Translations under genes and position numbers: made by a program | Notes under the pieces: generated by a model | Told to the model about the DNA's origin: nothing | The model's input: the letters and a program-made list of their open reading frames with translations, nothing else | Database searches by the model: none | Origin: Nanobdellota archaeon | GTDB lineage: Archaea > Nanobdellota > Nanobdellia > Pacearchaeales > GW2011-AR1 | Assembly: GCA_027334715.1 (NCBI GenBank) | Contig: DAHWUG010000003.1 | Location: forward strand, 1 to 64,000 | Reading direction: 5' to 3' | Length of the DNA: 64,000 nt | Shown here: positions 1-64,000 of the stretch, piece after piece | Layout of the letters: each line of letters starts with the position of its first letter | How positions within the stretch are numbered: the stretch's first letter is position 1

Positions 1-1378
1 AATCCACAATTTCAAATTTCATTCCTGAAGCTTGTAATGATAATGGCATTTCTGATTTTCTAATGTCCAGTACGTCTTCTATCCATTGAAGGAAGGAATC
101 TGATCCAGAGCATCTGAATTGTGTTTTTAGTTCAAATTCAAAAATATTCTCTTTCGGAACACCTAGTTTTATGGCAGAATCTTTTATCAAGCTAACACTT
201 CCTATTTCATTGGGCCTGACAACCTGATTCTCATCTATGAAAAAGACCGATAATTTTGCTGGTTTTATGAGGTCATCAATCTGTGGATTTTTTGATTTAA
301 ATGCAGAGGGTACACCCCAATTATAACTATCTTTCCTTATCCTATGGGCTTCATCACATATTAAAACATTAATTTCATTTTCTTTCATTTGCGTAAAATT
401 GAAAAAGAATTTATAGAATTTTTCAGCTCTTTTACCAACCATTCTTCTAAGAGTTTTTGTAAATGCTGAAGATCCAGTAGCATGAAAAACTGGCTTACCA
501 GATCTCATAAGTTCACCCATAACTTCCAGTGCTATAACTGATTTACCTGTTCCAGGTCCACCCTTAACGATAATCACTGATTTATCATGTTGTTTAGTTT
601 GTTTTTTTGCCCTATCTATTATGGCATTGCGTGCAGCAATTTGGTCATCAATTAAGTTAAAAACTTGCTGTTTGTTTATCATATTCCCAACATGATCTAA
701 CAACATTTTAGATGGTCCTATCTCACTGTTGACAAAACGATTGAAAATTTGGAATCCTGGATCTTTTGATAGTTTCTCCCTAAGATATTCTCCTAACTTT
801 TTTACATCTTGTTTGGAAAATAATGGATACTCTTTAATTAATGATTTAAACTGCGAATTATATAAGACATCCTCTTCTTTTTTATTATAATTATGACAAT
901 ATGAGCATCCGATGAGATCTATTTTAGGTGTTTCTCTTAGAACCTTAATATAATCATTCATATCAATTATATATGCTTGAACCTGAGCACAAGGGTGTGC
1001 CTGTTGCCCCCAATGGTCACCATAGCTTACTTCAATATTTCCTTCTATGTCTATTTTCTTCAGACTATTATTTGACCATTGCTTTAATTCTATGACTATT
1101 ATTGTATCAACTCCATCTTTTGATCTTCCAAAGAGAATAACATCAATTCTTCTTTCAGAATAGGGAAGTCTGTACTCTATAACAATTTTATTTTGAGACA
1201 ACTCTGGAACATCTAAAGAATCTTTTAATACTCTTAAGGAAGTCTCCCAAGATCTATATTCTGAATCATTAACTTTTCTTTTAATTTTCTCCAAGAAATT
1301 TTTTGCTATAATATCTGCAATTTCATTATTTAGGACATCTTCCTTAAATTCTTGAATTGTCCCATCATATAATCTCAT
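1..1378 (-). CDS. DUF2075-family P-loop helicase/ATPase with N-terminal PD-(D/E)XK-like nuclease region (partial, runs off the left edge)
   Basis: Hand translation of minus strand from ATG at 1378: MRLYDGTIQEFKEDVLNNE...RIDVILFG...IIVIELKQW...VKGGPGTGKSVIALEVM...NVLICDEAHRIR; Walker A/B and D-ExK motifs; open at window edge, so absent from ORF track. Confidence 0.8.
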   Translation of the reverse strand, partial: MRLYDGTIQEFKEDVLNNEIADIIAKNFLEKIKRKVNDSEYRSWETSLRVLKDSLDVPELSQNKIVIEYRLPYSERRIDVILFGRSKDGVDTIIVIELKQWSNNSLKKIDIEGNIEVSYGDHWGQQAHPCAQVQAYIIDMNDYIKVLRETPKIDLIGCSYCHNYNKKEEDVLYNSQFKSLIKEYPLFSKQDVKKLGEYLREKLSKDPGFQIFNRFVNSEIGPSKMLLDHVGNMINKQQVFNLIDDQIAARNAIIDRAKKQTKQHDKSVIIVKGGPGTGKSVIALEVMGELMRSGKPVFHATGSSAFTKTLRRMVGKRAEKFYKFFFNFTQMKENEINVLICDEAHRIRKDSYNWGVPSAFKSKNPQIDDLIKPAKLSVFFIDENQVVRPNEIGSVSLIKDSAIKLGVPKENIFEFELKTQFRCSGSDSFLQWIEDVLDIRKSEMPLSLQASGMKFEIVD

Positions 1379-1380
1379 TT

Positions 1381-1749
1381 TCAGAATTCATTATACTTTT
1401 TATTTGAACCTTTTGCTTTATCAATAGGGTATTTTTTAGAACTTTTTTCCATTTTTCTATCAAATGCTTCTGATAAATCAATATTATATCTTTGGGCTAA
1501 CCTGAATAAGAAATAAAGAACATCTGCCATTTCATCTTCTATGTCTTCTCTTTTCTTTGGGTCCTTAAACAATTCTTCAACTTCTTCTTTAGACTTAAAC
1601 CTAAATGGCTCAAGCAATTCTGATGCTTCTATACTTAATGCAATTGCCAAATCTTTAGCATTATGAAACTGGTCCCAGTCTCTTTCATCACAATATTTCT
1701 TGATGAATTCCTTAATTTCGTGTAGGCTTCTTTCGTGGTCTTTTGCCAT
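1381..1749 (-). CDS. MazG-like nucleotide pyrophosphohydrolase
   Basis: EASELLEPFRFKSKEEVEEL...EDEMADVLYFLFRLAQ, ExxE/ExxD MazG-like motifs. Confidence 0.85.
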   Translation of the reverse strand: MAKDHERSLHEIKEFIKKYCDERDWDQFHNAKDLAIALSIEASELLEPFRFKSKEEVEELFKDPKKREDIEDEMADVLYFLFRLAQRYNIDLSEAFDRKMEKSSKKYPIDKAKGSNKKYNEF

Positions 1750-1828
1750 GGAAAACTAAATTTTTGGCCATTTATACACTTTTCCATTCTTCCCCAAACT
1801 TTAAATATTACTTTGCTCTAATTTAGTA

Positions 1829-2164
1829 ATGGGTCATCATAGGCATCACCATAGACACCATCATCACAGGCATCATCATTCTCATCGCTCTCATTCTTAT
1901 CATCATTACTCTTTATTTAACAGAATGACTCATTTTGCAACTAGACATCCAATCACAATTGGAGTTGTCCTTATACTTGCATCAATTGTTTTATTCAGAC
2001 TTTCTTTTACAAACACTTTCTTAAATAGTTCTGAAGTATTTTTGTGGTCAATTATTGTAAGTATTCTTTTATTTATTGGAGGATTTTTAACAATTGTTGG
2101 ATGGTGGAGAAATCACATATCTATGCTTACTACGAGGCATAATGTTAATTGGAGGAATAGATAA
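1829..2164 (+). CDS. Small membrane protein with extremely His-rich N-terminus
   Basis: MGHHRHHHRHHHHRHHHSHRSHSYHH followed by two hydrophobic segments. Confidence 0.7.
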   Translation: MGHHRHHHRHHHHRHHHSHRSHSYHHYSLFNRMTHFATRHPITIGVVLILASIVLFRLSFTNTFLNSSEVFLWSIIVSILLFIGGFLTIVGWWRNHISMLTTRHNVNWRNR

Positions 2165-2169
2165 TCAAA

Positions 2170-2415
2170 ATGTCAGATGATGAAATAACAATAGGAGAAG
2201 ATTTTGGTTGAAAAGTAATAAGAGTTCTTGGAGGAATTATCTGGACAATTGGCTTTATTTTGTTCATTATGGGAATTCTTATGATAGTAGGGGTGGTTGT
2301 TTCACCAAGTATTACAAGTTTAATTGGTTTAGCAGGTTCACCTTTATTTATAGCATTAGGTTGTCTCTTAATAATAACCGGCTCTCTTTCTATAATTGCA
2401 GGGAATTCAAAATAA
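2170..2415 (+). pseudogene. Small membrane protein ORF interrupted by one in-frame TGA
   Basis: MSDDEITIGEDFG*KVIRVLGGIIWTIGFILFIMGILMIVGVVVSPSITSLIGLAGSPLFIALGCLLIITGSLSIIAGNSK; TGA at 2209-2211. Confidence 0.55.
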
Positions 2416-2458
2416 CCACTTCTCACAACCTTTAAAAATATCTGCACCCTTTAGCATT

Positions 2459-2731
2459 ATGGACGCAACACTTCTTGCTGCAATCCTTGGAGGCATTGGA
2501 GGATTGACTCGTGGGTTCATAGGACTTCTAAAAGCCTTGTCATTGAAGAGAAGAATTATCTGGATGTATTATGGAATAACAGTGGTGATTGCCGTTGTTA
2601 TCGGCATTTTTGTTGGAATCATATTCAACTTTGATGAACGCTTGTCTCTGCTTGCAGGCTATGCAGGAACAGATATATTAGAAGGAATTTACAAGAGCTT
2701 TGCAGTATCAAAGGTATATATTAAGAAATAA
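2459..2731 (+). CDS. Small hydrophobic membrane protein
   Basis: MDATLLAAILGGIGGLTRGF...; internal start of ORF 2396-2731, TATA-like tttaaaaatat upstream. Confidence 0.6.
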   Translation: MDATLLAAILGGIGGLTRGFIGLLKALSLKRRIIWMYYGITVVIAVVIGIFVGIIFNFDERLSLLAGYAGTDILEGIYKSFAVSKVYIKK

Positions 2732-2732
2732 A

Positions 2733-3257
2733 ATGGCATTACGACCACCAAACCGGAAATCAAATCCAACAGAACAAAAGTCAGAAATAGGCGGATGGCT
2801 GCTGGTGTACTTAATTTTAATGCTTATATCTGTGATTTATTCTCTGATTTCAATAATATCCTCCATAATACTGATGAACAGCAACATATTAAGCATTTTT
2901 GGCTCTTCTTTGGTAATCAATGCAGGAACAATCATTTTTGACAGCATAGTATTTTTGCTTAATGTTGGCATTATCCTAATGATATTCTCAAAGAAAACCA
3001 CTGGACCTAAATGGATTATAACATTGGTATGGGCAGGATTTGTTATTGGATTGATAAAATTAGGAGCTTTTGTTATTCCTGCAACAGTCAAATCACTTTC
3101 AAGTCCTGCAAGCAGTGCTGGATTAAGCTCAAGTGCTTTATTATGGACAGCGATAGTATCTTCTTTATTTGGACTTATTTTTGGAATAGCATTAAATGTA
3201 ATAATTACTCTTTATTTCAAGAAATCGCAAAGAGTCAAAAATACATTTGTGAAATAA
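2733..3257 (+). CDS. DUF2569-like membrane protein
   Basis: IGGWLLVYLILMLISVIYSLISII and multiple TM segments; likely start MALRPPNRK. Confidence 0.6.
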   Translation: MALRPPNRKSNPTEQKSEIGGWLLVYLILMLISVIYSLISIISSIILMNSNILSIFGSSLVINAGTIIFDSIVFLLNVGIILMIFSKKTTGPKWIITLVWAGFVIGLIKLGAFVIPATVKSLSSPASSAGLSSSALLWTAIVSSLFGLIFGIALNVIITLYFKKSQRVKNTFVK

Positions 3258-3273
3258 AAAAAGGAGGTGAAAA

Positions 3274-3489
3274 ATGAATTTCAAGATAAATACCGTAAAA
3301 GCAGTTTCTTTATTGATAATCTCATTGATATTTGCATATATAATGTCTAATTTTAACCCAGTATGTTATAAGGGACTTTGCAGCGTGATATCTGTCAATT
3401 CTGCAATTTACTTTATAACAAGTTTGATAATAGTTTATTTAATCTGGAGTTTAATACAAAAAGGAAGTCAAAAACAAAATGAACTTTAA
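3274..3489 (+). CDS. Small two-TM membrane protein
   Basis: ORF with ggaggt RBS; resembles the following ORF. Confidence 0.55.
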   Translation: MNFKINTVKAVSLLIISLIFAYIMSNFNPVCYKGLCSVISVNSAIYFITSLIIVYLIWSLIQKGSQKQNEL

Positions 3490-3682
3490 ACCAACGCTCT
3501 GGAAGACAGTATTAAGCATAATAATTGGCTATGGTCTTTCATATATTATAACAGGGATAGTATTTAGTGGATTAGGAAGCTTTGTCTCTGCCTATAACAT
3601 CGGATTATATGGACTTTGGATTGTTTTTGCTGTAGCATCTTATTGCATCTGGAGCGCAATGCAGAAGAAGGTGATTAAATAA
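3479..3682 (+). CDS. Small two-TM membrane protein
   Basis: Overlaps the previous ORF; similar layout (NFK..TxKxVxSxII...). Confidence 0.55.
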   Translation: MNFKPTLWKTVLSIIIGYGLSYIITGIVFSGLGSFVSAYNIGLYGLWIVFAVASYCIWSAMQKKVIK

Positions 3683-3684
3683 AA

Positions 3685-3885
3685 ATGCCGACACTTACAG
3701 TAAGCATTGATGAGGATGTGAAGAAAGTCCTGGAGAAGAGGGCAAAGAAAAACATGCTCACCCTAAAAGAGCAGGCAGAGGAAATACTGAGGCAGAGCGC
3801 TGTAAGGACAAAGGGCACAACTGCAAGTTCAGATAATGGCATTGATGACGCTCTTGTCAGCATATTTTCAAGGAAGAAGAAATAA
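3685..3885 (+). CDS. Ribbon-helix-helix-like (CopG/plasmid-stability-type) protein
   Basis: MPTLTVSIDEDVKKVLEKRAKKNMLTLKEQAEEILRQS. Confidence 0.6.
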   Translation: MPTLTVSIDEDVKKVLEKRAKKNMLTLKEQAEEILRQSAVRTKGTTASSDNGIDDALVSIFSRKKK

Positions 3886-3895
3886 TTGTTAAAAG

Positions 3896-4360
3896 ATGGG
3901 TAAAATAAGATTAAGGCAGTACAAAATCTCAGATTTAAACAGACATGCAAGCCTTTTAGTCAAGAATAATGTTTATTCATCAAAAGCTATAGCTGTAAAA
4001 AAAGAATATCCTTGGATTAAAAAGGCAATTTTAAACTATAATAAACCTAATCCTGATTTCTATGTTTTAGCAATTGTTGTTAACAATAAATTTGTAGGAA
4101 ATATTGTTGTTGAAAAAATATATGAAAAAAGCGGTGCAAATATTGGTGTCTGGATTGGGAAGCCTTACTGGGGCAAAGGGTATGCAACAAAAGCAGCAAA
4201 ATTATTTCTCAAGGCAGTTAACAAGAAATTCAGAATAAAAACAGTAAGAGCAGAGTACAAAAAAGGAAACATAGCATCAGGCAAATTATTGATGAAAAAC
4301 GGCTTCAAGCAGGTTAAATCAAATAAGAAAGGGGTTGTTTCATTGGTTAAAAGAATGTAA
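3896..4360 (+). CDS. GNAT family N-acetyltransferase
   Basis: GVWIGKPYWGKGYATKAAKLFLKAV...NIASGKLLMKNGFKQV. Confidence 0.85.
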   Translation: MGKIRLRQYKISDLNRHASLLVKNNVYSSKAIAVKKEYPWIKKAILNYNKPNPDFYVLAIVVNNKFVGNIVVEKIYEKSGANIGVWIGKPYWGKGYATKAAKLFLKAVNKKFRIKTVRAEYKKGNIASGKLLMKNGFKQVKSNKKGVVSLVKRM

Positions 4361-4419
4361 TCTCTTGGTTTTGCTTTCACAAGCAAAACAATTTTAAGAG
4401 AGAAATCATTTGAATATTA

Positions 4420-5205
4420 ATGCCAGGGAAAATGAAGGAAATTGGAAAAAATCCAGATAAAGGCCAGCATTTTTTAGTGGACAAAGATGTTTTAAGAAGA
4501 GAAGTAGAAATTTCAGAGCTGTCAAATAAAGACAGAGTAATTGAAATTGGGGCAGGAAAAGGAACCCTCACAAGAGAATTAGTCAAAAAATCCAAAAAAG
4601 TTCTGGGTTTTGAAATTGATAAAAGATACGGGAAAGAGCTTGAATCACTGGAAAAAGAGTATGACAATTTAAAGATGATTTATTCTGATGCGACAGGATA
4701 TTCGTGGGAAGGATTTGACAAGATAGTTTCAAATATCCCGTATTATCTCGGAGAAAAAGTGATTGCAAAGGCTGTTACAGACAACATACCCTTTATCGTT
4801 TTAATAGTGGGGGAAAATTTCAAGGACATTCTTATAAATAAATCATCCAAATCAGGAATACTCGCTAATATCTTTTACAAGATTGAACCTATTGAGAAAA
4901 TTGATAAAAATTCCTTTTCTCCCCCGCCAAGAGTTAATTCATGGATGATTAAATTAACGGCTAAAGATGAAGGAAAGCACGCTGATTTTATAAGAAATAT
5001 CCTTAAAAGAAAAGGGAAGCTGAAAAATGCAATTATAAGCAGTTTTATCCGGGAAGGAAATACAAAAAGGAAGTCAAAAGAGCTTCTGAAAAAGCTTGAT
5101 TTGTTAAATTCTGCATTGGAATCTCCCTCAAGCAGGATAAGCGGTAAAATGTTGGCGAAGCTGGAAGAAGAATTAAAAAAAGAAGAACAATCCAGTAATG
5201 CTTAA
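4420..5205 (+). CDS. rsmA: rRNA adenine dimethyltransferase (KsgA/Dim1 family)
   Basis: KGQHFLVDKDVLRR...VIEIGAGKGTLT...IVSNIPYYLG. Confidence 0.9.
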   Translation: MPGKMKEIGKNPDKGQHFLVDKDVLRREVEISELSNKDRVIEIGAGKGTLTRELVKKSKKVLGFEIDKRYGKELESLEKEYDNLKMIYSDATGYSWEGFDKIVSNIPYYLGEKVIAKAVTDNIPFIVLIVGENFKDILINKSSKSGILANIFYKIEPIEKIDKNSFSPPPRVNSWMIKLTAKDEGKHADFIRNILKRKGKLKNAIISSFIREGNTKRKSKELLKKLDLLNSALESPSSRISGKMLAKLEEELKKEEQSSNA

Positions 5206-5234
5206 AAATTGAAACTTAATGGAGTGCATTATAG

Positions 5235-5366
5235 AAAGGATATATTGCTATAATAAAAAAGGGAAAGATAGTTTACACCTGAATTGATGAATATGAAACA
5301 GTAATAAGGGGTAAATCTAAAGAAAATGCTTTTGAGGAGATATTAACGGAACTTAATAAAAAGTAA
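5235..5366 (+). pseudogene. Degraded short HicB-like ORF with in-frame TGA
   Basis: KGYIAIIKKGKIVYT*IDEYETVIRGKSKENAFEEILTELNKK; TGA at 5280-5282, TAG directly upstream, no ATG. Confidence 0.4.
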
Positions 5367-5370
5367 ATTT

Positions 5371-6204
5371 TTAATTCTGCCTTATTTTCCCCTGCTGCCA
5401 GTCCTTCAAAACCTGCTTGGCAGTTCTCATGTCATCTATTTCTCCGTGCTTCTTTAAAAAATGGAGTTTTTTTCCCAATTCAGTTAAGAGAATTTCTGAA
5501 TCTCCTGCTGCATTGATGTTATAATTCTTTTCCAGAATTCCGGGATACTGCTGCATTATCCTGTGAACAGCCAACTGCGGGTCCCTTGCCTTGTCCCATG
5601 TTATTGCACCTATCTGCGCATGCTTTGCCATTAACTCCCTGTTTGAATAGGGCTTTTCATCAAGGGGGATTATTCCTGGAGTATCAATAAGATAAATTCC
5701 TGATGAAATTTTTAGTTTTTGAATCCCGCGAGTGTATCCTGCCTCGCTGGATGTTCCTGATACATTTCTTCCGACAAGAAGATTAATCAGCGAGCTTTTT
5801 CCCGTGTTTGGATATCCTATAACCCCTATGCTAACAGGGTCTGCATCTATTCTCTTTGCCTCTCTCTTTATCAAATCCATCAGAATCTTCTGCCCATGCC
5901 GTTGTGTTGCAGAAAAAAAAACCATTGGCCTCATTTTTTGGAGTTCAACATTCTTTTCCATGTCCCTTGGATTGATTAAGTCTGCCTTGTTGAATATGTA
6001 TATAAGGGGCTTTCTGAGATTTTTCACTTTTTCCTCAATTTTCTGGTTTCTTGTTTTTTCTATGAATCTTGAATCCAAAACCTCAAGAATTATGTCTGCA
6101 TTTTTTACGACAAGGTCTATTATCTCTGCAACATGAATTCTATGCTTGTCTGTATGCATGTTCTTTCCCCTCATTGGTTTTGCAGTTCCGAATTTGCTTT
6201 TCAT
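5371..6204 (-). CDS. Circularly permuted YlqF/YawG-like GTPase
   Basis: FNKADLI (G4) precedes GYPNTGKSSLINLL (G1) and DTPGI (G3). Confidence 0.85.
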   Translation of the reverse strand: MKSKFGTAKPMRGKNMHTDKHRIHVAEIIDLVVKNADIILEVLDSRFIEKTRNQKIEEKVKNLRKPLIYIFNKADLINPRDMEKNVELQKMRPMVFFSATQRHGQKILMDLIKREAKRIDADPVSIGVIGYPNTGKSSLINLLVGRNVSGTSSEAGYTRGIQKLKISSGIYLIDTPGIIPLDEKPYSNRELMAKHAQIGAITWDKARDPQLAVHRIMQQYPGILEKNYNINAAGDSEILLTELGKKLHFLKKHGEIDDMRTAKQVLKDWQQGKIRQN

Positions 6205-6304
6205 GATTGTTCAGAGAATTAAATGTATATAATACATTCTATTTAGGAAACCTGTTAATATTATAATTATGACCTGTTTTTAGCTATAGCATTTTTTTCA
6301 GAAT

Positions 6305-6589
6305 TTAGTCAATGCTAACATAATACCATGTTCTTTTTGCAGTATTAAGGGAAATTCTTCTTTCTTTTGCTATTTTTTCCTCAAGAAGATCTGTTTCTTC
6401 AGGAGAAAGTGGAATAATATCTGGAACAGGAGTATGGCCCTTAAAATCTCTTTTAACTCCTGGCATGCTCCTGTATTTTTTAAGGACTTCTAATGGGCTT
6501 TCTGCAAAAATATATGCTGTGATAAATTCCAGCTTTCCAGCTCCCCTGTGAGCCCTGCATACGCGAACATTATACCATGACATTTTCAT
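6305..6589 (-). CDS. Hypothetical protein
   Basis: 94-aa ORF, stop/start overlap with upstream ORF. Confidence 0.5.
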   Translation of the reverse strand: MKMSWYNVRVCRAHRGAGKLEFITAYIFAESPLEVLKKYRSMPGVKRDFKGHTPVPDIIPLSPEETDLLEEKIAKERRISLNTAKRTWYYVSID

Positions 6590-6909
6590 TCAGAAGCGTT
6601 GTTTTCCAAAGTGCACCTTTTTTTGGAATGCTTTAGAGGCCTTATTCTTGAAACATTTTTTTCCAGAACAGTTTCCCAGTCAACATTTCCCCCAATATTG
6701 GCAAAACTTATGTTAAGCAAGACTTTCTTGCGGCCGTCGTCATTTATTCCGCCATATCTTGCAATAAAGGAATATGAATCTAATTCATAATAGGCTATTT
6801 TTTCGCTAAGCATTGCGTCATCAATTCCTTCTGTATGGTCATATACCCCTTTTTTGCGTATCACAGCCAGATGAATCTTTCCGATAAAATTAGGATTTAT
6901 TTCCGCCAT
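6586..6909 (-). CDS. Hypothetical protein
   Basis: 107-aa ORF in minus-strand run. Confidence 0.5.
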   Translation of the reverse strand: MAEINPNFIGKIHLAVIRKKGVYDHTEGIDDAMLSEKIAYYELDSYSFIARYGGINDDGRKKVLLNISFANIGGNVDWETVLEKNVSRIRPLKHSKKRCTLENNASE

Positions 6910-6912
6910 AAA

Positions 6913-7119
6913 CTACCTGCTAAAATTATTTATTGTGGACTGGACCTGATTATCAATTACTTTCTGGACATAATGAGGAATGATAAAAAATACTGTAATG
7001 AGGACAATCAACACAAGAATCCCTGCAAAAATAATAACAACAATTGACCAGTCAACTTCTTTTTTTGCATGATATGAAAGTCCTGCAACTTCATTTATTG
7101 GTGCTGAAGCCATTTTCAA
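6913..7119 (-). CDS. Small membrane protein
   Basis: Single hydrophobic segment VVIIFAGILVLIVLITVFFIIPHYV. Confidence 0.5.
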   Translation of the reverse strand: MKMASAPINEVAGLSYHAKKEVDWSIVVIIFAGILVLIVLITVFFIIPHYVQKVIDNQVQSTINNFSR

Positions 7120-7164
7120 TATAGCAGAAAACAGTATTAAAACTTTGGTGATTTTTAGGTGCAG

Positions 7165-7518
7165 TTATTCTACCTGAAATTTATCAATACTCGCTGTTCT
7201 TTCAGCTTCCTCTTTTCTTACCTTGTTTTTGTGCTGAATCAGTGCAGAAAGAATATTTGTCGCAACAGGAGCATAATTTAATACATGCTCAGGATGCTCA
7301 AGAATATTCCCTATCAACCATCCTGCTCCTGCAGCATATGTGTAATATCCTGCCATGTAGAAAGTTTTGCCTTCGGAATCCTTGCTCATTTCCCCGAATA
7401 ATTTTGGAAGATAAAATGGCTGAACAATAGTAGACAAAGCTCCTACGGCAATTCCACCTAAAAATTCCCCTGTTCCTGGAATCAGGTCTTCAAGCCTTTG
7501 AGTCATACTTTTTGCCAT
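7165..7518 (-). CDS. Hypothetical membrane-associated protein
   Basis: 117-aa ORF. Confidence 0.5.
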   Translation of the reverse strand: MAKSMTQRLEDLIPGTGEFLGGIAVGALSTIVQPFYLPKLFGEMSKDSEGKTFYMAGYYTYAAGAGWLIGNILEHPEHVLNYAPVATNILSALIQHKNKVRKEEAERTASIDKFQVE

Positions 7519-7567
7519 GTTTTTATCATAAACATTGTCTTTTTAAGGATTATTGTACAGAAAACAA

Positions 7568-7780
7568 TCAGATATAGCTTGGAAAAGGCCTTGGTTCCTG
7601 TCCTTTTTTTGGTTCACGGGCCTGTTTTTTTGGTTTTGACTCATTTTCCCCTAATTCAGCTATCTTGTCTCTTATTGCTTCCCTGATAAACTCTGTTTTT
7701 GTGCTGTAATTATGTTTCTTCATTACTTTTTCTAATGTCTGGAGAAATCCCTTTTCCAGCTTAATACTTATTGTTTCCAT
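7568..7780 (-). CDS. Ribbon-helix-helix (CopG/ParD-like) DNA-binding protein
   Basis: METISIKLEKGFLQTLEKVMKKHNYSTKTEFIREAIRDKI. Confidence 0.8.
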   Translation of the reverse strand: METISIKLEKGFLQTLEKVMKKHNYSTKTEFIREAIRDKIAELGENESKPKKQAREPKKGQEPRPFPSYI

Positions 7781-7849
7781 GTTAATCCAGAGTAATATTA
7801 AGTAATACCAAGTAATATTTAAAACTATGGCTTATGGCTTTAAAGAAAA

Positions 7850-8164
7850 TTATGGTGCAGAATAATCTTCAGGTTCCTGCTGGCTGTTTCTATTCCTAAT
7901 TTTTGCAGCTTTTTCAATAGACTGCTCTGTCAATCCTACTTGTATATAAAACTGAAAACGAAACAAATAGGGCTTTTCCTTAATATAATCTTCAACAAGC
8001 ATTATTCCATGCTTTGATTTATCCCTTTTATATTTGACGTAATAAGATGCAATTTCCCTCGCGGTTTTTCCCTCTAGAGATGTTCTAACCATTTTCCTTA
8101 ACTCAACAAATGCGCCGCTTTCAAAATCAACGCATTCTGTTTCAGCTGAATCATCCAAGCTCAT
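7850..8164 (-). CDS. Hypothetical protein
   Basis: 104-aa ORF. Confidence 0.45.
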   Translation of the reverse strand: MSLDDSAETECVDFESGAFVELRKMVRTSLEGKTAREIASYYVKYKRDKSKHGIMLVEDYIKEKPYLFRFQFYIQVGLTEQSIEKAAKIRNRNSQQEPEDYSAP

Positions 8165-8247
8165 GGGAAAGCCAGAAAAAAAGCGTTTATAATCATTTAT
8201 GTATTGCTTTGGAGCAGGTTTATAAGTTCATTTAGCCAAGATATACA

Positions 8248-8475
8248 ATGCCAAAAAGAGACAGAAACAGATACAGAGAAGAATGGAAACATGACCATGA
8301 ACACTGCCATTACAGGCACTGCAGAAAAATGGGTGGTGGAATTTATGGGCTTGGATTTATAGGAGCTGCAATATTTTACCTGCAGCAATCAACCAGCTTC
8401 TGGATAGGAGTCCTGGGAATTCTTAAGGCTCTTGTCTGGCCTGCATTTGTTGTATATCACCTGCTTGGACTGTAA
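8248..8475 (+). CDS. Small membrane protein with His-rich N-terminus
   Basis: MPKRDRNRYREEWKHDHEHCHYRHCRKMGGG then hydrophobic C-terminus. Confidence 0.6.
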   Translation: MPKRDRNRYREEWKHDHEHCHYRHCRKMGGGIYGLGFIGAAIFYLQQSTSFWIGVLGILKALVWPAFVVYHLLGL

Positions 8476-8480
8476 AAAAT

Positions 8481-8657
8481 TTAAATTGTTTCAAGCAAAA
8501 AAGTATTGATTTCCAATTTAGTTAGCTTGTTCTTGTGATTGCACCATGGGCATATTGCATGAAACGAGCCTTTCTTGTCTTTTTTAAGATTATCTCCATA
8601 AACCGCACTGAATTCCTGCCTGCAGCTTTTCTTTTTGCATTTCTTAAGAATTCTCAT
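8481..8657 (-). CDS. 58-aa zinc-ribbon-like small protein
   Basis: Hand translation MRILKKCKKKSCRQEFSAVYGDNLKKDKKGSFHAICPWCNHKNKLTKLEINTFLLETI; below the ORF-track length cutoff. Confidence 0.6.
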   Translation of the reverse strand: MRILKKCKKKSCRQEFSAVYGDNLKKDKKGSFHAICPWCNHKNKLTKLEINTFLLETI

Positions 8658-8824
8658 GCCAAATAAAGGGGTTAGAAATATAAATATCTAACTACTTCTT
8701 CGTTTTCTTATAATAATACTTATTTTGCTTTAGACAAGAGCGCCTTTCCAAAGCCTGTTTCGTATTTATGCATTTCTTTCATATGCAATTAAATCAAAAA
8801 TTGTTTAAAAATGTAATAAAATAT

Positions 8825-9304
8825 TTATTCAAAAAGGGCAAAGTAAATCACGCCGGGAATCTGGAAAAGGATAACTCCTGTGTGATAGATTGAATTTCTT
8901 GTCAGATTGAAAAACCAGGGAACAACATATGACGGGCCAAATCCCTGAAGCATAAGAACAACTGAAATAACCATCATGAATGTTCCCAGAAAAATCCAGA
9001 TTCCAACAAATGTATTGAGAATTTTGTGTGAAGAAAGGTCAAATGTGCTTCTCATGATAAAGCTTACAAGGGCAAAGGTCATTACAATAAAACTGATAAC
9101 AAAAGGAATTGATGCAGGAATGTTTATTCCGTTGAAAAAATTTCCTATTGTTCCGAGGCCTTCTATTGAAATAAGATTGAACATGTCATTGAACAAATAC
9201 CATGAAAAAAGGTAAAGGAGAACAAGAAGAACTTCTGAACGCGATGGCTGCTTCCATTTTATGCTTTCAACTTCTTTCCTCAGATTAATCAGCCTCTTTT
9301 TCAT
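8825..9304 (-). CDS. Multi-TM membrane protein
   Basis: 159-aa ORF with several hydrophobic segments. Confidence 0.6.
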   Translation of the reverse strand: MKKRLINLRKEVESIKWKQPSRSEVLLVLLYLFSWYLFNDMFNLISIEGLGTIGNFFNGINIPASIPFVISFIVMTFALVSFIMRSTFDLSSHKILNTFVGIWIFLGTFMMVISVVLMLQGFGPSYVVPWFFNLTRNSIYHTGVILFQIPGVIYFALFE

Positions 9305-9629
9305 GCTACAATAAGTGAAAGCTTGTTTAAAATATTAACTAAATTTATCTTTAGTATGTTTTTTTACTGCAAAAATGTCTTTCATAAAGTGTACAAATCG
9401 ATTTTATTAGGTAAGGTACTCTAAAATAAAAAGATGGTAAAAAGAAGTGATGACTCCTGGACTTGCAATGTAAAAAACATACATTCCTAATACACAACGC
9501 TTAAAAACCCATAAATCCACGCTATTTTGTAATGTCAGAAGTAGGGAGATTCGGTTCGTTAATATTTCGGTCGGTTGAACTAGTTCTAAGACAGACAAAT
9601 AACATGAGTGTAAGGAGGACAAAAATACA

Positions 9630-9959
9630 ATGAAAGTTTACGTAGGAAACTTGCCTTTTACAGTAGATGACGAAAAGCTCAGAGAACTTTTCAGTAAGTT
9701 CGGAGATGTTGAGGAAGCTACAATAATAAAGGACAAGTATTCAGGAAGATCGAAAGGATTCGGTTTCGTTACTTTCCAGGATGACGCTGCTGCCAAGAAA
9801 GCTATTGAGGAAATGAATGAGAAAGAAGTTGAAGGCAGAGCATTGAAAGTTAATGAAGCAAGGCCAATGGAAGAAAGGCCGCCTAGAAGAGATTTCGGTG
9901 GAAGAGGCGGAGGAAGAGAAGGCGGAAGAAGCTTTGGCGGTCCAAGAAGAAGGTTTTAG
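9630..9959 (+). CDS. RRM-domain RNA-binding protein with Gly/Arg-rich tail
   Basis: RNP2 KVYVGNLPF, RNP1 KGFGFVTF, tail DFGGRGGGREGGRSFGGPRRRF; RBS aaggagga. Confidence 0.92.
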   Translation: MKVYVGNLPFTVDDEKLRELFSKFGDVEEATIIKDKYSGRSKGFGFVTFQDDAAAKKAIEEMNEKEVEGRALKVNEARPMEERPPRRDFGGRGGGREGGRSFGGPRRRF

Positions 9960-9973
9960 GAATTAAAAAACTT

Positions 9974-10016
9974 CTAAAAAATACATTTTTTATTTTTATT
10001 TTTTAAAATATCTTTT
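9974..10016 (+). terminator. Poly-T archaeal-type terminator after the RRM gene
   Basis: acattttttatttttattttttaaaatatcttttt. Confidence 0.4.
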
Positions 10017-10116
10017 TAATTATGCATTATTATATTATATATTTTATAATATATATTTTACAGTATATAGTTTGACATCCGGAAAAGCTTAAATAATTTT
10101 AATATTACACATCCTT

Positions 10117-10365
10117 ATGCTAGAGGATATTGAATACAGAAATTATATAATCAAGTTGTCTAGTGAGCCCGAAGAAAAGCTTAGGGAAATTGCTGATAGT
10201 TACAAAAATGCCGGATGGCTGAGAAAGATTCTTTGGAGCATGTCTTCAGAAAAGAGGTTAATGGCAAAGGCAGCTGACTATCTCCTTACAGAAGGTAAAA
10301 AAAGAAGTCATGGAGAACTGGAAGGAAAGGTTATAACTGGTGAATTAAAGATAGTGCAGTTCTAA
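10117..10365 (+). CDS. Hypothetical protein
   Basis: 82-aa ORF. Confidence 0.5.
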   Translation: MLEDIEYRNYIIKLSSEPEEKLREIADSYKNAGWLRKILWSMSSEKRLMAKAADYLLTEGKKRSHGELEGKVITGELKIVQF

Positions 10366-10463
10366 AATTTTTTAAAAAAGATATTTTCTGTTTGCGGAAT
10401 GGGATAATTCTGAAAATAATAAAGAAATTATAAAATAAAAAATAACTTTTTATAAAAATCTAA

Positions 10464-10646
10464 TTAATTTTCAGAAAGAATTACATGCTCAAGCAAAGCG
10501 CCTGTATTCTTGGATTTTAAATCCAGAAATGCATATTGCGGCTCTCTACTCCTTATTTGCATGATTAGCTCGGTTATTTTTCTTCTTTCTTCATTTATTG
10601 CATCCTTTGCCTTGTAAATCCACTCATATTCAGGGTAATACTCCAT
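10464..10646 (-). CDS. Hypothetical small protein
   Basis: 60-aa ORF. Confidence 0.35.
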   Translation of the reverse strand: MEYYPEYEWIYKAKDAINEERRKITELIMQIRSREPQYAFLDLKSKNTGALLEHVILSEN

Positions 10647-10723
10647 GTAGTTAAAAATGCAGGAATCGTTATTTAAAGATTATTATTCACAAGGCTTAAA
10701 TATGCCTGAATTGTTAATTTTTT

Positions 10724-11004
10724 GTAAGTCGGGAAGTTAACTTTCGGGATTCAGCCTTTAATCAGGCAGATGTCGAAAAATATCGATATCGAATTCTGAG
10801 GAAGGTCCGGCCACCACATAACGTTGCCTTTTGAAAAAAAGGTTCTCGCGAGGGAAAGCTCCAGAACAGAAACGACCCTATTAAGTTAGGCTGAAACGAC
10901 TGACTCAACAGGTGCAACCTCTTTGTGAGGGCTTAGTCGAATGTTAACACAAACTGTCCCTGCATGCGGGGAGTTTGACAGAAGCTGGCCTATTCCTGAC
11001 TTAC
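10724..11004 (+). ncRNA. rnpB: RNase P RNA
   Basis: CR-I-like GAGGAAGGTCC, CR-V-like ACAGAAGCTGGCCTA; P1 ends pair (gtaagtcggga / tcctgacttac). Confidence 0.85.
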
Positions 11005-11064
11005 TTTTATTTTTCTCTTAGAAAGTCTTTTAAAACAAATATTGCTCAGATTATCAAGTTTTAA

Positions 11065-11136
11065 GGGCAGGTAGCTCAGTGGGAGAGCACATGACTGAAG
11101 CTCATGGCGTCGGGGGTTCGATTCCCTCTCTGCCCA
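11065..11136 (+). tRNA. tRNA-Phe (anticodon GAA)
   Basis: gggcagg...catga-ctGAAgc-tcatg...gggggttcgattccctc...tctgcccA cloverleaf. Confidence 0.9.
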
Positions 11137-11208
11137 TCCCCATAACATTTATAAAATTAAGTCTATTGGTATAAAAATAATGGTGATAAAAAATTAAAAG
11201 AGGAAAAA

Positions 11209-11466
11209 ATGGCTGAAGAAAGAATAAACAAGGATTCTATTGCATACACTCTTGGAATTTTAAGCATAGTTTTTGCATTTACGTCAGCATTGACCGGAAT
11301 AATTGTATCAATAATCGGAGTATACCAAAGCAAGGGGCTTAAAAAAGCAAGAAGATTGAATGTAATTGGCCTTGTTTTGTCAATAGTTATGTTCATAATA
11401 AACATTATTGCAGGAATTTACTTTTTAAACTCTGGATTGTCAAGCACGGGTACTTTCCCATTTTAA
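11209..11466 (+). CDS. DUF4190-like small membrane protein
   Basis: AYTLGILSIVFAFTSALTGIIVSIIGVYQSKGLKKARRLNVIGLVLSIV. Confidence 0.65.
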   Translation: MAEERINKDSIAYTLGILSIVFAFTSALTGIIVSIIGVYQSKGLKKARRLNVIGLVLSIVMFIINIIAGIYFLNSGLSSTGTFPF

Positions 11467-11467
11467 A

Positions 11468-12025
11468 ATGAGCATAAAAAATTACAAGAAAGGCCAGATG
11501 GAAATGTCTATGGGAACAATAGTTACCATAGTTCTTCTGGTGATTGTTCTTGTTTTGGGAATCTTCTTTATACAAAAAATCTTCAACTCTGGTTCAAATG
11601 TTATTGACCAAGTTGATTCTTCTGTTAATGGTCAACTAAGCACATTGTTTGGTCAGGATCAGACAAAGCAGATAGTTTTTTATCCATCTAATCAAATGAT
11701 AATAAACAAGGGAAGTTCTGGCGGGTTTGCTTTTTCCTTAAGAAACACTGACAACACTAATGGAGTTTTTTCTTATGATGTTTTTGTTCAGGAAATCGGT
11801 TCAGATTGTACAATGACCAAAGATGAAGCAAATAACTTAATCATTCTTGGAGGAACAGGGGCCAATATAAACATACCATCAGGAAGTTTCCTTGAACAGG
11901 GGATACTTGTAAAGTTTAAGATCCCTCCCTCAGCGCCTTTGTGTGATATCAGATACGGAATAGACGTTCAAAAAGATGGAAATACTTATATTCCAACAGT
12001 AAGTGTTGATTTAACAATAAAGTAA
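11468..12025 (+). CDS. Secreted/pilin-like protein with prepilin-like N-terminus
   Basis: MSIKNYKKGQMEMSMGTIVTIVLLVIVLVLGIFFIQKIF. Confidence 0.7.
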   Translation: MSIKNYKKGQMEMSMGTIVTIVLLVIVLVLGIFFIQKIFNSGSNVIDQVDSSVNGQLSTLFGQDQTKQIVFYPSNQMIINKGSSGGFAFSLRNTDNTNGVFSYDVFVQEIGSDCTMTKDEANNLIILGGTGANINIPSGSFLEQGILVKFKIPPSAPLCDIRYGIDVQKDGNTYIPTVSVDLTIK

Positions 12026-12080
12026 ATCTTTTATTTCCTGTAACCTTAACTTTTATTAATTGATTTTACATTGATTATTC

Positions 12081-13460
12081 ATGCATGAAAAACTTAAAAT
12101 CTATAATACTTTAACAAGAAAAAAAGAGGATTTCAAGCCGATAAAGCCGGGATTTGCAGGAATATACACATGCGGACCAACTGTCTATTGGTATCAGCAT
12201 ATAGGAAATCTTAGAAGCTATATTTTTCCAGATATTCTCAAAAGAGTACTAATCTATGATGGATTCAAGGTCAAGCAGATAATAAATATAACAGATGTAG
12301 GGCATTTAACTTCTGATGCAGATACGGGAGAGGACAAGATGGAAAAGGCTGCAAAAAAAGAGGGAAAAGCCGCAAAAGATATTGCAGATTATTATTTCAA
12401 AATTTTCAGGGAGGACTTAAAAAAAATAAATGTCCTTGAGCCAAGCGAATGGACAAAGGCTACAGAAAACATAAAAGAGCAGATTGAACTGATAAAAAAG
12501 CTTGAGGAAAAAGGATACACCTACAAAACAAGTGATGGAATTTATTTCAACACTTCAAAATTCAAGGATTATGGCAAGCTTGCGGGTCTTAAAAAAGAGG
12601 GGATCAAGGCAGGAAAAAGGATTGCTGTCGGAGAGAAAAAAAATAGCACTGACTTTGCACTGTGGAAATTCTCTGAAACTCCCGGAGAAAGGCTTCAGGA
12701 ATGGAATTCTCCATGGGGAATCGGATTCCCTGGATGGCATATTGAGTGCAGTGCCATGTCAATGAAATATCTTGGAGAACATTTTGACATACACACAGGC
12801 GGCCAGGACCATATACAAATACACCATACAAATGAAATTGCCCAAAGCGAAGCTGCAACAGGAAAAAAATTTGTTAATTACTGGGTTCACGGGGCATGGC
12901 TTTTGTTCAGGGGAGAAAAAATATCAAAAAGCTCCGGAGGATTATACACCATTTCAGAGCTTGAGAAAAAAGGATTTGAACCTTTAGACTTCAGGTATCT
13001 CTGCCTAGGAACGCATTATCGAAAGCCATTAAGCTTTACTTTTGAAAATCTTGAGACGGCAAAAAATTCATATCAAAGACTGAAGAATATAATAAAAGAA
13101 CTTAAAGAAAGCGGAAAAATAAACAAAAAATATCTTCAGGAGTTTGAGAAAGCTGTTAATGATGACATGGACATGCCAAGAGCACTGCAGGTGCTGTGGA
13201 ATTTGCTTAGAGACAAGAAAGCAGAAGGGAAAAAAGAAACTATTAAGGAAATGGACAAAATTTTTGGACTTGATTTGCTCAGGGAAGATAAAATTGAACT
13301 TCCTGCTGAAATAAAAAGCATGGTAAAGCAAAGGGAAGAAATGAGAAAAAAAGGAAGATGGGAAGAGGCTGACAGAATAAGGGATGAAATAAAAGATAAA
13401 GGCTATGTCATTGAAGATACAAAAGACGGATTTTTAGTAAAAAAAGAGCAAAAGATGTAA
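12081..13460 (+). CDS. cysS: Cysteinyl-tRNA synthetase
   Basis: YTCGPTVYWYQHIGNLR, GWHIECSAM, GEKISKSSGG. Confidence 0.95.
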   Translation: MHEKLKIYNTLTRKKEDFKPIKPGFAGIYTCGPTVYWYQHIGNLRSYIFPDILKRVLIYDGFKVKQIINITDVGHLTSDADTGEDKMEKAAKKEGKAAKDIADYYFKIFREDLKKINVLEPSEWTKATENIKEQIELIKKLEEKGYTYKTSDGIYFNTSKFKDYGKLAGLKKEGIKAGKRIAVGEKKNSTDFALWKFSETPGERLQEWNSPWGIGFPGWHIECSAMSMKYLGEHFDIHTGGQDHIQIHHTNEIAQSEAATGKKFVNYWVHGAWLLFRGEKISKSSGGLYTISELEKKGFEPLDFRYLCLGTHYRKPLSFTFENLETAKNSYQRLKNIIKELKESGKINKKYLQEFEKAVNDDMDMPRALQVLWNLLRDKKAEGKKETIKEMDKIFGLDLLREDKIELPAEIKSMVKQREEMRKKGRWEEADRIRDEIKDKGYVIEDTKDGFLVKKEQKM

Positions 13461-13527
13461 CTTTTGTTTCATAAGTTTTAAATATGGCAGAGATTTTCAA
13501 TAAAAATTAGGCAAAAAAAGAGGAAAA

Positions 13528-14829
13528 ATGACTGAAAAAAAAGTTGAATGGTATCATAGTTTTATAAATCTGAAATACAAACCAAAAAAAACAGACTTGA
13601 AAGTTCTTTATTATTTCGAACCTGCAAAGGGAATAACAAAGGAAGATGCCATAGGAAGAATTGCGTCTGAAAGCAGCACAGGGACATGGACAACCTTATT
13701 CAAGCTTCCTCCAAGAATGAAAGAATTAATGGCAACTGCCTACAAAATTGAAGGAAATTATGTTCATGTTGCATATCCTTTTGATTTGTGGGAAAGGGGA
13801 AACATGCCACAACTTCTTTCAGGAATTGCGGGAAATATTTTTGGGATGAAAGCTCTAAACAATCTTAAACTTATTGACGCATCTCTTCCTTATGAATATC
13901 TCCAGGGATTTAAGGGACCTAATCTGGGAATTCCTGGATTGAGAAAATATTTTCATGTTTACAACAGGCCGTTGACCGGCGCTGTTCCAAAACCAAAAAT
14001 TGGATTCACATCAGAAGAGCATGCGAAAATTGGGTATGAAACATGGATGGGCGGATTTGACCTAGTCAAGGATGACGAGAATCTTACAAGCACAAGTTTC
14101 AATAATTTTTACAGGAGGGTGGAGCTTATGGCAAAAATGAGGGACAAAGCAGAGAAGGAAACAGGAGAAATAAAGGATGCTCTGATAAACATAACATCTA
14201 AAACAAAAGAAATGGAAAAACGAGCAAAGTTTTTGCATAATCATGGATTCAAATATGCGATGATTGATGTTGTGACATGTGGCACAGCTGCTGTCCAGAC
14301 TTTAAGGGAGACAATGGGCGATTATGGAATGGCAATTCATGCGCATAGAGCAATGCATGCTGCATTTGATAGGAATCCCAAGCATGGAATATCAATGGAA
14401 TTTCTTGCAAAAATAATGAAGACAATTGGAGTTGACCAGATACATTCTGGAACAGCAGTAGGAAAATTAATTGGCAGCAGGGAAGAGGTTTTATCTGTTG
14501 CGAATGTCCTCAGGGAGAAAAATGTTAAACCTTATAAAAAAGTTTTATTAGAACAAGCATGGGGGAACATGAAACCCGCATTTCCGGTGACTTCAGGAGG
14601 ATTGCATCCCGGCATAGTTCCAGATGTTATGAATATTTATGGAATAAATTCAGTCATTCTTATTTCAGGCGGAATACATGGTCATCCTCGTGGAACAAGG
14701 GCAGGGGCAATTGCTTCAATGCAGGCAATAGAAGCAACAAACAAAAAAATAAGCCTTGAGGAATATGCAAAAACACATAAAGAACTTAGGGAAGCCCTGG
14801 AAAAATGGGGAAGAATGAGACCTGAATAA
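13528..14829 (+). CDS. rbcL: RuBisCO large subunit, archaeal type III-like
   Basis: AVPKPKIG, GGFDLVKDDENLTS, HAHRAMHAAF, HSGTAVGKLIG, SGGLHPG, SGGIHGHPRGTRAG. Confidence 0.95.
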   Translation: MTEKKVEWYHSFINLKYKPKKTDLKVLYYFEPAKGITKEDAIGRIASESSTGTWTTLFKLPPRMKELMATAYKIEGNYVHVAYPFDLWERGNMPQLLSGIAGNIFGMKALNNLKLIDASLPYEYLQGFKGPNLGIPGLRKYFHVYNRPLTGAVPKPKIGFTSEEHAKIGYETWMGGFDLVKDDENLTSTSFNNFYRRVELMAKMRDKAEKETGEIKDALINITSKTKEMEKRAKFLHNHGFKYAMIDVVTCGTAAVQTLRETMGDYGMAIHAHRAMHAAFDRNPKHGISMEFLAKIMKTIGVDQIHSGTAVGKLIGSREEVLSVANVLREKNVKPYKKVLLEQAWGNMKPAFPVTSGGLHPGIVPDVMNIYGINSVILISGGIHGHPRGTRAGAIASMQAIEATNKKISLEEYAKTHKELREALEKWGRMRPE

Positions 14830-14847
14830 AAAACTCCTGAAAATAAA

Positions 14848-15294
14848 ATGCCAAAGTACAGACAAGCTGTTTTTGCCTTGCCTTATGCAAAAACAAAAAA
14901 TGGAATTGAATATATTCTTCTTAAGAGAAAACTGCACTGGGTTGGGTGGGAATTCACCAAAGGAGGAATAGAGAAAGGAGAGAAAAAAGAGGAAACGGCA
15001 AGAAGAGAATTGAGAGAGGAAACTGGGAGACGTGCATTAAAAATAAAAAGATTCAATTTTTCCGGAAAATACAAATACAACAAAAAGTTTCCAACAAGGC
15101 ATGGAATGATCGGGCAAACGTTCACTCTTTTTGCGGGAGAAGTAAAAAAAGGGCCCGTAAAAATCTCAAGAAAAGAGCATTCAAGGCATAAATGGGTGGA
15201 TTTTTCCCAAGCAATTAAAATGCTGAAGTTTGCGGACCAAAGAAAATCCTTAAGAATTGTGAATTCATGGTTAATGCATGGCAGAAAAAATTAA
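14848..15294 (+). CDS. NUDIX hydrolase
   Basis: GGIEKGEKKEETARRELREETGR Nudix box. Confidence 0.92.
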   Translation: MPKYRQAVFALPYAKTKNGIEYILLKRKLHWVGWEFTKGGIEKGEKKEETARRELREETGRRALKIKRFNFSGKYKYNKKFPTRHGMIGQTFTLFAGEVKKGPVKISRKEHSRHKWVDFSQAIKMLKFADQRKSLRIVNSWLMHGRKN

Positions 15295-15655
15295 GTTCAG
15301 GGAGATAAAAATTCCCACAGGTTCTGAGTTTATTCTTGGTAGAGACGAAAGAAGCAATGATGAGCTTATGAAAAAATTCAAGGGGAAAGAAAATGTTATT
15401 CTTCACACTAAAGCTCCGGGAAGCCCTTTTTGCGTTATAAAAAGCAAGGTTTTTGAAGGCGATGTGAATGCTGCAGCTGTTCTTTGCGCAAGATATAGCC
15501 AGGACTGGAGAGACAACAAAGGAGATGTTGCAATTAATGTTTTCACAGGAAAGGATATTTCCAAAGGGAAAAAAATGAAGGCAGGAACATGGAATGTAAA
15601 AGAATTCAGGACAATAATAGTTAAAAAGGAAGACATTTTGAAAGTTCTGAAATGA
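15278..15655 (+). CDS. Standalone NFACT-R-like RNA-binding protein
   Basis: GRDERSNDELMKK...ENVILHTKAPGSPFCVIK...AWNVKEF-like C-terminus. Confidence 0.75.
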   Translation: MAEKIKFREIKIPTGSEFILGRDERSNDELMKKFKGKENVILHTKAPGSPFCVIKSKVFEGDVNAAAVLCARYSQDWRDNKGDVAINVFTGKDISKGKKMKAGTWNVKEFRTIIVKKEDILKVLK

Positions 15656-16209
15656 TAAAAGTTGCTCTGATTGGTGCGCATGGATCTGGAAAAACTACTG
15701 CATGCCTGGACATTGCGCTTGGCTTAAAAAAAGAAGGAGTTGGTGTTGTGAAGATTCTTGATGAAGTAGCAACAGAGCTTCCAAGATTGCCCGGTTTTGC
15801 GATAAATGAAAGCACAACTGAATTGGCTCAGAGGTATATTCTGCTAGAACAAATGAGGGGAGAGATATTCTATGAAGCAAAACAAAATATTGATGTCCTT
15901 ATATGTGACAGGGGTTCTATTGATAATTATGCTTATTTTAAACGGGGAGGATTCAGCGATTCTGTACTTGATTCATTTGTAAGGGAGCATGCCAAGAGTT
16001 ATGACGCATTATTCAAGATCCATCCGGATTCAAAATATCTAAAAGATGATGGAATAAGATCAACGAGCAGACCATTCCAGATTGAAATAGACGGCATTGT
16101 TACCAAAATATTAAAAGAATGGAATATTCCGTTTGACTGCTATGACGGAGATCCAATATTGGCATCAAAAAAAGCAGTAAAAAAAATAATTAACTTAATG
16201 GACAGATAA
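15652..16209 (+). CDS. P-loop kinase/ATPase (AAA_28-like)
   Basis: IGAHGSGKTTACLDIA, LICDRGSIDNYAYF. Confidence 0.8.
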   Translation: MIKVALIGAHGSGKTTACLDIALGLKKEGVGVVKILDEVATELPRLPGFAINESTTELAQRYILLEQMRGEIFYEAKQNIDVLICDRGSIDNYAYFKRGGFSDSVLDSFVREHAKSYDALFKIHPDSKYLKDDGIRSTSRPFQIEIDGIVTKILKEWNIPFDCYDGDPILASKKAVKKIINLMDR

Positions 16210-16210
16210 A

Positions 16211-16453
16211 ATGTCAACAAGCCATTCACAACTGGGAAAAAATGGAGTAACCGGGAATTTCATTGAAACAATGAAGGACCATTTTAAGAATCATGACAAT
16301 GTGAAGGTTTCTGTGCTGAAAAGCGCGGGGCACAGCAAAGAAGCAAATGAAAAATACAAAAACGAGATCCTTGAAAAAATGGGTGAACATTATACTGCAA
16401 AGACGGTAGGGTTCACAATATTTGTTAAGAAATGGAGAAAGAAAGCAAGATAG
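16211..16453 (+). CDS. YhbY/CRM-like RNA-binding protein
   Basis: LGKNGVTGNFIETMKDHFKNHDNVKVSVLKSA...TVGFTIFVKK. Confidence 0.65.
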   Translation: MSTSHSQLGKNGVTGNFIETMKDHFKNHDNVKVSVLKSAGHSKEANEKYKNEILEKMGEHYTAKTVGFTIFVKKWRKKAR

Positions 16454-16463
16454 AATTTTGAAA

Positions 16464-16805
16464 ATGGAAAGAAGAGAGTATTTTGTAAGAAAAAGAAGCC
16501 ATTTGATTGATATCAGAGATTATATCGAAGAACTTTATGTTAAAGAAGGGAAAGGAATAGGGGTTATTAGGGATGGGAAAATAAATGTTTATCATGTTCC
16601 AGATTATTTTGGGGAAAATTCAAAATATTGCGGAAGTGTTATTGTCGCTCTATGTTTTTCAACCAATCAGGTCATACTTACTGGAAATCCATTAGATATT
16701 GGCTCAATGAAAACTGATTTAGAAAATGTTATTGAAGGCACTTTAATGGCAAATAAGATAGTTAAAAATGGGCAACAGTGGGGAAGCAGTAGGTTTATAA
16801 ATTGA
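16464..16805 (+). CDS. Hypothetical protein
   Basis: ORF; likely start MERREYFVRKRSH. Confidence 0.5.
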   Translation: MERREYFVRKRSHLIDIRDYIEELYVKEGKGIGVIRDGKINVYHVPDYFGENSKYCGSVIVALCFSTNQVILTGNPLDIGSMKTDLENVIEGTLMANKIVKNGQQWGSSRFIN

Positions 16806-16869
16806 AAATTGCCCTTAATTTAAGCTAACTTCACAATGTGAGGTTCTAATTCCGAAAGGAATGCTAATA

Positions 16870-17301
16870 ATGGAAAAAAATTCAGTATACGAGATGAACC
16901 CTCAGGAATACAACTTGAAATTAGCAGAAGCTTTGAAAAAAATTCCGGAATTCAAGGCGCCTGAATGGGTAGAATTTGTTAAGTCAAGCCCTTCAAAAGA
17001 AAGGCCGATAGACGAGCCTGATTTCTGGTACAAAAGAGCTGCAAGCATTCTCAGGCAAATTTACAGGAAAAAAACAATAGGAGTAAACAGGCTGAGAACA
17101 AGATATGGAAGCAAGAAAAACAGGGGAATGAAGCCAGAGAGATTCATGAAATCTGGCGGAAAAATAATCCGTGTTATTCTCCAGCAATCTGACAATGCAG
17201 GATTCACAGAAATTGTTAAAAAAATAAAAGGAGTAAGGGAAAAAAGGCCGGGAAGGCAGCTTACTGAAAAAGGAAGAAAATTCTTGGAGGCAATAAATTA
17301 G
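16870..17301 (+). CDS. 30S ribosomal protein S19e
   Basis: PEWVEFVKSSPSKERPIDEPDFWYKRAASILRQIY. Confidence 0.92.
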   Translation: MEKNSVYEMNPQEYNLKLAEALKKIPEFKAPEWVEFVKSSPSKERPIDEPDFWYKRAASILRQIYRKKTIGVNRLRTRYGSKKNRGMKPERFMKSGGKIIRVILQQSDNAGFTEIVKKIKGVREKRPGRQLTEKGRKFLEAIN

Positions 17302-17302
17302 A

Positions 17303-17506
17303 ATGGGAATAAAAAATCCGGGGAAAAAAGCAACGCTTGCAAAGAAAGGAAGGCAGACAAAGTGGGCGCCTGTATGGGCAGTGCTCAACAAATACGGGAT
17401 GGGAAAAAAGGTGCATCCATCTGCAATGACAAGATACAGAAGATCATGGAGAAGGACAAAACTGCATATTAAACCAAGAAAACAGAGAAAATACCACTTC
17501 GGATAA
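17303..17506 (+). CDS. 50S ribosomal protein L39e
   Basis: AVLNKYGMGKKVHPSAMTRYRRSWRRTKLHI; L39e-like basic peptide between S19e and L31e. Confidence 0.7.
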   Translation: MGIKNPGKKATLAKKGRQTKWAPVWAVLNKYGMGKKVHPSAMTRYRRSWRRTKLHIKPRKQRKYHFG

Positions 17507-17513
17507 ATAAAAA

Positions 17514-18206
17514 ATGGCAGAAGAAAAAAAGGAAGAAATAAAAAAACACGAAAAGACTGAAACTGAAGAAAAGAAAGAAATGATGGCAGAAGAAAAAAAG
17601 CCGGAGGCAAAAACAGAATCAAAAGCGGAGAAGAAAGAAGAAAAAAAGGAAGAGAAAACAGAGAAAAAGCAGGAAAAAGAATTCATAATCCCCTTAAGAA
17701 AAACATTCAGAAACACAGTCATATACAAAAGGACTCCAAAAGCAATAAGGACAATAAAGGAATTTCTCTTAAGACATATGAAGTTTTATGACGGAAACTT
17801 GAAAAGCGTTAAGATAGACAAATATCTCAATGAATTTATCTGGGCAAGAAGCATAAGGAATCCTCCTGCAAAAGTCAAAATTAAGGCTTTTGTAGACGGC
17901 GATTTCATAAGGGCAGAGCTTGCAGAATTCCCCGAAAATTTAAGATTCAAAAAAGAAAGGCTTGAAAAAAGAGAAAAGAAAGCTGAAACAGAAAAAGAAA
18001 AGGAAAAGAAGAAAGAGCCTGAAAAAACAGAGGAAACAAAGGAGAAAACAGAAGAGGAAAAGAAGGAAGAGAAAGAAAAGAAATCAGCTGTTGTAGAAGC
18101 CGGGAAGCAGATGGAAAAAACAACTGCAAAACAGGCAAAGCATCAGGCAAAAGGAGCACCAAAACAGCAGAAAACTCAGCCAAGACGAATGGCATTGCAG
18201 AAGTAA
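17514..18206 (+). CDS. 50S ribosomal protein L31e with K/E-rich extensions at both ends
   Basis: IIPLRKTFRNTVIYKRTPKAIRTIKEFLLRHMK...IDKYLNEFIWARSIRNPPAKVKIKA. Confidence 0.85.
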   Translation: MAEEKKEEIKKHEKTETEEKKEMMAEEKKPEAKTESKAEKKEEKKEEKTEKKQEKEFIIPLRKTFRNTVIYKRTPKAIRTIKEFLLRHMKFYDGNLKSVKIDKYLNEFIWARSIRNPPAKVKIKAFVDGDFIRAELAEFPENLRFKKERLEKREKKAETEKEKEKKKEPEKTEETKEKTEEEKKEEKEKKSAVVEAGKQMEKTTAKQAKHQAKGAPKQQKTQPRRMALQK

Positions 18207-18237
18207 AGTTTTATTAATTTCTAAAGCAGTTTATTAT

Positions 18238-18534
18238 ATGGAAAAAAATGAAATTATTGAAGGCATTCTGTATATGCTGCAGGGGGCAACTTCAAAATTT
18301 GATGGCCAGGGGTATAAATATTCACAAATTTTAGATTTTCTTAAGGCTAATGGCGTTATTGTTGAAAATTTAAGAGAGATTCTAAAAGAAATTGAAGATA
18401 AAGGGCTTATAGAAGAAAGGTATTTTGGGAAAGAGCATGACGATAGGATTGACTACGCCATAGAACAAAAAGGAATTGATTTAATAAAAAATAAGAGAAA
18501 AGAAGTGAGAAATAAGTGGAAATTGCAGTATTAA
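18238..18534 (+). CDS. Winged-helix-like hypothetical protein
   Basis: 98-aa ORF, YSQILDFLKANGVIVENLREILKEIEDKGLI. Confidence 0.5.
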   Translation: MEKNEIIEGILYMLQGATSKFDGQGYKYSQILDFLKANGVIVENLREILKEIEDKGLIEERYFGKEHDDRIDYAIEQKGIDLIKNKRKEVRNKWKLQY

Positions 18535-18538
18535 ATTT

Positions 18539-19141
18539 TTACTTCAGAATTTTTCCTGTTTCAAGATACCAGAGATAAAGGTCAAGTTCTCCAAGATTTG
18601 TATTTGTTTTTTTAGCAAGCTTGGACAAAATCTTCTCAATTTCAAGATACTTTTTAGGTGTTATTGCTTTTGGCTTCTCTATCATCCTGTTTTTCACTAA
18701 AAAATCAACAATATGGAAGTCAATTATTGCATAATTCTTGAAGCCAACGTTCCTTAAAAAATGGCTCGCTTCCTTCATGCCTAAACCCTTAATTTTATCG
18801 ACAAGAACCTCACGAATATTGGGGCTTTTTATATTAATATTCCTGAATTTACTTCTTGCGTCATAAATATATTTTGCCCTGACTGTGTGAAAACGGTAAA
18901 CTTCCTTAAGTTTTTTCTGAATTTGTTTTTCGTTTCCTGTGAAGATTGTGTTTCCCAGGTGATTTATAGTCCGCAATCCAAGGTCTGCGCTTGTGCCTGC
19001 AGTTAATATGCAGAAAACAAGCTCCCTGAAAAGGGAGTTAAAATCTCTTGGAACCATGGAAAATTCAACCATTCTTTTGCTGACCTCCTTGCCTACATTG
19101 CTTTTTCTGAGCTGGGAAATAAGGTATGTTGTCTTCTGCAT
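18539..19141 (-). CDS. ogg: 8-oxoguanine DNA glycosylase/AP lyase (Ogg2-like)
   Basis: IKGLGMKEASHFLRNVGFKNYAIIDFHI helix-hairpin-helix. Confidence 0.88.
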   Translation of the reverse strand: MQKTTYLISQLRKSNVGKEVSKRMVEFSMVPRDFNSLFRELVFCILTAGTSADLGLRTINHLGNTIFTGNEKQIQKKLKEVYRFHTVRAKYIYDARSKFRNINIKSPNIREVLVDKIKGLGMKEASHFLRNVGFKNYAIIDFHIVDFLVKNRMIEKPKAITPKKYLEIEKILSKLAKKTNTNLGELDLYLWYLETGKILK

Positions 19142-19142
19142 T

Positions 19143-19754
19143 TTATTTTATGTTTTTTATTTTTTTAATAAGCTCGTCTTTCTGTCTTTTGCTTGTGTGA
19201 GTTTTCCCAAAACGAACCAGAGTTGAATTGACATGTCTCCAGTGATTTTGTGAAAACAGGGACTTTAAATCCTGCTCTATTTTTTCAGGCGCTTTGTTTT
19301 TCGTCCAGCCGACTTTTTGCGAGATGTATGAAACATGAGTATCAACACCTATTGAATCCTGGCCTATTTCAGACAAAAATACATTGGCAGTTTTCCTTCC
19401 AACACCTGGAAGCTCGATAAGCTTTTCAAAATCATGGGGAACATTGCCATTATGGCCTGAAACAAGAGATTTAGCGCAGTTTATTATATTTTTTGATTTG
19501 TTTTTATAAAAGTTTATTTGCTTAATTATTTTCTGGACATCTTTGATATTTGCATTTGCAAGTTTTTTAGGACTGGAGTATTTTCTAAACAGCTTTTCTG
19601 CAAAAGAAATTGTTATTTCGTCCCTTGTTCTGGCAGACATAATTGTGGAAATCAGGATTTCATAGTCATTTTTCCATGCCTCAGCCGCAAGGCGCATTTC
19701 TTTTCCGTGTTTCCTAAAAGCGTGCAATTGTTTTAATGCCCTTTTTGAATCCAT
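19143..19754 (-). CDS. nth: Endonuclease III-like DNA glycosylase
   Basis: LISTIMSARTRDE, IELPGVGRKTANVFLSE, VDTHVSYISQKVGWTK. Confidence 0.9.
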   Translation of the reverse strand: MDSKRALKQLHAFRKHGKEMRLAAEAWKNDYEILISTIMSARTRDEITISFAEKLFRKYSSPKKLANANIKDVQKIIKQINFYKNKSKNIINCAKSLVSGHNGNVPHDFEKLIELPGVGRKTANVFLSEIGQDSIGVDTHVSYISQKVGWTKNKAPEKIEQDLKSLFSQNHWRHVNSTLVRFGKTHTSKRQKDELIKKIKNIK

Positions 19755-19803
19755 TTTAATGTATTTTCAATAGAATTTTAAATGGCTTGAATTTTTATAG
19801 TTT

Positions 19804-20517
19804 ATGAGTGTTCAGGATTTAATCTTGGAATTGAGGGCAAAAAGCGACCCTGAAAGAGCTAAGCTGCTGCAGAGATATTTCAAGACAGGAAAGGGGGAAT
19901 ATGCAGAAGGTGATGTTTTCCTGGGAATTACCGTGCCAGAACAGAGAAAAATTGCAAAAAAACACTGGGAAAAAACAGATTTAAATGAAATTCAAGAACT
20001 TTTGAGCAGCAAAGTTCATGAGTATAGATTCTTGGCATTGCTGATTTTATGTGAAAAATACAAAAAATTAAAGAAAGACAAGCAAAAGCAGCATGAAATT
20101 TTCGAATTTTACCTTAAAAACACGAAAAACATAAACAACTGGGACCTTGTTGATTTGTCTGCGCCAAGTATTGTCGGAGATTTTTCAATCAGAGACGGGC
20201 CTCATGTGATAAGATTTCTGGCAAAATCAAATAATTTGTGGGAAAAAAGGATTGCAATACTCGCAACTTTCGCGTTCATCAAAAAAAGGGATTTCGGAGA
20301 AAGCCTTTTTATTGCAGACACATTAATGAATGATGAAAATGACTTAATTCACAAGGCTGTTGGCTGGATGCTGAGAGAAGTTGGAAAGAAGAACAGTGAA
20401 GTTCTGGAGCTTTTCCTTTCAACAAGATACAAAAAAATGCCGAGAACAATGCTCCGCTATGCGATAGAAAAATTCCCTGAAGAAAAAAGAAAGAAATATC
20501 TTAAGGGAGAAATATAA
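19804..20517 (+). CDS. DNA alkylation repair protein (AlkD-like HEAT repeat)
   Basis: GITVPEQRKIAKKHW, NNWDLVDLSAP, LWEKRIAILATFAFIK, HKAVGWMLREVGKK. Confidence 0.88.
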   Translation: MSVQDLILELRAKSDPERAKLLQRYFKTGKGEYAEGDVFLGITVPEQRKIAKKHWEKTDLNEIQELLSSKVHEYRFLALLILCEKYKKLKKDKQKQHEIFEFYLKNTKNINNWDLVDLSAPSIVGDFSIRDGPHVIRFLAKSNNLWEKRIAILATFAFIKKRDFGESLFIADTLMNDENDLIHKAVGWMLREVGKKNSEVLELFLSTRYKKMPRTMLRYAIEKFPEEKRKKYLKGEI

Positions 20518-20524
20518 AAATAAA

Positions 20525-21391
20525 ATGGAAAAAATTGACATTGAAAAAATAAAGAAAAAGAAAACAACAAAAGAACTTTTGGAATTTGGAATAATAAATG
20601 TTGACAAGCCATCAGGACCAACAAGCTTTGATGTATCTGAATTTGTCATGAAATCCCTTGGATTGAGAAAGACAAGCCATTTTGGAACTTTAGATCCTAA
20701 GGTAACTGGTGTTCTGCCTGTTGCGCTTAACAGGGCATGCAAGCTTACCGGCTTTTTTCTCGGAGAAGACAAGGAATACATTGGAATAATGAGGATTCAT
20801 GAAGATATTTCCCTGGAAGAGTTGAAAGAGGCAATTAATGAAAAATTTTTGGGAAAAATAACCCAGCTTCCTCCTGTAAAATCAAGAGTTGCCAGGATTC
20901 AAAGGGAAAGGGAGATAAAAAAATTTGATATACTTGAAAAAGACGGGCAAAATTATCTTTTTCATGTTGAATGCCAAGGCGGAACTTACATAAGAAAGCT
21001 TATTCATGACCTTGGGGAAAATTTGGGAATTGGCGCGCATATGCTGGAATTAAGAAGGATCAGGGCAGGAATTTTCATTGAAGAAAAAAGCCACACGCTT
21101 TACGAAATTGAAGAGGCTATGAAAGATGAGAAAAAATTAAGGGAAATGATAATTCCGGGAGAAATTGTAAGCGAATTGTATCCTGTTGTCCAGATAAAAA
21201 AGGATGAAGTGGAAAAAATACTCAGAGGACAGCCCATTTATCTGGAAAATTTAAAGGAGAAAAGCAATTTTAATAAAGGAACTAAGATAAGTGTATTTTG
21301 CGATGATAGGTTTATAGGGGTTTATATGATACTATTAGAAAGCAGGATATTTGCAAAGCCTGAATTTGTTTTGCAGCCAATAGGAAAATGA
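20525..21391 (+). CDS. Pseudouridine synthase Cbf5 (TruB/dyskerin family)
   Basis: INVDKPSGPTSFDVS, SHFGTLDPKVTGVLPVALNRA, GTYIRKLIHDLGENLG. Confidence 0.93.
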   Translation: MEKIDIEKIKKKKTTKELLEFGIINVDKPSGPTSFDVSEFVMKSLGLRKTSHFGTLDPKVTGVLPVALNRACKLTGFFLGEDKEYIGIMRIHEDISLEELKEAINEKFLGKITQLPPVKSRVARIQREREIKKFDILEKDGQNYLFHVECQGGTYIRKLIHDLGENLGIGAHMLELRRIRAGIFIEEKSHTLYEIEEAMKDEKKLREMIIPGEIVSELYPVVQIKKDEVEKILRGQPIYLENLKEKSNFNKGTKISVFCDDRFIGVYMILLESRIFAKPEFVLQPIGK

Positions 21392-21969
21392 GAACATTTG
21401 TATATTTTTCACAAAGCGCAAGAACATCCGGAAATTTTGATGTTAAAAATCTAATGGATGCGGGAAGGTTGGATATTGCAATGCATGTAATAATAAACGC
21501 ATTTTTTCTGTCCCATGCATTGAGAGATGATGTTGCTCTACATCTTGTCTTTTACGGAATGCCTGACCCTCCAAAGCATATTGAAATTCGCGTAACAAAG
21601 GAAACAAGCCTCAGCAAGAAAGACACTGCGACTTTGATTAAAAAAATACTTTATAAATACAGGCCTGGAAAGAAAACAGAGGCAATGCCCGGCTGCTTTG
21701 TTGAAAAAAAGAGCTTTTTGCAGGTAATAGCTGAGCTTGAAAAAGAGGGAAAGAAGGTTTTTATTCTTGACAAAACAGGAGAAAATATCAGAAAGGCAGA
21801 CCTTACGGAAGAAAGCGTTTTTGTGATAGGGGATCAGGACGGGCTTCCAAAAAAAGAATTAAAAAGGCTGAAAAAAATAGCAAAGAAAATATCCATAGGT
21901 CCGAATGTCTATTTTGCCAGTCAGGTAGTCAGCGTGATAAATAATGAGATGGATATGAGAGGTGTGTAA
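21388..21969 (+). CDS. trmY: tRNA pseudouridine(54) N1-methyltransferase
   Basis: MRTFVYFSQSARTSGNF...DAGRLDIAMHVIINAFFLSHALRDD. Confidence 0.9.
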   Translation: MRTFVYFSQSARTSGNFDVKNLMDAGRLDIAMHVIINAFFLSHALRDDVALHLVFYGMPDPPKHIEIRVTKETSLSKKDTATLIKKILYKYRPGKKTEAMPGCFVEKKSFLQVIAELEKEGKKVFILDKTGENIRKADLTEESVFVIGDQDGLPKKELKRLKKIAKKISIGPNVYFASQVVSVINNEMDMRGV

Positions 21970-21985
21970 AATCAGCTTAACAGAC

Positions 21986-22117
21986 CTATGAATATATCTT
22001 GCGTTTAGAATCGATTAGGTATTCTATCTCTTCTATTCTCACCCCCATCCTGTACAGTAGGAATATTTCTTCCTGAATGTCTTCAGGTACATCTGCAAGA
22101 ACTGTTTTTTGTTTCAT
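21986..22117 (-). CDS. 43-aa small protein
   Basis: Hand translation MKQKTVLADVPEDIQEEIFLLYRMGVRIEEIEYLIDSKRKIYS; below ORF-track cutoff. Confidence 0.45.
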   Translation of the reverse strand: MKQKTVLADVPEDIQEEIFLLYRMGVRIEEIEYLIDSKRKIYS

Positions 22118-22132
22118 TATCACTTCTTTTAT

Positions 22133-22200
22133 TGCCCCATAAAGGGGGCATGATTATGACTCCTCACGACATTTTCCGGAAGAAAATGTCGGGGGAGGTG
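22133..22200. other. Tandem strong hairpins in intergenic region
   Basis: tgcccc-ataaa-gggggca (22133-22150) and cgacattttc-cggaa-gaaaatgtcg (22167-22191, perfect 10-bp stem). Confidence 0.65.
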
Positions 22201-22335
22201 AAAAGAGAGGTTGAATTTCTGATTATCTCAAGAAAGCCCCTTATAAATCAATTGTGAAGATTTTGTAGAGAAACGCTTTATAGTGGTATTTTTCATAAGC
22301 TTTTTAAATGAAAACCCTTTTTAAAGGGCATAAAT

Positions 22336-23088
22336 ATGGTCAAAATAGCACTGACTCCTGACTGGTTTCTCGGAAAAGATTTAATAATCGATGTTTTCAG
22401 TTTTCTAGTGCTTGTCATATTCGCTTTTTTTGCTTACAAATCCTACAAGATGAGCAAAAACAAGGGAACATTCAGCTTAGGAAGAGGCTTGGGGTTCATT
22501 GCCCTTGCAGAGCTTGCAGACATTATGACAAAGCTCGTTCTTTATTATCACATCGGTCCAAGCAGGGCAATTGGAGAAGCACTTATAACAAGCAATATTG
22601 TTGGTTCTGTTGATATCTTTTATTATGCGGGATTTTTCTTCTACAGATTTTTCATGCTTCTGGGACTTTATTTTATCTACAGACTTCCTAAGAACAGGAA
22701 AAGATCTATTGAGGATTATATACTAATGTTTTACTTCATATTAATATCTGCATTTCTCAGCCAAGAATTCTTTTATATTTTTCATGCAACAGCCTTGATT
22801 CTACTTGGCCTTATAATTGCAAGCTATATAAAAGTCTACAGGGAAAACAAATTTTTCAACACAAAGATTCTCATAGCAGGATTCAGCATACTCGCAGTCA
22901 GCCAGATGTTCTTCCTTTTCTCTGAAATTCCCATACTTTTCGCAATTGCAGATGTAGTAGAATTAATAAGCTATATTATATTCTTAGGTCTAATTATACG
23001 TATATGGAAACATGGAAAGGAAAAGAAGTCGAATGGAAATAATATCAGATATGCTGGGGATAGTTCAAGAAAGAGGCGGAAGCATTAA
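22336..23088 (+). CDS. Multi-TM membrane protein
   Basis: 250-aa ORF with about 7 hydrophobic segments and a basic C-terminus. Confidence 0.7.
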
Positions 23089-23284
23089 ACCAACACACCT
23101 GATGTACAAGGCTAATCTTTCTCACAGCCAGATGAAGCTTTATTTAGAAGATCTTACTGGAAAGGATCTTGTAAAAAAAGAGGATACAAAGGCAGGCATG
23201 AGAATAGCGATAACGAAGCAGGGGCGTGAATTTCTTCTGAGATATAACCAAATGCGCGAATTTGAAAAGACATTCGGCCTTTAA
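23012..23284 (+). CDS. Winged-helix DNA-binding protein
   Basis: [49 protein letters not shown]...[11 protein letters not shown]-like. Confidence 0.75.
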
Positions 23285-23333
23285 GCAAATCTATCAGATA
23301 AAACTTAATAAATCCTTTTTATCTTATTCTTTT

Positions 23334-23609
23334 ATGAAAAAATCCGTGCGAGTTTACATTGATGGAACTGTCCAGGGTATTTTTTACAGGGCGTTTGTAA
23401 AGGAAAATGCAGAGAAGGAAAATGTAAAGGGCTTTGTAAGAAATCTCGAAGATGGAAGAGTTGAAGTTTTTTTGGAGGGGGATACTGAAGATGTTGACAA
23501 AATGGTAGAGCTTTGCAAAACAGGACCAAAGCATTCTGACATCAAGAAAGTTGAAGTAAAGCCGGAAAAATTCCAAGATTTTAAAACATTTAAAATACTG
23601 CATATCTAA
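23334..23609 (+). CDS. Acylphosphatase
   Basis: VRVYIDGTVQGIFYRAFVKENAEKENVKGFVRNLEDGRVEVFLEG. Confidence 0.93.
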   Translation: MKKSVRVYIDGTVQGIFYRAFVKENAEKENVKGFVRNLEDGRVEVFLEGDTEDVDKMVELCKTGPKHSDIKKVEVKPEKFQDFKTFKILHI

Positions 23610-23619
23610 CTGTAATAAT

Positions 23620-25074
23620 ATGGGACGAGAAGAAGAAATAATAAAAGAGCGTGAAAGAAAAATAAAAGAGCTTAAGGAAAAAGGAATCAATCCTTATGCC
23701 CATAAATTTGACAAAAAGAATCTTGTGAAAGAATGCCTTGAGGCAAAAATGGGAGAAAAGGTCCAGACAGCAGGGAGAGTAATGACAAAAAGGGAAATAG
23801 GAAAGATAACATTCTCTGACCTAATGGACTTCACAGGAAGAATACAACTTGTTTTTCAGGATGGGGAAACACCCGGCAAGGATTTTGATTTTTTCAGTAA
23901 GTATACTGATGTCGGCGACATAATAGGCGTTGAAGGAAAAATTGTCAAGACAAAAACAGGGCAGCATTCAATTCTTGTAAGGAAATTGGAACTGCTTACA
24001 AAATCAATTGTTCCATTGCCTGACAAATGGCATGGATTGCAGGACAAGGAGGAAAGATACAGAAAAAGGTACCTTGACTTGATTATGAATCCTGAAATAA
24101 GGAAGATTTTTGAGATAAGAAGGAAGATTTTTGACTATGTAAGGGAGTTCATGAAATCAAAGAATTTTTTTGAGGTTGAAACCCCTATTTTGCAGCCGAT
24201 TTATGGAGGAACAAATGCAAGACCCTTTGGCTCAAAGCTTCATGCCCTTGACATGGAAATTTTCCTGAGAATATCCAATGAGCTTTACCTGAAAAGGCTT
24301 GTTGTCGGCGGATATGAAAGAGTTTTCGAGTTTTCTCCTGATTTCAGGAATGAAGGAATTGACAAATACCATAATCCTGAATTCACGCAGGTTGAAACAA
24401 TGTTCGCTTATGCAGATTACAATGACAATATGAAGTTTGCAGAAGATATGGTTTCATACATAGTTAAAAAGGTTCATGGAAAAACAAAAATAAATGTGCA
24501 TGGAAATGAAATAGATTTCAAGGCACCATGGAAAAAAATCAGTTTTATTGATGTTGTAAAATCAGAAACAAAGGTTGATTTCTCAAAAATCAAAGGCATT
24601 GGCGAGGCAAAAAAAGCTGCTGAAAAAATAGATGTTGACTGCAAGAAATGCGACACTGTTGGCGAGGTTATGATAAATGTTTTTGAAGAAAAAGTTCAGC
24701 CAAAGATAATCCAGCCAACGCTGGTTTATGATTATCCATTGGAAGCTGCAGGTCTGGCAAAGCACAATGAGAAAAAAAGTGGATTTGTTGATTCATTTGA
24801 GATAATTGTGAATGGAATGGAGATTGGACTTTCCTACTGCGAGCAAAATGACCCTCACGTCCTTGAAAATTACTGGAAGTTTGCAGAGGAAAAATTCAAG
24901 AAAGGGGATTTTGAGGCACAGCCCATGGATCCTGACTTCATCAATGCGCTGAAAGTTGGAATGCCTCCAACTTCTGGACTGGGTATGGGAATAGACCGGC
25001 TTGCAATACTCCTGACAAATTCGCCTTCAATAAGAGATGTCATCCTTTTCCCATTCATGAAACCGGAGAAATAA
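23620..25074 (+). CDS. lysS: Lysyl-tRNA synthetase, class II
   Basis: VETPILQPIYGGTNARPF, RISNELYLKRLVVGGYERVFEFSPDFRNEGID, PPTSGLGMGIDRL. Confidence 0.95.
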   Translation: MGREEEIIKERERKIKELKEKGINPYAHKFDKKNLVKECLEAKMGEKVQTAGRVMTKREIGKITFSDLMDFTGRIQLVFQDGETPGKDFDFFSKYTDVGDIIGVEGKIVKTKTGQHSILVRKLELLTKSIVPLPDKWHGLQDKEERYRKRYLDLIMNPEIRKIFEIRRKIFDYVREFMKSKNFFEVETPILQPIYGGTNARPFGSKLHALDMEIFLRISNELYLKRLVVGGYERVFEFSPDFRNEGIDKYHNPEFTQVETMFAYADYNDNMKFAEDMVSYIVKKVHGKTKINVHGNEIDFKAPWKKISFIDVVKSETKVDFSKIKGIGEAKKAAEKIDVDCKKCDTVGEVMINVFEEKVQPKIIQPTLVYDYPLEAAGLAKHNEKKSGFVDSFEIIVNGMEIGLSYCEQNDPHVLENYWKFAEEKFKKGDFEAQPMDPDFINALKVGMPPTSGLGMGIDRLAILLTNSPSIRDVILFPFMKPEK

Positions 25075-25089
25075 GTATGGTTACAAAAA

Positions 25090-25705
25090 TAAACAACACT
25101 CGGGCTAAAGCCCGAGGTATTAAAGACAAAAACAAAATGTTATCACAAAGAAATCCAAGGCTGAGAAGAAGTAATGTAGTGAGCAACAGCTTCGCTGGTT
25201 GTGTTTCCGACGCTGCGAAAGAATTTTCCAGGGCTCCAGAAATGCCCTCTTTGGAAATAATTTCTCAGCCAAGGATGCTTCTTCAGCAAGCAGAAAGCAC
25301 TGTAACCTTTGAACAGCTGAAGGGCTTTGCTAACACTCATAGTTGTAGGCAGCTCAACGAACAAGTGAATGTGGTCAACAGCGATGTGAAGCTCATAGAT
25401 CTTGCAGCCTTCCCGATAAGCAACTTTTCTGATGAAGTACTCGCAATCCATTCTGATGCCATAGAACTTCATCGGGTCCATGGCGTATTTGCATTTCCAC
25501 ACAAAGTGAAAAGCATTTTGTCCAAAGCTATGACTGGAACTTTTCAAATCCATTTTTCATCTCCTAAGATAGCTCATGCTAAGTTTTTGTTTAATTCAGG
25601 AGGTCTAGAATCCAGACCTTCTGATTCTAGTCATTTCATAGAATTAAATTTGGGGGGCGGCGATTCCTCACCAGGCTTAAAAGCTTGGGTATCCTCGCCG
25701 CGGAT
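25090..25705. mobile_element. IS200/IS605-type insertion sequence (tnpA only)
   Basis: HUH/Y1 transposase ORF flanked by hairpins ctcgggct-aa-agcccgag (25099-25116) and gcggcga...tcgccgc (25657-25663/25695-25701); exact ends not defined. Confidence 0.8.
25143..25553 (-). CDS. tnpA: IS200/IS605 family Y1 transposase TnpA
   Basis: NAFHFVWKCKYAMDP, KIYELHIAVDHIHLFVELP (HxH motif), YFQRGHFWSPGKFF, AVAHYITSSQ (Tyr). Confidence 0.9.
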   Translation of the reverse strand: MDLKSSSHSFGQNAFHFVWKCKYAMDPMKFYGIRMDCEYFIRKVAYREGCKIYELHIAVDHIHLFVELPTTMSVSKALQLFKGYSAFCLLKKHPWLRNYFQRGHFWSPGKFFRSVGNTTSEAVAHYITSSQPWISL

Positions 25706-25708
25706 GTA

Positions 25709-26308
25709 ATGAAAATAAGAATGGAAAAACTGCCAATCACAAGAGCAAAAGCATGGAGTCTGATCAAAAAGCACAACACGCACAGCCCTGACCTTGTGCA
25801 TTATCTTGAAAGCGAGGCTGTTATGAAGGAGTTGGCGCTGCATCTTGGCGAAGATTCAGAATATTGGGCAATGCTTGGCCTTTTGCATGATGTTGACTGG
25901 GGCATTACAAAGCATGATGTTTCAACACATCTGACAAAAATGCCTGAAATTCTCAGGAAAGAAGGATTTACAGAGTATTTTATTGAAACAATCTTAAGCC
26001 ATGGCTATGGCTTTGAAGAATTGCCTGCTTTGGCAAGCAAGACAAGGACAGAAAAGATACAGCATGCTCTTGCAGCTAGCGAAACAATAACCGGACTTGT
26101 TCATGCATATGCTTTAATGAGGGGAAACAAGATTTCTGACATGGAGCCTGCTGGCTTGAAAAAAAAGTTCAAGGACAGGGCATTTGCTGCAAAAATTTCA
26201 AGGGAGGTCATAAGGGAAATTGAACTTGTTGGCGTTTCTCTTGATGAATTTTTCAAGATTGCAATAGAAGGAATAAAAAAGATAAAAAGTGAGGTTGGTC
26301 TTGTATAA
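25709..26308 (+). CDS. HD-domain hydrolase
   Basis: LLHDVDWG, ILSHGYG, HALAASETITG. Confidence 0.85.
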   Translation: MKIRMEKLPITRAKAWSLIKKHNTHSPDLVHYLESEAVMKELALHLGEDSEYWAMLGLLHDVDWGITKHDVSTHLTKMPEILRKEGFTEYFIETILSHGYGFEELPALASKTRTEKIQHALAASETITGLVHAYALMRGNKISDMEPAGLKKKFKDRAFAAKISREVIREIELVGVSLDEFFKIAIEGIKKIKSEVGLV

Positions 26309-26318
26309 TTGACTTAAA

Positions 26319-26492
26319 ATGAAAATCATATCAAGAAAATCAGGGATAATCTTTGTTGCAGTAGGAATTCTTATGCAATTCCTCAACATCATAACTTATG
26401 GCTATTTGGGAATAGACATTGATATATTCGGAGCGCTAATATTCATTATAGGAGTAATCATAATGATTATTGGCTGGAAAAAGGTAAAATAA
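26319..26492 (+). CDS. 57-aa membrane protein
   Basis: Hand translation MKIISRKSGIIFVAVGILMQFLNIITYGYLGIDIDIFGALIFIIGVIIMIIGWKKVK; below ORF-track cutoff. Confidence 0.65.
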   Translation: MKIISRKSGIIFVAVGILMQFLNIITYGYLGIDIDIFGALIFIIGVIIMIIGWKKVK

Positions 26493-26495
26493 AAA

Positions 26496-26681
26496 ATGGG
26501 GCTGATAATAAAATCAAATATAAGAAAATCTGTCAAGGATTTGGACAAGGAAAATGCAATTACAGGTGTTGCAGATGAAGTTGGCGCTGCTTTGGAAAGA
26601 AAAAATGAGGAAGTTTTGATGGACGCGATAAAAAGAGCAAAGGCAAACGGAAGAAAAACACTGCAGGCAAGAGATATTTAG
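26496..26681 (+). CDS. Archaeal histone-fold protein
   Basis: SNIRKSVKDLDKENAITGVADEVGAALERKNEEVLMDAIKRAKANGRKTLQARDI. Confidence 0.85.
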   Translation: MGLIIKSNIRKSVKDLDKENAITGVADEVGAALERKNEEVLMDAIKRAKANGRKTLQARDI

Positions 26682-26724
26682 CATTTTTCGTTATATTTTT
26701 ATAGTTCTCATATTTTTGTGAAGC

Positions 26725-27144
26725 ATGAAAAAAAAGAGAGAGAATTCTGAGAGGGGAAAGAAAAGCCGTGCATCTGGGGCAAGATTTGAAATTAAAGTTA
26801 GGCAAGAACTTGAGAGTATGGGGTGGATTACTAGCAAATGGATGAATACTATTGACTATGAAAAAAACAAAATTGTTCCTGCAAAAAGAAAGTTCAACCC
26901 TTTCCTGAAAATCCTAGGTATGGGAACAGGATTTCCCGATTTTGTGTGTTTCCGAAGAAATTCAAATTCAAGCTACGAAATAATCGGCGTTGAAGTAAAA
27001 TCAAACGGATATCTTGATTCAATTGAAAGAGGAATGTGCGAGTGGCTGCTTGAAAATAAGATATTCAGCAGGATAAAAATAGCTAAAAAGGGAAAAAAGC
27101 CTGGTGAAGTTGAGTACATTGATTTCCAGGAAAAATACGGCTGA
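26725..27144 (+). CDS. PD-(D/E)XK-like endonuclease family protein
   Basis: SGARFEIKVRQELESMGW...GFPDFVCF...IIGVEVKSNGYLD (D..ExK). Confidence 0.6.
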   Translation: MKKKRENSERGKKSRASGARFEIKVRQELESMGWITSKWMNTIDYEKNKIVPAKRKFNPFLKILGMGTGFPDFVCFRRNSNSSYEIIGVEVKSNGYLDSIERGMCEWLLENKIFSRIKIAKKGKKPGEVEYIDFQEKYG

Positions 27145-27186
27145 AAATTTGTTAATGCAGTACAACAAATCTTATAACTTAATCGG

Positions 27187-27774
27187 ATGTGTAAAATTAT
27201 GGCAAATGTTAGGGGTTTTTACATCTTAACAATTTTATTTATGCTGCTTTTTCCTGTTTTAACTTTCATTTCTGGTTCCTGTGATTCAGAGCAAATTGAC
27301 ATAAATACTGCAAGTTTGTCAGAGCTTGACAAACTATCCGGAATAGGTCCTGCAAAAGCACAGGCAATAATTGATACAAGACCGTTTAGCTCTGTTGAAG
27401 ACTTGATAAGAGTAAGAGGAATAGGAAATGTGACATTAAGCAGCATAAAATCACAGGGGCTTGCATGTGTTTCCAATGAAAAAACAATAAGCAGCGAAGA
27501 AAATGTTAGTACAGAAAAAAACTCAAGCTTAAAAAATAGCCATGTTTCCACTGATAATACAACATTTTTAGCACAACCTTGCGCGCCTGAAAAAATTGAG
27601 CTTGAGACAATATATTTAAGCCCGCAAGCTATAAAAACCATTGAAAGCTCTGAAATTTCAGATAAGACAAACTATCCAATTTATGAATTGATTTCATTTG
27701 GCACTGTGCTTGGAATTTTGTTTTTAATTAAAACACTCGCGAAAAGGAAAAAGGAAAGAAATGAGCTCCAGTGA
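27187..27774 (+). CDS. Exported helix-hairpin-helix (ComEA-like) protein with C-terminal TM
   Basis: Signal-like N-terminus; IDINTASLSELDKLSGIGPAKAQAIIDTRPFSSVEDLIRVRGIGNVTL. Confidence 0.8.
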   Translation: MCKIMANVRGFYILTILFMLLFPVLTFISGSCDSEQIDINTASLSELDKLSGIGPAKAQAIIDTRPFSSVEDLIRVRGIGNVTLSSIKSQGLACVSNEKTISSEENVSTEKNSSLKNSHVSTDNTTFLAQPCAPEKIELETIYLSPQAIKTIESSEISDKTNYPIYELISFGTVLGILFLIKTLAKRKKERNELQ

Positions 27775-28261
27775 AGAAATAAAGGCAATGATGATTCTTG
27801 ACATAATAGGTAGGCCTGCACAGCATCTAGTTGAAACTCTTGAAAAGATGATAGATGAGATGAAAACAGAGAAAGGGGTTAAGGTTGTTTCAAAAAATAT
27901 AAAGGAGCCTGTGACAATGAAAGATAACAAGGAGTTCTTTGCGACTTTTGCTGAAATAGAACTGGAAGTTGAGGATATAATGACTCTTACAGGACTGATG
28001 TTCAAGTATATGCCTGCGCATATTGAGGTAATCTCCCCTGAAAAAATAAACCTTGCAAACACGGGATGGAGCGAGGTTCTCAGCGAACTGATAAGGAGGC
28101 TTCATTCCTATGATGAGATGACAAGAATTATACAAATGGAAAATGCAAGGCTTGTGGGGGAATTGCAAAAAGCAAAGACGGGAATTTATGTAAAAGAAAT
28201 TCCTGAAAAGAATGGGGAAAATAAAAACACAGAAAAAAAATCTTCCAAAAGGAAAAAGTAA
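27761..28261 (+). CDS. Hypothetical protein
   Basis: 166-aa ORF overlapping the upstream gene. Confidence 0.6.
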   Translation: MSSSEEIKAMMILDIIGRPAQHLVETLEKMIDEMKTEKGVKVVSKNIKEPVTMKDNKEFFATFAEIELEVEDIMTLTGLMFKYMPAHIEVISPEKINLANTGWSEVLSELIRRLHSYDEMTRIIQMENARLVGELQKAKTGIYVKEIPEKNGENKNTEKKSSKRKK

Positions 28262-28281
28262 AGAGAATTAATTATCAAAGC

Positions 28282-29682
28282 CTAGAAAGGTTTCTTTGGC
28301 TGAACTTTCTTGTATCTTTTTTTGTAGAAAATATAAATCACAAACAATGCAACAGCAAGCAAAATCCAGCCAATCCATCCGGAAGAACTTTGCTGCGGCT
28401 CCTGGCATATTCCTGGACTGAGGCAGCAAACGCCGGGATCATTTGTGTCTTCAAACTTACCACTGCATGTCTGATTTGAGTTGCAAACTGTTCCGTTAAG
28501 CTGACTGCATGTCGTAACAATAGAAGAAATGTTCCCGGATTCATTAAAATTGCTAATGAAGTTTAGATTAAGATTAAATGATGAGGAAAAATTGCCATTG
28601 TATGCAGTAACTATTCCGTTAATTGTTGATTCATTTCCATCTGATGCAATATTAAGTTCTATCTGCTGATTTGTATTTGGATTTAAAGAAGTCACGTTAC
28701 TTGGATTTAGGATAACATAAGGTTCAAGTGAAGGAGACATGTTGAAAGAAATGTTTGTTATTGTATCATTTCCGGTATTTGTCAAATACAAAATTCTTGA
28801 TATGTTTGAGTTCGTTGCAAACGACACATTTACTGAATTTGGCTGAAATGCAATTTCCTGAAAACCGGAAATTTCTGTTCCTGAGCTATTTCCTGATGGC
28901 TGCTGAGCCTGGTTTGTATTAAGATAAACGGGAAGGTCAAATGTCGAATTTCCTGAGGAAAATTCAATGTAAACAAGCCCGTTTTGCGAAAACTGGCTTA
29001 TCGGAAAATTTATTGTTGCTGTTTCAGCAGGATTTAATGTGACGGAGCTTGCATTTATTATTGCGCTTGTGTTTGTGCTTCCTGAGCCGAAAAGAGATGC
29101 AAAAAATCCTGAGCCGGAACTTGCTGAGTTTTCTTTCAGTCCATAATTGATTGTAATTTTACTGCCAAGAACATTTCTAAGATGCACTGAGAAATCCGTG
29201 TTCGCATTTACTGCTCCGGGATTTGTTGAAAATGCAAAGGTGTTGTTTGTTATGAAAAAATTCTGGCCGAAAGAGGCACTTGAAATCTGGTTTGCAGCTG
29301 TGTAATAACTGACTCCTGAGATGTTCATTGAATACTCTCCGGGTGGGAATTGGGAAGAAGAGCCAGCAAGACTGGCATAAACATAGTAATCATCACCAAT
29401 CCTTACAACCCCGTCATTTATTGGAATTTGAGTGTGGCCCCTGTAAAACGCGACATAGTCTGTAGTTATTTGATTTATGAATGAACCTGAAACAACTGTG
29501 ACAAGCGTTTCTCCCTGTGAAAAATTTTGGTTCATTGAAATCTGCACTGCTGAAACAAAGGGGAAAAATAGTGCTGAAAAAAATGTTAGCATAACCAGAA
29601 ATTTTAAGGGAATAAAACCAGACATTAAGCTTTTATTATTGGCCTTAAATTTTATTCTTAATGTTTTTTCGACTGTATTCAT
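28282..29682 (-). CDS. Secreted protein with C-terminal TM and basic tail
   Basis: Signal-like N-terminus, many NxS/T, C-term SSSGWIGWILLAVALFVIYIFYKKRYKK. Confidence 0.7.
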   Translation of the reverse strand: MNTVEKTLRIKFKANNKSLMSGFIPLKFLVMLTFFSALFFPFVSAVQISMNQNFSQGETLVTVVSGSFINQITTDYVAFYRGHTQIPINDGVVRIGDDYYVYASLAGSSSQFPPGEYSMNISGVSYYTAANQISSASFGQNFFITNNTFAFSTNPGAVNANTDFSVHLRNVLGSKITINYGLKENSASSGSGFFASLFGSGSTNTSAIINASSVTLNPAETATINFPISQFSQNGLVYIEFSSGNSTFDLPVYLNTNQAQQPSGNSSGTEISGFQEIAFQPNSVNVSFATNSNISRILYLTNTGNDTITNISFNMSPSLEPYVILNPSNVTSLNPNTNQQIELNIASDGNESTINGIVTAYNGNFSSSFNLNLNFISNFNESGNISSIVTTCSQLNGTVCNSNQTCSGKFEDTNDPGVCCLSPGICQEPQQSSSGWIGWILLAVALFVIYIFYKKRYKKVQPKKPF

Positions 29683-29729
29683 ATCAATTAAAGAAAAAAC
29701 AGGTTAATAAATTTTAATATGCTGCAGAA

Positions 29730-31550
29730 TTACTTGCCCATCTCTTTCAGCTTCTTAAGAACTTCATCAAGCTCATTCTGGGATTTTGAAGGCACCCTTC
29801 TTATTGGCTGTGATGGTCTTTGTGGGGGAATAATTATTCTTCTCTCAGGCATTCTTTGAATTGGTCGTGGGTAATAAGGAGGACCTCTTGGAGGCTGCAT
29901 TCCAGGCTTTGATGATGTTTTTCCTTCCTTGAAAATTATTGCCCTTAATTTTTTCCTGAAAATAATTCCTAAACCGACAAGAACAATAAGAATGACCAAA
30001 ATCCATATCCATAAAGAACTTCCCCCGCTGGATGAAGAAGATGGCGCTGTTGAAATGACGCAGCATGTATCTCCTGGCAAAGTGCATGTGTAAGAATTTG
30101 TTGCCTGTTCTCCGGTTGCACATCCTCCTGCTCTGCAAGTTCCATTGTTTGATGTGCAATCATCAGTTGAAGTTGCTGTTTGTGTAATACAACCATAATT
30201 ACTGCAGCATAATTGAGATGAATTTGTGTCTGATGAAGGAAGATTAGTGTTTCCAAGTCCACAAATCTGATTTGAAGAACAAATTTCGCCACCTTGTTCA
30301 GCACATGTTTGCTGGGAAGGTGGTGTATTACAGCATACAGACAAAGAAGAACACTGATAATTTGTAAGGATGTTTTCCTGAGAGCATTGTGCAAGCAATG
30401 TGCAGGAATGTCCTGCTGTTATACAGTCGGGAGGGCCTGTTGGTCCTCCTCCTGAAGAAAACTGCCTTGGCCATGAAGATGCAAGGATAAATGCAGTGTC
30501 TCTTATGTTTCCTGAATTCCAGCATCCGGCAGAATCCTGGGAGCCAAGAAGCCATGTCTGTGCATTTGTTTTTTCAGATGAATTTTCATTTTGCAGAGGG
30601 TAAAGTGCCAGAGCTGTATCATAATATTTGTCGCCTGATTCCATCCAGTATTCGCTGCTTTGCTGCAATAAAAGAAGGGAAGTTTTATACTGTAATTTTG
30701 CAGTCAAAGCATAAAGAAATGCATCTGGCAAAAATTTCTGGTTTTCGTCAGCCATGACAATCAGGTAAGGAAGATAGTTTGAAATGTCCTGCCCCGCAGC
30801 GTTTAATGCAAGAGCTGCCCAGAGAGTTCCTTCATAATCGCAGGTTGTTCCTGTAGAGAAGCAGGATGATTTAACATTTTCAGTTGTTGTTCCTCCTGAT
30901 GCTGCAGAGTTTGTAGTGTCTGTGACATAAACTGTTGATGACGTTGATTTCCGGAAAAGTGTTGTTGTCAAAAAATCATTAGTGCATGAAATCTGGAAAT
31001 TCTTGTTGTAACATGAAGGGGAAACCTGAAGCAAATAGCCATTCTGAGAAAGTGCAAGGCAGTTTCCTGCTCCGCTGCTTAATTGCTTGTTTTCGTCTAT
31101 ATTAACTGTGTAAGATTGGCCGGAGTTATACTCTATAGTACAACTCGTTGAATTTGAACTGTCAATCTCAAGATACCATACAATCTGCGTCGGTGTTGCA
31201 TTTTGCGAATAAAGCCAGTTTTGCGCGCTTGATGAATCTCCACCAGAACTATTCAAGGCAAGAAGAGCCTGCGCAGTTGTCTTTATTGAGCATCCTGATG
31301 ATGGCCAGCATTTGCCAGAACCAATTGTTTTTGCGTCAGAGAGAAGATCTGACTGGCATTGCCCTATTGCAAGAAGTGAAAATGCCTTTTCTTCATCTGT
31401 CAAACTTGAGCAACTGTTGTTAATTTTATTTGACAGGCACTGGTATGCCTTGTCAATGCCCGTAAGATTTGAGGAAGTGTCTGCAGCAACAAAAGTCAAG
31501 CCAAGAAACAAAAGTATAAAGAAAATATACACCCCTCTTTTTTTCATCAT
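29730..31550 (-). CDS. Cys-rich secreted protein, possible alpha/alpha-toroid, one TM and Pro/Arg-rich cytoplasmic tail
   Basis: Signal peptide; KAFSLLAIGQC and LWAALALNAAG repeat-like segments; TM LWIWILVILIVLVGLGIIF then PPRGPPYYPRPIQRMPERRIIIPPQRPSQPIRR. Confidence 0.65.
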   Translation of the reverse strand: MMKKRGVYIFFILLFLGLTFVAADTSSNLTGIDKAYQCLSNKINNSCSSLTDEEKAFSLLAIGQCQSDLLSDAKTIGSGKCWPSSGCSIKTTAQALLALNSSGGDSSSAQNWLYSQNATPTQIVWYLEIDSSNSTSCTIEYNSGQSYTVNIDENKQLSSGAGNCLALSQNGYLLQVSPSCYNKNFQISCTNDFLTTTLFRKSTSSTVYVTDTTNSAASGGTTTENVKSSCFSTGTTCDYEGTLWAALALNAAGQDISNYLPYLIVMADENQKFLPDAFLYALTAKLQYKTSLLLLQQSSEYWMESGDKYYDTALALYPLQNENSSEKTNAQTWLLGSQDSAGCWNSGNIRDTAFILASSWPRQFSSGGGPTGPPDCITAGHSCTLLAQCSQENILTNYQCSSLSVCCNTPPSQQTCAEQGGEICSSNQICGLGNTNLPSSDTNSSQLCCSNYGCITQTATSTDDCTSNNGTCRAGGCATGEQATNSYTCTLPGDTCCVISTAPSSSSSGGSSLWIWILVILIVLVGLGIIFRKKLRAIIFKEGKTSSKPGMQPPRGPPYYPRPIQRMPERRIIIPPQRPSQPIRRVPSKSQNELDEVLKKLKEMGK

Positions 31551-31558
31551 ATATAGAG

Positions 31559-32926
31559 TTATACTTTATTTTTAAAATTATCTTTAGTGAAATTCTTTTT
31601 TCCGGCTTTACTTATTCTTTCATTAGCACGTTTTTCCTCGTGTTCGTCCCTCAGAGTTTTTCTTATCATGAAGCTTGAAGGATTTTTGTATCTCAATTCC
31701 TCCTCTGTTGGAACTATTCCTATTCCCTTGTAATAATCCTTGTCATAATTTGGCGGAGGAATCGGCTTTCCCCTAAAGCTTGAAATCAACTGGGAGACAA
31801 TATATCCCCCCTTAAGGGGAGTTTCATTTTTTTTGTTCCATTCATGAAGAATTTTTTCAATGTCTTTTCTGTCCATGCCGACTGAGCGGAAAAAATTTGT
31901 TATGATGAAAAGAGCACGCTTTCTGCCGTCGCCTTTCATTCCTTCAAGGATTTTCCTGATGCTTGGAGGATAATTCTTTTCAGATATTGATTTCAGTGCA
32001 ACTTGAGAAAATAATTTTCCTTCATAGTTTTTTTGCTCATCCTGCTCTGGATTTTGCGTCTTGTTCCAGTCAAGAGCCTCGCGAAGTAATTCTGAAGCTT
32101 CGCCATCTTTTGAATCAGGCATGAAATTCCTTATCTCAACCTTGAAAGGATCTGCATCTTTTGGCTGGAATTTCTGTATTACCTCTGGCTCTGGCTTTAA
32201 GACAACGCTTGCCAATGCTGTTTTTTCATGAAGAGAATATGGCATCCTGAAAAGATGCCTTGATGAAACAAGAATCAAGTCAGGAACAACTTCTGCTGAG
32301 GCTGAAAAATCCCTTACATATTTGTTTGGCTTTGTAAGCTGGGTTATTTTTTCCGTGAGTTCTTTTTTTGTGATGTCCATTACATATTTTGTGATTATTC
32401 TTGGCCATTCAGGAAACATGTCAGAAGTGTTTATGTTGTAAATTGTTTTTGGAAAAGCTTTCCATGGAACAATTATGTGAAATCCCTTGCTGCCTGAAAA
32501 TTTTATCCCAATATTTTTCACGCCATGAAATCTCAGGACTTTTATTATAAGCTCTGCCATTATCTTGCTGTAATCAAGATATTTTGAATCAATATCAAGC
32601 AAAAGGTCCCAGCCTGTTCTTAGTTCATTTAGTTGCTTCTGGCTCATTCCTGTTGAAATTTTCAAGGGGTCTGTCCAGATTTCTTCTGAACAATGAAAAG
32701 AAGTCGCGCCGTTTTTCACCATCTCAAAAATGTCTCCAGGATACTGGAAAGTGTCCGGTCTCTTACCAAAGCTTTCCATCATATAGCTTGGAGCTACTTC
32801 ACGATTGGCTGAAAATGAGAAGATGGCTTTCTGGATGTCTTTTCTTGAGTAATAAAGATGGTTTATTTTCCTTATTCTTTCCTCCTTAATTCTTGAAGAA
32901 TCTGGTTTAGCCTGAGAATTTTCCAT
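31559..32926 (-). CDS. priS: DNA primase small subunit PriS-like with additional C-terminal domain
   Basis: LLLDIDSKYLDYSKI, GIKFSGSKGFHIIVPW, C-term PPSIRKILEGMKGDGRKRALFIITNFFRSVGMDRKDIEKILHEWNKKNE. Confidence 0.85.
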   Translation of the reverse strand: MENSQAKPDSSRIKEERIRKINHLYYSRKDIQKAIFSFSANREVAPSYMMESFGKRPDTFQYPGDIFEMVKNGATSFHCSEEIWTDPLKISTGMSQKQLNELRTGWDLLLDIDSKYLDYSKIMAELIIKVLRFHGVKNIGIKFSGSKGFHIIVPWKAFPKTIYNINTSDMFPEWPRIITKYVMDITKKELTEKITQLTKPNKYVRDFSASAEVVPDLILVSSRHLFRMPYSLHEKTALASVVLKPEPEVIQKFQPKDADPFKVEIRNFMPDSKDGEASELLREALDWNKTQNPEQDEQKNYEGKLFSQVALKSISEKNYPPSIRKILEGMKGDGRKRALFIITNFFRSVGMDRKDIEKILHEWNKKNETPLKGGYIVSQLISSFRGKPIPPPNYDKDYYKGIGIVPTEEELRYKNPSSFMIRKTLRDEHEEKRANERISKAGKKNFTKDNFKNKV

Positions 32927-33043
32927 TGTTTTTCCAAACAGAACAATATTTATATAATTACTCTATACTTCATAATAACAATACTTAAAAGTGGAGTATT
33001 GCTTTTTAAAAAAGCAGGATTAATATTTCCGCGCATCATAAAA

Positions 33044-33769
33044 ATGCTTGTAAAACTTGAAAACCCGCTTCTTTTGTCGAGGATTGTTGATGTAATATCT
33101 GAGATAGTAGCAGAAGTCAGGATAAAAATCAATGAAAATGGGTTAAGCATAGATGCAATGGACCCTGCAAATGTGTCAATGGTTCATTTTGTCCTTCCAA
33201 AAAGCTCTTTTTCAAAGTTTGAAACAGGTGCAGAAGTTCTTGGAATAAACCTTGAGAACCTGAAAAGGATACTTAAGAGATCAGGGCCAGGAAGCTCTCT
33301 AATACTAGAAAAGCAGGACAATTACCTCAATATACTTATACAGGACAAGATAAAAAGAACGTTCAATCTTAGCCTTATTGAAGTTGAAAGTGAGGAAAAA
33401 GAAATGCCAAACCTTGAATTCAGCTCTGTTGTTGAATTAAATTCCACTGATTTAATTGACTCAATTGAAGACTGCGCTGTTGTTGCAGATGCATGCGCCT
33501 TTGTTGTCAAGGATAGCAAATTTATTATTGAAGCAAAGGGACTAAACAGCGCAATGTCTGAATTTTCAGCAGATGAGGCAAAGATTTCTGCAGAAAACTG
33601 CAAATCAAGATACAGCCTGGAATATCTGCAGAAATTCGTGAAGGCATCAAGGCTCTCTGACAAAACAGTTCTCCGTTTTGCAGATGACCACCCATTAAGA
33701 ATGGATGTAAAAAATGATTTTCTTGAGCTGTCATTTCTTCTCGCGCCCCGTGTCGAAACCGAAGATTAA
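33044..33769 (+). CDS. pcn: DNA polymerase sliding clamp (PCNA)
   Basis: GLSIDAMDPANVSMVHFVLPKSSF...LRFADDHPLRMDV...FLLAPRVE. Confidence 0.95.
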   Translation: MLVKLENPLLLSRIVDVISEIVAEVRIKINENGLSIDAMDPANVSMVHFVLPKSSFSKFETGAEVLGINLENLKRILKRSGPGSSLILEKQDNYLNILIQDKIKRTFNLSLIEVESEEKEMPNLEFSSVVELNSTDLIDSIEDCAVVADACAFVVKDSKFIIEAKGLNSAMSEFSADEAKISAENCKSRYSLEYLQKFVKASRLSDKTVLRFADDHPLRMDVKNDFLELSFLLAPRVETED

Positions 33770-33805
33770 AACAAGATTTATAAACAAAATTTTCTTGTAT
33801 AAACA

Positions 33806-34585
33806 ATGGAAAAGAGGGGCCAGGTGACTTTTTTTATTATCATTGCAATCATAATAATTGTGGCAGGCGTTCTTGTCTATTTTTTTGTTCCAAAAGCTTC
33901 AACACAGACAACTTTTGATGTAAAAAATCCGCAGGGTTTTATACAATCATGCCTTCAGAAAACAATTGAAGGAAGAATAACGACTCTTTCTCTTCAGGGA
34001 GGAAGTCTAAATCCTGAATTTTATTTTACATACGAAAACAACAAGGTGCAATATCTTTGCTACACAAATGAATATTACAGCAAATGTGTTGTCCAGCCAC
34101 CAATCCTTACGCAGCAATATATTGAGTCAGAAATAAAAGATTCAATTTCAAGCGATGTCAGTTCGTGCTTTGACAGCCTGCAGCAGAGTTATAAAAACGA
34201 TGGCTATGTTCCAAGCCTTAAAATAGGAACAACAGTTGTGGAAGTTCTTCCAAACAAAGTTGTCACAGATTTTCAAAATTACACACTAACTGTAACAAAG
34301 GGCTCAACATCCACTTACAATTCCTTTAGTGTTGTTTTGAACAATAATCTTTATGAATTACTGGGTATAGCTAATAATATTGTTGAATGGGAAGCAACAT
34401 ACGGCGATGCTTCAACATCAGCATACATGACATATTACGAGAATTTGAAAGTTGAAAAAATGGTCCAGAATGACGGAACAAAGATTTACATCTTGACAGA
34501 CAGGAACACAGGAAATAAATTCCAGTTTGCATCAAGAAGTATTGTATACCCTCCTGGCTACAGTTCAGGAGTCACATCAGGTTAA
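33806..34585 (+). CDS. Prepilin-like membrane-anchored secreted protein
   Basis: MEKRGQVTFFIIIAIIIIVAGVLVYFFVP. Confidence 0.7.
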   Translation: MEKRGQVTFFIIIAIIIIVAGVLVYFFVPKASTQTTFDVKNPQGFIQSCLQKTIEGRITTLSLQGGSLNPEFYFTYENNKVQYLCYTNEYYSKCVVQPPILTQQYIESEIKDSISSDVSSCFDSLQQSYKNDGYVPSLKIGTTVVEVLPNKVVTDFQNYTLTVTKGSTSTYNSFSVVLNNNLYELLGIANNIVEWEATYGDASTSAYMTYYENLKVEKMVQNDGTKIYILTDRNTGNKFQFASRSIVYPPGYSSGVTSG

Positions 34586-34601
34586 ATAAAAGAGATAAAA
34601 A

Positions 34602-36407
34602 ATGGCAAAAGAGTGTGATTTAAGCATAAGAGAAAGAAATTATGTGATTAGCAAAAAGAAGTTATTAACTATTTTTCTAATAGCGGGAATTTTGGCATTA
34701 ACAATTTTATTCTTTACAAATAAAGTTTCTGCAGATACACCTGCAAATTCATATTGCTGCGAAAAATTACAAGGCGGTGGATGGTGTCAGAATGTAAATG
34801 ACATTTCTTTGTGTGCAACAGGAAATGGATTAAGCACTCCTGCACCAACTTCATGCCAGTCAACAAGCTATTGCAGGCTTGGGACATGTGTTAATCCCCA
34901 GGAGGGTACATGCTTGCCAAATGTTCCATCACAGGTTTGTCAGAACAGCAAGGGAACATGGTTTGACGGAACTCCTAGCACAATTCCTCAGTGCAAGCTT
35001 GGATGCTGTTTCATTGGAGACCAGACAGCATTTGTCACCCAGACAAGGTGCAAGAATTTTGCAGGTGTTTACGGAGTGAATACAACATTCAGGACAGATA
35101 TAACAGATGAAACAACATGCATTGAAAGCGCAAACCCTCAGCAAATGGGCGCTTGTGTTCTGGATAATGGCGTGACACGAAACTGCAGACTTTTGTCAAG
35201 AGGTGATTGTCAGCAGCTGCAAACAGCCTCTTCAGGTAATACAACTGTAGAATTCCATGAAGGCCTTTTGTGCACTGCAGAAACCCTGAACACAGAATGT
35301 GCGCCTACAAAAAATACAGAATGCGTCCCTGGACAGGATCAGGTTTATTTTGTTGACTCATGTGGAAACATGGCAAATGTTTATGACTCTTCAAAACTAA
35401 AGGACCCAACATACTGGACAAACATAATTGATCCTTCTGCAAGCTGTAATCCTGGATCAAGCAATGCCGGCTCTTCTTCATGTGGCAACTGCAACTATCT
35501 TGCAGGAAGCACCTGTAAACCATACCAGAGAGGAAACCAGCAAACACCTAATCAGCCAAGCACTGGAAATTTTGTATGCGCTGATTTGAGCTGTCATTAC
35601 AATGGGAAGGTTTATTCTCAAGGCTCAAGCTGGTGCGTAACGAATACGCAAGGGGCAAGCAGCAATTCTCCTGGAAGCGAATATGCGGTGCAAAGATGCT
35701 TCAATGGAGAAGTCACTACAGAATTGTGCGACCCTTACAGGAACCAGGTTTGTCTTCAAGGTTCTCTCAACGGAAGCAGCAGCAGTTTTCCTGTTGCGGA
35801 ATGCGCTGTAAACAGATGGGAGGATTGCACTGTGCAAACAAATGAGCAAGACTGTTTGAACACTGACCAAAGAGACTGCAAGTGGGTAAATCTGACAAGC
35901 GCTACAGATGAAAATGGGAATCCTGTTGTTGTCAACAGCAACGGAACTCTCGTTCCTCAAGGCCAAGGACAGAAATTCTATGTGGGAACAGTTAATGTCG
36001 GGGGATTTAGTTTACAGTTAACAAAGGAAATTGGCGCTGCATGCGTTCCAGAATATTCTCCAGGATTTGTTTTCTGGAACGGCACACAGGACAGCAAAGA
36101 TAGTGGGTTGGCAAGTCCCCAGGCTATATGTGCACAGGCAAACCAGAAATGTGTTGTCAAATTCACAAGAAACGCAGTTGGCGGCTTTCTTGGGATTTCA
36201 AGCTGGTCATGCCAGAGTGGTTGCGAATGCGTCGGACTTTCCAAAGGAGCTCATCTGCCAGACATTAATGCAGTCTCACAGTGGATAAACCAAAGGATGG
36301 GGATGTGTGTTTCCATTGGTGATTGCGGCAACAAAACAAATTACATTGGAAATCCAGGATATAATAGTAATATCAACAATTTTGTTACAATATCAAAAGG
36401 TCAATGA
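34602..36407 (+). CDS. Large Cys-rich secreted protein
   Basis: N-terminal TM/signal; dozens of Cys. Confidence 0.7.
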   Translation: MAKECDLSIRERNYVISKKKLLTIFLIAGILALTILFFTNKVSADTPANSYCCEKLQGGGWCQNVNDISLCATGNGLSTPAPTSCQSTSYCRLGTCVNPQEGTCLPNVPSQVCQNSKGTWFDGTPSTIPQCKLGCCFIGDQTAFVTQTRCKNFAGVYGVNTTFRTDITDETTCIESANPQQMGACVLDNGVTRNCRLLSRGDCQQLQTASSGNTTVEFHEGLLCTAETLNTECAPTKNTECVPGQDQVYFVDSCGNMANVYDSSKLKDPTYWTNIIDPSASCNPGSSNAGSSSCGNCNYLAGSTCKPYQRGNQQTPNQPSTGNFVCADLSCHYNGKVYSQGSSWCVTNTQGASSNSPGSEYAVQRCFNGEVTTELCDPYRNQVCLQGSLNGSSSSFPVAECAVNRWEDCTVQTNEQDCLNTDQRDCKWVNLTSATDENGNPVVVNSNGTLVPQGQGQKFYVGTVNVGGFSLQLTKEIGAACVPEYSPGFVFWNGTQDSKDSGLASPQAICAQANQKCVVKFTRNAVGGFLGISSWSCQSGCECVGLSKGAHLPDINAVSQWINQRMGMCVSIGDCGNKTNYIGNPGYNSNINNFVTISKGQ

Positions 36408-36425
36408 TAAAAAATAGTAATTAAG

Positions 36426-38882
36426 ATGATAATACAAACAAACAAAAAAGGAATGAGTTTCAAGAATAAATCTCTGGCATTGTTTCAGGCAGCAACAATT
36501 GTTCTCAGCATAATTGCATTCACTTATCTTGTTGCAATGACTATACCAAGTGTGAGTGCGTTCCCACCTGGACAATGTGCAATAATTGATAAAGGGACAT
36601 CTACAGAATCATATTGGCAAATGGGAAGCAATAATATGCTGAGCTGTGTTACAGGACATTGTAACCCACCAACAACAGACACGTTCACTGAAAATAATTT
36701 TTGTGTTGTATGGCTTGGATGTGGTACATCTCAAGGAGGTTCACATTGCAGCTCAATTTGCAGTCAGCAAAGTGATGGCTCTTGGTCAGTTAAATCAAGT
36801 GCTTTAGGATCTTGCCCTGCAGCTTCACCTTCTAGCAATTCAAGAAATCTACTCGATACTGCAAATACAGTTGTGGATACAGCTAATAGTATTACGAGTA
36901 TTCCTACTAATGCGGGGGGAATAAAGGATATTTTAAAAGGTATAACATCAGGGGTTACATCTGATGTTAAGAATCTTAAAGGATTTACCTTCAATGCGCC
37001 CAACCCGTCATTCCTTGATAATTTTGCTAATCCAAATCCTTATACAGGGGTTAAGGGTTGGATTTTTAACCCAACTATAGCGGGGAAATTGAGCATTGCA
37101 AATATTGTCGCGACAGCTGCAACTGCAGCAGGACTTTATGCTGTTACACAATGGGCTTTTGGAAAAGCAGGAGCAAATGCTGAATTTTCACATGCAGCAG
37201 GACTGGGTGTTGGTGCAGGATATTTTGCAAGCCAGATAGTGTCAAAACTTGGAATAAAAATTCTTGGATTTGGAAGCACAGGGGTGGGAGTTATAGTTGG
37301 GATAGCTGTTTTATTAATTTCATGGAAAAGTGTAAGATACCAAAGCTATCAATTCAACTGTTATCCATGGACGCCGCCAACAGGGGGGCATGATTGCTCC
37401 AAATGCAATAATGGCCAATTGCCATGCACAGAATATACTTGCAGAAGCCTTGGACAAGGCTGTGAGTTGGTGAATCAGGGAACAGGGGAAGAACTTTGCG
37501 TATGGAACAACAGCAGAGATGTTACTCCTCCTATAATGCAGCCATGGTTAGATATCCTTACTCCAGGGTACAAGTATACGCCAGACAATACATTATCTCC
37601 CCCTAATAATGGAGTAAAGATTGTGCCTTTGAACGACAATAACGGATGCATAAATTCAAGCAGCTCCCTAACATTCGGAGTAACTACAAATGAGCCTGCA
37701 ATATGCAAATGGGACACAGACAGCAGCCTCAATTTCTCAAGTATGAATAATTTCTTCGACGGAAGTCCTGTTGCAATCTACAATCACAGCCAGATGCTTA
37801 CTCAGTTGCCTGATGCAAATGCACTTGCTGCAGAAAACGCAACAATTGAGAACGGAAACAAGTATTCAATCTATGCAAGCTGCCAGAACACAAATGGGTA
37901 TGCAGATGTAGGAGATTTTGTTTTCAAGTTCTGCGTAAACCCAAGCCCTGACACAGAAGCGCCATTGATAGAGACAACAAGCATACTTAACGGAAGCCCT
38001 ATAGAATTCAACACAAGCTCTGTAAATCTTAGTGTTTTTGTGAAAGACAGTTATCCTGTTAATTGCAGATGGAGCAGCAATGACCAGGATTACAGCACAA
38101 TGGAAAATAACATGACCTGCCCTGAAAGCATTGTCCAGGTGAATGACCAGGGACTTTACCAGTGCAAGACGACACTTAATGGTCTCATTAGTTCCCAGAA
38201 CAACACTTTCTATTTCAGATGCCAGGACACTTCTCCTCAGCAAAATAAGAATTCGCAGTCTTATGCTTATACTCTTATAGGAACACAGCCATTGATAATA
38301 ACCTCTGTTGGTCCTAATAGCACAGTAATAAATTCAACAAATGTCGTAAAAGTGACGCTTACAGCAACTACTGCTGCTGGTTACAATCAAGGAGACTCTC
38401 AATGCTCATTCAGCACCACAGGAAATACAGGAAGCTATGACACTTTCTTCAGCGACGCAGGAAATAATTTCAACAATTACCAGCATTCACAGGACGTTTA
38501 TCTTGTCCCTGGAAACTACAATTATTACATACAATGCATTGACCAGGGGGGAAATACTGCTACAAACATGACAAGTTTCACAGTCCAATCAGATACAAGT
38601 CCCCCTATTGTTGTAAGGGCATATAATGATAACAATAACTTGAAGATTATAACTGACGAGAATTCAACATGTGTTTACAATACAGACAGCAATATAGGCT
38701 GCACATACCAATTCAGCGACGGTTCACCAATGCAGAATTCACAGGGAAATGTAAACCAGATTGCATGGGATGTAACAAAGACATTCTACATAAAATGCAT
38801 GGACAGCTTCGGCAACCAGCCAGATAGTGATGCATGCAGCATAATTGCAAGCCCCTACAGCATAAGCAACAGCAATCAATAA
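36426..38882 (+). CDS. Large Cys-rich secreted protein with Ig-like segments and internal hydrophobic region
   Basis: MIIQTNKKGMSFKNKSLALFQAATIVLSIIAF; IVATAATAAGLYAV..GVGVIVGIAVLLISW. Confidence 0.7.
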   Translation: MIIQTNKKGMSFKNKSLALFQAATIVLSIIAFTYLVAMTIPSVSAFPPGQCAIIDKGTSTESYWQMGSNNMLSCVTGHCNPPTTDTFTENNFCVVWLGCGTSQGGSHCSSICSQQSDGSWSVKSSALGSCPAASPSSNSRNLLDTANTVVDTANSITSIPTNAGGIKDILKGITSGVTSDVKNLKGFTFNAPNPSFLDNFANPNPYTGVKGWIFNPTIAGKLSIANIVATAATAAGLYAVTQWAFGKAGANAEFSHAAGLGVGAGYFASQIVSKLGIKILGFGSTGVGVIVGIAVLLISWKSVRYQSYQFNCYPWTPPTGGHDCSKCNNGQLPCTEYTCRSLGQGCELVNQGTGEELCVWNNSRDVTPPIMQPWLDILTPGYKYTPDNTLSPPNNGVKIVPLNDNNGCINSSSSLTFGVTTNEPAICKWDTDSSLNFSSMNNFFDGSPVAIYNHSQMLTQLPDANALAAENATIENGNKYSIYASCQNTNGYADVGDFVFKFCVNPSPDTEAPLIETTSILNGSPIEFNTSSVNLSVFVKDSYPVNCRWSSNDQDYSTMENNMTCPESIVQVNDQGLYQCKTTLNGLISSQNNTFYFRCQDTSPQQNKNSQSYAYTLIGTQPLIITSVGPNSTVINSTNVVKVTLTATTAAGYNQGDSQCSFSTTGNTGSYDTFFSDAGNNFNNYQHSQDVYLVPGNYNYYIQCIDQGGNTATNMTSFTVQSDTSPPIVVRAYNDNNNLKIITDENSTCVYNTDSNIGCTYQFSDGSPMQNSQGNVNQIAWDVTKTFYIKCMDSFGNQPDSDACSIIASPYSISNSNQ

Positions 38883-39033
38883 GGAATAAAATTTTAAGGA
38901 ACAAACAGTCAATTGATGTTAAAGAGGTAACGCAGGGTCAGGTTTATTTTTTATTAGTTTAAGTTGTACTCATTAGAAAAGGAAGTTATAAATTTTATAT
39001 AAAATTTATAAGTAAGTATTTCTTGTATTAATT

Positions 39034-39567
39034 ATGGGGATGGAGAATAGAAAAAGAGGAATGAAAAAATCAGGCCAGACAGAAATTTCGTTCGGAATGA
39101 TTTTTTCAATAATACTCATAATATTTTTTCTGGCAGCTGCATTTTACGCGATAAAAGTATTCATGGGATTTAGTGACACCGCAAAAGCAGGGAAATTTTA
39201 CACTGATTTGCAGTCAGACATCAAAAACATATGGGGAAATTCTGCATTCAGCTCGGGCCAGCATGATTATATCATTCCAAGCGGGATAAACCTGGTTTGC
39301 TTTGTGGATTTTTCCTCTGATGCAAAAGGCAAGAATTCAAACCTTTACACAGATTTGAAAATGGGAACCTATACAGGAGATGAGAATCTTGTTCTTTATC
39401 CCCTAAAGCATAACAATTTTGATTCAAAGCGAATAGATTACATAGACTTGTCCGAAATAACCTCTGCGGAAAATCCATTTTGCATACAAACCAGCAACGG
39501 AAAAGTTTCAATGATTTTGAAAAAAGACATTGGACAGGATTTGGTGACAATAACGAGAGCAGGATAG
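39034..39567 (+). CDS. Prepilin-like secreted protein
   Basis: RGMKKSGQTEISFGMIFSIILIIFFLAAAFYAIKVF. Confidence 0.7.
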   Translation: MGMENRKRGMKKSGQTEISFGMIFSIILIIFFLAAAFYAIKVFMGFSDTAKAGKFYTDLQSDIKNIWGNSAFSSGQHDYIIPSGINLVCFVDFSSDAKGKNSNLYTDLKMGTYTGDENLVLYPLKHNNFDSKRIDYIDLSEITSAENPFCIQTSNGKVSMILKKDIGQDLVTITRAG

Positions 39568-39612
39568 AAAGAGGATAAATAAAAATGCTAAATATAAAAG
39601 AGGGGCAAAAGA

Positions 39613-40584
39613 ATGACAAGCGGTAAAAGTTTCTTTAATAAAAGGTTAAAGTCAGATAAGGAGGGGTTTCTGCAGATTCCATTCTCATGGCTGTTTGCAA
39701 TAGTAGTCGGGGCGATAATAATTTTCTTTGCAATATATTTTACCACAAAATTGATGGGAACAGAGACAAAGGTTTCAACAGTGGAGACAGGCAGCCAGAT
39801 AAATGTCCTTTTAAATCCTCTCGAAACAAGTTTTGGCGAGGAACAGGTTACAGCATTGTCAATACCTGTTGAAAGCCTGTTGAGCAACAACTGCGATAAT
39901 GCAGGAAATTTTGGAAGCCAGCAGATAGTTGTCTCGCAGAAAGCAGGGGGCCAGTGGACAGACATAAACATTGCGCCAACATCGCATAATAAGTATATTT
40001 TCTCAAATGACAGCGTTGAAGGAAAGAATTTCTATCTTTTTTCAAAGCCGCTTGCACTGCCTTTCAAAGTCGGCGATTTGATTTACCTGACTTCTGCAAA
40101 TGATAATTACTGCTTTGTATCTGCACCACAGACAATTCAGGACGAGCTTTCAAACCTTAAACAGGGGAATATCTTCATTGCAAACTGCCCTTCAAACAGC
40201 ATAAATGTCTGCTTTTCACAGGCATCAAACTGCAGCATCACTGTTGACCAAAACCAGAAATCTGTGGAAAAAAACGGGCATACAATGTATTATGAAACAG
40301 ATGCTTTGATGTACGGAGCCATTTTTTCAAATCCAGATGTTTACGAATGCCAGATTCAGAGATTAATGAAAAGAACTAACGAGCTTTCAACAATTTACAA
40401 TGACAAGGAAACAATTATATCGATTTCAGGGGGATGTCCTGTTGATGCCAGCCTTAGCGTAGATCTTCTAAACCTCGGAGAAGCTGCAAAATCTGTAAAT
40501 AGCTCATCTGATTTGATAAATGTAAGGGCAATTGCAGACAACGCTGGATTGGAAAACAGCGTTTCTCCCTGCCCATTATGGTAA
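39613..40584 (+). CDS. Prepilin-like secreted protein
   Basis: KSDKEGFLQIPFSWLFAIVVGAIIIFFAIYFTTKL. Confidence 0.65.
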   Translation: MTSGKSFFNKRLKSDKEGFLQIPFSWLFAIVVGAIIIFFAIYFTTKLMGTETKVSTVETGSQINVLLNPLETSFGEEQVTALSIPVESLLSNNCDNAGNFGSQQIVVSQKAGGQWTDINIAPTSHNKYIFSNDSVEGKNFYLFSKPLALPFKVGDLIYLTSANDNYCFVSAPQTIQDELSNLKQGNIFIANCPSNSINVCFSQASNCSITVDQNQKSVEKNGHTMYYETDALMYGAIFSNPDVYECQIQRLMKRTNELSTIYNDKETIISISGGCPVDASLSVDLLNLGEAAKSVNSSSDLINVRAIADNAGLENSVSPCPLW

Positions 40585-40588
40585 AATA

Positions 40589-41116
40589 ATGACAAAAATG
40601 CTGAAAAATAAAAAAGCGCAGATGAAGATACAGCAGATGGCTTTCATGCTTCTGGCTGTGACTTTGTTTTTCGCAATTGCAGGCCTGTTTGTAATTACAA
40701 TAAGCTTCTCAGGCATAAAGCAGTCTGCAGATCTTATTAAGGAGCAGAATGCGCTTCTTCTTGTTTCAAAAATAGCTGATTCGCCTGAATTTGCCTGCGA
40801 AAATGCATTTAACCAGCCTATGACAAACTGCATTGACACAGACAAGGCAATGGCCCTGAAAAAAAACATCCAGGATTACAGGAATTTTTGGGGAATTTCA
40901 GGCTTGGAGATGATATGGGTTTACCCTGATAATAACACAGGTACAGAGTGCACAACAGAAAACTATCCTGAATGCGGGGAGATAACGCTGATTCCTGTGG
41001 CAAATGGGACAGGAATTGGAAATTTTGTATCTTTATGCAGAAAAGCAATAGACAATAATTCAATACCTTACAATCAATGTGATTTGGGGAAGATCATAGT
41101 GATTTACAATGGCTAA
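40589..41116 (+). CDS. Prepilin-like secreted protein
   Basis: MTKMLKNKKAQMKIQQMAFMLLAVTLFFAIAGLFVIT. Confidence 0.7.
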   Translation: MTKMLKNKKAQMKIQQMAFMLLAVTLFFAIAGLFVITISFSGIKQSADLIKEQNALLLVSKIADSPEFACENAFNQPMTNCIDTDKAMALKKNIQDYRNFWGISGLEMIWVYPDNNTGTECTTENYPECGEITLIPVANGTGIGNFVSLCRKAIDNNSIPYNQCDLGKIIVIYNG

Positions 41117-41249
41117 AATAAGAGATAAAGCAGCTAAAGAAGATAAAAGATTAATAATGAAAATTTGGAATATGTTAAATTATAGCTTTTGCCTTGGAGA
41201 TGGGCTGACATATTGGCTTAAGTAAAGGTTATACAAATAAAAAGACAAT

Positions 41250-41765
41250 GTGCGAAGAAAAATGGGAATGGTAAACTTAAAGAAAAATCAAAATTACATC
41301 AAAAGAGGTCAGGAAGAAATAGTCGGCTTTGTAATAATTGTAGTAATTGTTTCCTTAATCCTTGTTTTTTTCCTTGTTTTCTCCATGAATAGTGTTCCCC
41401 AGACTAACAGCTATGAAGTTTCAAGCTTTTTAGGCTCTGCAATTCATTACACAACAACATGCCAGATTGATTCAGCATATCTTTCTGTAAGCGATCTTGT
41501 AAGTTCATGTTTGCAGAATGCAACATGCTCAGATGGCCAAAATTCATGCGATAATTTAAATCAGACTCTTAATACTTTAATGAAAAAAGGCTGGCGTTGG
41601 GGTCAGAATTTACCTGTAAAGGGTTATAGTCTAAATATTGTTTCCAGCTTCGGCAATGTTTTATCAGTCCAGAATGGAAATATAACATCCACTTACAAAG
41701 GAGCTCAAGAAATACTTCCTGTTTCAAGCGCAAATATAACTGTTTCTGTGACTATTTATTCTTGA
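41250..41765 (+). CDS. Prepilin-like secreted protein
   Basis: KRGQEEIVGFVIIVVIVSLILVFFLVFSMNS. Confidence 0.7.
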   Translation: MRRKMGMVNLKKNQNYIKRGQEEIVGFVIIVVIVSLILVFFLVFSMNSVPQTNSYEVSSFLGSAIHYTTTCQIDSAYLSVSDLVSSCLQNATCSDGQNSCDNLNQTLNTLMKKGWRWGQNLPVKGYSLNIVSSFGNVLSVQNGNITSTYKGAQEILPVSSANITVSVTIYS

Positions 41766-41857
41766 GGTTAAAGAATCCGTTAAGAAGTTGTTAATAATTA
41801 AATCTCAATTAGGTTAAGATGCATTGTATTTTATGCCTAAAATTTATTGGCTTTTAG

Positions 41858-42211
41858 CTATATTTTCAGATTTATTGTCAAAGTGTCTATCAAAAGCTCT
41901 GGCTTGTGCCTTATCCTGTTCTTTGTCTTTTCTTCTGTTAATTCTATGAAACCAAAGCGCTCCAATAGCTTTATGTCTTCATTGACTGTCTTGAAATCCC
42001 TTCCAAGTTTCTTGGCAAGCCCGTATATTGAGCCAGGATTCTCTATCTTTAGAACATGCAAAAGCCTTGCCTTTTCATTGCTTAATAAATGCCTTAAAGT
42101 AGCTAAGCCTTCAAAGTCAAAATCCTGCTTAAGAAAAAGGCCTTTTTTCAGTATTGAGAATGCGCCGTTTGAGCTAGTTATTGTTATTTCCCTTGTCTTT
42201 GAGCCTGCCAT
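41858..42211 (-). CDS. Winged-helix transcriptional regulator (HVO_A0114-like)
   Basis: NEKARLLHVLKIENPGSIYGLAKKLGRDFKTVNEDIKLLERFGFIEL. Confidence 0.75.
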   Translation of the reverse strand: MAGSKTREITITSSNGAFSILKKGLFLKQDFDFEGLATLRHLLSNEKARLLHVLKIENPGSIYGLAKKLGRDFKTVNEDIKLLERFGFIELTEEKTKNRIRHKPELLIDTLTINLKI

Positions 42212-42479
42212 TTTGCCTGTTTTTTACAGTTATTTTGTAATATTGGTTATTTATTTGAATGTTTTCTAATTATATGGGTTTTTTATGTATATATGATTAA
42301 GAATACCCTATATGTTAATAAATGTTTCTTTTTCTTTCTTTTCCAGAGATGGAAAGGAGACCTATATATTGTATTAATACTATAGTGACACCATAATCTT
42401 TATAAATAAAACCTTTAAAAATAAGAGTTTTAAGGAAAAGGTCATAAAATGGCATAGTAACCTTTTTAAAGAAAAATGA

Positions 42480-42641
42480 GCTATTATCAGTACACCGACA
42501 ACGCCTACGGGCGTTCTCATAGGGATTAATAAATATCATATTCAACAACACGGTGGCTTACCCTATAGCTATCGAGTTGGGGAAAGTTGTCCTTGGCAAC
42601 TCTTAATAGAGTTGAAAGGAGGTTGAAAAGAGAGAGAAAAA
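42480..42641 (+). promoter_or_regulatory. Structured 5' leader of the S-layer gene
   Basis: Hairpins aacgcc-tacg-ggcgtt (42500-42515) and agttgtc-ctt-ggcaact (42585-42601), SD aaggaggt (about 42617-42623). Confidence 0.6.
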
Positions 42642-45272
42642 ATGAGATTAAATTTTAAGAGAATTTCTGCTTTAGTGGCAAGCGCTTTAATGCTTGGCAT
42701 GACTGCTGGAATTGCATCTGCTGCAAATTACCCGGCTCCTTTTGTAACAAACGGAACAGCTAATGTAGCTATTGTTTATGGTTCTGGAGCAGCGCTATCA
42801 GATAGTACTGCTGCAGGAAGCATTGCAACAAGCCTTAGTAGTTTTGTAAGCGGAGGGAGTTCAACTGTTAATATAACAGGAGAAAATGCACCTTTATTTT
42901 CAGGTTCATCTCCGATTTACTTGAATAGCTCATTGACTGCTGTTAAAGGAACTCTTACTTCATCAAATTTACCAACTGTTTTAGCAACAAGCACTTTCAA
43001 CGATGGAAGTGTTTCAGCTACAGTAACTCCAACCCTTGTAATTAGCACTGGTTCTGGAGGAGTAAATTCAAATAATGAAGTAGTATTCGTTAAGCCAACA
43101 GGATCAAGCGATCCTGTAGATGGGCTTAGTATGAGCACAACTGCAGGTTCAGGACTTTACAATATTACAGTAGGCTTTAGTCAAGCTGTTAATTTCACAT
43201 CATCTACAGCTTCTGGTCAAAGCTTGAATTTATTCGGGAATAACTATTATGCAAGTCCATTGAGTACTTCAACGCAACTTGTTTTATACAAATCTGCTCA
43301 GACTTTGACTTTAAGTCAGGGTGGAAGTGGCAACACAACAGCTACTGCTACGATAAATGGAGTAAGCCATACAGTACAGCTCATTAATGCAGGAACTTCA
43401 TCTGCTACAATATCTGTTGACGGAACAAGCCAATCAGTTAATGTAGGAAGTTCTGTGACAATAAATGGAGTTAGTGTTGCGGTAACAAGTGTCCAGTCTT
43501 CAACAGCTGGAGGAAACACAGCTACTGTTCTTGTAGGAGCTAACAAGCTTGTATTCAAGAACGGAGGAACAGTACTTCAAGGAGATAACAGCATTCCTAT
43601 AACTGGTACGACTGCTTATTTCACAGGTACGCCAACAAACCTCACACAGTTAGTTGTTAATGTAGCTGCAACTACAAATAATGACAACACTGTTTTATCA
43701 GGACAATCATTTGTTGACCCCGTGTTTGGAGGATTTCAATTCACATATGGTGGATTGACACCTTCATGGAACTCTGGAAGCAGTGATAGTGTAATTATTG
43801 GTACTGATGGAACATCAACAAACCAGATTACAATGACTCCTCTCGGAGGAAGTTCTGCTTCATCATTTGATTTTGCATCAAATAGTAGTTCTTTGACAAG
43901 CGGAGTTTACAATCTGACAACAATTAATGGATATCCCTTGCAGGTATATGAGGGAAGTAACCTCACACAGAATAGCTATGCCATAATTGGAAGTCCTAAT
44001 GAAAATTATGGATATCTTATCCTGGTTTCAAGTGTTAATACTGGAACCGGAGCAGGTACCTCTGGAGGAGATTCAGTATCAGTCAGTAATGTATTAGATC
44101 CTTCAAAAGCAATAGGTATTTCCTATAGTGGAAATTATAAGGGTTTAATGACAATGCCTGATGGAAGTCAGTATACCTTTACATACAACGGAAGCGGTTC
44201 AAATGGATGGATATCCTTAAAATATCCAACTTCAATTGAGTCTGCAGGACAATATGTATTATATCCAACAATACAAGCAGCTGGAAATGAAATGGTAGGT
44301 GTTTATGCAAATCAGACCATCAATTTAGCAAATACCGATGGAATGGGTAACAATGTAAGTGGTTTATTGATTCCAAAAGGAAATAGATATACTCCAACCA
44401 CTGTTTCTTACAATGGTGTAGCTAATGGTGGAAGTAACTGGACAATTGGCAGTAGTCAACTTGTTACGGGAAATGCATCATTAGTTACTACTGTTAATGT
44501 AACAGTTGGTCAACTCAAATATGCATTAACAGGAAGTGCAACAGCTAATAAAACATTAGTACAATTATACCAGCCTGGTACAGGCACACTTATAAGCAAT
44601 CCAGCGGTGGTTGTATTTGAACCAAAGTCAAGCGACACAAATGATAATGGATATTACAACGCCATAATTGTTCCTACACAATCTACAGTAAGTGGAAGCA
44701 CTACTTATGTTGGAACAGGATCTACAGCTTATTTCACGCAAAGTACATTATATGGGCCATTACCCCTTTCTAGCAATACAAAATTGTCAGAATGGATGGA
44801 TGGGTATGGAGCTCTAGTAAAACTAGATACTTCAAACTCAAACTATAACATAATGACTTTGTCAATACCTGATTCCCAATCTACAGCAAATCTGTATGTT
44901 GGTGCTGCGAGTTCAACTGTTTCAAGTGGTAATCTTGGAAATGTCCTTGTAACAGACTCACAAGTAAGCACGGTCGCGTCAAAAGACTTGGTCGTTGTCG
45001 GCGGAAGCTGTATTAATTCAGCTGCTGCTGCACTCGTCGGTGGGGCTTACTGCGGATCTGCATGGACTGCTGCAACAGGCATCGGTTCAGGACAGTTCTT
45101 GATAAAGGGTTACACAAGCGGAATACCTGGTAACAGTTTTGCGCTTCTTGTAGCAGGTTATGAAGCAGCAGATACAACAAATGCTGCAAATTACTTGACA
45201 CATTACACTGTTGATACAAGCAAAGCATACAGTGGTACTTCTGGTACAACTGCAAACTTGATTGTGTCCTAA
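42642..45272 (+). CDS. S-layer protein
   Basis: Signal peptide; ANYPAPFVTNGTANVAIVYG N-terminus; 876 aa, Ser/Thr/Gly/Asn-rich, Cys-poor; strong SD. Confidence 0.85.
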   Translation: MRLNFKRISALVASALMLGMTAGIASAANYPAPFVTNGTANVAIVYGSGAALSDSTAAGSIATSLSSFVSGGSSTVNITGENAPLFSGSSPIYLNSSLTAVKGTLTSSNLPTVLATSTFNDGSVSATVTPTLVISTGSGGVNSNNEVVFVKPTGSSDPVDGLSMSTTAGSGLYNITVGFSQAVNFTSSTASGQSLNLFGNNYYASPLSTSTQLVLYKSAQTLTLSQGGSGNTTATATINGVSHTVQLINAGTSSATISVDGTSQSVNVGSSVTINGVSVAVTSVQSSTAGGNTATVLVGANKLVFKNGGTVLQGDNSIPITGTTAYFTGTPTNLTQLVVNVAATTNNDNTVLSGQSFVDPVFGGFQFTYGGLTPSWNSGSSDSVIIGTDGTSTNQITMTPLGGSSASSFDFASNSSSLTSGVYNLTTINGYPLQVYEGSNLTQNSYAIIGSPNENYGYLILVSSVNTGTGAGTSGGDSVSVSNVLDPSKAIGISYSGNYKGLMTMPDGSQYTFTYNGSGSNGWISLKYPTSIESAGQYVLYPTIQAAGNEMVGVYANQTINLANTDGMGNNVSGLLIPKGNRYTPTTVSYNGVANGGSNWTIGSSQLVTGNASLVTTVNVTVGQLKYALTGSATANKTLVQLYQPGTGTLISNPAVVVFEPKSSDTNDNGYYNAIIVPTQSTVSGSTTYVGTGSTAYFTQSTLYGPLPLSSNTKLSEWMDGYGALVKLDTSNSNYNIMTLSIPDSQSTANLYVGAASSTVSSGNLGNVLVTDSQVSTVASKDLVVVGGSCINSAAAALVGGAYCGSAWTAATGIGSGQFLIKGYTSGIPGNSFALLVAGYEAADTTNAANYLTHYTVDTSKAYSGTSGTTANLIVS

Positions 45273-45279
45273 GTAAAAA

Positions 45280-45325
45280 AGCAAACAAAAAATTTTTATT
45301 TTTTTATTTTTCTTTTTTTTCACTT
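45280..45325 (+). terminator. Poly-T terminator after the S-layer gene
   Basis: aaaaaatttttatttttttatttttctttttttt. Confidence 0.55.
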
Positions 45326-45514
45326 CTGGCTGGAGCCGGAATTTAAGGATAAGAAAAAAAATTAGATTGTAAATGAAGAAAATTTTAGTATAAAATCTTA
45401 ATTAGATGGAGATTATTAATAATGACAATAATTGCTTAATGCTAGATTTGTAGATTAATATGCTCAGTATTCATTAAACTTTTAAATACGGCTTTACACT
45501 TTAAATTATAAAAA

Positions 45515-46117
45515 ATGAGAAAAATAATTTCCAGGGAAGAGCATGAGAAGAAAAGAAAAAGAAACCAGATAATACTTGCAGTTGTGCTTGGGGCTGTCAT
45601 GATATTAAGCACTTTGGGTTTTGCATTCCAGAATGCAATATTCAGCGGAAGCAGCAGTTATGGAAATTCGGGATTGAACCAGACAACTTACAATGGTTAT
45701 ACTTTCACAAACCAAAACAATCTTTGGTATATAGGAAATTTTTCTTTCACTTACCTGCCAAGTGAGGTTAATTATACAACAATCGGAATAAAATCTGCAA
45801 GTGTATACCAGCAAAATCCATTGTATATTTACTCAAATGACTCCGGAGCGCAGGTTGAAGTAACTACTGATTTAGGAATGCTGGCTCAAAGAGTGCAGCA
45901 AGCATGTCCTTCTCCTGCAACAGGAATTGCTGTTTCTAATTGCGATTCAAGCCTTCCTGTAAAAACCTGCAGCGATAACTTTATAATAATACAGCAAAGT
46001 AATAATAATGAAAGCATAACGCAGTCAAATGGCTGTGTTTTCATTAAGGGCCAGCAACAAGATTTGACAAAACTTGCTGATGCATTTTTATACAAAACAC
46101 TAGGGATTAAACAATAA
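45515..46117 (+). CDS. Membrane-anchored extracytoplasmic protein
   Basis: N-terminal TM IILAVVLGAVMILSTLGFAF, conserved-type Cys. Confidence 0.65.
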   Translation: MRKIISREEHEKKRKRNQIILAVVLGAVMILSTLGFAFQNAIFSGSSSYGNSGLNQTTYNGYTFTNQNNLWYIGNFSFTYLPSEVNYTTIGIKSASVYQQNPLYIYSNDSGAQVEVTTDLGMLAQRVQQACPSPATGIAVSNCDSSLPVKTCSDNFIIIQQSNNNESITQSNGCVFIKGQQQDLTKLADAFLYKTLGIKQ

Positions 46118-46120
46118 ATA

Positions 46121-46750
46121 ATGAAAATAAAGAAAAAAAACCTGGGAAATCTTATTATAGGAATTGTAATACTAGTTGCATTCGTTGCCTTTATTGTTTT
46201 TATATCAAATCGCACCCAATCAACTTCATTCACATATAAAGGGGTAAAATTTGACACTGTAAAATTCTGTGATTCAGGGCCGCCTTGCTTGATACTTTAC
46301 AATACTTCCCTGCCTGTAAAATCAAATGGAACAGATTATGTTGTTACAATGCCAAAAGACTCAACAAACAATTATCTTTTTTACTTGAGAAATGACCCAA
46401 GAAAACTTAATGTGAGCTTCAATGGAACTCCTGTATACAACAAAAATATCGTTCTTAAATATGAATCTCCTTTTGTCTGCAATGACAGCGCTTTAGCTGG
46501 CGCGAATTTTGATTTATTGTACAAAATACTTGGCGCAAATGTTATAAAAGACCAAAACGCAACATGCGATCCTTATAACAGGTATACTTACATTGATTTT
46601 CTGCCTGGAAATGAGACAAAAATAGTTCAGTTTGGACCAGCTTGCTACAATATTTACATTAAGGGCTGCGAAGTCTTGCAGGGAACTGAGAAATACATGA
46701 TTGAGACTTTTGTGAAGGTAAATGATGAACTGTACAATCAGAGCTACTGA
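46121..46750 (+). CDS. Membrane-anchored extracytoplasmic protein
   Basis: N-terminal TM NLIIGIVILVAFVAFIVFI; layout like the upstream gene. Confidence 0.65.
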   Translation: MKIKKKNLGNLIIGIVILVAFVAFIVFISNRTQSTSFTYKGVKFDTVKFCDSGPPCLILYNTSLPVKSNGTDYVVTMPKDSTNNYLFYLRNDPRKLNVSFNGTPVYNKNIVLKYESPFVCNDSALAGANFDLLYKILGANVIKDQNATCDPYNRYTYIDFLPGNETKIVQFGPACYNIYIKGCEVLQGTEKYMIETFVKVNDELYNQSY

Positions 46751-46754
46751 CTAA

Positions 46755-47381
46755 TTATTTTTTATGATTATTCTTTCTGTTTTTATTTATGTAATAAGCT
46801 AAGAATGTTATAAACGCAACAATCAAGATAACTGCTGTTACAATCTTAAGGAAAGAAGGAACAGCACTGCCAAAGAAATAACCAGTAGCTATTAGGAATA
46901 ATGTGTAAATTCCTGCGCCTATTGCGGTGTATGATATGAATTTGAGTACCTTCATCCTTGAAAATCCTGCAGGCAGGGAAATCAGATGTCTTATAACCGG
47001 AATAAGCCTGCTTGTGAAAATCGTGATTCCCCCATAATTCTTAAAATAATTTTCTGTAATGTCCAGATGACCTTTGTTTATGAAGAAGATTTTTCCGTAT
47101 TTTCCAACAAGATGATCAAATGTTTTTCTGCCTAGAAAAAGGGCTATTGCATAGCATAGCAAAGAGCCAATGATACTGCCCAAAACCCCTATCCCAAAGA
47201 CAAGAAAAAAATTCATTTTTCCTTGTGCAACAAGAGCCCCTGCAGGAATAAGAATAAGCTCGCTTGGCAAAGGAATTATGGAGCTTTCAATTGCCATGCC
47301 AACAAAAATCCCAAGATATCCCATGCTGTTCACAAAGGCGAGAATAGCATTTACAATCTGGGAAATAAAATTAAAGACCAT
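46755..47381 (-). CDS. DedA/VTT-domain membrane protein
   Basis: GMAIESSIIPLPSELILIPAGAL, FTSRLIPVIRHLISLPAG. Confidence 0.92.
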   Translation of the reverse strand: MVFNFISQIVNAILAFVNSMGYLGIFVGMAIESSIIPLPSELILIPAGALVAQGKMNFFLVFGIGVLGSIIGSLLCYAIALFLGRKTFDHLVGKYGKIFFINKGHLDITENYFKNYGGITIFTSRLIPVIRHLISLPAGFSRMKVLKFISYTAIGAGIYTLFLIATGYFFGSAVPSFLKIVTAVILIVAFITFLAYYINKNRKNNHKK

Positions 47382-47398
47382 TTAATTGCCTTTTTTCA

Positions 47399-47947
47399 TT
47401 ATTTTTTCCTTGATTTTGTTTTTTTGTAAAGAAAAATAATATCATGATAAAATGGTATTTTCTTTATTTTAAATGCCTTGACTTCTGCAAACCATATTGC
47501 AACAACAAAAATTGTGCTTATTGCATACCAGAAGAGAATATGGGTTATATCGAAAAAACTGGAGCCTGAAAAAGCCATTGAAGAAAGCAAAATTATTCTT
47601 AAAATGTTCAAAACAAGGAAGATTCCAAATGCCAGTAACAATATTTTAATCCTTTTTCCGATGGCAATCTCTCTTGTTGATAAGTTCAAAATAAGAAGCA
47701 AGTAGTATGCAGAACCGGCTATGCATGAAGGTATGAGCTCTATTGGGAAGATATTATTCAAGATGATTATATGCCCGCTTGCAATTAGGGTATTATAAAA
47801 AATACCAAGAATCCAGGACACAGGATAAACTGTTACAGGAGTGAAAATGGTGTAAAAAAGCCACAGATTTGGGATTGCAACAGCAATAAGAATCAGGTAA
47901 CGCAGGATCAGATCAAAAATTCCGTTTTTTTCAGTCATAAATAACAA
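47399..47947 (-). CDS. Archaeosortase/exosortase-like transpeptidase
   Basis: Multi-TM with Cys IPSCIAGSAYYLLLI, Arg LVLNILRIILLS, His FFDITHILFWYAIST in the expected order. Confidence 0.75.
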   Translation of the reverse strand: MLFMTEKNGIFDLILRYLILIAVAIPNLWLFYTIFTPVTVYPVSWILGIFYNTLIASGHIIILNNIFPIELIPSCIAGSAYYLLLILNLSTREIAIGKRIKILLLAFGIFLVLNILRIILLSSMAFSGSSFFDITHILFWYAISTIFVVAIWFAEVKAFKIKKIPFYHDIIFLYKKTKSRKK

Positions 47948-47986
47948 AGTGGAAACCTATTTAAATAATTTAACATTATCATCTAA

Positions 47987-48580
47987 ATGAAGGAAGTTAA
48001 GAAAAGAAAAGTTGTTTTCATATGGATTTTGATTGCAACAGTAATATTCCTTAGCTTTTACTTTGACCACAGCATTTCCCAGGTAGCCGAGAAAATAAGA
48101 ACAGCTGGCATGACAAATTTCTTCATTGCAATCACCTCGATGATTGCCGTAGTAATAATTTTCATATTTCTTAATGTGATATTTGCGGAAAGGGATAAAA
48201 GAAAATGGCTGATACCATTATGGCTTTCTGCTGCAATTTCTTATGCAATAGCATTCATTCTTAAGATAATAATACAAAGGCAAAGGCCTTTTGAACTGGG
48301 AATTGTAAGCATAGCAAACGGGGTAAAAGAGACTTTTGCTTCATGGGACTTTTCTTTCCCCTCTTCACATGCTATTCTTGTTTTCGCTGTGCTGCCCTTC
48401 ATATCAAAGGAATATCCAAAGCTTAAGTATGTCTGGATTGTTTTCGCATGCCTTGTTGCTTTCTCAAGGGTGTATCTTGGAGTTCATTTCCTCAGCGATG
48501 TTATCTCGGGCGCTGTAATTGGCTATCTTGTAGGATTTTTCACGCTGAAATGGTGGGAAGAAAAATTCAAAATAATCTGA
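47987..48580 (+). CDS. PAP2-family phosphatase
   Basis: KIIIQRQRPFE, FSFPSSHAILVFAV, FSRVYLGVHFLSDVISG. Confidence 0.93.
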   Translation: MKEVKKRKVVFIWILIATVIFLSFYFDHSISQVAEKIRTAGMTNFFIAITSMIAVVIIFIFLNVIFAERDKRKWLIPLWLSAAISYAIAFILKIIIQRQRPFELGIVSIANGVKETFASWDFSFPSSHAILVFAVLPFISKEYPKLKYVWIVFACLVAFSRVYLGVHFLSDVISGAVIGYLVGFFTLKWWEEKFKII

Positions 48581-48706
48581 ATTCAATGTTAATAAGAAGT
48601 ACAAGAATAAGTTCTATTTAAACTAAAGCATACAACATAGATAAGAGGTTATAGTTTAAAGTTAAGCAGATTATAATTTATAAAATAGAATAGTTAAAAC
48701 TTACAC

Positions 48707-50437
48707 TTACTTTCTTCTTCCTGATCTGACTGCAATAATTATTATTGCTATTATAAGGATTAAAATCAATATTCCTAATGCCCAAACCAGTGCATTGGTT
48801 GAGTTTATTCCAAGGAATCCGTTCTGTGCTTGGATGTTGACTGATACAGGCTGGCTTATTGTCTGTGTGCCTGATGCCAAGTCAAGTGAATAACTCTCTG
48901 TTCCCGAGGCGTTATTGTTTACATTAAATGTTGTTATGACATCATATGACTGACCCGGAGTAAGGGTTATTGTGCCCTGATTTACAGATGCTGAAGATGC
49001 CCATGTTTCATATCCTGAAACCTGAACAGTGTAAGTTCTCTGATTTGTTCCTGTGTTTGTTATTGTTGTCTTTACCTGCATAGGCTTTCCTGCCTGTCCG
49101 CCTGAAAGAATGCTTGCAGATACAGAAACTTGTGATTGAAGAGAACATCCTCCCTGAACTGTGAAAGGTATCAAATATTCTGAAGGGTGGTCTGTATTGT
49201 CTGAGAAGATATTGCCATTTTCATCAAGAACATCTAACTTCATTGAATATGAACCTTCACTGATTGCAGAGGGTACATTAAATGAAAATGAGAATTTCTT
49301 GCTGGTAAGGTCACCGCTTATATCTCCAACTGCAACATTCTTGCTTAATTGCAAAGATGGATCTGAACCAATAATGTCCATTGAAACAGAGCTCTGGTCG
49401 CTGTGTCCTGTATTCCAGAGAGTACCTGTAACCTGGACATTTTCTCCGCATTGGACAGTTGATGGCATGTTAATATTAGTTAAAGCAACAAAGTCGCTTG
49501 TATCTATTGATGCTTTTTTTGTCCCCAGTGCACAAACACTGTTTGAATTTGAATCTTGGCCATATGCAATTGCAACAAAGTAATAATGATCTCCTGTTGA
49601 TAATGTGGAAAAATCAGCATCTATATTGTTGTCAATTGAAAACTGTTGATATAACTGCTTTGTCTTTCCACCTGAAACATCAACACTCTTCAAATTTGAA
49701 GGGCTGATTACCCATTGCTGGTTATTTGAATCCCAAATACCCCAGTCAACTTGAACTCCATTAAGATCATTGCTTGAATTCTTGCTTTTTATATCAACTT
49801 CTGTATTGATATTTTCAAATGGAACCCAATGAGTATCATCTCCAACAGTTGTGTTTGCATTTAAAATAGGAAGCCCATTGTTAGTGAAAATAATTCCATT
49901 GACTGCCATCTGGCCCTGGCCAAATAAATTGCAATTAACTGCATTCTGCAAGTCAGAGCTCGTATCTTTTGCAAAGTTAATTGTAATTTTTATTGGAACA
50001 AATGATGAATAAGATTGGGGTGAGCTGGGGGTGTAGTATCCGGTCAAGTTCAATATTCCATTGTAGGTATCCAAAGGTTGATCAGAAGGTATTGTAAGTG
50101 TTAATGAAAAAGAAGTGCTTGTTCCATTAGATAGCATAAAAGGAAAATTAAGGTTAGTTGAAGGTGTTGCTAAAAAAGAGTTTGATGTGCCTGTTGCAGA
50201 AGTGAAATTTATTGGTGAAATTCCACTTATTGTAAAATTCCCTGTGCCATTCTCCTGAATCTGGAAATTTAAAGTGATTGTGTTTGCCGTGCCTGTTATT
50301 GCAGCATTTGTGTTATCAATTGTAAAAATGTTTGAACTATTTACTAATGTGATTGAGACAGACGCGCTTGCAAAACTCATTACGAATACCAAGGATAAAA
50401 TGCTCAATGCAAACAAGCTTAATGTTTTTGAGTTCAT
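48707..50437 (-). CDS. Secreted protein with CARDB/NEW3-like repeats and C-terminal TM-basic tail
   Basis: Signal peptide; C-term TNALVWALGILILILIIAIIIIAVRSGRRK. Confidence 0.7.
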   Translation of the reverse strand: MNSKTLSLFALSILSLVFVMSFASASVSITLVNSSNIFTIDNTNAAITGTANTITLNFQIQENGTGNFTISGISPINFTSATGTSNSFLATPSTNLNFPFMLSNGTSTSFSLTLTIPSDQPLDTYNGILNLTGYYTPSSPQSYSSFVPIKITINFAKDTSSDLQNAVNCNLFGQGQMAVNGIIFTNNGLPILNANTTVGDDTHWVPFENINTEVDIKSKNSSNDLNGVQVDWGIWDSNNQQWVISPSNLKSVDVSGGKTKQLYQQFSIDNNIDADFSTLSTGDHYYFVAIAYGQDSNSNSVCALGTKKASIDTSDFVALTNINMPSTVQCGENVQVTGTLWNTGHSDQSSVSMDIIGSDPSLQLSKNVAVGDISGDLTSKKFSFSFNVPSAISEGSYSMKLDVLDENGNIFSDNTDHPSEYLIPFTVQGGCSLQSQVSVSASILSGGQAGKPMQVKTTITNTGTNQRTYTVQVSGYETWASSASVNQGTITLTPGQSYDVITTFNVNNNASGTESYSLDLASGTQTISQPVSVNIQAQNGFLGINSTNALVWALGILILILIIAIIIIAVRSGRRK

Positions 50438-50572
50438 TTTTCTGTAATCATTCTGCAGTTACTATGGTTTATAAACATTTATGTTTTAGAAAATATAATT
50501 TTTTTGTATAATCAAGAAAAAAAAACTGAAAGAATTTATATAGTTAAATGTTTTATTTTATTAACGGTAAAA

Positions 50573-50956
50573 ATGGCAATTAAAGCTAGAGAAAATTCTG
50601 TTGGGGCGTGGGCTTTTTTTATAGGCATTGTTTTGACAATACTTGTCGGAATATTTTCAAGGGAGTCTACAAACTCAGTTATTCTGGTTGGAATAATGAT
50701 TTTCGGAGTTATTGTAGGCGCATTTGTCACTGAAAAGAATTCAAGCACTTTTTTGCTTGCATCTGTCGCAACGCTTCTTGCAAGCTTCGCCGGAATTCAG
50801 GGGTTTGCAGCCAATATTTCCTTAAGAGGCGCTGTATTGAGTGGAGTTGGGGTGGGAGCAATACTTGTTTCAATACTCAACGCATTGCTTTTCTTCCTTG
50901 TTCCTGCAACAATAATTGCTTCCTTGAAGCTTCTTTTCTCAATATCAAAGGTTTAA
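50573..50956 (+). CDS. Small multi-TM membrane protein
   Basis: MAIKARENSVGAWAFFIGIVLTILVGIF... Confidence 0.6.
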   Translation: MAIKARENSVGAWAFFIGIVLTILVGIFSRESTNSVILVGIMIFGVIVGAFVTEKNSSTFLLASVATLLASFAGIQGFAANISLRGAVLSGVGVGAILVSILNALLFFLVPATIIASLKLLFSISKV

Positions 50957-51194
50957 ACTTTGAGGTGTCTGTTAATAGGAGCATAACAGGGCCTTTTAGA
51001 TAAAAATTCACCTTATTATTCCATATAAATAGGATAAAAATTTTCTGGTTAGAAATGATTAAATGAATAAGCATAAGTCATATTAAAATAATAAGTAATA
51101 CCTTAGCTGGATGAAAAACTTGTTTGGTTAAGTTTATTCAGTCGGGATAATTACAATTACCTGCCCTTTAATAAAAGTTATTCCTATTTAGAAT

Positions 51195-51599
51195 TTAATC
51201 CCAGCGGCTGCCTATGTTTTCCCTGTCTTCCTTTGGCTTTGGCATTGCCTCTTTATGTATCTTTGCGAAAGAAGGAGTTACTATTATAACATTCTCTCCG
51301 AAACCGGCAATATTGCCTTCCATTGCATCTGTTGTCTTTTTTATCTTAGAAACAGCTCTTTTAAGTTCTATAGGATCTCTTTGTCTTAGGGTTTTTATGT
51401 CTATGACTGCAATCGTGTACCCTTCTCTAAGAGAATTGAGTATTGGATTAACCTCTTCATAGTCTTTAAGTGAAAAAAGCTTGACAAAAACCTTCTGGTC
51501 GATTTCCTCTTTTCCCAAATCTATCTCAACATAATCCTCGCCTGATGATTCACCACTAAGAGATTTTGAAAATGCTCTTTTTATCTTGTCGAAAACCAT
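51195..51599 (-). CDS. sepF: Cell division protein SepF
   Basis: VFVKLFSLKDYEEVNPILNSLREGYTIAVIDIKTL...NIAGFGENVIIVTPSFAKI. Confidence 0.85.
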   Translation of the reverse strand: MVFDKIKRAFSKSLSGESSGEDYVEIDLGKEEIDQKVFVKLFSLKDYEEVNPILNSLREGYTIAVIDIKTLRQRDPIELKRAVSKIKKTTDAMEGNIAGFGENVIIVTPSFAKIHKEAMPKPKEDRENIGSRWD

Positions 51600-51664
51600 A
51601 TTAAAATTAAATTGTAGATATTTATAAAGATTTCGTAATTATTTTGGATACCTTTTTGCCGTCA

Positions 51665-51982
51665 TTACTTTGTTATTTGTCGTTGAAGTTCTTCAATTTT
51701 TTCTGAAAAAGATTTTTCCTGGCGCTCAAAACTTTTTAATTTAAGGTCAATTATCTTCTCTTTTCTTGAAAGTTCTTCATTCATCTCTTTTTTGTCTGTC
51801 TTTATCATCATCTGCCCGATTATTTTGTACACTTCATCCCCTGATTTCTCAAGCTCTTTCAAGGCCGCCTGCGTTTCCCTGAGTTCTATCTGAAAAGCCT
51901 GCTTCTGTAGAAATAAATTTTGCATATTTTGCTCTGCAATCTGAAGCTCTTCAATGTTCTTTTCCCTGTCTTTGTCAGCCAT
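51665..51982 (-). CDS. pfdB: Prefoldin beta subunit
   Basis: LQIAEQNMQNLFLQKQAFQIELRETQAALKELEKSGDEVYKIIGQMMI. Confidence 0.9.
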   Translation of the reverse strand: MADKDREKNIEELQIAEQNMQNLFLQKQAFQIELRETQAALKELEKSGDEVYKIIGQMMIKTDKKEMNEELSRKEKIIDLKLKSFERQEKSFSEKIEELQRQITK

Positions 51983-51983
51983 T

Positions 51984-52121
51984 TTAAACAGCTTTCACTC
52001 TTTTAACGCGAGTTCTTGGCTTGTAAAAAATCTTGCTTCCGCAATTAGGGCAGACAAATCTTTTTTCAAGATTTGTATTCTGGATTTTTTTTCCGCACTT
52101 GAAACACTTATATATTGGCAT
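51984..52121 (-). CDS. rpoP: DNA-directed RNA polymerase subunit P
   Basis: Hand translation MPIYKCFKCGKKIQNTNLEKRFVCPNCGSKIFYKPRTRVKRVKAV; below ORF-track cutoff. Confidence 0.9.
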   Translation of the reverse strand: MPIYKCFKCGKKIQNTNLEKRFVCPNCGSKIFYKPRTRVKRVKAV

Positions 52122-52135
52122 TTTATTTTTTGAGA

Positions 52136-52354
52136 TTATTCAAGATAATAAACATCAGATGCAAATTTTTTTCCGCATTTTGCGCATTGCCAGATTCCTT
52201 TTGAAAGCCTTTTGACTCCTGGCTTCCCGCAAAATGGGCATTTCTGCTTTTTTCTTTGTTTGTTCTCTATTGCAACAGTTGAAACCCTGACTCTCTTTCC
52301 GTATTTTGCACCGAATCTTCCTGCTGACTTAGTTTTTTTTAGTTTTGATGTCAT
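52136..52354 (-). CDS. 50S ribosomal protein L37Ae
   Basis: MTSKLKKTKSAGRFGAKYGKRVR...CPFCGKPGVKRLSKGIWQCAKCGKKFA. Confidence 0.92.
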   Translation of the reverse strand: MTSKLKKTKSAGRFGAKYGKRVRVSTVAIENKQRKKQKCPFCGKPGVKRLSKGIWQCAKCGKKFASDVYYLE

Positions 52355-52364
52355 TTTAATGAAA

Positions 52365-52437
52365 TGGGGATGCCCGGATTTGAACCGGGGTCGCAAGGTC
52401 CCAAACCTTGAAGGCTACCAGGCTACCCCACATCCCC
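52365..52437 (-). tRNA. tRNA-Pro (anticodon UGG)
   Basis: GGGGATGTGGGGTAGCCTGGTAGCCTTCAAGGTTTGGGACCTTGCGACCCCGGTTCAAATCCGGGCATCCCCA. Confidence 0.92.
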
Positions 52438-52476
52438 TTGATAAAAAGGGTAGAGGGATATTTATAAACTATTTCC

Positions 52477-53208
52477 TTACTTCTTTTTCTTTGCTTCTTC
52501 AGTTTTTTTCTCTGGCTTTTTTTCTTCTGCTTTAGCTGCTTCTGGCTTTGCTTCTCCTTCCTTTCCGGATACTGTTGCTCCTGCTGTGGCTCCCGTTTCT
52601 GTAGTTGTCCCTGCAGCAGCTTCTGCAGCAGCCTTAGCAGCCTCTTCCTGAAGCCTGATTTTTTCCTGTTCTGCCTGAACTTTAGCGAAATATTCTGTAA
52701 TGCTTTTCTTTTTCTCTTCTGACATTTTTGTCCTTTCTTCTGAAATTTCCTTGTCGTATTTTCCATCTTCAATATCCCTTATTACATCAACCGGATTTTT
52801 GTTTTCTACAATGATTCCGAGAGTTATGCATGTTCCAAGAACGCTCTTAACTGCATTTTTTAAATTCCTGCTTAGCATGTTTGGCAATTTTGTCTTTGAA
52901 ACAGATATTATCTGCTCTATAGAAGCATTTGCAACTTTTGTCTTTTTTTGCAATCCCGAGCCTTTTTCAATTCCAAGCTCTTTTTTGAGCAATTCTGAAA
53001 CAGGTGGAGAAAATACCTTTATTTCTATGTTCTTTGTTGTGACATCAATTTCTATTTCAACAGGAACTTTCATTCCCTTGAAATTCTCAGTTGCCTGATT
53101 TACTTTTTGAATAACCTGCTGAATGTTTATCCCTGCTGGACCAAGCTTCTGGCTAAGTGCAGGACCTGGCTGCATGCTTCCACCATCAACCAACATTTTA
53201 ACTTGCAT
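52477..53208 (-). CDS. rpl11: 50S ribosomal protein L11 with Ala/Lys/Glu-rich C-terminal extension
   Basis: VKMLVDGGSMQPGPALSQKLGPAGINIQQVIQKVN. Confidence 0.93.
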   Translation of the reverse strand: MQVKMLVDGGSMQPGPALSQKLGPAGINIQQVIQKVNQATENFKGMKVPVEIEIDVTTKNIEIKVFSPPVSELLKKELGIEKGSGLQKKTKVANASIEQIISVSKTKLPNMLSRNLKNAVKSVLGTCITLGIIVENKNPVDVIRDIEDGKYDKEISEERTKMSEEKKKSITEYFAKVQAEQEKIRLQEEAAKAAAEAAAGTTTETGATAGATVSGKEGEAKPEAAKAEEKKPEKKTEEAKKKK

Positions 53209-53452
53209 TTTTTTGCCCCCTATTTCTAAAATAGTCTGATAATCTTATTGCAATGTAATGATGGTCACCTGAAACTAAGTCACCAAAACCATCTGTTACC
53301 AAAACAGAACCTGTTAAAGCCATCGGTAGAAATTTAGCACTTAAGCCGGTCTTTTGTTCAATTAAACAAGTTAAATAACCGTTAAAAGCTGCTCTTGCTA
53401 AACCAAAGAGTCTATCTTCAACTGGTTTTCTTATACAATCTTCTTCATGCAT
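53198..53452 (-). CDS. 84-aa hypothetical protein overlapping both L11 and Spt5
   Basis: MHEEDCIRKPVEDRLFGLARAAFNGYLTCLIEQKTG...; start/stop overlaps with both neighbours. Confidence 0.55.
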   Translation of the reverse strand: MHEEDCIRKPVEDRLFGLARAAFNGYLTCLIEQKTGLSAKFLPMALTGSVLVTDGFGDLVSGDHHYIAIRLSDYFRNRGQKNAS

Positions 53453-53906
53453 TTTCTTCTTCTCCGTTTTCTTCTCTTCTTACCACGCGAACATTGTCAA
53501 TCTTTATTGTCACGGGCAAAGGAACAACTGCTCCAAGCAAACTGACAACTACTTCTTCTTTCTGTTTATCAATTCTTAAAACTTTTGCTTTTTCGCCCTT
53601 AAGAGTTGAGCCGATTATTTCGACAATATCTCCCTCTTTTATGTCAATATTTTCCACAGAAGGCTCCACCATATTTTTTATTTCTTCGTAGCCGATTGTT
53701 TTTCCTATTATTCCCTTTACATAAGGCAGATTGAAAACAGCTTCCTCTGCGCTTTCCCTGTCCTCTGCTTCAAGAAGAACATATCCTCTAAGGCCATGGG
53801 GCCTTAAAACAGCATATGAATTAAGGTTCTTTTTCTCAATTCTGTCAGCAATCATGTCAACTGCTTTCTCTTCCTTGTTTGTCGTGACTTTTATTATGAA
53901 AATCAT
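53445..53906 (-). CDS. spt5: Transcription elongation factor Spt5 (NusG-like)
   Basis: NGN domain ...LRPHGLRGYVLLEAEDRESAEEAVFNLPYVKGIIG, KOW IKEGDIVEIIGSTLKGEKAKVLRID. Confidence 0.92.
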   Translation of the reverse strand: MIFIIKVTTNKEEKAVDMIADRIEKKNLNSYAVLRPHGLRGYVLLEAEDRESAEEAVFNLPYVKGIIGKTIGYEEIKNMVEPSVENIDIKEGDIVEIIGSTLKGEKAKVLRIDKQKEEVVVSLLGAVVPLPVTIKIDNVRVVRREENGEEENA

Positions 53907-54011
53907 TTTTTAATTCAGCTCCGTCTATGTCTTAACTTTTTAAGAAATAGACAATAATTATTAAAGATTTGGGTTTATAAACTTATCTGGGAAAGAGAGT
54001 GTTAAGTATTC

Positions 54012-54308
54012 GTGGCTCATATAATTGCTGTTAGTGATGAGGGCTTAGATGAGATTACAAATGGGATACTTTTATGCAGAAATCATCATAAGGCTTATGA
54101 CGCTGGGTTATTCGGAATAAACAAGGATTATAATATTATTGTGAATAGAAAAGCAATAAATAAGTTAAGAGATTTTGGTCTTGGCGGAGAAGCTGATAAA
54201 TTTGTAAGAGAATTAAAACAAAAAATAAATCTTCCAGATAACCCAGATTTTTACCCAAACAAAGATTACTTAGAGAAAAACTGCAAGCAGAAAGGAATTA
54301 GGCAATAA
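54012..54308 (+). pseudogene. HNH endonuclease, 5'-truncated
   Basis: AHIIAVSDEGLDEITNGILLCRNHHKAYDAGLFGI; in-frame TAA immediately upstream, N-terminal part missing at the TIR. Confidence 0.7.
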
Positions 54309-55214
54309 GTTTTTTCTGTTTTAAATCAAACCTGAATTTAGAGCCTTTAAGATATTCTTCTGAAAGTTCAAATGCTAACCATTTTCTCCCTAATTTTTCA
54401 GCCGCTTCTCCCGTCACGTTGCTGCCTGCGAAAGGGTCAAGCACAATATCGCCTTTATCTGTCAAGAATTTTATAAAAAATTCTGGTAACTTAAATGGGT
54501 ATCTTGCTGGGTGAATTTTAATGTTATGCTCATTACACATATTAAGATAATGCGTATTACTTTCCGTATTTGAAAATGTTAAGAAATTTGGAGGGATTGA
54601 ACCGCCCCTGTCTAAATTAAAATTCTTTCCTATGTGATGCCCAGAAGGTCTAACTTTTGAACGATAACCTTTTTGCATTATGTATTTCATAGCATCGCTG
54701 TAAGGCTGTAAAACTTTTGTGTTATTTGCTTTTGGATTAGGAGTTTTTGAAAACCATAAAATATATTCTACTGCATCTTTAACACGAATACGTTTAATTG
54801 TTACCCACATAGCAGGAGCAGGCAAAGCTGCGGGTTTAGTCCATATAAATTCCTGTGCTAAATGAAAATTAACTTGCTTAACTAATTCTACAATCAACTC
54901 ATACACATACAAGGAACGGGTAGCTGTCCCTTTCTGCCAGCTTCCAGCTATATTCAAAACAAAGCTACCTTCTGGTTTCAGAACTCTATAAAATTCTTTA
55001 GCAAAGGGCAAAAACCATCTTACATAAACTTCCGCATCTGCGTTTCCATATTCCTTTTTTGCACGCAAGCCATAAGGGGGGAGGTTACGATTAAGTCAAG
55101 TGAATTATCGGGGATGTGCTGAATTAGCTTTAAAGTATCTCCATTAAATGCTTTACCAAAATCAGTTTTATAGTATGGCTTTACCCCATTCATTATCTTA
55201 CTATTTTTTTGCAT
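54298..55214 (-). pseudogene. Beta-class DNA methyltransferase (m4C/m6A type), frameshifted at TSPPY
   Basis: Two ORFs 55020-55214 (LDLIVTSP) and 54298-55068 (LRAKKEYGNADAEVYVRWF...DPFAGSNVTG) join if the C6 run (55076-55081) were C7, giving TSPPYGLR. Confidence 0.88.
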
Positions 55215-55407
55215 TTTTCTTTTCTCCTTTTTTAAAGATTGTTTTTGGTTTTTTCCAATAAGGAGATTTACAAGATGGACAGATTTCAGGAATTTCTCCT
55301 ATATCACGTGGAACCCAAGAATGACCGCAGCGATAACAACGATGTCCCAGAATAAGAACATTAACACCATACGCCTCTTTATTCATAACTATACTTCGTT
55401 CTGACAT
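55201..55407 (-). CDS. Zinc-ribbon protein
   Basis: HRCYRCGHSWVPRDIGEIPEICPSCKSPYWKKPK. Confidence 0.75.
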   Translation of the reverse strand: MSERSIVMNKEAYGVNVLILGHRCYRCGHSWVPRDIGEIPEICPSCKSPYWKKPKTIFKKGEKKNAKK

Positions 55408-55489
55408 TTTAAATATTTACCTACGTTTTCAACACATCCTTTATATATAAACCTTTTGTTGTATATAGGATTAAACATACATAAAAGAG

Positions 55490-55545
55490 AGTATACCTAA
55501 TTAGTATACTCCATCACCATAATGCTTATATACCTACTTGGTATA
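55490..55545. promoter_or_regulatory. Two palindromic operator-like sites between divergent genes
   Basis: agtatac-ctaatta-gtatact (55490-55510) and tatacc-tactt-ggtata (55529-55545), just before the transposase ATG. Confidence 0.55.
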
Positions 55546-55553
55546 TAGAATAT

Positions 55554-56789
55554 ATGGAAAACACACAGATTAAGCAGTTCTCAAACACAAGAGAACAAAG
55601 GGCTAAAGAAATCCTACAAATAGGAAGCCCTGTCATAGTTGATGAGAATACTTACTTAGTCCCTTCTCAATTTGACAGCAATAAGAAATATCAGGTTACA
55701 CACTTTGATAGTTATTCCTGTTCTTGTAAGGATTTTGAAGTCAGATGTAAAGGAAAAGGACTTTATTGTAAGCACATAAAAGCTATTATTCTATTTGAAA
55801 GCATTAAACAAAAATATGAAGTTAAGCCAGAAGTAGAAAAAGAAATAGAATTAATCATAGACACACCACAAAAAGATGTATGCCCTTATTGTTCTAATGA
55901 AAATATCTTTAAGAGAGGACAGAGAAAAACAAAGCTGGGAATAAAACAGCTTTATTGCTGTAAGAATTGTAAGAAAAGATTTGTATTAAGCCCAATAAAG
56001 AACATCAAAGGAAATGCTAAGTTAGTTTGTTTAGCTATGGATTGCTACTATAAAGGATTAAGTTACAGAGATATTTCAGACCAATTCTCACAATTCTATG
56101 GATTAAAGATTTCTCACGTTACGATAAGAGAATGGGTTTTGAGATTTTCAGAAGTTATGGAAAAATACTCTGAAACAATAAAGCCACAAATAAAAGGAGT
56201 TTGGAACGCAGACGAAACTCTTGTTTTAACAAAGCGTGGAAAAGACAAGAAAAACCAAATGGCTAACTATGATTATGTTTGGAATGTTATGGACAATAAA
56301 AGCAAATTCCTTTTAGCTTCTGAATGTTCAGGGCGTTCAAGAAATTCAAAAGATGCACAGCACGTTTTCAAAGAAGCATTAAACCAGAACGGAAAAATCC
56401 CATTTCAGATAATAGTTGATGGTTACAGGGGTTATGAAGATGGCTGTCGTAAGACTTTCAGAAATTGGGCTGGAGAAAGAAAGGTTAAATTTACATCAAT
56501 TAAAGGGCATAGAAAAGAGATAAACAATAACGCCATAGAAAGTCATCATAGCCATCAAAAAGAATTTCACAAGATAAGGAGAGGAGTTACAAAAGTTCAG
56601 GAATATCAAGATGGCTTTAAGGTATTCCATAATTTCGTAAGAAAATCAGCAAGAAAGGGCTTAACTCCTGCGGATAAGGTTGGAATAGGAGTTAATGGAA
56701 ACAGATGGAATACTATGCTATTAAATTCAATTAAACAGCAAAAAGCCACACAATTAACAGGAGAAGAAAATATGATTGAAAGCCATTAA
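55554..56789 (+). CDS. DDE transposase (IS6/IS240-like) with N-terminal SWIM zinc finger and zinc ribbon
   Basis: SWIM CSCKDFEVRCKGKGLYCKHI; ribbon CPYCSNENIFKRG..CCKNCKKRF; DDE WNADETLV, VDGYRGYEDG, NNNAIESHHSHQKEFHKIRRG. Confidence 0.85.
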   Translation: MENTQIKQFSNTREQRAKEILQIGSPVIVDENTYLVPSQFDSNKKYQVTHFDSYSCSCKDFEVRCKGKGLYCKHIKAIILFESIKQKYEVKPEVEKEIELIIDTPQKDVCPYCSNENIFKRGQRKTKLGIKQLYCCKNCKKRFVLSPIKNIKGNAKLVCLAMDCYYKGLSYRDISDQFSQFYGLKISHVTIREWVLRFSEVMEKYSETIKPQIKGVWNADETLVLTKRGKDKKNQMANYDYVWNVMDNKSKFLLASECSGRSRNSKDAQHVFKEALNQNGKIPFQIIVDGYRGYEDGCRKTFRNWAGERKVKFTSIKGHRKEINNNAIESHHSHQKEFHKIRRGVTKVQEYQDGFKVFHNFVRKSARKGLTPADKVGIGVNGNRWNTMLLNSIKQQKATQLTGEENMIESH

Positions 56790-56816
56790 TTCCTAACACT
56801 CTCTCTGGGAAAAATT

Positions 56817-59042
56817 TCACCAGTCCGGATTTTTATCGTTATTACCCCCAGTTATCTGTCCCCTGCTAGTGCCGTCTAATTTCATAATATAAATCTTAGA
56901 TCCGCTTCCTATTAATTCTGAAGAATAAACCATCATTGTCCCGTCTGGAGAAAATCTAGGGTGATAATTTATTGTGAGATTATCCGTCAACTGGCGTCCT
57001 GTTCCTCCTTGCAAATCCCAAATTATAATTTTTTTAATTCCATCAATGTAAGAATCAAATAACAATTGTTTCCCGTCGGGAGAAATATCTACTTCATCAG
57101 CATTCAAAGATCCCGGAATAATCACGCTAAGGCTGTCCCCATTAGGTCTCATTCTACATATTGTTCTCCCAGAACTAGTTAATTTTGAAAAATAAATCCA
57201 ATTGTCAGATGACCAGACAGGTGATGTTTCTTCTGCAGGATCTGTTGTCAGCCTTGTTAAACCAGAGCCATCTAAAGGATTTATTGTATAAATGTCTGTA
57301 TTATTATCTCTTCTTGAAGAAATAACCATCTTATTTCCGTCTGGTGACCATGAACCTGGAAAATTGACTCCTGTAGAAGTTATAGTCCTTGGATTGTTTC
57401 CTAAAATATGAATGTCCATGCGCCCATTGCCTACAAACTGACTATAGGCCAATTCTTTTCTGTCTGGAGACCATCTTGGTTCATTAGCAAGAAAATCGCT
57501 GCTAGTTACTGTTCTGCTTCCTGTACCATCCGGATTTATTGTGGCAATAACAGAAGTTGCATTACCCAAATCTGTTACATAAGCAATTTTTGGAGTACTT
57601 TGCATTGCTCCTTGTGTCAGAAGAGTGTCAAAATCAATGAGAGGAACAGAATAAGATGCAATTAAATGGCTTAAAACCTCGGCAGAAACTGATGCAGAAG
57701 CATCAAATCCCCCGTAAAGTTTCCAGTTTCCATCTGCAGACTGAAGAGTCATATTTATTAAAGCGTTTGCAGAAGGCCCTGCAACACCATAAAAAGGTAA
57801 TTTCAATGTTGGGCCCGCAAATGCAGTGATGCCCAATTCTCCCGTCACTTCCGGAATTGTAAAATCGAATAAATTTGAGAAATTCAAAATAGGAGTCCAT
57901 GAATTATTGTTGTATTTTATTCCCCCATTAAGGACCATATCCTGCCTTACTCTGAAACTTAAAGGATTTGCTTTGGTTAAGTTTACCCCTGCATCAATCT
58001 CTATTTTTGGGGTTATTATCAGGGGAATTGGGGGGAATGTTGGAATAACGCCGATAACAACCGGTGCAAGGGAGTATTCTGCAATCTTTACTTTGTATGA
58101 CGCCGCCATTCCAAGAAGATTAGAACCAATAGTTATGTCTGAAGATTCATTAAGTATCTGCTGAAACATCAAATTTTCAAGCTTGAAATTTTTAATGCTA
58201 AGGTCAAAATCAAAGCCGGCATCGAAGTTAACTGACCCATTTGCAATTATCTGGTCATCTGTTGTTGCAGAATTCCCGTCATAATCATAAAGAACAACAT
58301 TATTGAAATTTAGTTTAAAATTAAAATCCTGGGTTGAATTCACAGATCTTGAAACTCCCTGCAGGCCCGTAAATGATCGAACTTGTGAGGGTAAAAGTGA
58401 AGTATAATTAGAAATGACAGCTTCTCTTACAATATCTTCAAGAACTGCATTTTTTGTTGCAACAGATGTTTTATCATGAGAAACAGAAATAACCTGCCTA
58501 AGAAAACCAGAAGGTGTTGTTGAAGAAACTCCGGATGAAACTATATCACCAACTGCAAAACTGACTGGCTTAGAAAAGACAAGATTAGTATCTGTAACCT
58601 GCAACCCTGCTTGCTGAGAAGAGGAAAGTGAATAAATATTAAACAGATTTTTTACAGATAAGCTGTAATTTTGGGGAGTGGAAGAAGCTCCATGTTCATC
58701 AACAGCAGTTATTGTTACAGGAAAGCTCTGGTCAGAAGAAACTTCAGGTGCTATTCCTGTTATCAAACAATTGTTTGCTGAAATCCAGGACGGGCCTGCA
58801 ACAGTACATGTTGTGTTATCCCCATCAGGATCACTTCTCTGAATTTGATAGTAATAATTATGATTCTCATCAACACTTATCACAGGGGATGAAGAAATTG
58901 TTGGGTTGTGGTTTTGCTCTATCGGTGGAGGGTTATTTGGTGGTGGGTTGCTTGGACCTGAAATTTTTTCTCCGGCGGAACATCCTAGAATTAATGCAGC
59001 AAGATTTGTTGCCAGTAGACCTCTTTTGAAGCCTTTTAGCAT
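56817..59042 (-). CDS. Lipoprotein with cadherin-like N-terminus and TolB/PD40 beta-propeller C-terminus
   Basis: Lipobox LILGC; EPRWSPDRKELAYSQ, FPGSWSPDGNKMVISSRRDNNTDIYTIN, HPRFSPDGTMMVYSS. Confidence 0.8.
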   Translation of the reverse strand: MLKGFKRGLLATNLAALILGCSAGEKISGPSNPPPNNPPPIEQNHNPTISSSPVISVDENHNYYYQIQRSDPDGDNTTCTVAGPSWISANNCLITGIAPEVSSDQSFPVTITAVDEHGASSTPQNYSLSVKNLFNIYSLSSSQQAGLQVTDTNLVFSKPVSFAVGDIVSSGVSSTTPSGFLRQVISVSHDKTSVATKNAVLEDIVREAVISNYTSLLPSQVRSFTGLQGVSRSVNSTQDFNFKLNFNNVVLYDYDGNSATTDDQIIANGSVNFDAGFDFDLSIKNFKLENLMFQQILNESSDITIGSNLLGMAASYKVKIAEYSLAPVVIGVIPTFPPIPLIITPKIEIDAGVNLTKANPLSFRVRQDMVLNGGIKYNNNSWTPILNFSNLFDFTIPEVTGELGITAFAGPTLKLPFYGVAGPSANALINMTLQSADGNWKLYGGFDASASVSAEVLSHLIASYSVPLIDFDTLLTQGAMQSTPKIAYVTDLGNATSVIATINPDGTGSRTVTSSDFLANEPRWSPDRKELAYSQFVGNGRMDIHILGNNPRTITSTGVNFPGSWSPDGNKMVISSRRDNNTDIYTINPLDGSGLTRLTTDPAEETSPVWSSDNWIYFSKLTSSGRTICRMRPNGDSLSVIIPGSLNADEVDISPDGKQLLFDSYIDGIKKIIIWDLQGGTGRQLTDNLTINYHPRFSPDGTMMVYSSELIGSGSKIYIMKLDGTSRGQITGGNNDKNPDW

Positions 59043-59083
59043 AACTAAACTGGAATTAAAAGATATTTAAAGATTTCTATTTT

Positions 59084-59266
59084 TTAGCTGAAGAAAAGAA
59101 GTTTTATGATTACTGCTATAAGAAATCCTATTGCACCAAGAAGCAAAACACCTATTGCAGATACCTTTGCCACCATTTCAAATTCTTTTTTTGATGGTTT
59201 TTTCAATACAAGCCAAACTCTTCTTGATTTCTCGTAAAATGCCTTAAGCCTTTCAATTAATTCCAT
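59084..59266 (-). CDS. secE: Preprotein translocase subunit SecE (Sec61 gamma)
   Basis: FYEKSRRVWLVLKKPSKKEFEMVAKVSAIGVLLLGAIGFLI. Confidence 0.9.
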   Translation of the reverse strand: MELIERLKAFYEKSRRVWLVLKKPSKKEFEMVAKVSAIGVLLLGAIGFLIAVIIKLLFFS

Positions 59267-59311
59267 ATCTTAAATAAAATCTCTTGGTTTTTAAAAGTTT
59301 AGAAAATAAAA

Positions 59312-60058
59312 TCATTTATGTGCATTCATTAAATGCCTTATTCTTTTTTGCCATATTTGTGGCTGGAATACTTCTGAATCAGCAGCAGGGTTTGTTATTA
59401 CAACAGGAATCAGGCGCTTGTATCCAAATTCCTGGACTAAGCCCGAGAGAAGGCGGCTTCCCAAGTAATAATGATGAGCATGGGAAAGTTCGCTGATTGT
59501 TTTGGGCCATTTTAGATTTAATTTAAATTCTCTGCCGCTCAATAAAGTTGCAAAACCTTCTGATACTGTTTTATCCCACCAGAATCTTAAACTGTCAGAT
59601 TCCATGCTATATTGCGGGGGCCAATGGCCATTACCCATTTCAAGACTTATATTGTCAAGACCAAAATGCCCTGCTTCATGACCTGCTAATTCACTACAGG
59701 TGTTACGTCGATCATAATATACTTTTGATGTGTCAATCGCAATTGTATCTGAGTAATATTTGCCTAATGTAACCATATCTGGAAATACAGTATAAATTAT
59801 AGTAGGATTTGATTTATCTTTTAAACCTATTAATCTTCGGATTCTTGAGATTTCAAGAGGCATGGTGTCATTTATGCAGTTTTCTAATTCAACTCCTTTG
59901 CCATGAAGATACTTACTGCTTGAAGCTAATTCTGTAAAATTTTCACTAAATGAGATTTTTTTATTTTCATGAGAAAGTGAAATGGGGGCAGTAAGAAGTG
60001 TCGCAACTAATGCACTGCCTACAAATCTTCTAAATTTCATTTTGTCAAAATCATTCAA
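59312..60058 (-). CDS. Exported putative zinc metallopeptidase
   Basis: Signal-like N-terminus; CSELAGHEAGHFGLD (HExxH) and downstream TVSEGFATLLSG. Confidence 0.65.
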   Translation of the reverse strand: MNDFDKMKFRRFVGSALVATLLTAPISLSHENKKISFSENFTELASSSKYLHGKGVELENCINDTMPLEISRIRRLIGLKDKSNPTIIYTVFPDMVTLGKYYSDTIAIDTSKVYYDRRNTCSELAGHEAGHFGLDNISLEMGNGHWPPQYSMESDSLRFWWDKTVSEGFATLLSGREFKLNLKWPKTISELSHAHHYYLGSRLLSGLVQEFGYKRLIPVVITNPAADSEVFQPQIWQKRIRHLMNAHK

Positions 60059-61136
60059 AAAATTCTATGCCTAGCTCTTCTTCTATTTCACCGTGCTTTA
60101 TTGTCTCCAGGCTTTCTTCCCTGCCCATTATCTGGGAACTTTTTACGCCTGTGACAATAAGAAGAACACGGATTGATTTTTCCATGTCAGGAGAAATTTG
60201 CGCACCCCAGATTAATTTTGCTTCAGGATTCAGCTTTGTTCCTATTGATTCAATAATAACCTTGCATTCATCAAGGGACATCTCAGGTCCGCCAATTATG
60301 TTAACAAGGGAACCTGTTGCATTAGATATGTCAACATCCAAAAGAGGATTGTTTATTGCTTTTTCAACAGCTTCTGTTGCCCTGTTTGTGCTGTCTGATT
60401 CTCCCATACCAATCAAAGAAACACCACCATCAACCATTACTGCTTTAACGTCTGCAAAATCAAGATTTACAAGGCCTGCTGTAGTTACAAGCTCTGTAAC
60501 TCCCTTTACAGCATTTGTCAGAATTTCATCTGCTATTTTGAAAGCTGTATGCAGGGGAAGATCTGGAGCTAGCTCAAGAAGTTTATCATTGGGTATAACA
60601 ATCAAGGTATCAACGACAGATTCCATCCTGTCTAAGCCATTCATTGCATTTTCAATTCTTTTTTTTCCTTCTATAGTAAATGGCAAAGTTACAACACCTA
60701 TTACCAATGCTCCTTGTTTTTTCGCAAGAGATGCAACCACGGGGGCTGCGCCTGTTCCAGTTCCTCCGCCCAAACCGCACGTAATGAAAATCATATCGCT
60801 GCCTGCAATTTTTTTCTTTATCTCTGACTCTGACTCTTTTGCAGCCTCTTCGCCGACCTTTGGATTGCTTCCTGCTCCAAGCCCCTGTGTTAATTCACGG
60901 CCGATGAGAATTTTTTGGTCAGCTGTGCTGTATAAAAGGTCCTGGGCATCTGTATTTACTGCTATTAATTCTCCGCCTTTAATTCCTATCTCCTTCATTC
61001 TGCTCAGAGAATTTCCTCCTCCGCCTCCAACACCAATGACTTTTATTTTTGCAGCCTGTTTCTTAATAAGCTCTTCAAGTTCCTTGTCAATCTCTTTTAC
61101 ATCAGAAGTAAGGTCTGTTTCATAAACATCTGCCAT
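60051..61136 (-). CDS. ftsZ: Cell division protein FtsZ
   Basis: IGVGGGGGNSLSRM, TCGLGGGTGTGAAPVVASLAKK, WGAQISPDM. Confidence 0.96.
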   Translation of the reverse strand: MADVYETDLTSDVKEIDKELEELIKKQAAKIKVIGVGGGGGNSLSRMKEIGIKGGELIAVNTDAQDLLYSTADQKILIGRELTQGLGAGSNPKVGEEAAKESESEIKKKIAGSDMIFITCGLGGGTGTGAAPVVASLAKKQGALVIGVVTLPFTIEGKKRIENAMNGLDRMESVVDTLIVIPNDKLLELAPDLPLHTAFKIADEILTNAVKGVTELVTTAGLVNLDFADVKAVMVDGGVSLIGMGESDSTNRATEAVEKAINNPLLDVDISNATGSLVNIIGGPEMSLDECKVIIESIGTKLNPEAKLIWGAQISPDMEKSIRVLLIVTGVKSSQIMGREESLETIKHGEIEEELGIEFFE

Positions 61137-61179
61137 AGAGGATAGAAAATGGTGTTATTTATAAAAATTGTTGTGGTTT

Positions 61180-61851
61180 TTAATCAGTCTTATTATCAGG
61201 TATGTTCCCTGTTTTTTCTGTTTCAGAAACTTCCAAATCAAGGTCAAGAACTTCCTTAAACTTTTCCTTGAACATTTCAATAAAGCTTTTCATGCCTTTT
61301 TCCACTTTTAGAATCAGTTTTTTATCTTTAACTTCAAAATCAAAGTCTTTTTTGAACAGAAAATCGTTAAATGCTCTTATTTTTTCATTGATGTCTGTAA
61401 TTTTCCTTTTTACTTCGATTTCGTATACAACATCTTTGCCTGCAAGAGGATTATTGAAGTCTATCATAACCCTTCCCCCTGAAACAGTCAAGGTTTTTCC
61501 AACTCTTCCATCAAAATTGAGCAAACTTCCCGGAACAGGATTTATCTGATGATCCCTGAATGTTTTAAGCGGAACCATCTGCACCAATGAAGGATTTCTT
61601 TTTCCAAAAGCCTGTTCTGACTTTAATTCAATTTTATATTTTCCAATGTCCTTGCCTATAAGAAAGTCATCTATTGATTTTAGAAACATCCCCTCCCCTA
61701 AAGAAAAGACAAATGGTTTTGCTTCTACAGGATGGTCATGTCCTTCGTGAAGCTTTTCAAGGTCTTTCTTGATTGTAGAATCAAAAACTTCTCCCCCACT
61801 GACTTTTCCTGTAAAGTCTATTTCAATGAAGTCTTTCTTGTTGAGTGCCAT
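61180..61851 (-). CDS. FKBP-type (SlyD-like) peptidyl-prolyl isomerase
   Basis: IEIDFTGKVSGGEVFDST, FVFSLGEGMFLKSIDDFLIGKDIGKYKIEL, VMIDFNNPLAGKDVVYEIEV. Confidence 0.92.
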   Translation of the reverse strand: MALNKKDFIEIDFTGKVSGGEVFDSTIKKDLEKLHEGHDHPVEAKPFVFSLGEGMFLKSIDDFLIGKDIGKYKIELKSEQAFGKRNPSLVQMVPLKTFRDHQINPVPGSLLNFDGRVGKTLTVSGGRVMIDFNNPLAGKDVVYEIEVKRKITDINEKIRAFNDFLFKKDFDFEVKDKKLILKVEKGMKSFIEMFKEKFKEVLDLDLEVSETEKTGNIPDNKTD

Positions 61852-61943
61852 TAAAGAAAAATTGATGGTTAGTTTTTAAAACTTGCCCCTTAAGTTTTAA
61901 GTTTATCAAAAACCTTTTTAAACGCATTTTCTCTTCTTTAAAC

Positions 61944-62333
61944 ATGGTCTTAAAAATTATTAATGCGCATGATGCAAAGCCGGGCACAAATCTCATAATT
62001 GAAGGCTCAGTATACACTGTAAAAAAAATTGACATAAGCAAAACAGGAAAGCATGGCGCGTCAAAATGCAGAATAGAGCTTGAGCACATAGTATCAGGGC
62101 AGAAAAAAATAGTAGCTGTTCCAGGGCATGAAAGGTTTGATGTTCCTATGATTGATAAGAGAAAGGGGCAGGTTCTTTCTGTAAACGAAAATAGGGCAAG
62201 TGTCATGGATATGGAAAGCTTTGAAACCCTTGATATGGAAGTGCCTGAAGAATTAAAGGCAGATATCGGACCCAATTCAAATGTTGAATACTGGGACATT
62301 GAAGGAATGAAAGTAATAAAAAGGAAGATTTAA
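61944..62333 (+). CDS. eif5a: Translation initiation factor 5A
   Basis: SKTGKHGASKCRIELEHIVSGQKK (hypusination-loop region). Confidence 0.93.
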   Translation: MVLKIINAHDAKPGTNLIIEGSVYTVKKIDISKTGKHGASKCRIELEHIVSGQKKIVAVPGHERFDVPMIDKRKGQVLSVNENRASVMDMESFETLDMEVPEELKADIGPNSNVEYWDIEGMKVIKRKI

Positions 62334-62354
62334 ACTAAAAGAGAAAAATAAAAA

Positions 62355-62516
62355 ATGTCAAAAATACCTGAAGCAACAACAAGGCTTTTCAAGAATGTCT
62401 TTGTATGCAAAAATTGTCAGTCAAAAATCAGGGCAGATCCCCAAAAAATAATGAGGGGAAAAGTAAGGTGCAGGAAATGCGGAAAGAAAGCTTTTAGGCC
62501 CATAAACAGGAAGTAA
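62355..62516 (+). CDS. 50S ribosomal protein L40e
   Basis: Hand translation MSKIPEATTRLFKNVFVCKNCQSKIRADPQKIMRGKVRCRKCGKKAFRPINRK; below ORF-track cutoff. Confidence 0.92.
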   Translation: MSKIPEATTRLFKNVFVCKNCQSKIRADPQKIMRGKVRCRKCGKKAFRPINRK

Positions 62517-62518
62517 AA

Positions 62519-63946
62519 ATGAGTTTTATTGTTTATGATTTAATATTTCTGATAGCATTTCTGGTATTTTTTTCAATATTCCTTTACACAAGAAGAAAGA
62601 ACCTGAAAAAAGACGGCCTCCTTTTCTTATACAGAAGCAAATGGGGAATAAATCTCATAAATTCAATAGGAAAGAAAAATAAAAAGACGCTGACAGTTCT
62701 TAGTTATATATCAGTATTCTGTGGTTATTTGCTTATGATTGGCGCATTGTACCTAATATATGGTGTTGTAAAAATTTATGTGCTGGAGCCTGCAATCGTA
62801 AGGGCAGTCAAGATTCCACCAATACTTCCATTGTTCCCATATCTTCCGCAAGTTTTCAAACTCAACTTTCTTCCTCCATTTTACTTCACTTATTGGATAG
62901 TAATCATCGCAATAATTGCAATAACTCATGAGATGGCGCACGGAATTTTTATGAGGAGATATAATGTAAAGATAAAATCAACTGGTTTTGCATTCTTTCC
63001 TTACTTCTTTCCAATTTTCCCGGCAGCATTTGTCGAGCAGGATGAAAAAAGCATGGAAAAGTCAACCAAGTTCCACCAGCTTTCAATTCTTTCTGCAGGG
63101 ACTTTTGCAAATTTGATAACTACCTTTTTGTTTTTGGCTGTTCTTATAGGATTTTTTTCATTGGCTTTTGCTCCAGCGGGAGTTGTTTATAATACTTATG
63201 CAACAGCTGCAATACCAATTTCAGGAATTTCAATGGTTAATGGAATGAATGTGAGCAATATCTCATATCAACAGCTTTTGGGTTCTACAGCAGATAATGG
63301 ATTCAATAATATAACCTTTGGCAACATGAATTATCTTACAACTAAAAGTGCATTGCAAGCGCAGAAAGATAACAGCAATTTTGTAATTGTTTATTACGAT
63401 TCTCCTGCAATAAAAGACAATTTAAGTAGCATAATTACTGGAATAAATGGTGTAAAGATAGACAGCGTTGCAAAGCTGCAGACAGAATTGCTAAAATACA
63501 AGCCTGGAGACAATATAACTGTTACAGAACTAACAGACAGCGGAGCAATAAACAAAGAGGTCATGCTTGAACCAAGACCGGATAATCCAAATATTGCGTG
63601 GCTTGGAATAGGCTTTTTCAGCAATCAGCAGGGTGATTTAGCGCAGAAAGTTGTAAGCTGGTTCTCGTCTTTCAGAAATCCTAATGTATACTACCGGTCA
63701 AAGTTAAGCAGTGATATAAGCGCATTCATTTACAACCTTCTCCTGTGGGTTATAATAATAAGCATAAGTGTGGCATTGATAAACATGCTTCCTGTAGGAA
63801 TTTTTGACGGTGGAAGGTTTTTCTATCTGACTGTTTTGGGAATAACTGGAAGCAAGAGCATTGCAAAAAAATCATTCAAATTCACAACATGGCTTTTCTT
63901 GTTTATTCTTGTCCTGCTTATGGTATTCTGGTTTATTAGTATCTAA
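62519..63946 (+). CDS. Site-2 protease family (M50) membrane metalloprotease with PDZ-like domain
   Basis: AITHEMAHGIFMRRYNVKIKSTG, INMLPVGIFDGGRFF. Confidence 0.9.
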   Translation: MSFIVYDLIFLIAFLVFFSIFLYTRRKNLKKDGLLFLYRSKWGINLINSIGKKNKKTLTVLSYISVFCGYLLMIGALYLIYGVVKIYVLEPAIVRAVKIPPILPLFPYLPQVFKLNFLPPFYFTYWIVIIAIIAITHEMAHGIFMRRYNVKIKSTGFAFFPYFFPIFPAAFVEQDEKSMEKSTKFHQLSILSAGTFANLITTFLFLAVLIGFFSLAFAPAGVVYNTYATAAIPISGISMVNGMNVSNISYQQLLGSTADNGFNNITFGNMNYLTTKSALQAQKDNSNFVIVYYDSPAIKDNLSSIITGINGVKIDSVAKLQTELLKYKPGDNITVTELTDSGAINKEVMLEPRPDNPNIAWLGIGFFSNQQGDLAQKVVSWFSSFRNPNVYYRSKLSSDISAFIYNLLLWVIIISISVALINMLPVGIFDGGRFFYLTVLGITGSKSIAKKSFKFTTWLFLFILVLLMVFWFISI

Positions 63947-64000
63947 AGAAATTTATTCTTCCTGCTCTTCGTTTATATCAAAAGTAGGTGTGTTCAAGAA

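What the first reader, a model, noticed from the sequence alone, without database searches (positions are those of the whole stretch)
33806..41765. Multi-gene prepilin-like plus Cys-rich secreted cluster: candidate uncharacterised surface apparatus
Seven consecutive plus-strand ORFs sit between PCNA and the S-layer gene. Most begin with a short basic segment and a G/A-Q-x-E/x motif followed directly by about 20 hydrophobic residues: KRGQVTFF, KKSGQTEISF, DKEGFLQIPF, KKAQMKIQQM, KRGQEEIVGF. These look like class III prepilin signals. Two members are very large Cys-rich exported proteins (601 and 818 aa). No pilus ATPase or platform gene is seen in the window. This could be a set of pseudopilins with adhesin tips used for host or surface contact.
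Basis: partly seen in the sequence, partly recalled or inferred. Interest (0 to 1): 0.72.

Follow-up and report, generated by a model that had tools for sequence, protein, structure and literature searches.

The report
Conserved pilin-like adhesin gene cluster
A tiny archaeon and most of its relatives carry, between a DNA-replication gene and the gene for their protein coat, an unnamed block of genes that looks like a membrane-anchored 'sticky' surface complex built from pilus-type subunits, and some relatives keep it even though no pilus motor could be found in their genomes.

Summary
In detail: seven plus-strand ORFs (here A-G) lie between PCNA and the S-layer gene. A, D, F and G have a basic leader, [G/A]Q and a long hydrophobic helix; E is a looser match; B and C are Cys-rich with ordinary Sec-type signals. 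Comparative genomics adds: (1) PCNA-A-B-C-D-E-F-G-HTH-S-layer is an old, ordered block; A is in 99/100 genomes of the order and 197/240 sampled across the phylum. (2) B and C are halves of one ~1,200-1,350 aa protein; 67 of 69 stand-alone A genes sit directly upstream of it, and in two families A, B and C form a single polypeptide. So A+B+C is one modular, N-anchored adhesin-like molecule. (3) D-E-F-G is a separate ordered quartet of small prepilin-like proteins. (4) The window's genome has a prepilin peptidase and a complete T4P engine on other contigs. (5) Several highly complete genomes lack detectable pilus ATPase and platform but keep the peptidase and the block. No Pfam, NCBIfam or PDB match. 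Best reading: a minor-pilin/tip-adhesin-like complex, possibly able to work without a pilus engine. Pilin fold and cleavage remain unproven.

The parts
33806..34585 (+). gene A, 259 aa: class-III-like leader MEKRG|QVTFF, N-terminal TM helix, extracellular-type body with 4 Cys; N-terminal domain of the A+B+C adhesin-like unit
   Evidence: (Q6, C49, C85, C94, C121 invariant in 19 homologues)
34602..36407 (+). gene B, 601 aa, 44 Cys, Sec-type signal; matches the N-terminal half of the ~1,200-1,350 aa BC protein of relatives
36426..38882 (+). gene C, 818 aa, 29 Cys, Sec-type signal, internal hydrophobic segment 275-305, weak Ig-like (Big_13) character; matches the C-terminal half of the BC protein
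39034..39567 (+). gene D, 177 aa, prepilin-like (KKSG|QTEISFGMIFSIIL), first of the D-E-F-G quartet; related to E by profile
39613..40584 (+). gene E, 323 aa, looser prepilin-like N-terminus (DKEG|FLQIPFSWLFAIVVGA)
40589..41116 (+). gene F, 175 aa, prepilin-like (NKKA|QMKIQQMAFMLLAVTLFF)
41250..41765 (+). gene G, 171 aa, prepilin-like (IKRG|QEEIVGFVIIVV)
33776..33805 (+). archaeal TATA-like box (TTTATAAAC) within the 30 nt before the A start codon, conserved in most relatives; suggests a leaderless A-B-C transcript
39004..39033 (+). TATA-like box (TTTATAAG) within the 30 nt before the D start codon, seen in several relatives; suggests a second transcript D-E-F-G
41858..42211 (-). 117 aa HTH regulator-like gene (PF25212 HVO_A0114), conserved between G and the S-layer gene; found in 8 related loci
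42642..45272 (+). S-layer gene (PF05124, 28.3 bits), flanking the block also in distant families
32999..33769 (+). PCNA gene; a PCNA lies upstream of A on the same strand in all 27 loci that hold both (gap 26 bp to 8.4 kb, 37 bp here)

Best explanation
The block encodes one envelope complex. A+B+C is a modular adhesin-like surface molecule, anchored by A's N-terminal helix and carrying a Cys-rich region (B) and Cys/Ig-like repeats (C) outside the cell. D, E, F and G are four small prepilin-like proteins that, after peptidase cleavage at [G/A]|Q, would bundle with A through their N-terminal helices in the membrane, as the minor-pilin priming complexes of type IV filaments do, and present the A/B/C adhesin through the S-layer. 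In genomes with a T4P engine the complex may seed or cap a pilus; in engine-less lineages it would stand alone. Shown: the block, its conservation, the A-B-C fusion, the N-terminal motif, the peptidase and engine distribution. Inferred: cleavage, helix bundling, pilin fold, adhesion, passage through the S-layer.
For: N-terminal motif far above control ORFs. Gene order A-BC-D-E-F-G conserved in several families, with PCNA upstream and the S-layer gene downstream. B and C profiles map to the N- and C-halves of one ORF in relatives. 67/69 stand-alone A genes are followed by B/BC; A-B-C is one ORF in families f56 and f38, and in those ORFs only A's helix remains as a hydrophobic segment, which places A's body on the same outer side as B/C. 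Prepilin peptidase present in nearly every genome. D/E and F/G are related by profile comparison, D/E beyond the helix. The layout parallels PilHIJK + PilC/PilY1 and modular pilins (PMC10191384).
Against: No significant sequence or PDB match to any pilin; best for D is pilin PilE1 at E=0.1. AlphaFold2 bodies are mostly below pLDDT 50. None of the five window proteins has Glu at +5 of the predicted mature protein. E has the motif in only 12/27 homologues. No step has been tested in the laboratory.
Confidence: 0.55

Rival explanations
1. The block simply encodes the minor pilins and tip adhesin of the ordinary type IV pilus whose engine lies on contig C3; it works only with that engine.
For: The own genome has ATPase, two TadC-like genes and about seven pilin-like genes on C3; 98/100 genomes of the order have a T2SSF platform gene and 99/100 have A.
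Against: In genomes of good completeness without a detected engine the block or its D-E-F-G part is intact: G247 (100%), G310, and in part at contig ends G245 and G143 (100%); D-E-F-G in G201 (96%), G154 (98%) and G289, E-F-G in G173 (100%). These are draft assemblies and profile searches can miss divergent engines.
Confidence: 0.27
2. The proteins are uncleaved N-anchored membrane proteins that tether or pattern the S-layer; the [G/A]Q motif reflects common descent of an anchor, not peptidase processing.
For: An S-layer-like gene follows the block also in distant families (L109, L111, L112, L119). Leaders are very short (MKKGQ...), as an N-in anchor would be.
Against: The Q, usually with G or A before it, is among the most conserved residues of the N-terminus of A, F and G, and a type IV prepilin peptidase is retained even where no pilus engine was found.
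Confidence: 0.1
3. A substrate-capture or sensing complex comparable in role to the Sulfolobus bindosome (prepilin-type binding proteins held at the surface).
For: Prepilin-like signal on a large extracellular module; precedent for peptidase-processed surface proteins of this kind in Sulfolobus (my knowledge; papers located, PMC4858521).
Against: No solute-binding-protein domain in any member and no dedicated ATPase or platform in the cluster.
Confidence: 0.08

Closest known systems
Minor-pilin priming/tip complex PilHIJK with PilC/PilY1 (T4aP) and GspHIJK (T2SS)
   Same: Four small prepilin-like proteins encoded in a row next to a large, Sec-secreted, adhesin-like protein
   Different: No detectable sequence homology; no Glu5; in the window the large protein is two genes plus a prepilin-like third (A); the block persists in genomes with no detected engine
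Modular pilins (Streptococcus sanguinis PilB/PilC)
   Same: In families f56 and f38 a prepilin-like N-terminus (A) is fused to large adhesin-like domains in one polypeptide
   Different: Far larger (about 1,000-1,306 aa), different domains; separate genes in the window's genome
Archaeal type IV pili (census PMC4858521)
   Same: Class-III-like leaders, prepilin peptidase of family A24 in the genome
   Different: No ATPase or platform in the cluster; the main text of that census does not use the word DPANN, and for one ATPase clade it reports nanoarchaeal ATPases without identified cognate pilins
Sulfolobus bindosome (bas)
   Same: Possible peptidase-processed surface complex that is not a typical pilus
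   Different: No sugar-binding proteins and no ATPase or platform genes in the cluster

Membership tests
Archaeal type IV pilus system | Subunits with class III (prepilin) signal | tested here: met
   By motif only: A, D, F, G strongly, E loosely
Archaeal type IV pilus system | Prepilin peptidase in the genome | tested here: met
   G000:C2:30250, 43.4 bits; 24/25 in the second set
Archaeal type IV pilus system | Assembly ATPase and platform protein | tested here: inconclusive
   Present elsewhere in the own genome, absent from the cluster, and not detected in several other genomes that keep the block
Archaeal type IV pilus system | Pilin fold: long N-terminal helix plus globular beta domain | tested here: inconclusive
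   Single-sequence AlphaFold2: helix confident, body not; no PDB match by sequence
Minor-pilin tip complex (HIJK + PilY1) | Four small prepilin-like genes in a row beside a large secreted adhesin | tested here: met
   Gene order in window and other families
Minor-pilin tip complex (HIJK + PilY1) | Sequence homology to H, I, J, K or PilY1 | tested here: not met
   No Pfam/NCBIfam match above cut-off; best PDB hit of D is PilE1 at E=0.1
Minor-pilin tip complex (HIJK + PilY1) | Glu5 in all but the capping subunit | tested here: not met
   No Glu at +5 in A, D, E, F or G of the window (sequences, mature residue 1 = residue after G/A)
Minor-pilin tip complex (HIJK + PilY1) | Physical location at a pilus tip | not testable with these tools
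   needs imaging or biochemistry
Modular pilin | Prepilin N-terminus and adhesin domain in one polypeptide | tested here: inconclusive
   Such a polypeptide exists in families f56 and f38; in the window A, B and C are separate genes, and the pilin fold of A is untested
Sulfolobus bindosome | Solute-binding proteins with class III signal | tested here: not met
   No such domain in A-G

The most novel reading that the evidence does not exclude
A prepilin-type surface complex, widespread in one DPANN-like phylum, that needs only a prepilin peptidase and no pilus ATPase or platform: its helices assemble in the membrane on their own and hold a giant modular adhesin through the S-layer; where a pilus engine exists the same complex serves, or once served, as a pilus tip.
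Probability: 0.33. Interest if true: 0.85.

Novelty: new variant of a known kind. Interest (0 to 1): 0.66.

Why it matters
How ultra-small archaea hold on to other cells is a leading open question, and few conserved candidates are known. This block is nearly universal in its order, lies next to the S-layer gene, has no family name in the libraries searched, and comes with a clear prediction: A, B and C should act as one molecule, because relatives fuse them. If it works without a pilus engine, prepilin-type assembly without an ATPase would need explaining.

Tried and rejected
AlphaFold2 on A and D alone gave low-confidence bodies; no fold search was run because it would be meaningless. PF04021 (class III signal) finds nothing in the genome, but it rings in only one of 14 control genomes, so this says little. 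The idea that the peptidase is kept only for this block was rejected: the own genome has another row of small ORFs, some prepilin-like, upstream of the peptidase gene, and some engine-less genomes have other prepilin-like ORFs near theirs. The idea that D-G derive from the C3 pilins was tested by profile comparison: mostly only the hydrophobic helix aligns; G reaches 92% with one of them over 64 columns. An attempt to count engine losses was dropped: no species tree was available.

Full report
OBSERVATION. The seven ORFs are present as stated. A, D, E, F and G have one N-terminal hydrophobic segment preceded by a short basic leader; B and C have Sec-type signals, 44 and 29 Cys, and 7 and 15 N-glycosylation sequons. 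No member has a Pfam or NCBIfam match above cut-off. An archaeal TATA-like box sits within the 30 nt before A and D and is conserved before A in most relatives compared, which suggests two leaderless transcripts, A-B-C and D-E-F-G.

MORE THAN CHANCE. Among ORFs with an N-terminal hydrophobic segment in the loci fetched, K/R...[GAS]Q at the junction occurs in 78/78 A, 23/28 D, 12/27 E, 21/26 F, 23/23 G, against 21/323 others and 5/91 B/C. The 'others' include real pilins, so the control is conservative; the homologues are related and a few loci overlap, so the counts are not independent events. In A the Q is invariant in 19 aligned sequences down to 34% identity.

A CONSERVED BLOCK. A was found in 54/57 relatives (some of these by a longer paralogue only), 99/100 genomes of the order with completeness of 85% or more and 197/240 genomes drawn from the phylum (at E<=1e-5 these include more distant paralogues). 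PCNA lies upstream of A on the same strand in all 27 loci that hold both (26 bp to 8.4 kb); in the order a primase-like gene lies beyond it; an HTH gene and the S-layer gene follow G. D, E, F, G follow BC in the same order in loci of other families. F is single-copy where found, 82/240 (it is short and diverged, so this is a lower bound).

A, B AND C ARE ONE MOLECULE. In most relatives a single ORF of about 1,000-1,400 aa follows A; the B profile matches its N-terminal half and the C profile its C-terminal half. [A+BC] units are often duplicated in tandem. 67 of 69 stand-alone A genes are followed by B or BC within 1.6 kb. In families f56 and f38, A, B and C are one ORF of about 1,000-1,306 aa (11 counted, a few from overlapping or truncated loci). 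Those fused proteins have only A's helix; the BC signal peptide and internal hydrophobic segment are gone, whereas unfused BC proteins have their own N-terminal signal and often an internal segment. The simplest reading is that A's body lies outside the cell with B/C. C has weak Ig-like character (Big_13, best E=0.002, in 4 of 8 homologues).

D-E-F-G. Four small proteins with one N-terminal helix and a Cys-containing body. Profile comparison links D with E (97%, 81 columns, beyond the helix) and F with G (94%, 61 columns). AlphaFold2 without alignment predicts for D a helix from 20 to 67, confident only to about residue 40; for A, helix 3-27.

ENGINE AND PEPTIDASE. The own genome has a prepilin peptidase (C2:30250), a T4P ATPase (C3:50030), two TadC-like genes and about seven pilin-like genes around them. 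Across the phylum sample 53/240 genomes lack a T2SSF hit. From 19 genomes chosen because they lack T2SSF and carry A or F, plus 6 controls, 16 also lack a T4P-type ATPase hit (only the ubiquitous ~770 aa PilT-like protein or weaker hits): G036, G034, G143, G174, G245, G247, G281, G310, G322, G333, G319, G292, G173, G201, G154, G289. All 16 keep the peptidase. Of these, G247 and G310 carry A-BC-D-E-F-G, G245 and G143 part of it at contig ends, G281, G322 and G333 the fused A-B-C, G036 A+BC, G201, G154 and G289 D-E-F-G without A-BC next to it, and G173 E-F-G. The genomes were picked for lacking T2SSF, are mostly drafts, and absence rests on profile searches; G215 shows a platform without a detected ATPase, so ATPase detection is not perfect.

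MECHANISM. The closest working analogy is the minor-pilin complex that primes and caps type IV filaments, with PilC/PilY1 or modular pilins as adhesin (PMC10191384). It fits the layout, not the sequence: no homology, no Glu5. Membership in that family is therefore not claimed. Retention without a detected engine suggests that the complex has a role of its own, but other prepilin-like genes also need the peptidase, so peptidase retention alone is weak evidence. Adhesion to a host is inference from domain type and from the life style expected of such small genomes.

LIMITS. Taxon names were not available; 'DPANN-like' is my judgement from genome size, PCNA, primase and the S-layer gene. Literature searches found no description of this block, but subscription papers and arCOG tables were not searched.

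Noticed in passing
L080:2494-7069 (own genome C2:26493-31068): A second row of about seven small ORFs, several prepilin-like (e.g. KKAQIGETMTWVFATIII, KRGQELSTNAIIMIVIG), ends in the prepilin peptidase gene; no such row was seen beside the peptidase in the engine-less genomes looked at.
   Followed up: partly
L051:6936-8840 (own genome C2): 634 aa paralogue of A with the same N-terminus (KKGQVTVFIIIAV); a 600-690 aa homologue occurs in most genomes of the order.
   Followed up: no
window 11468-12025 +: 185 aa prepilin-like ORF (YKKGQMEMSMGTIVTIVLLVIVLVLGIFF) weakly similar to D.
   Followed up: no
L116:7628-8182, L117:6688-7383, L118:6617-7469: In engine-less genomes the D-E-F-G genes are followed by one to three tiny (85-117 aa) prepilin-like ORFs (e.g. 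KKAQGLSLNTIVIAALVLIVLVILIVLL), candidates for a main subunit.
   Followed up: no
window 41858-42211 -: HTH gene (HVO_A0114 / Csa3-like) kept between G and the S-layer gene in relatives; possible regulator of block and S-layer.
   Followed up: partly
G084 C15, also G030, G031, G032, G041, G054: T4P ATPase ORFs of about 1,000-1,070 aa, in several of which the ATPase match is split in two, as an intein or insertion would do.
   Followed up: no
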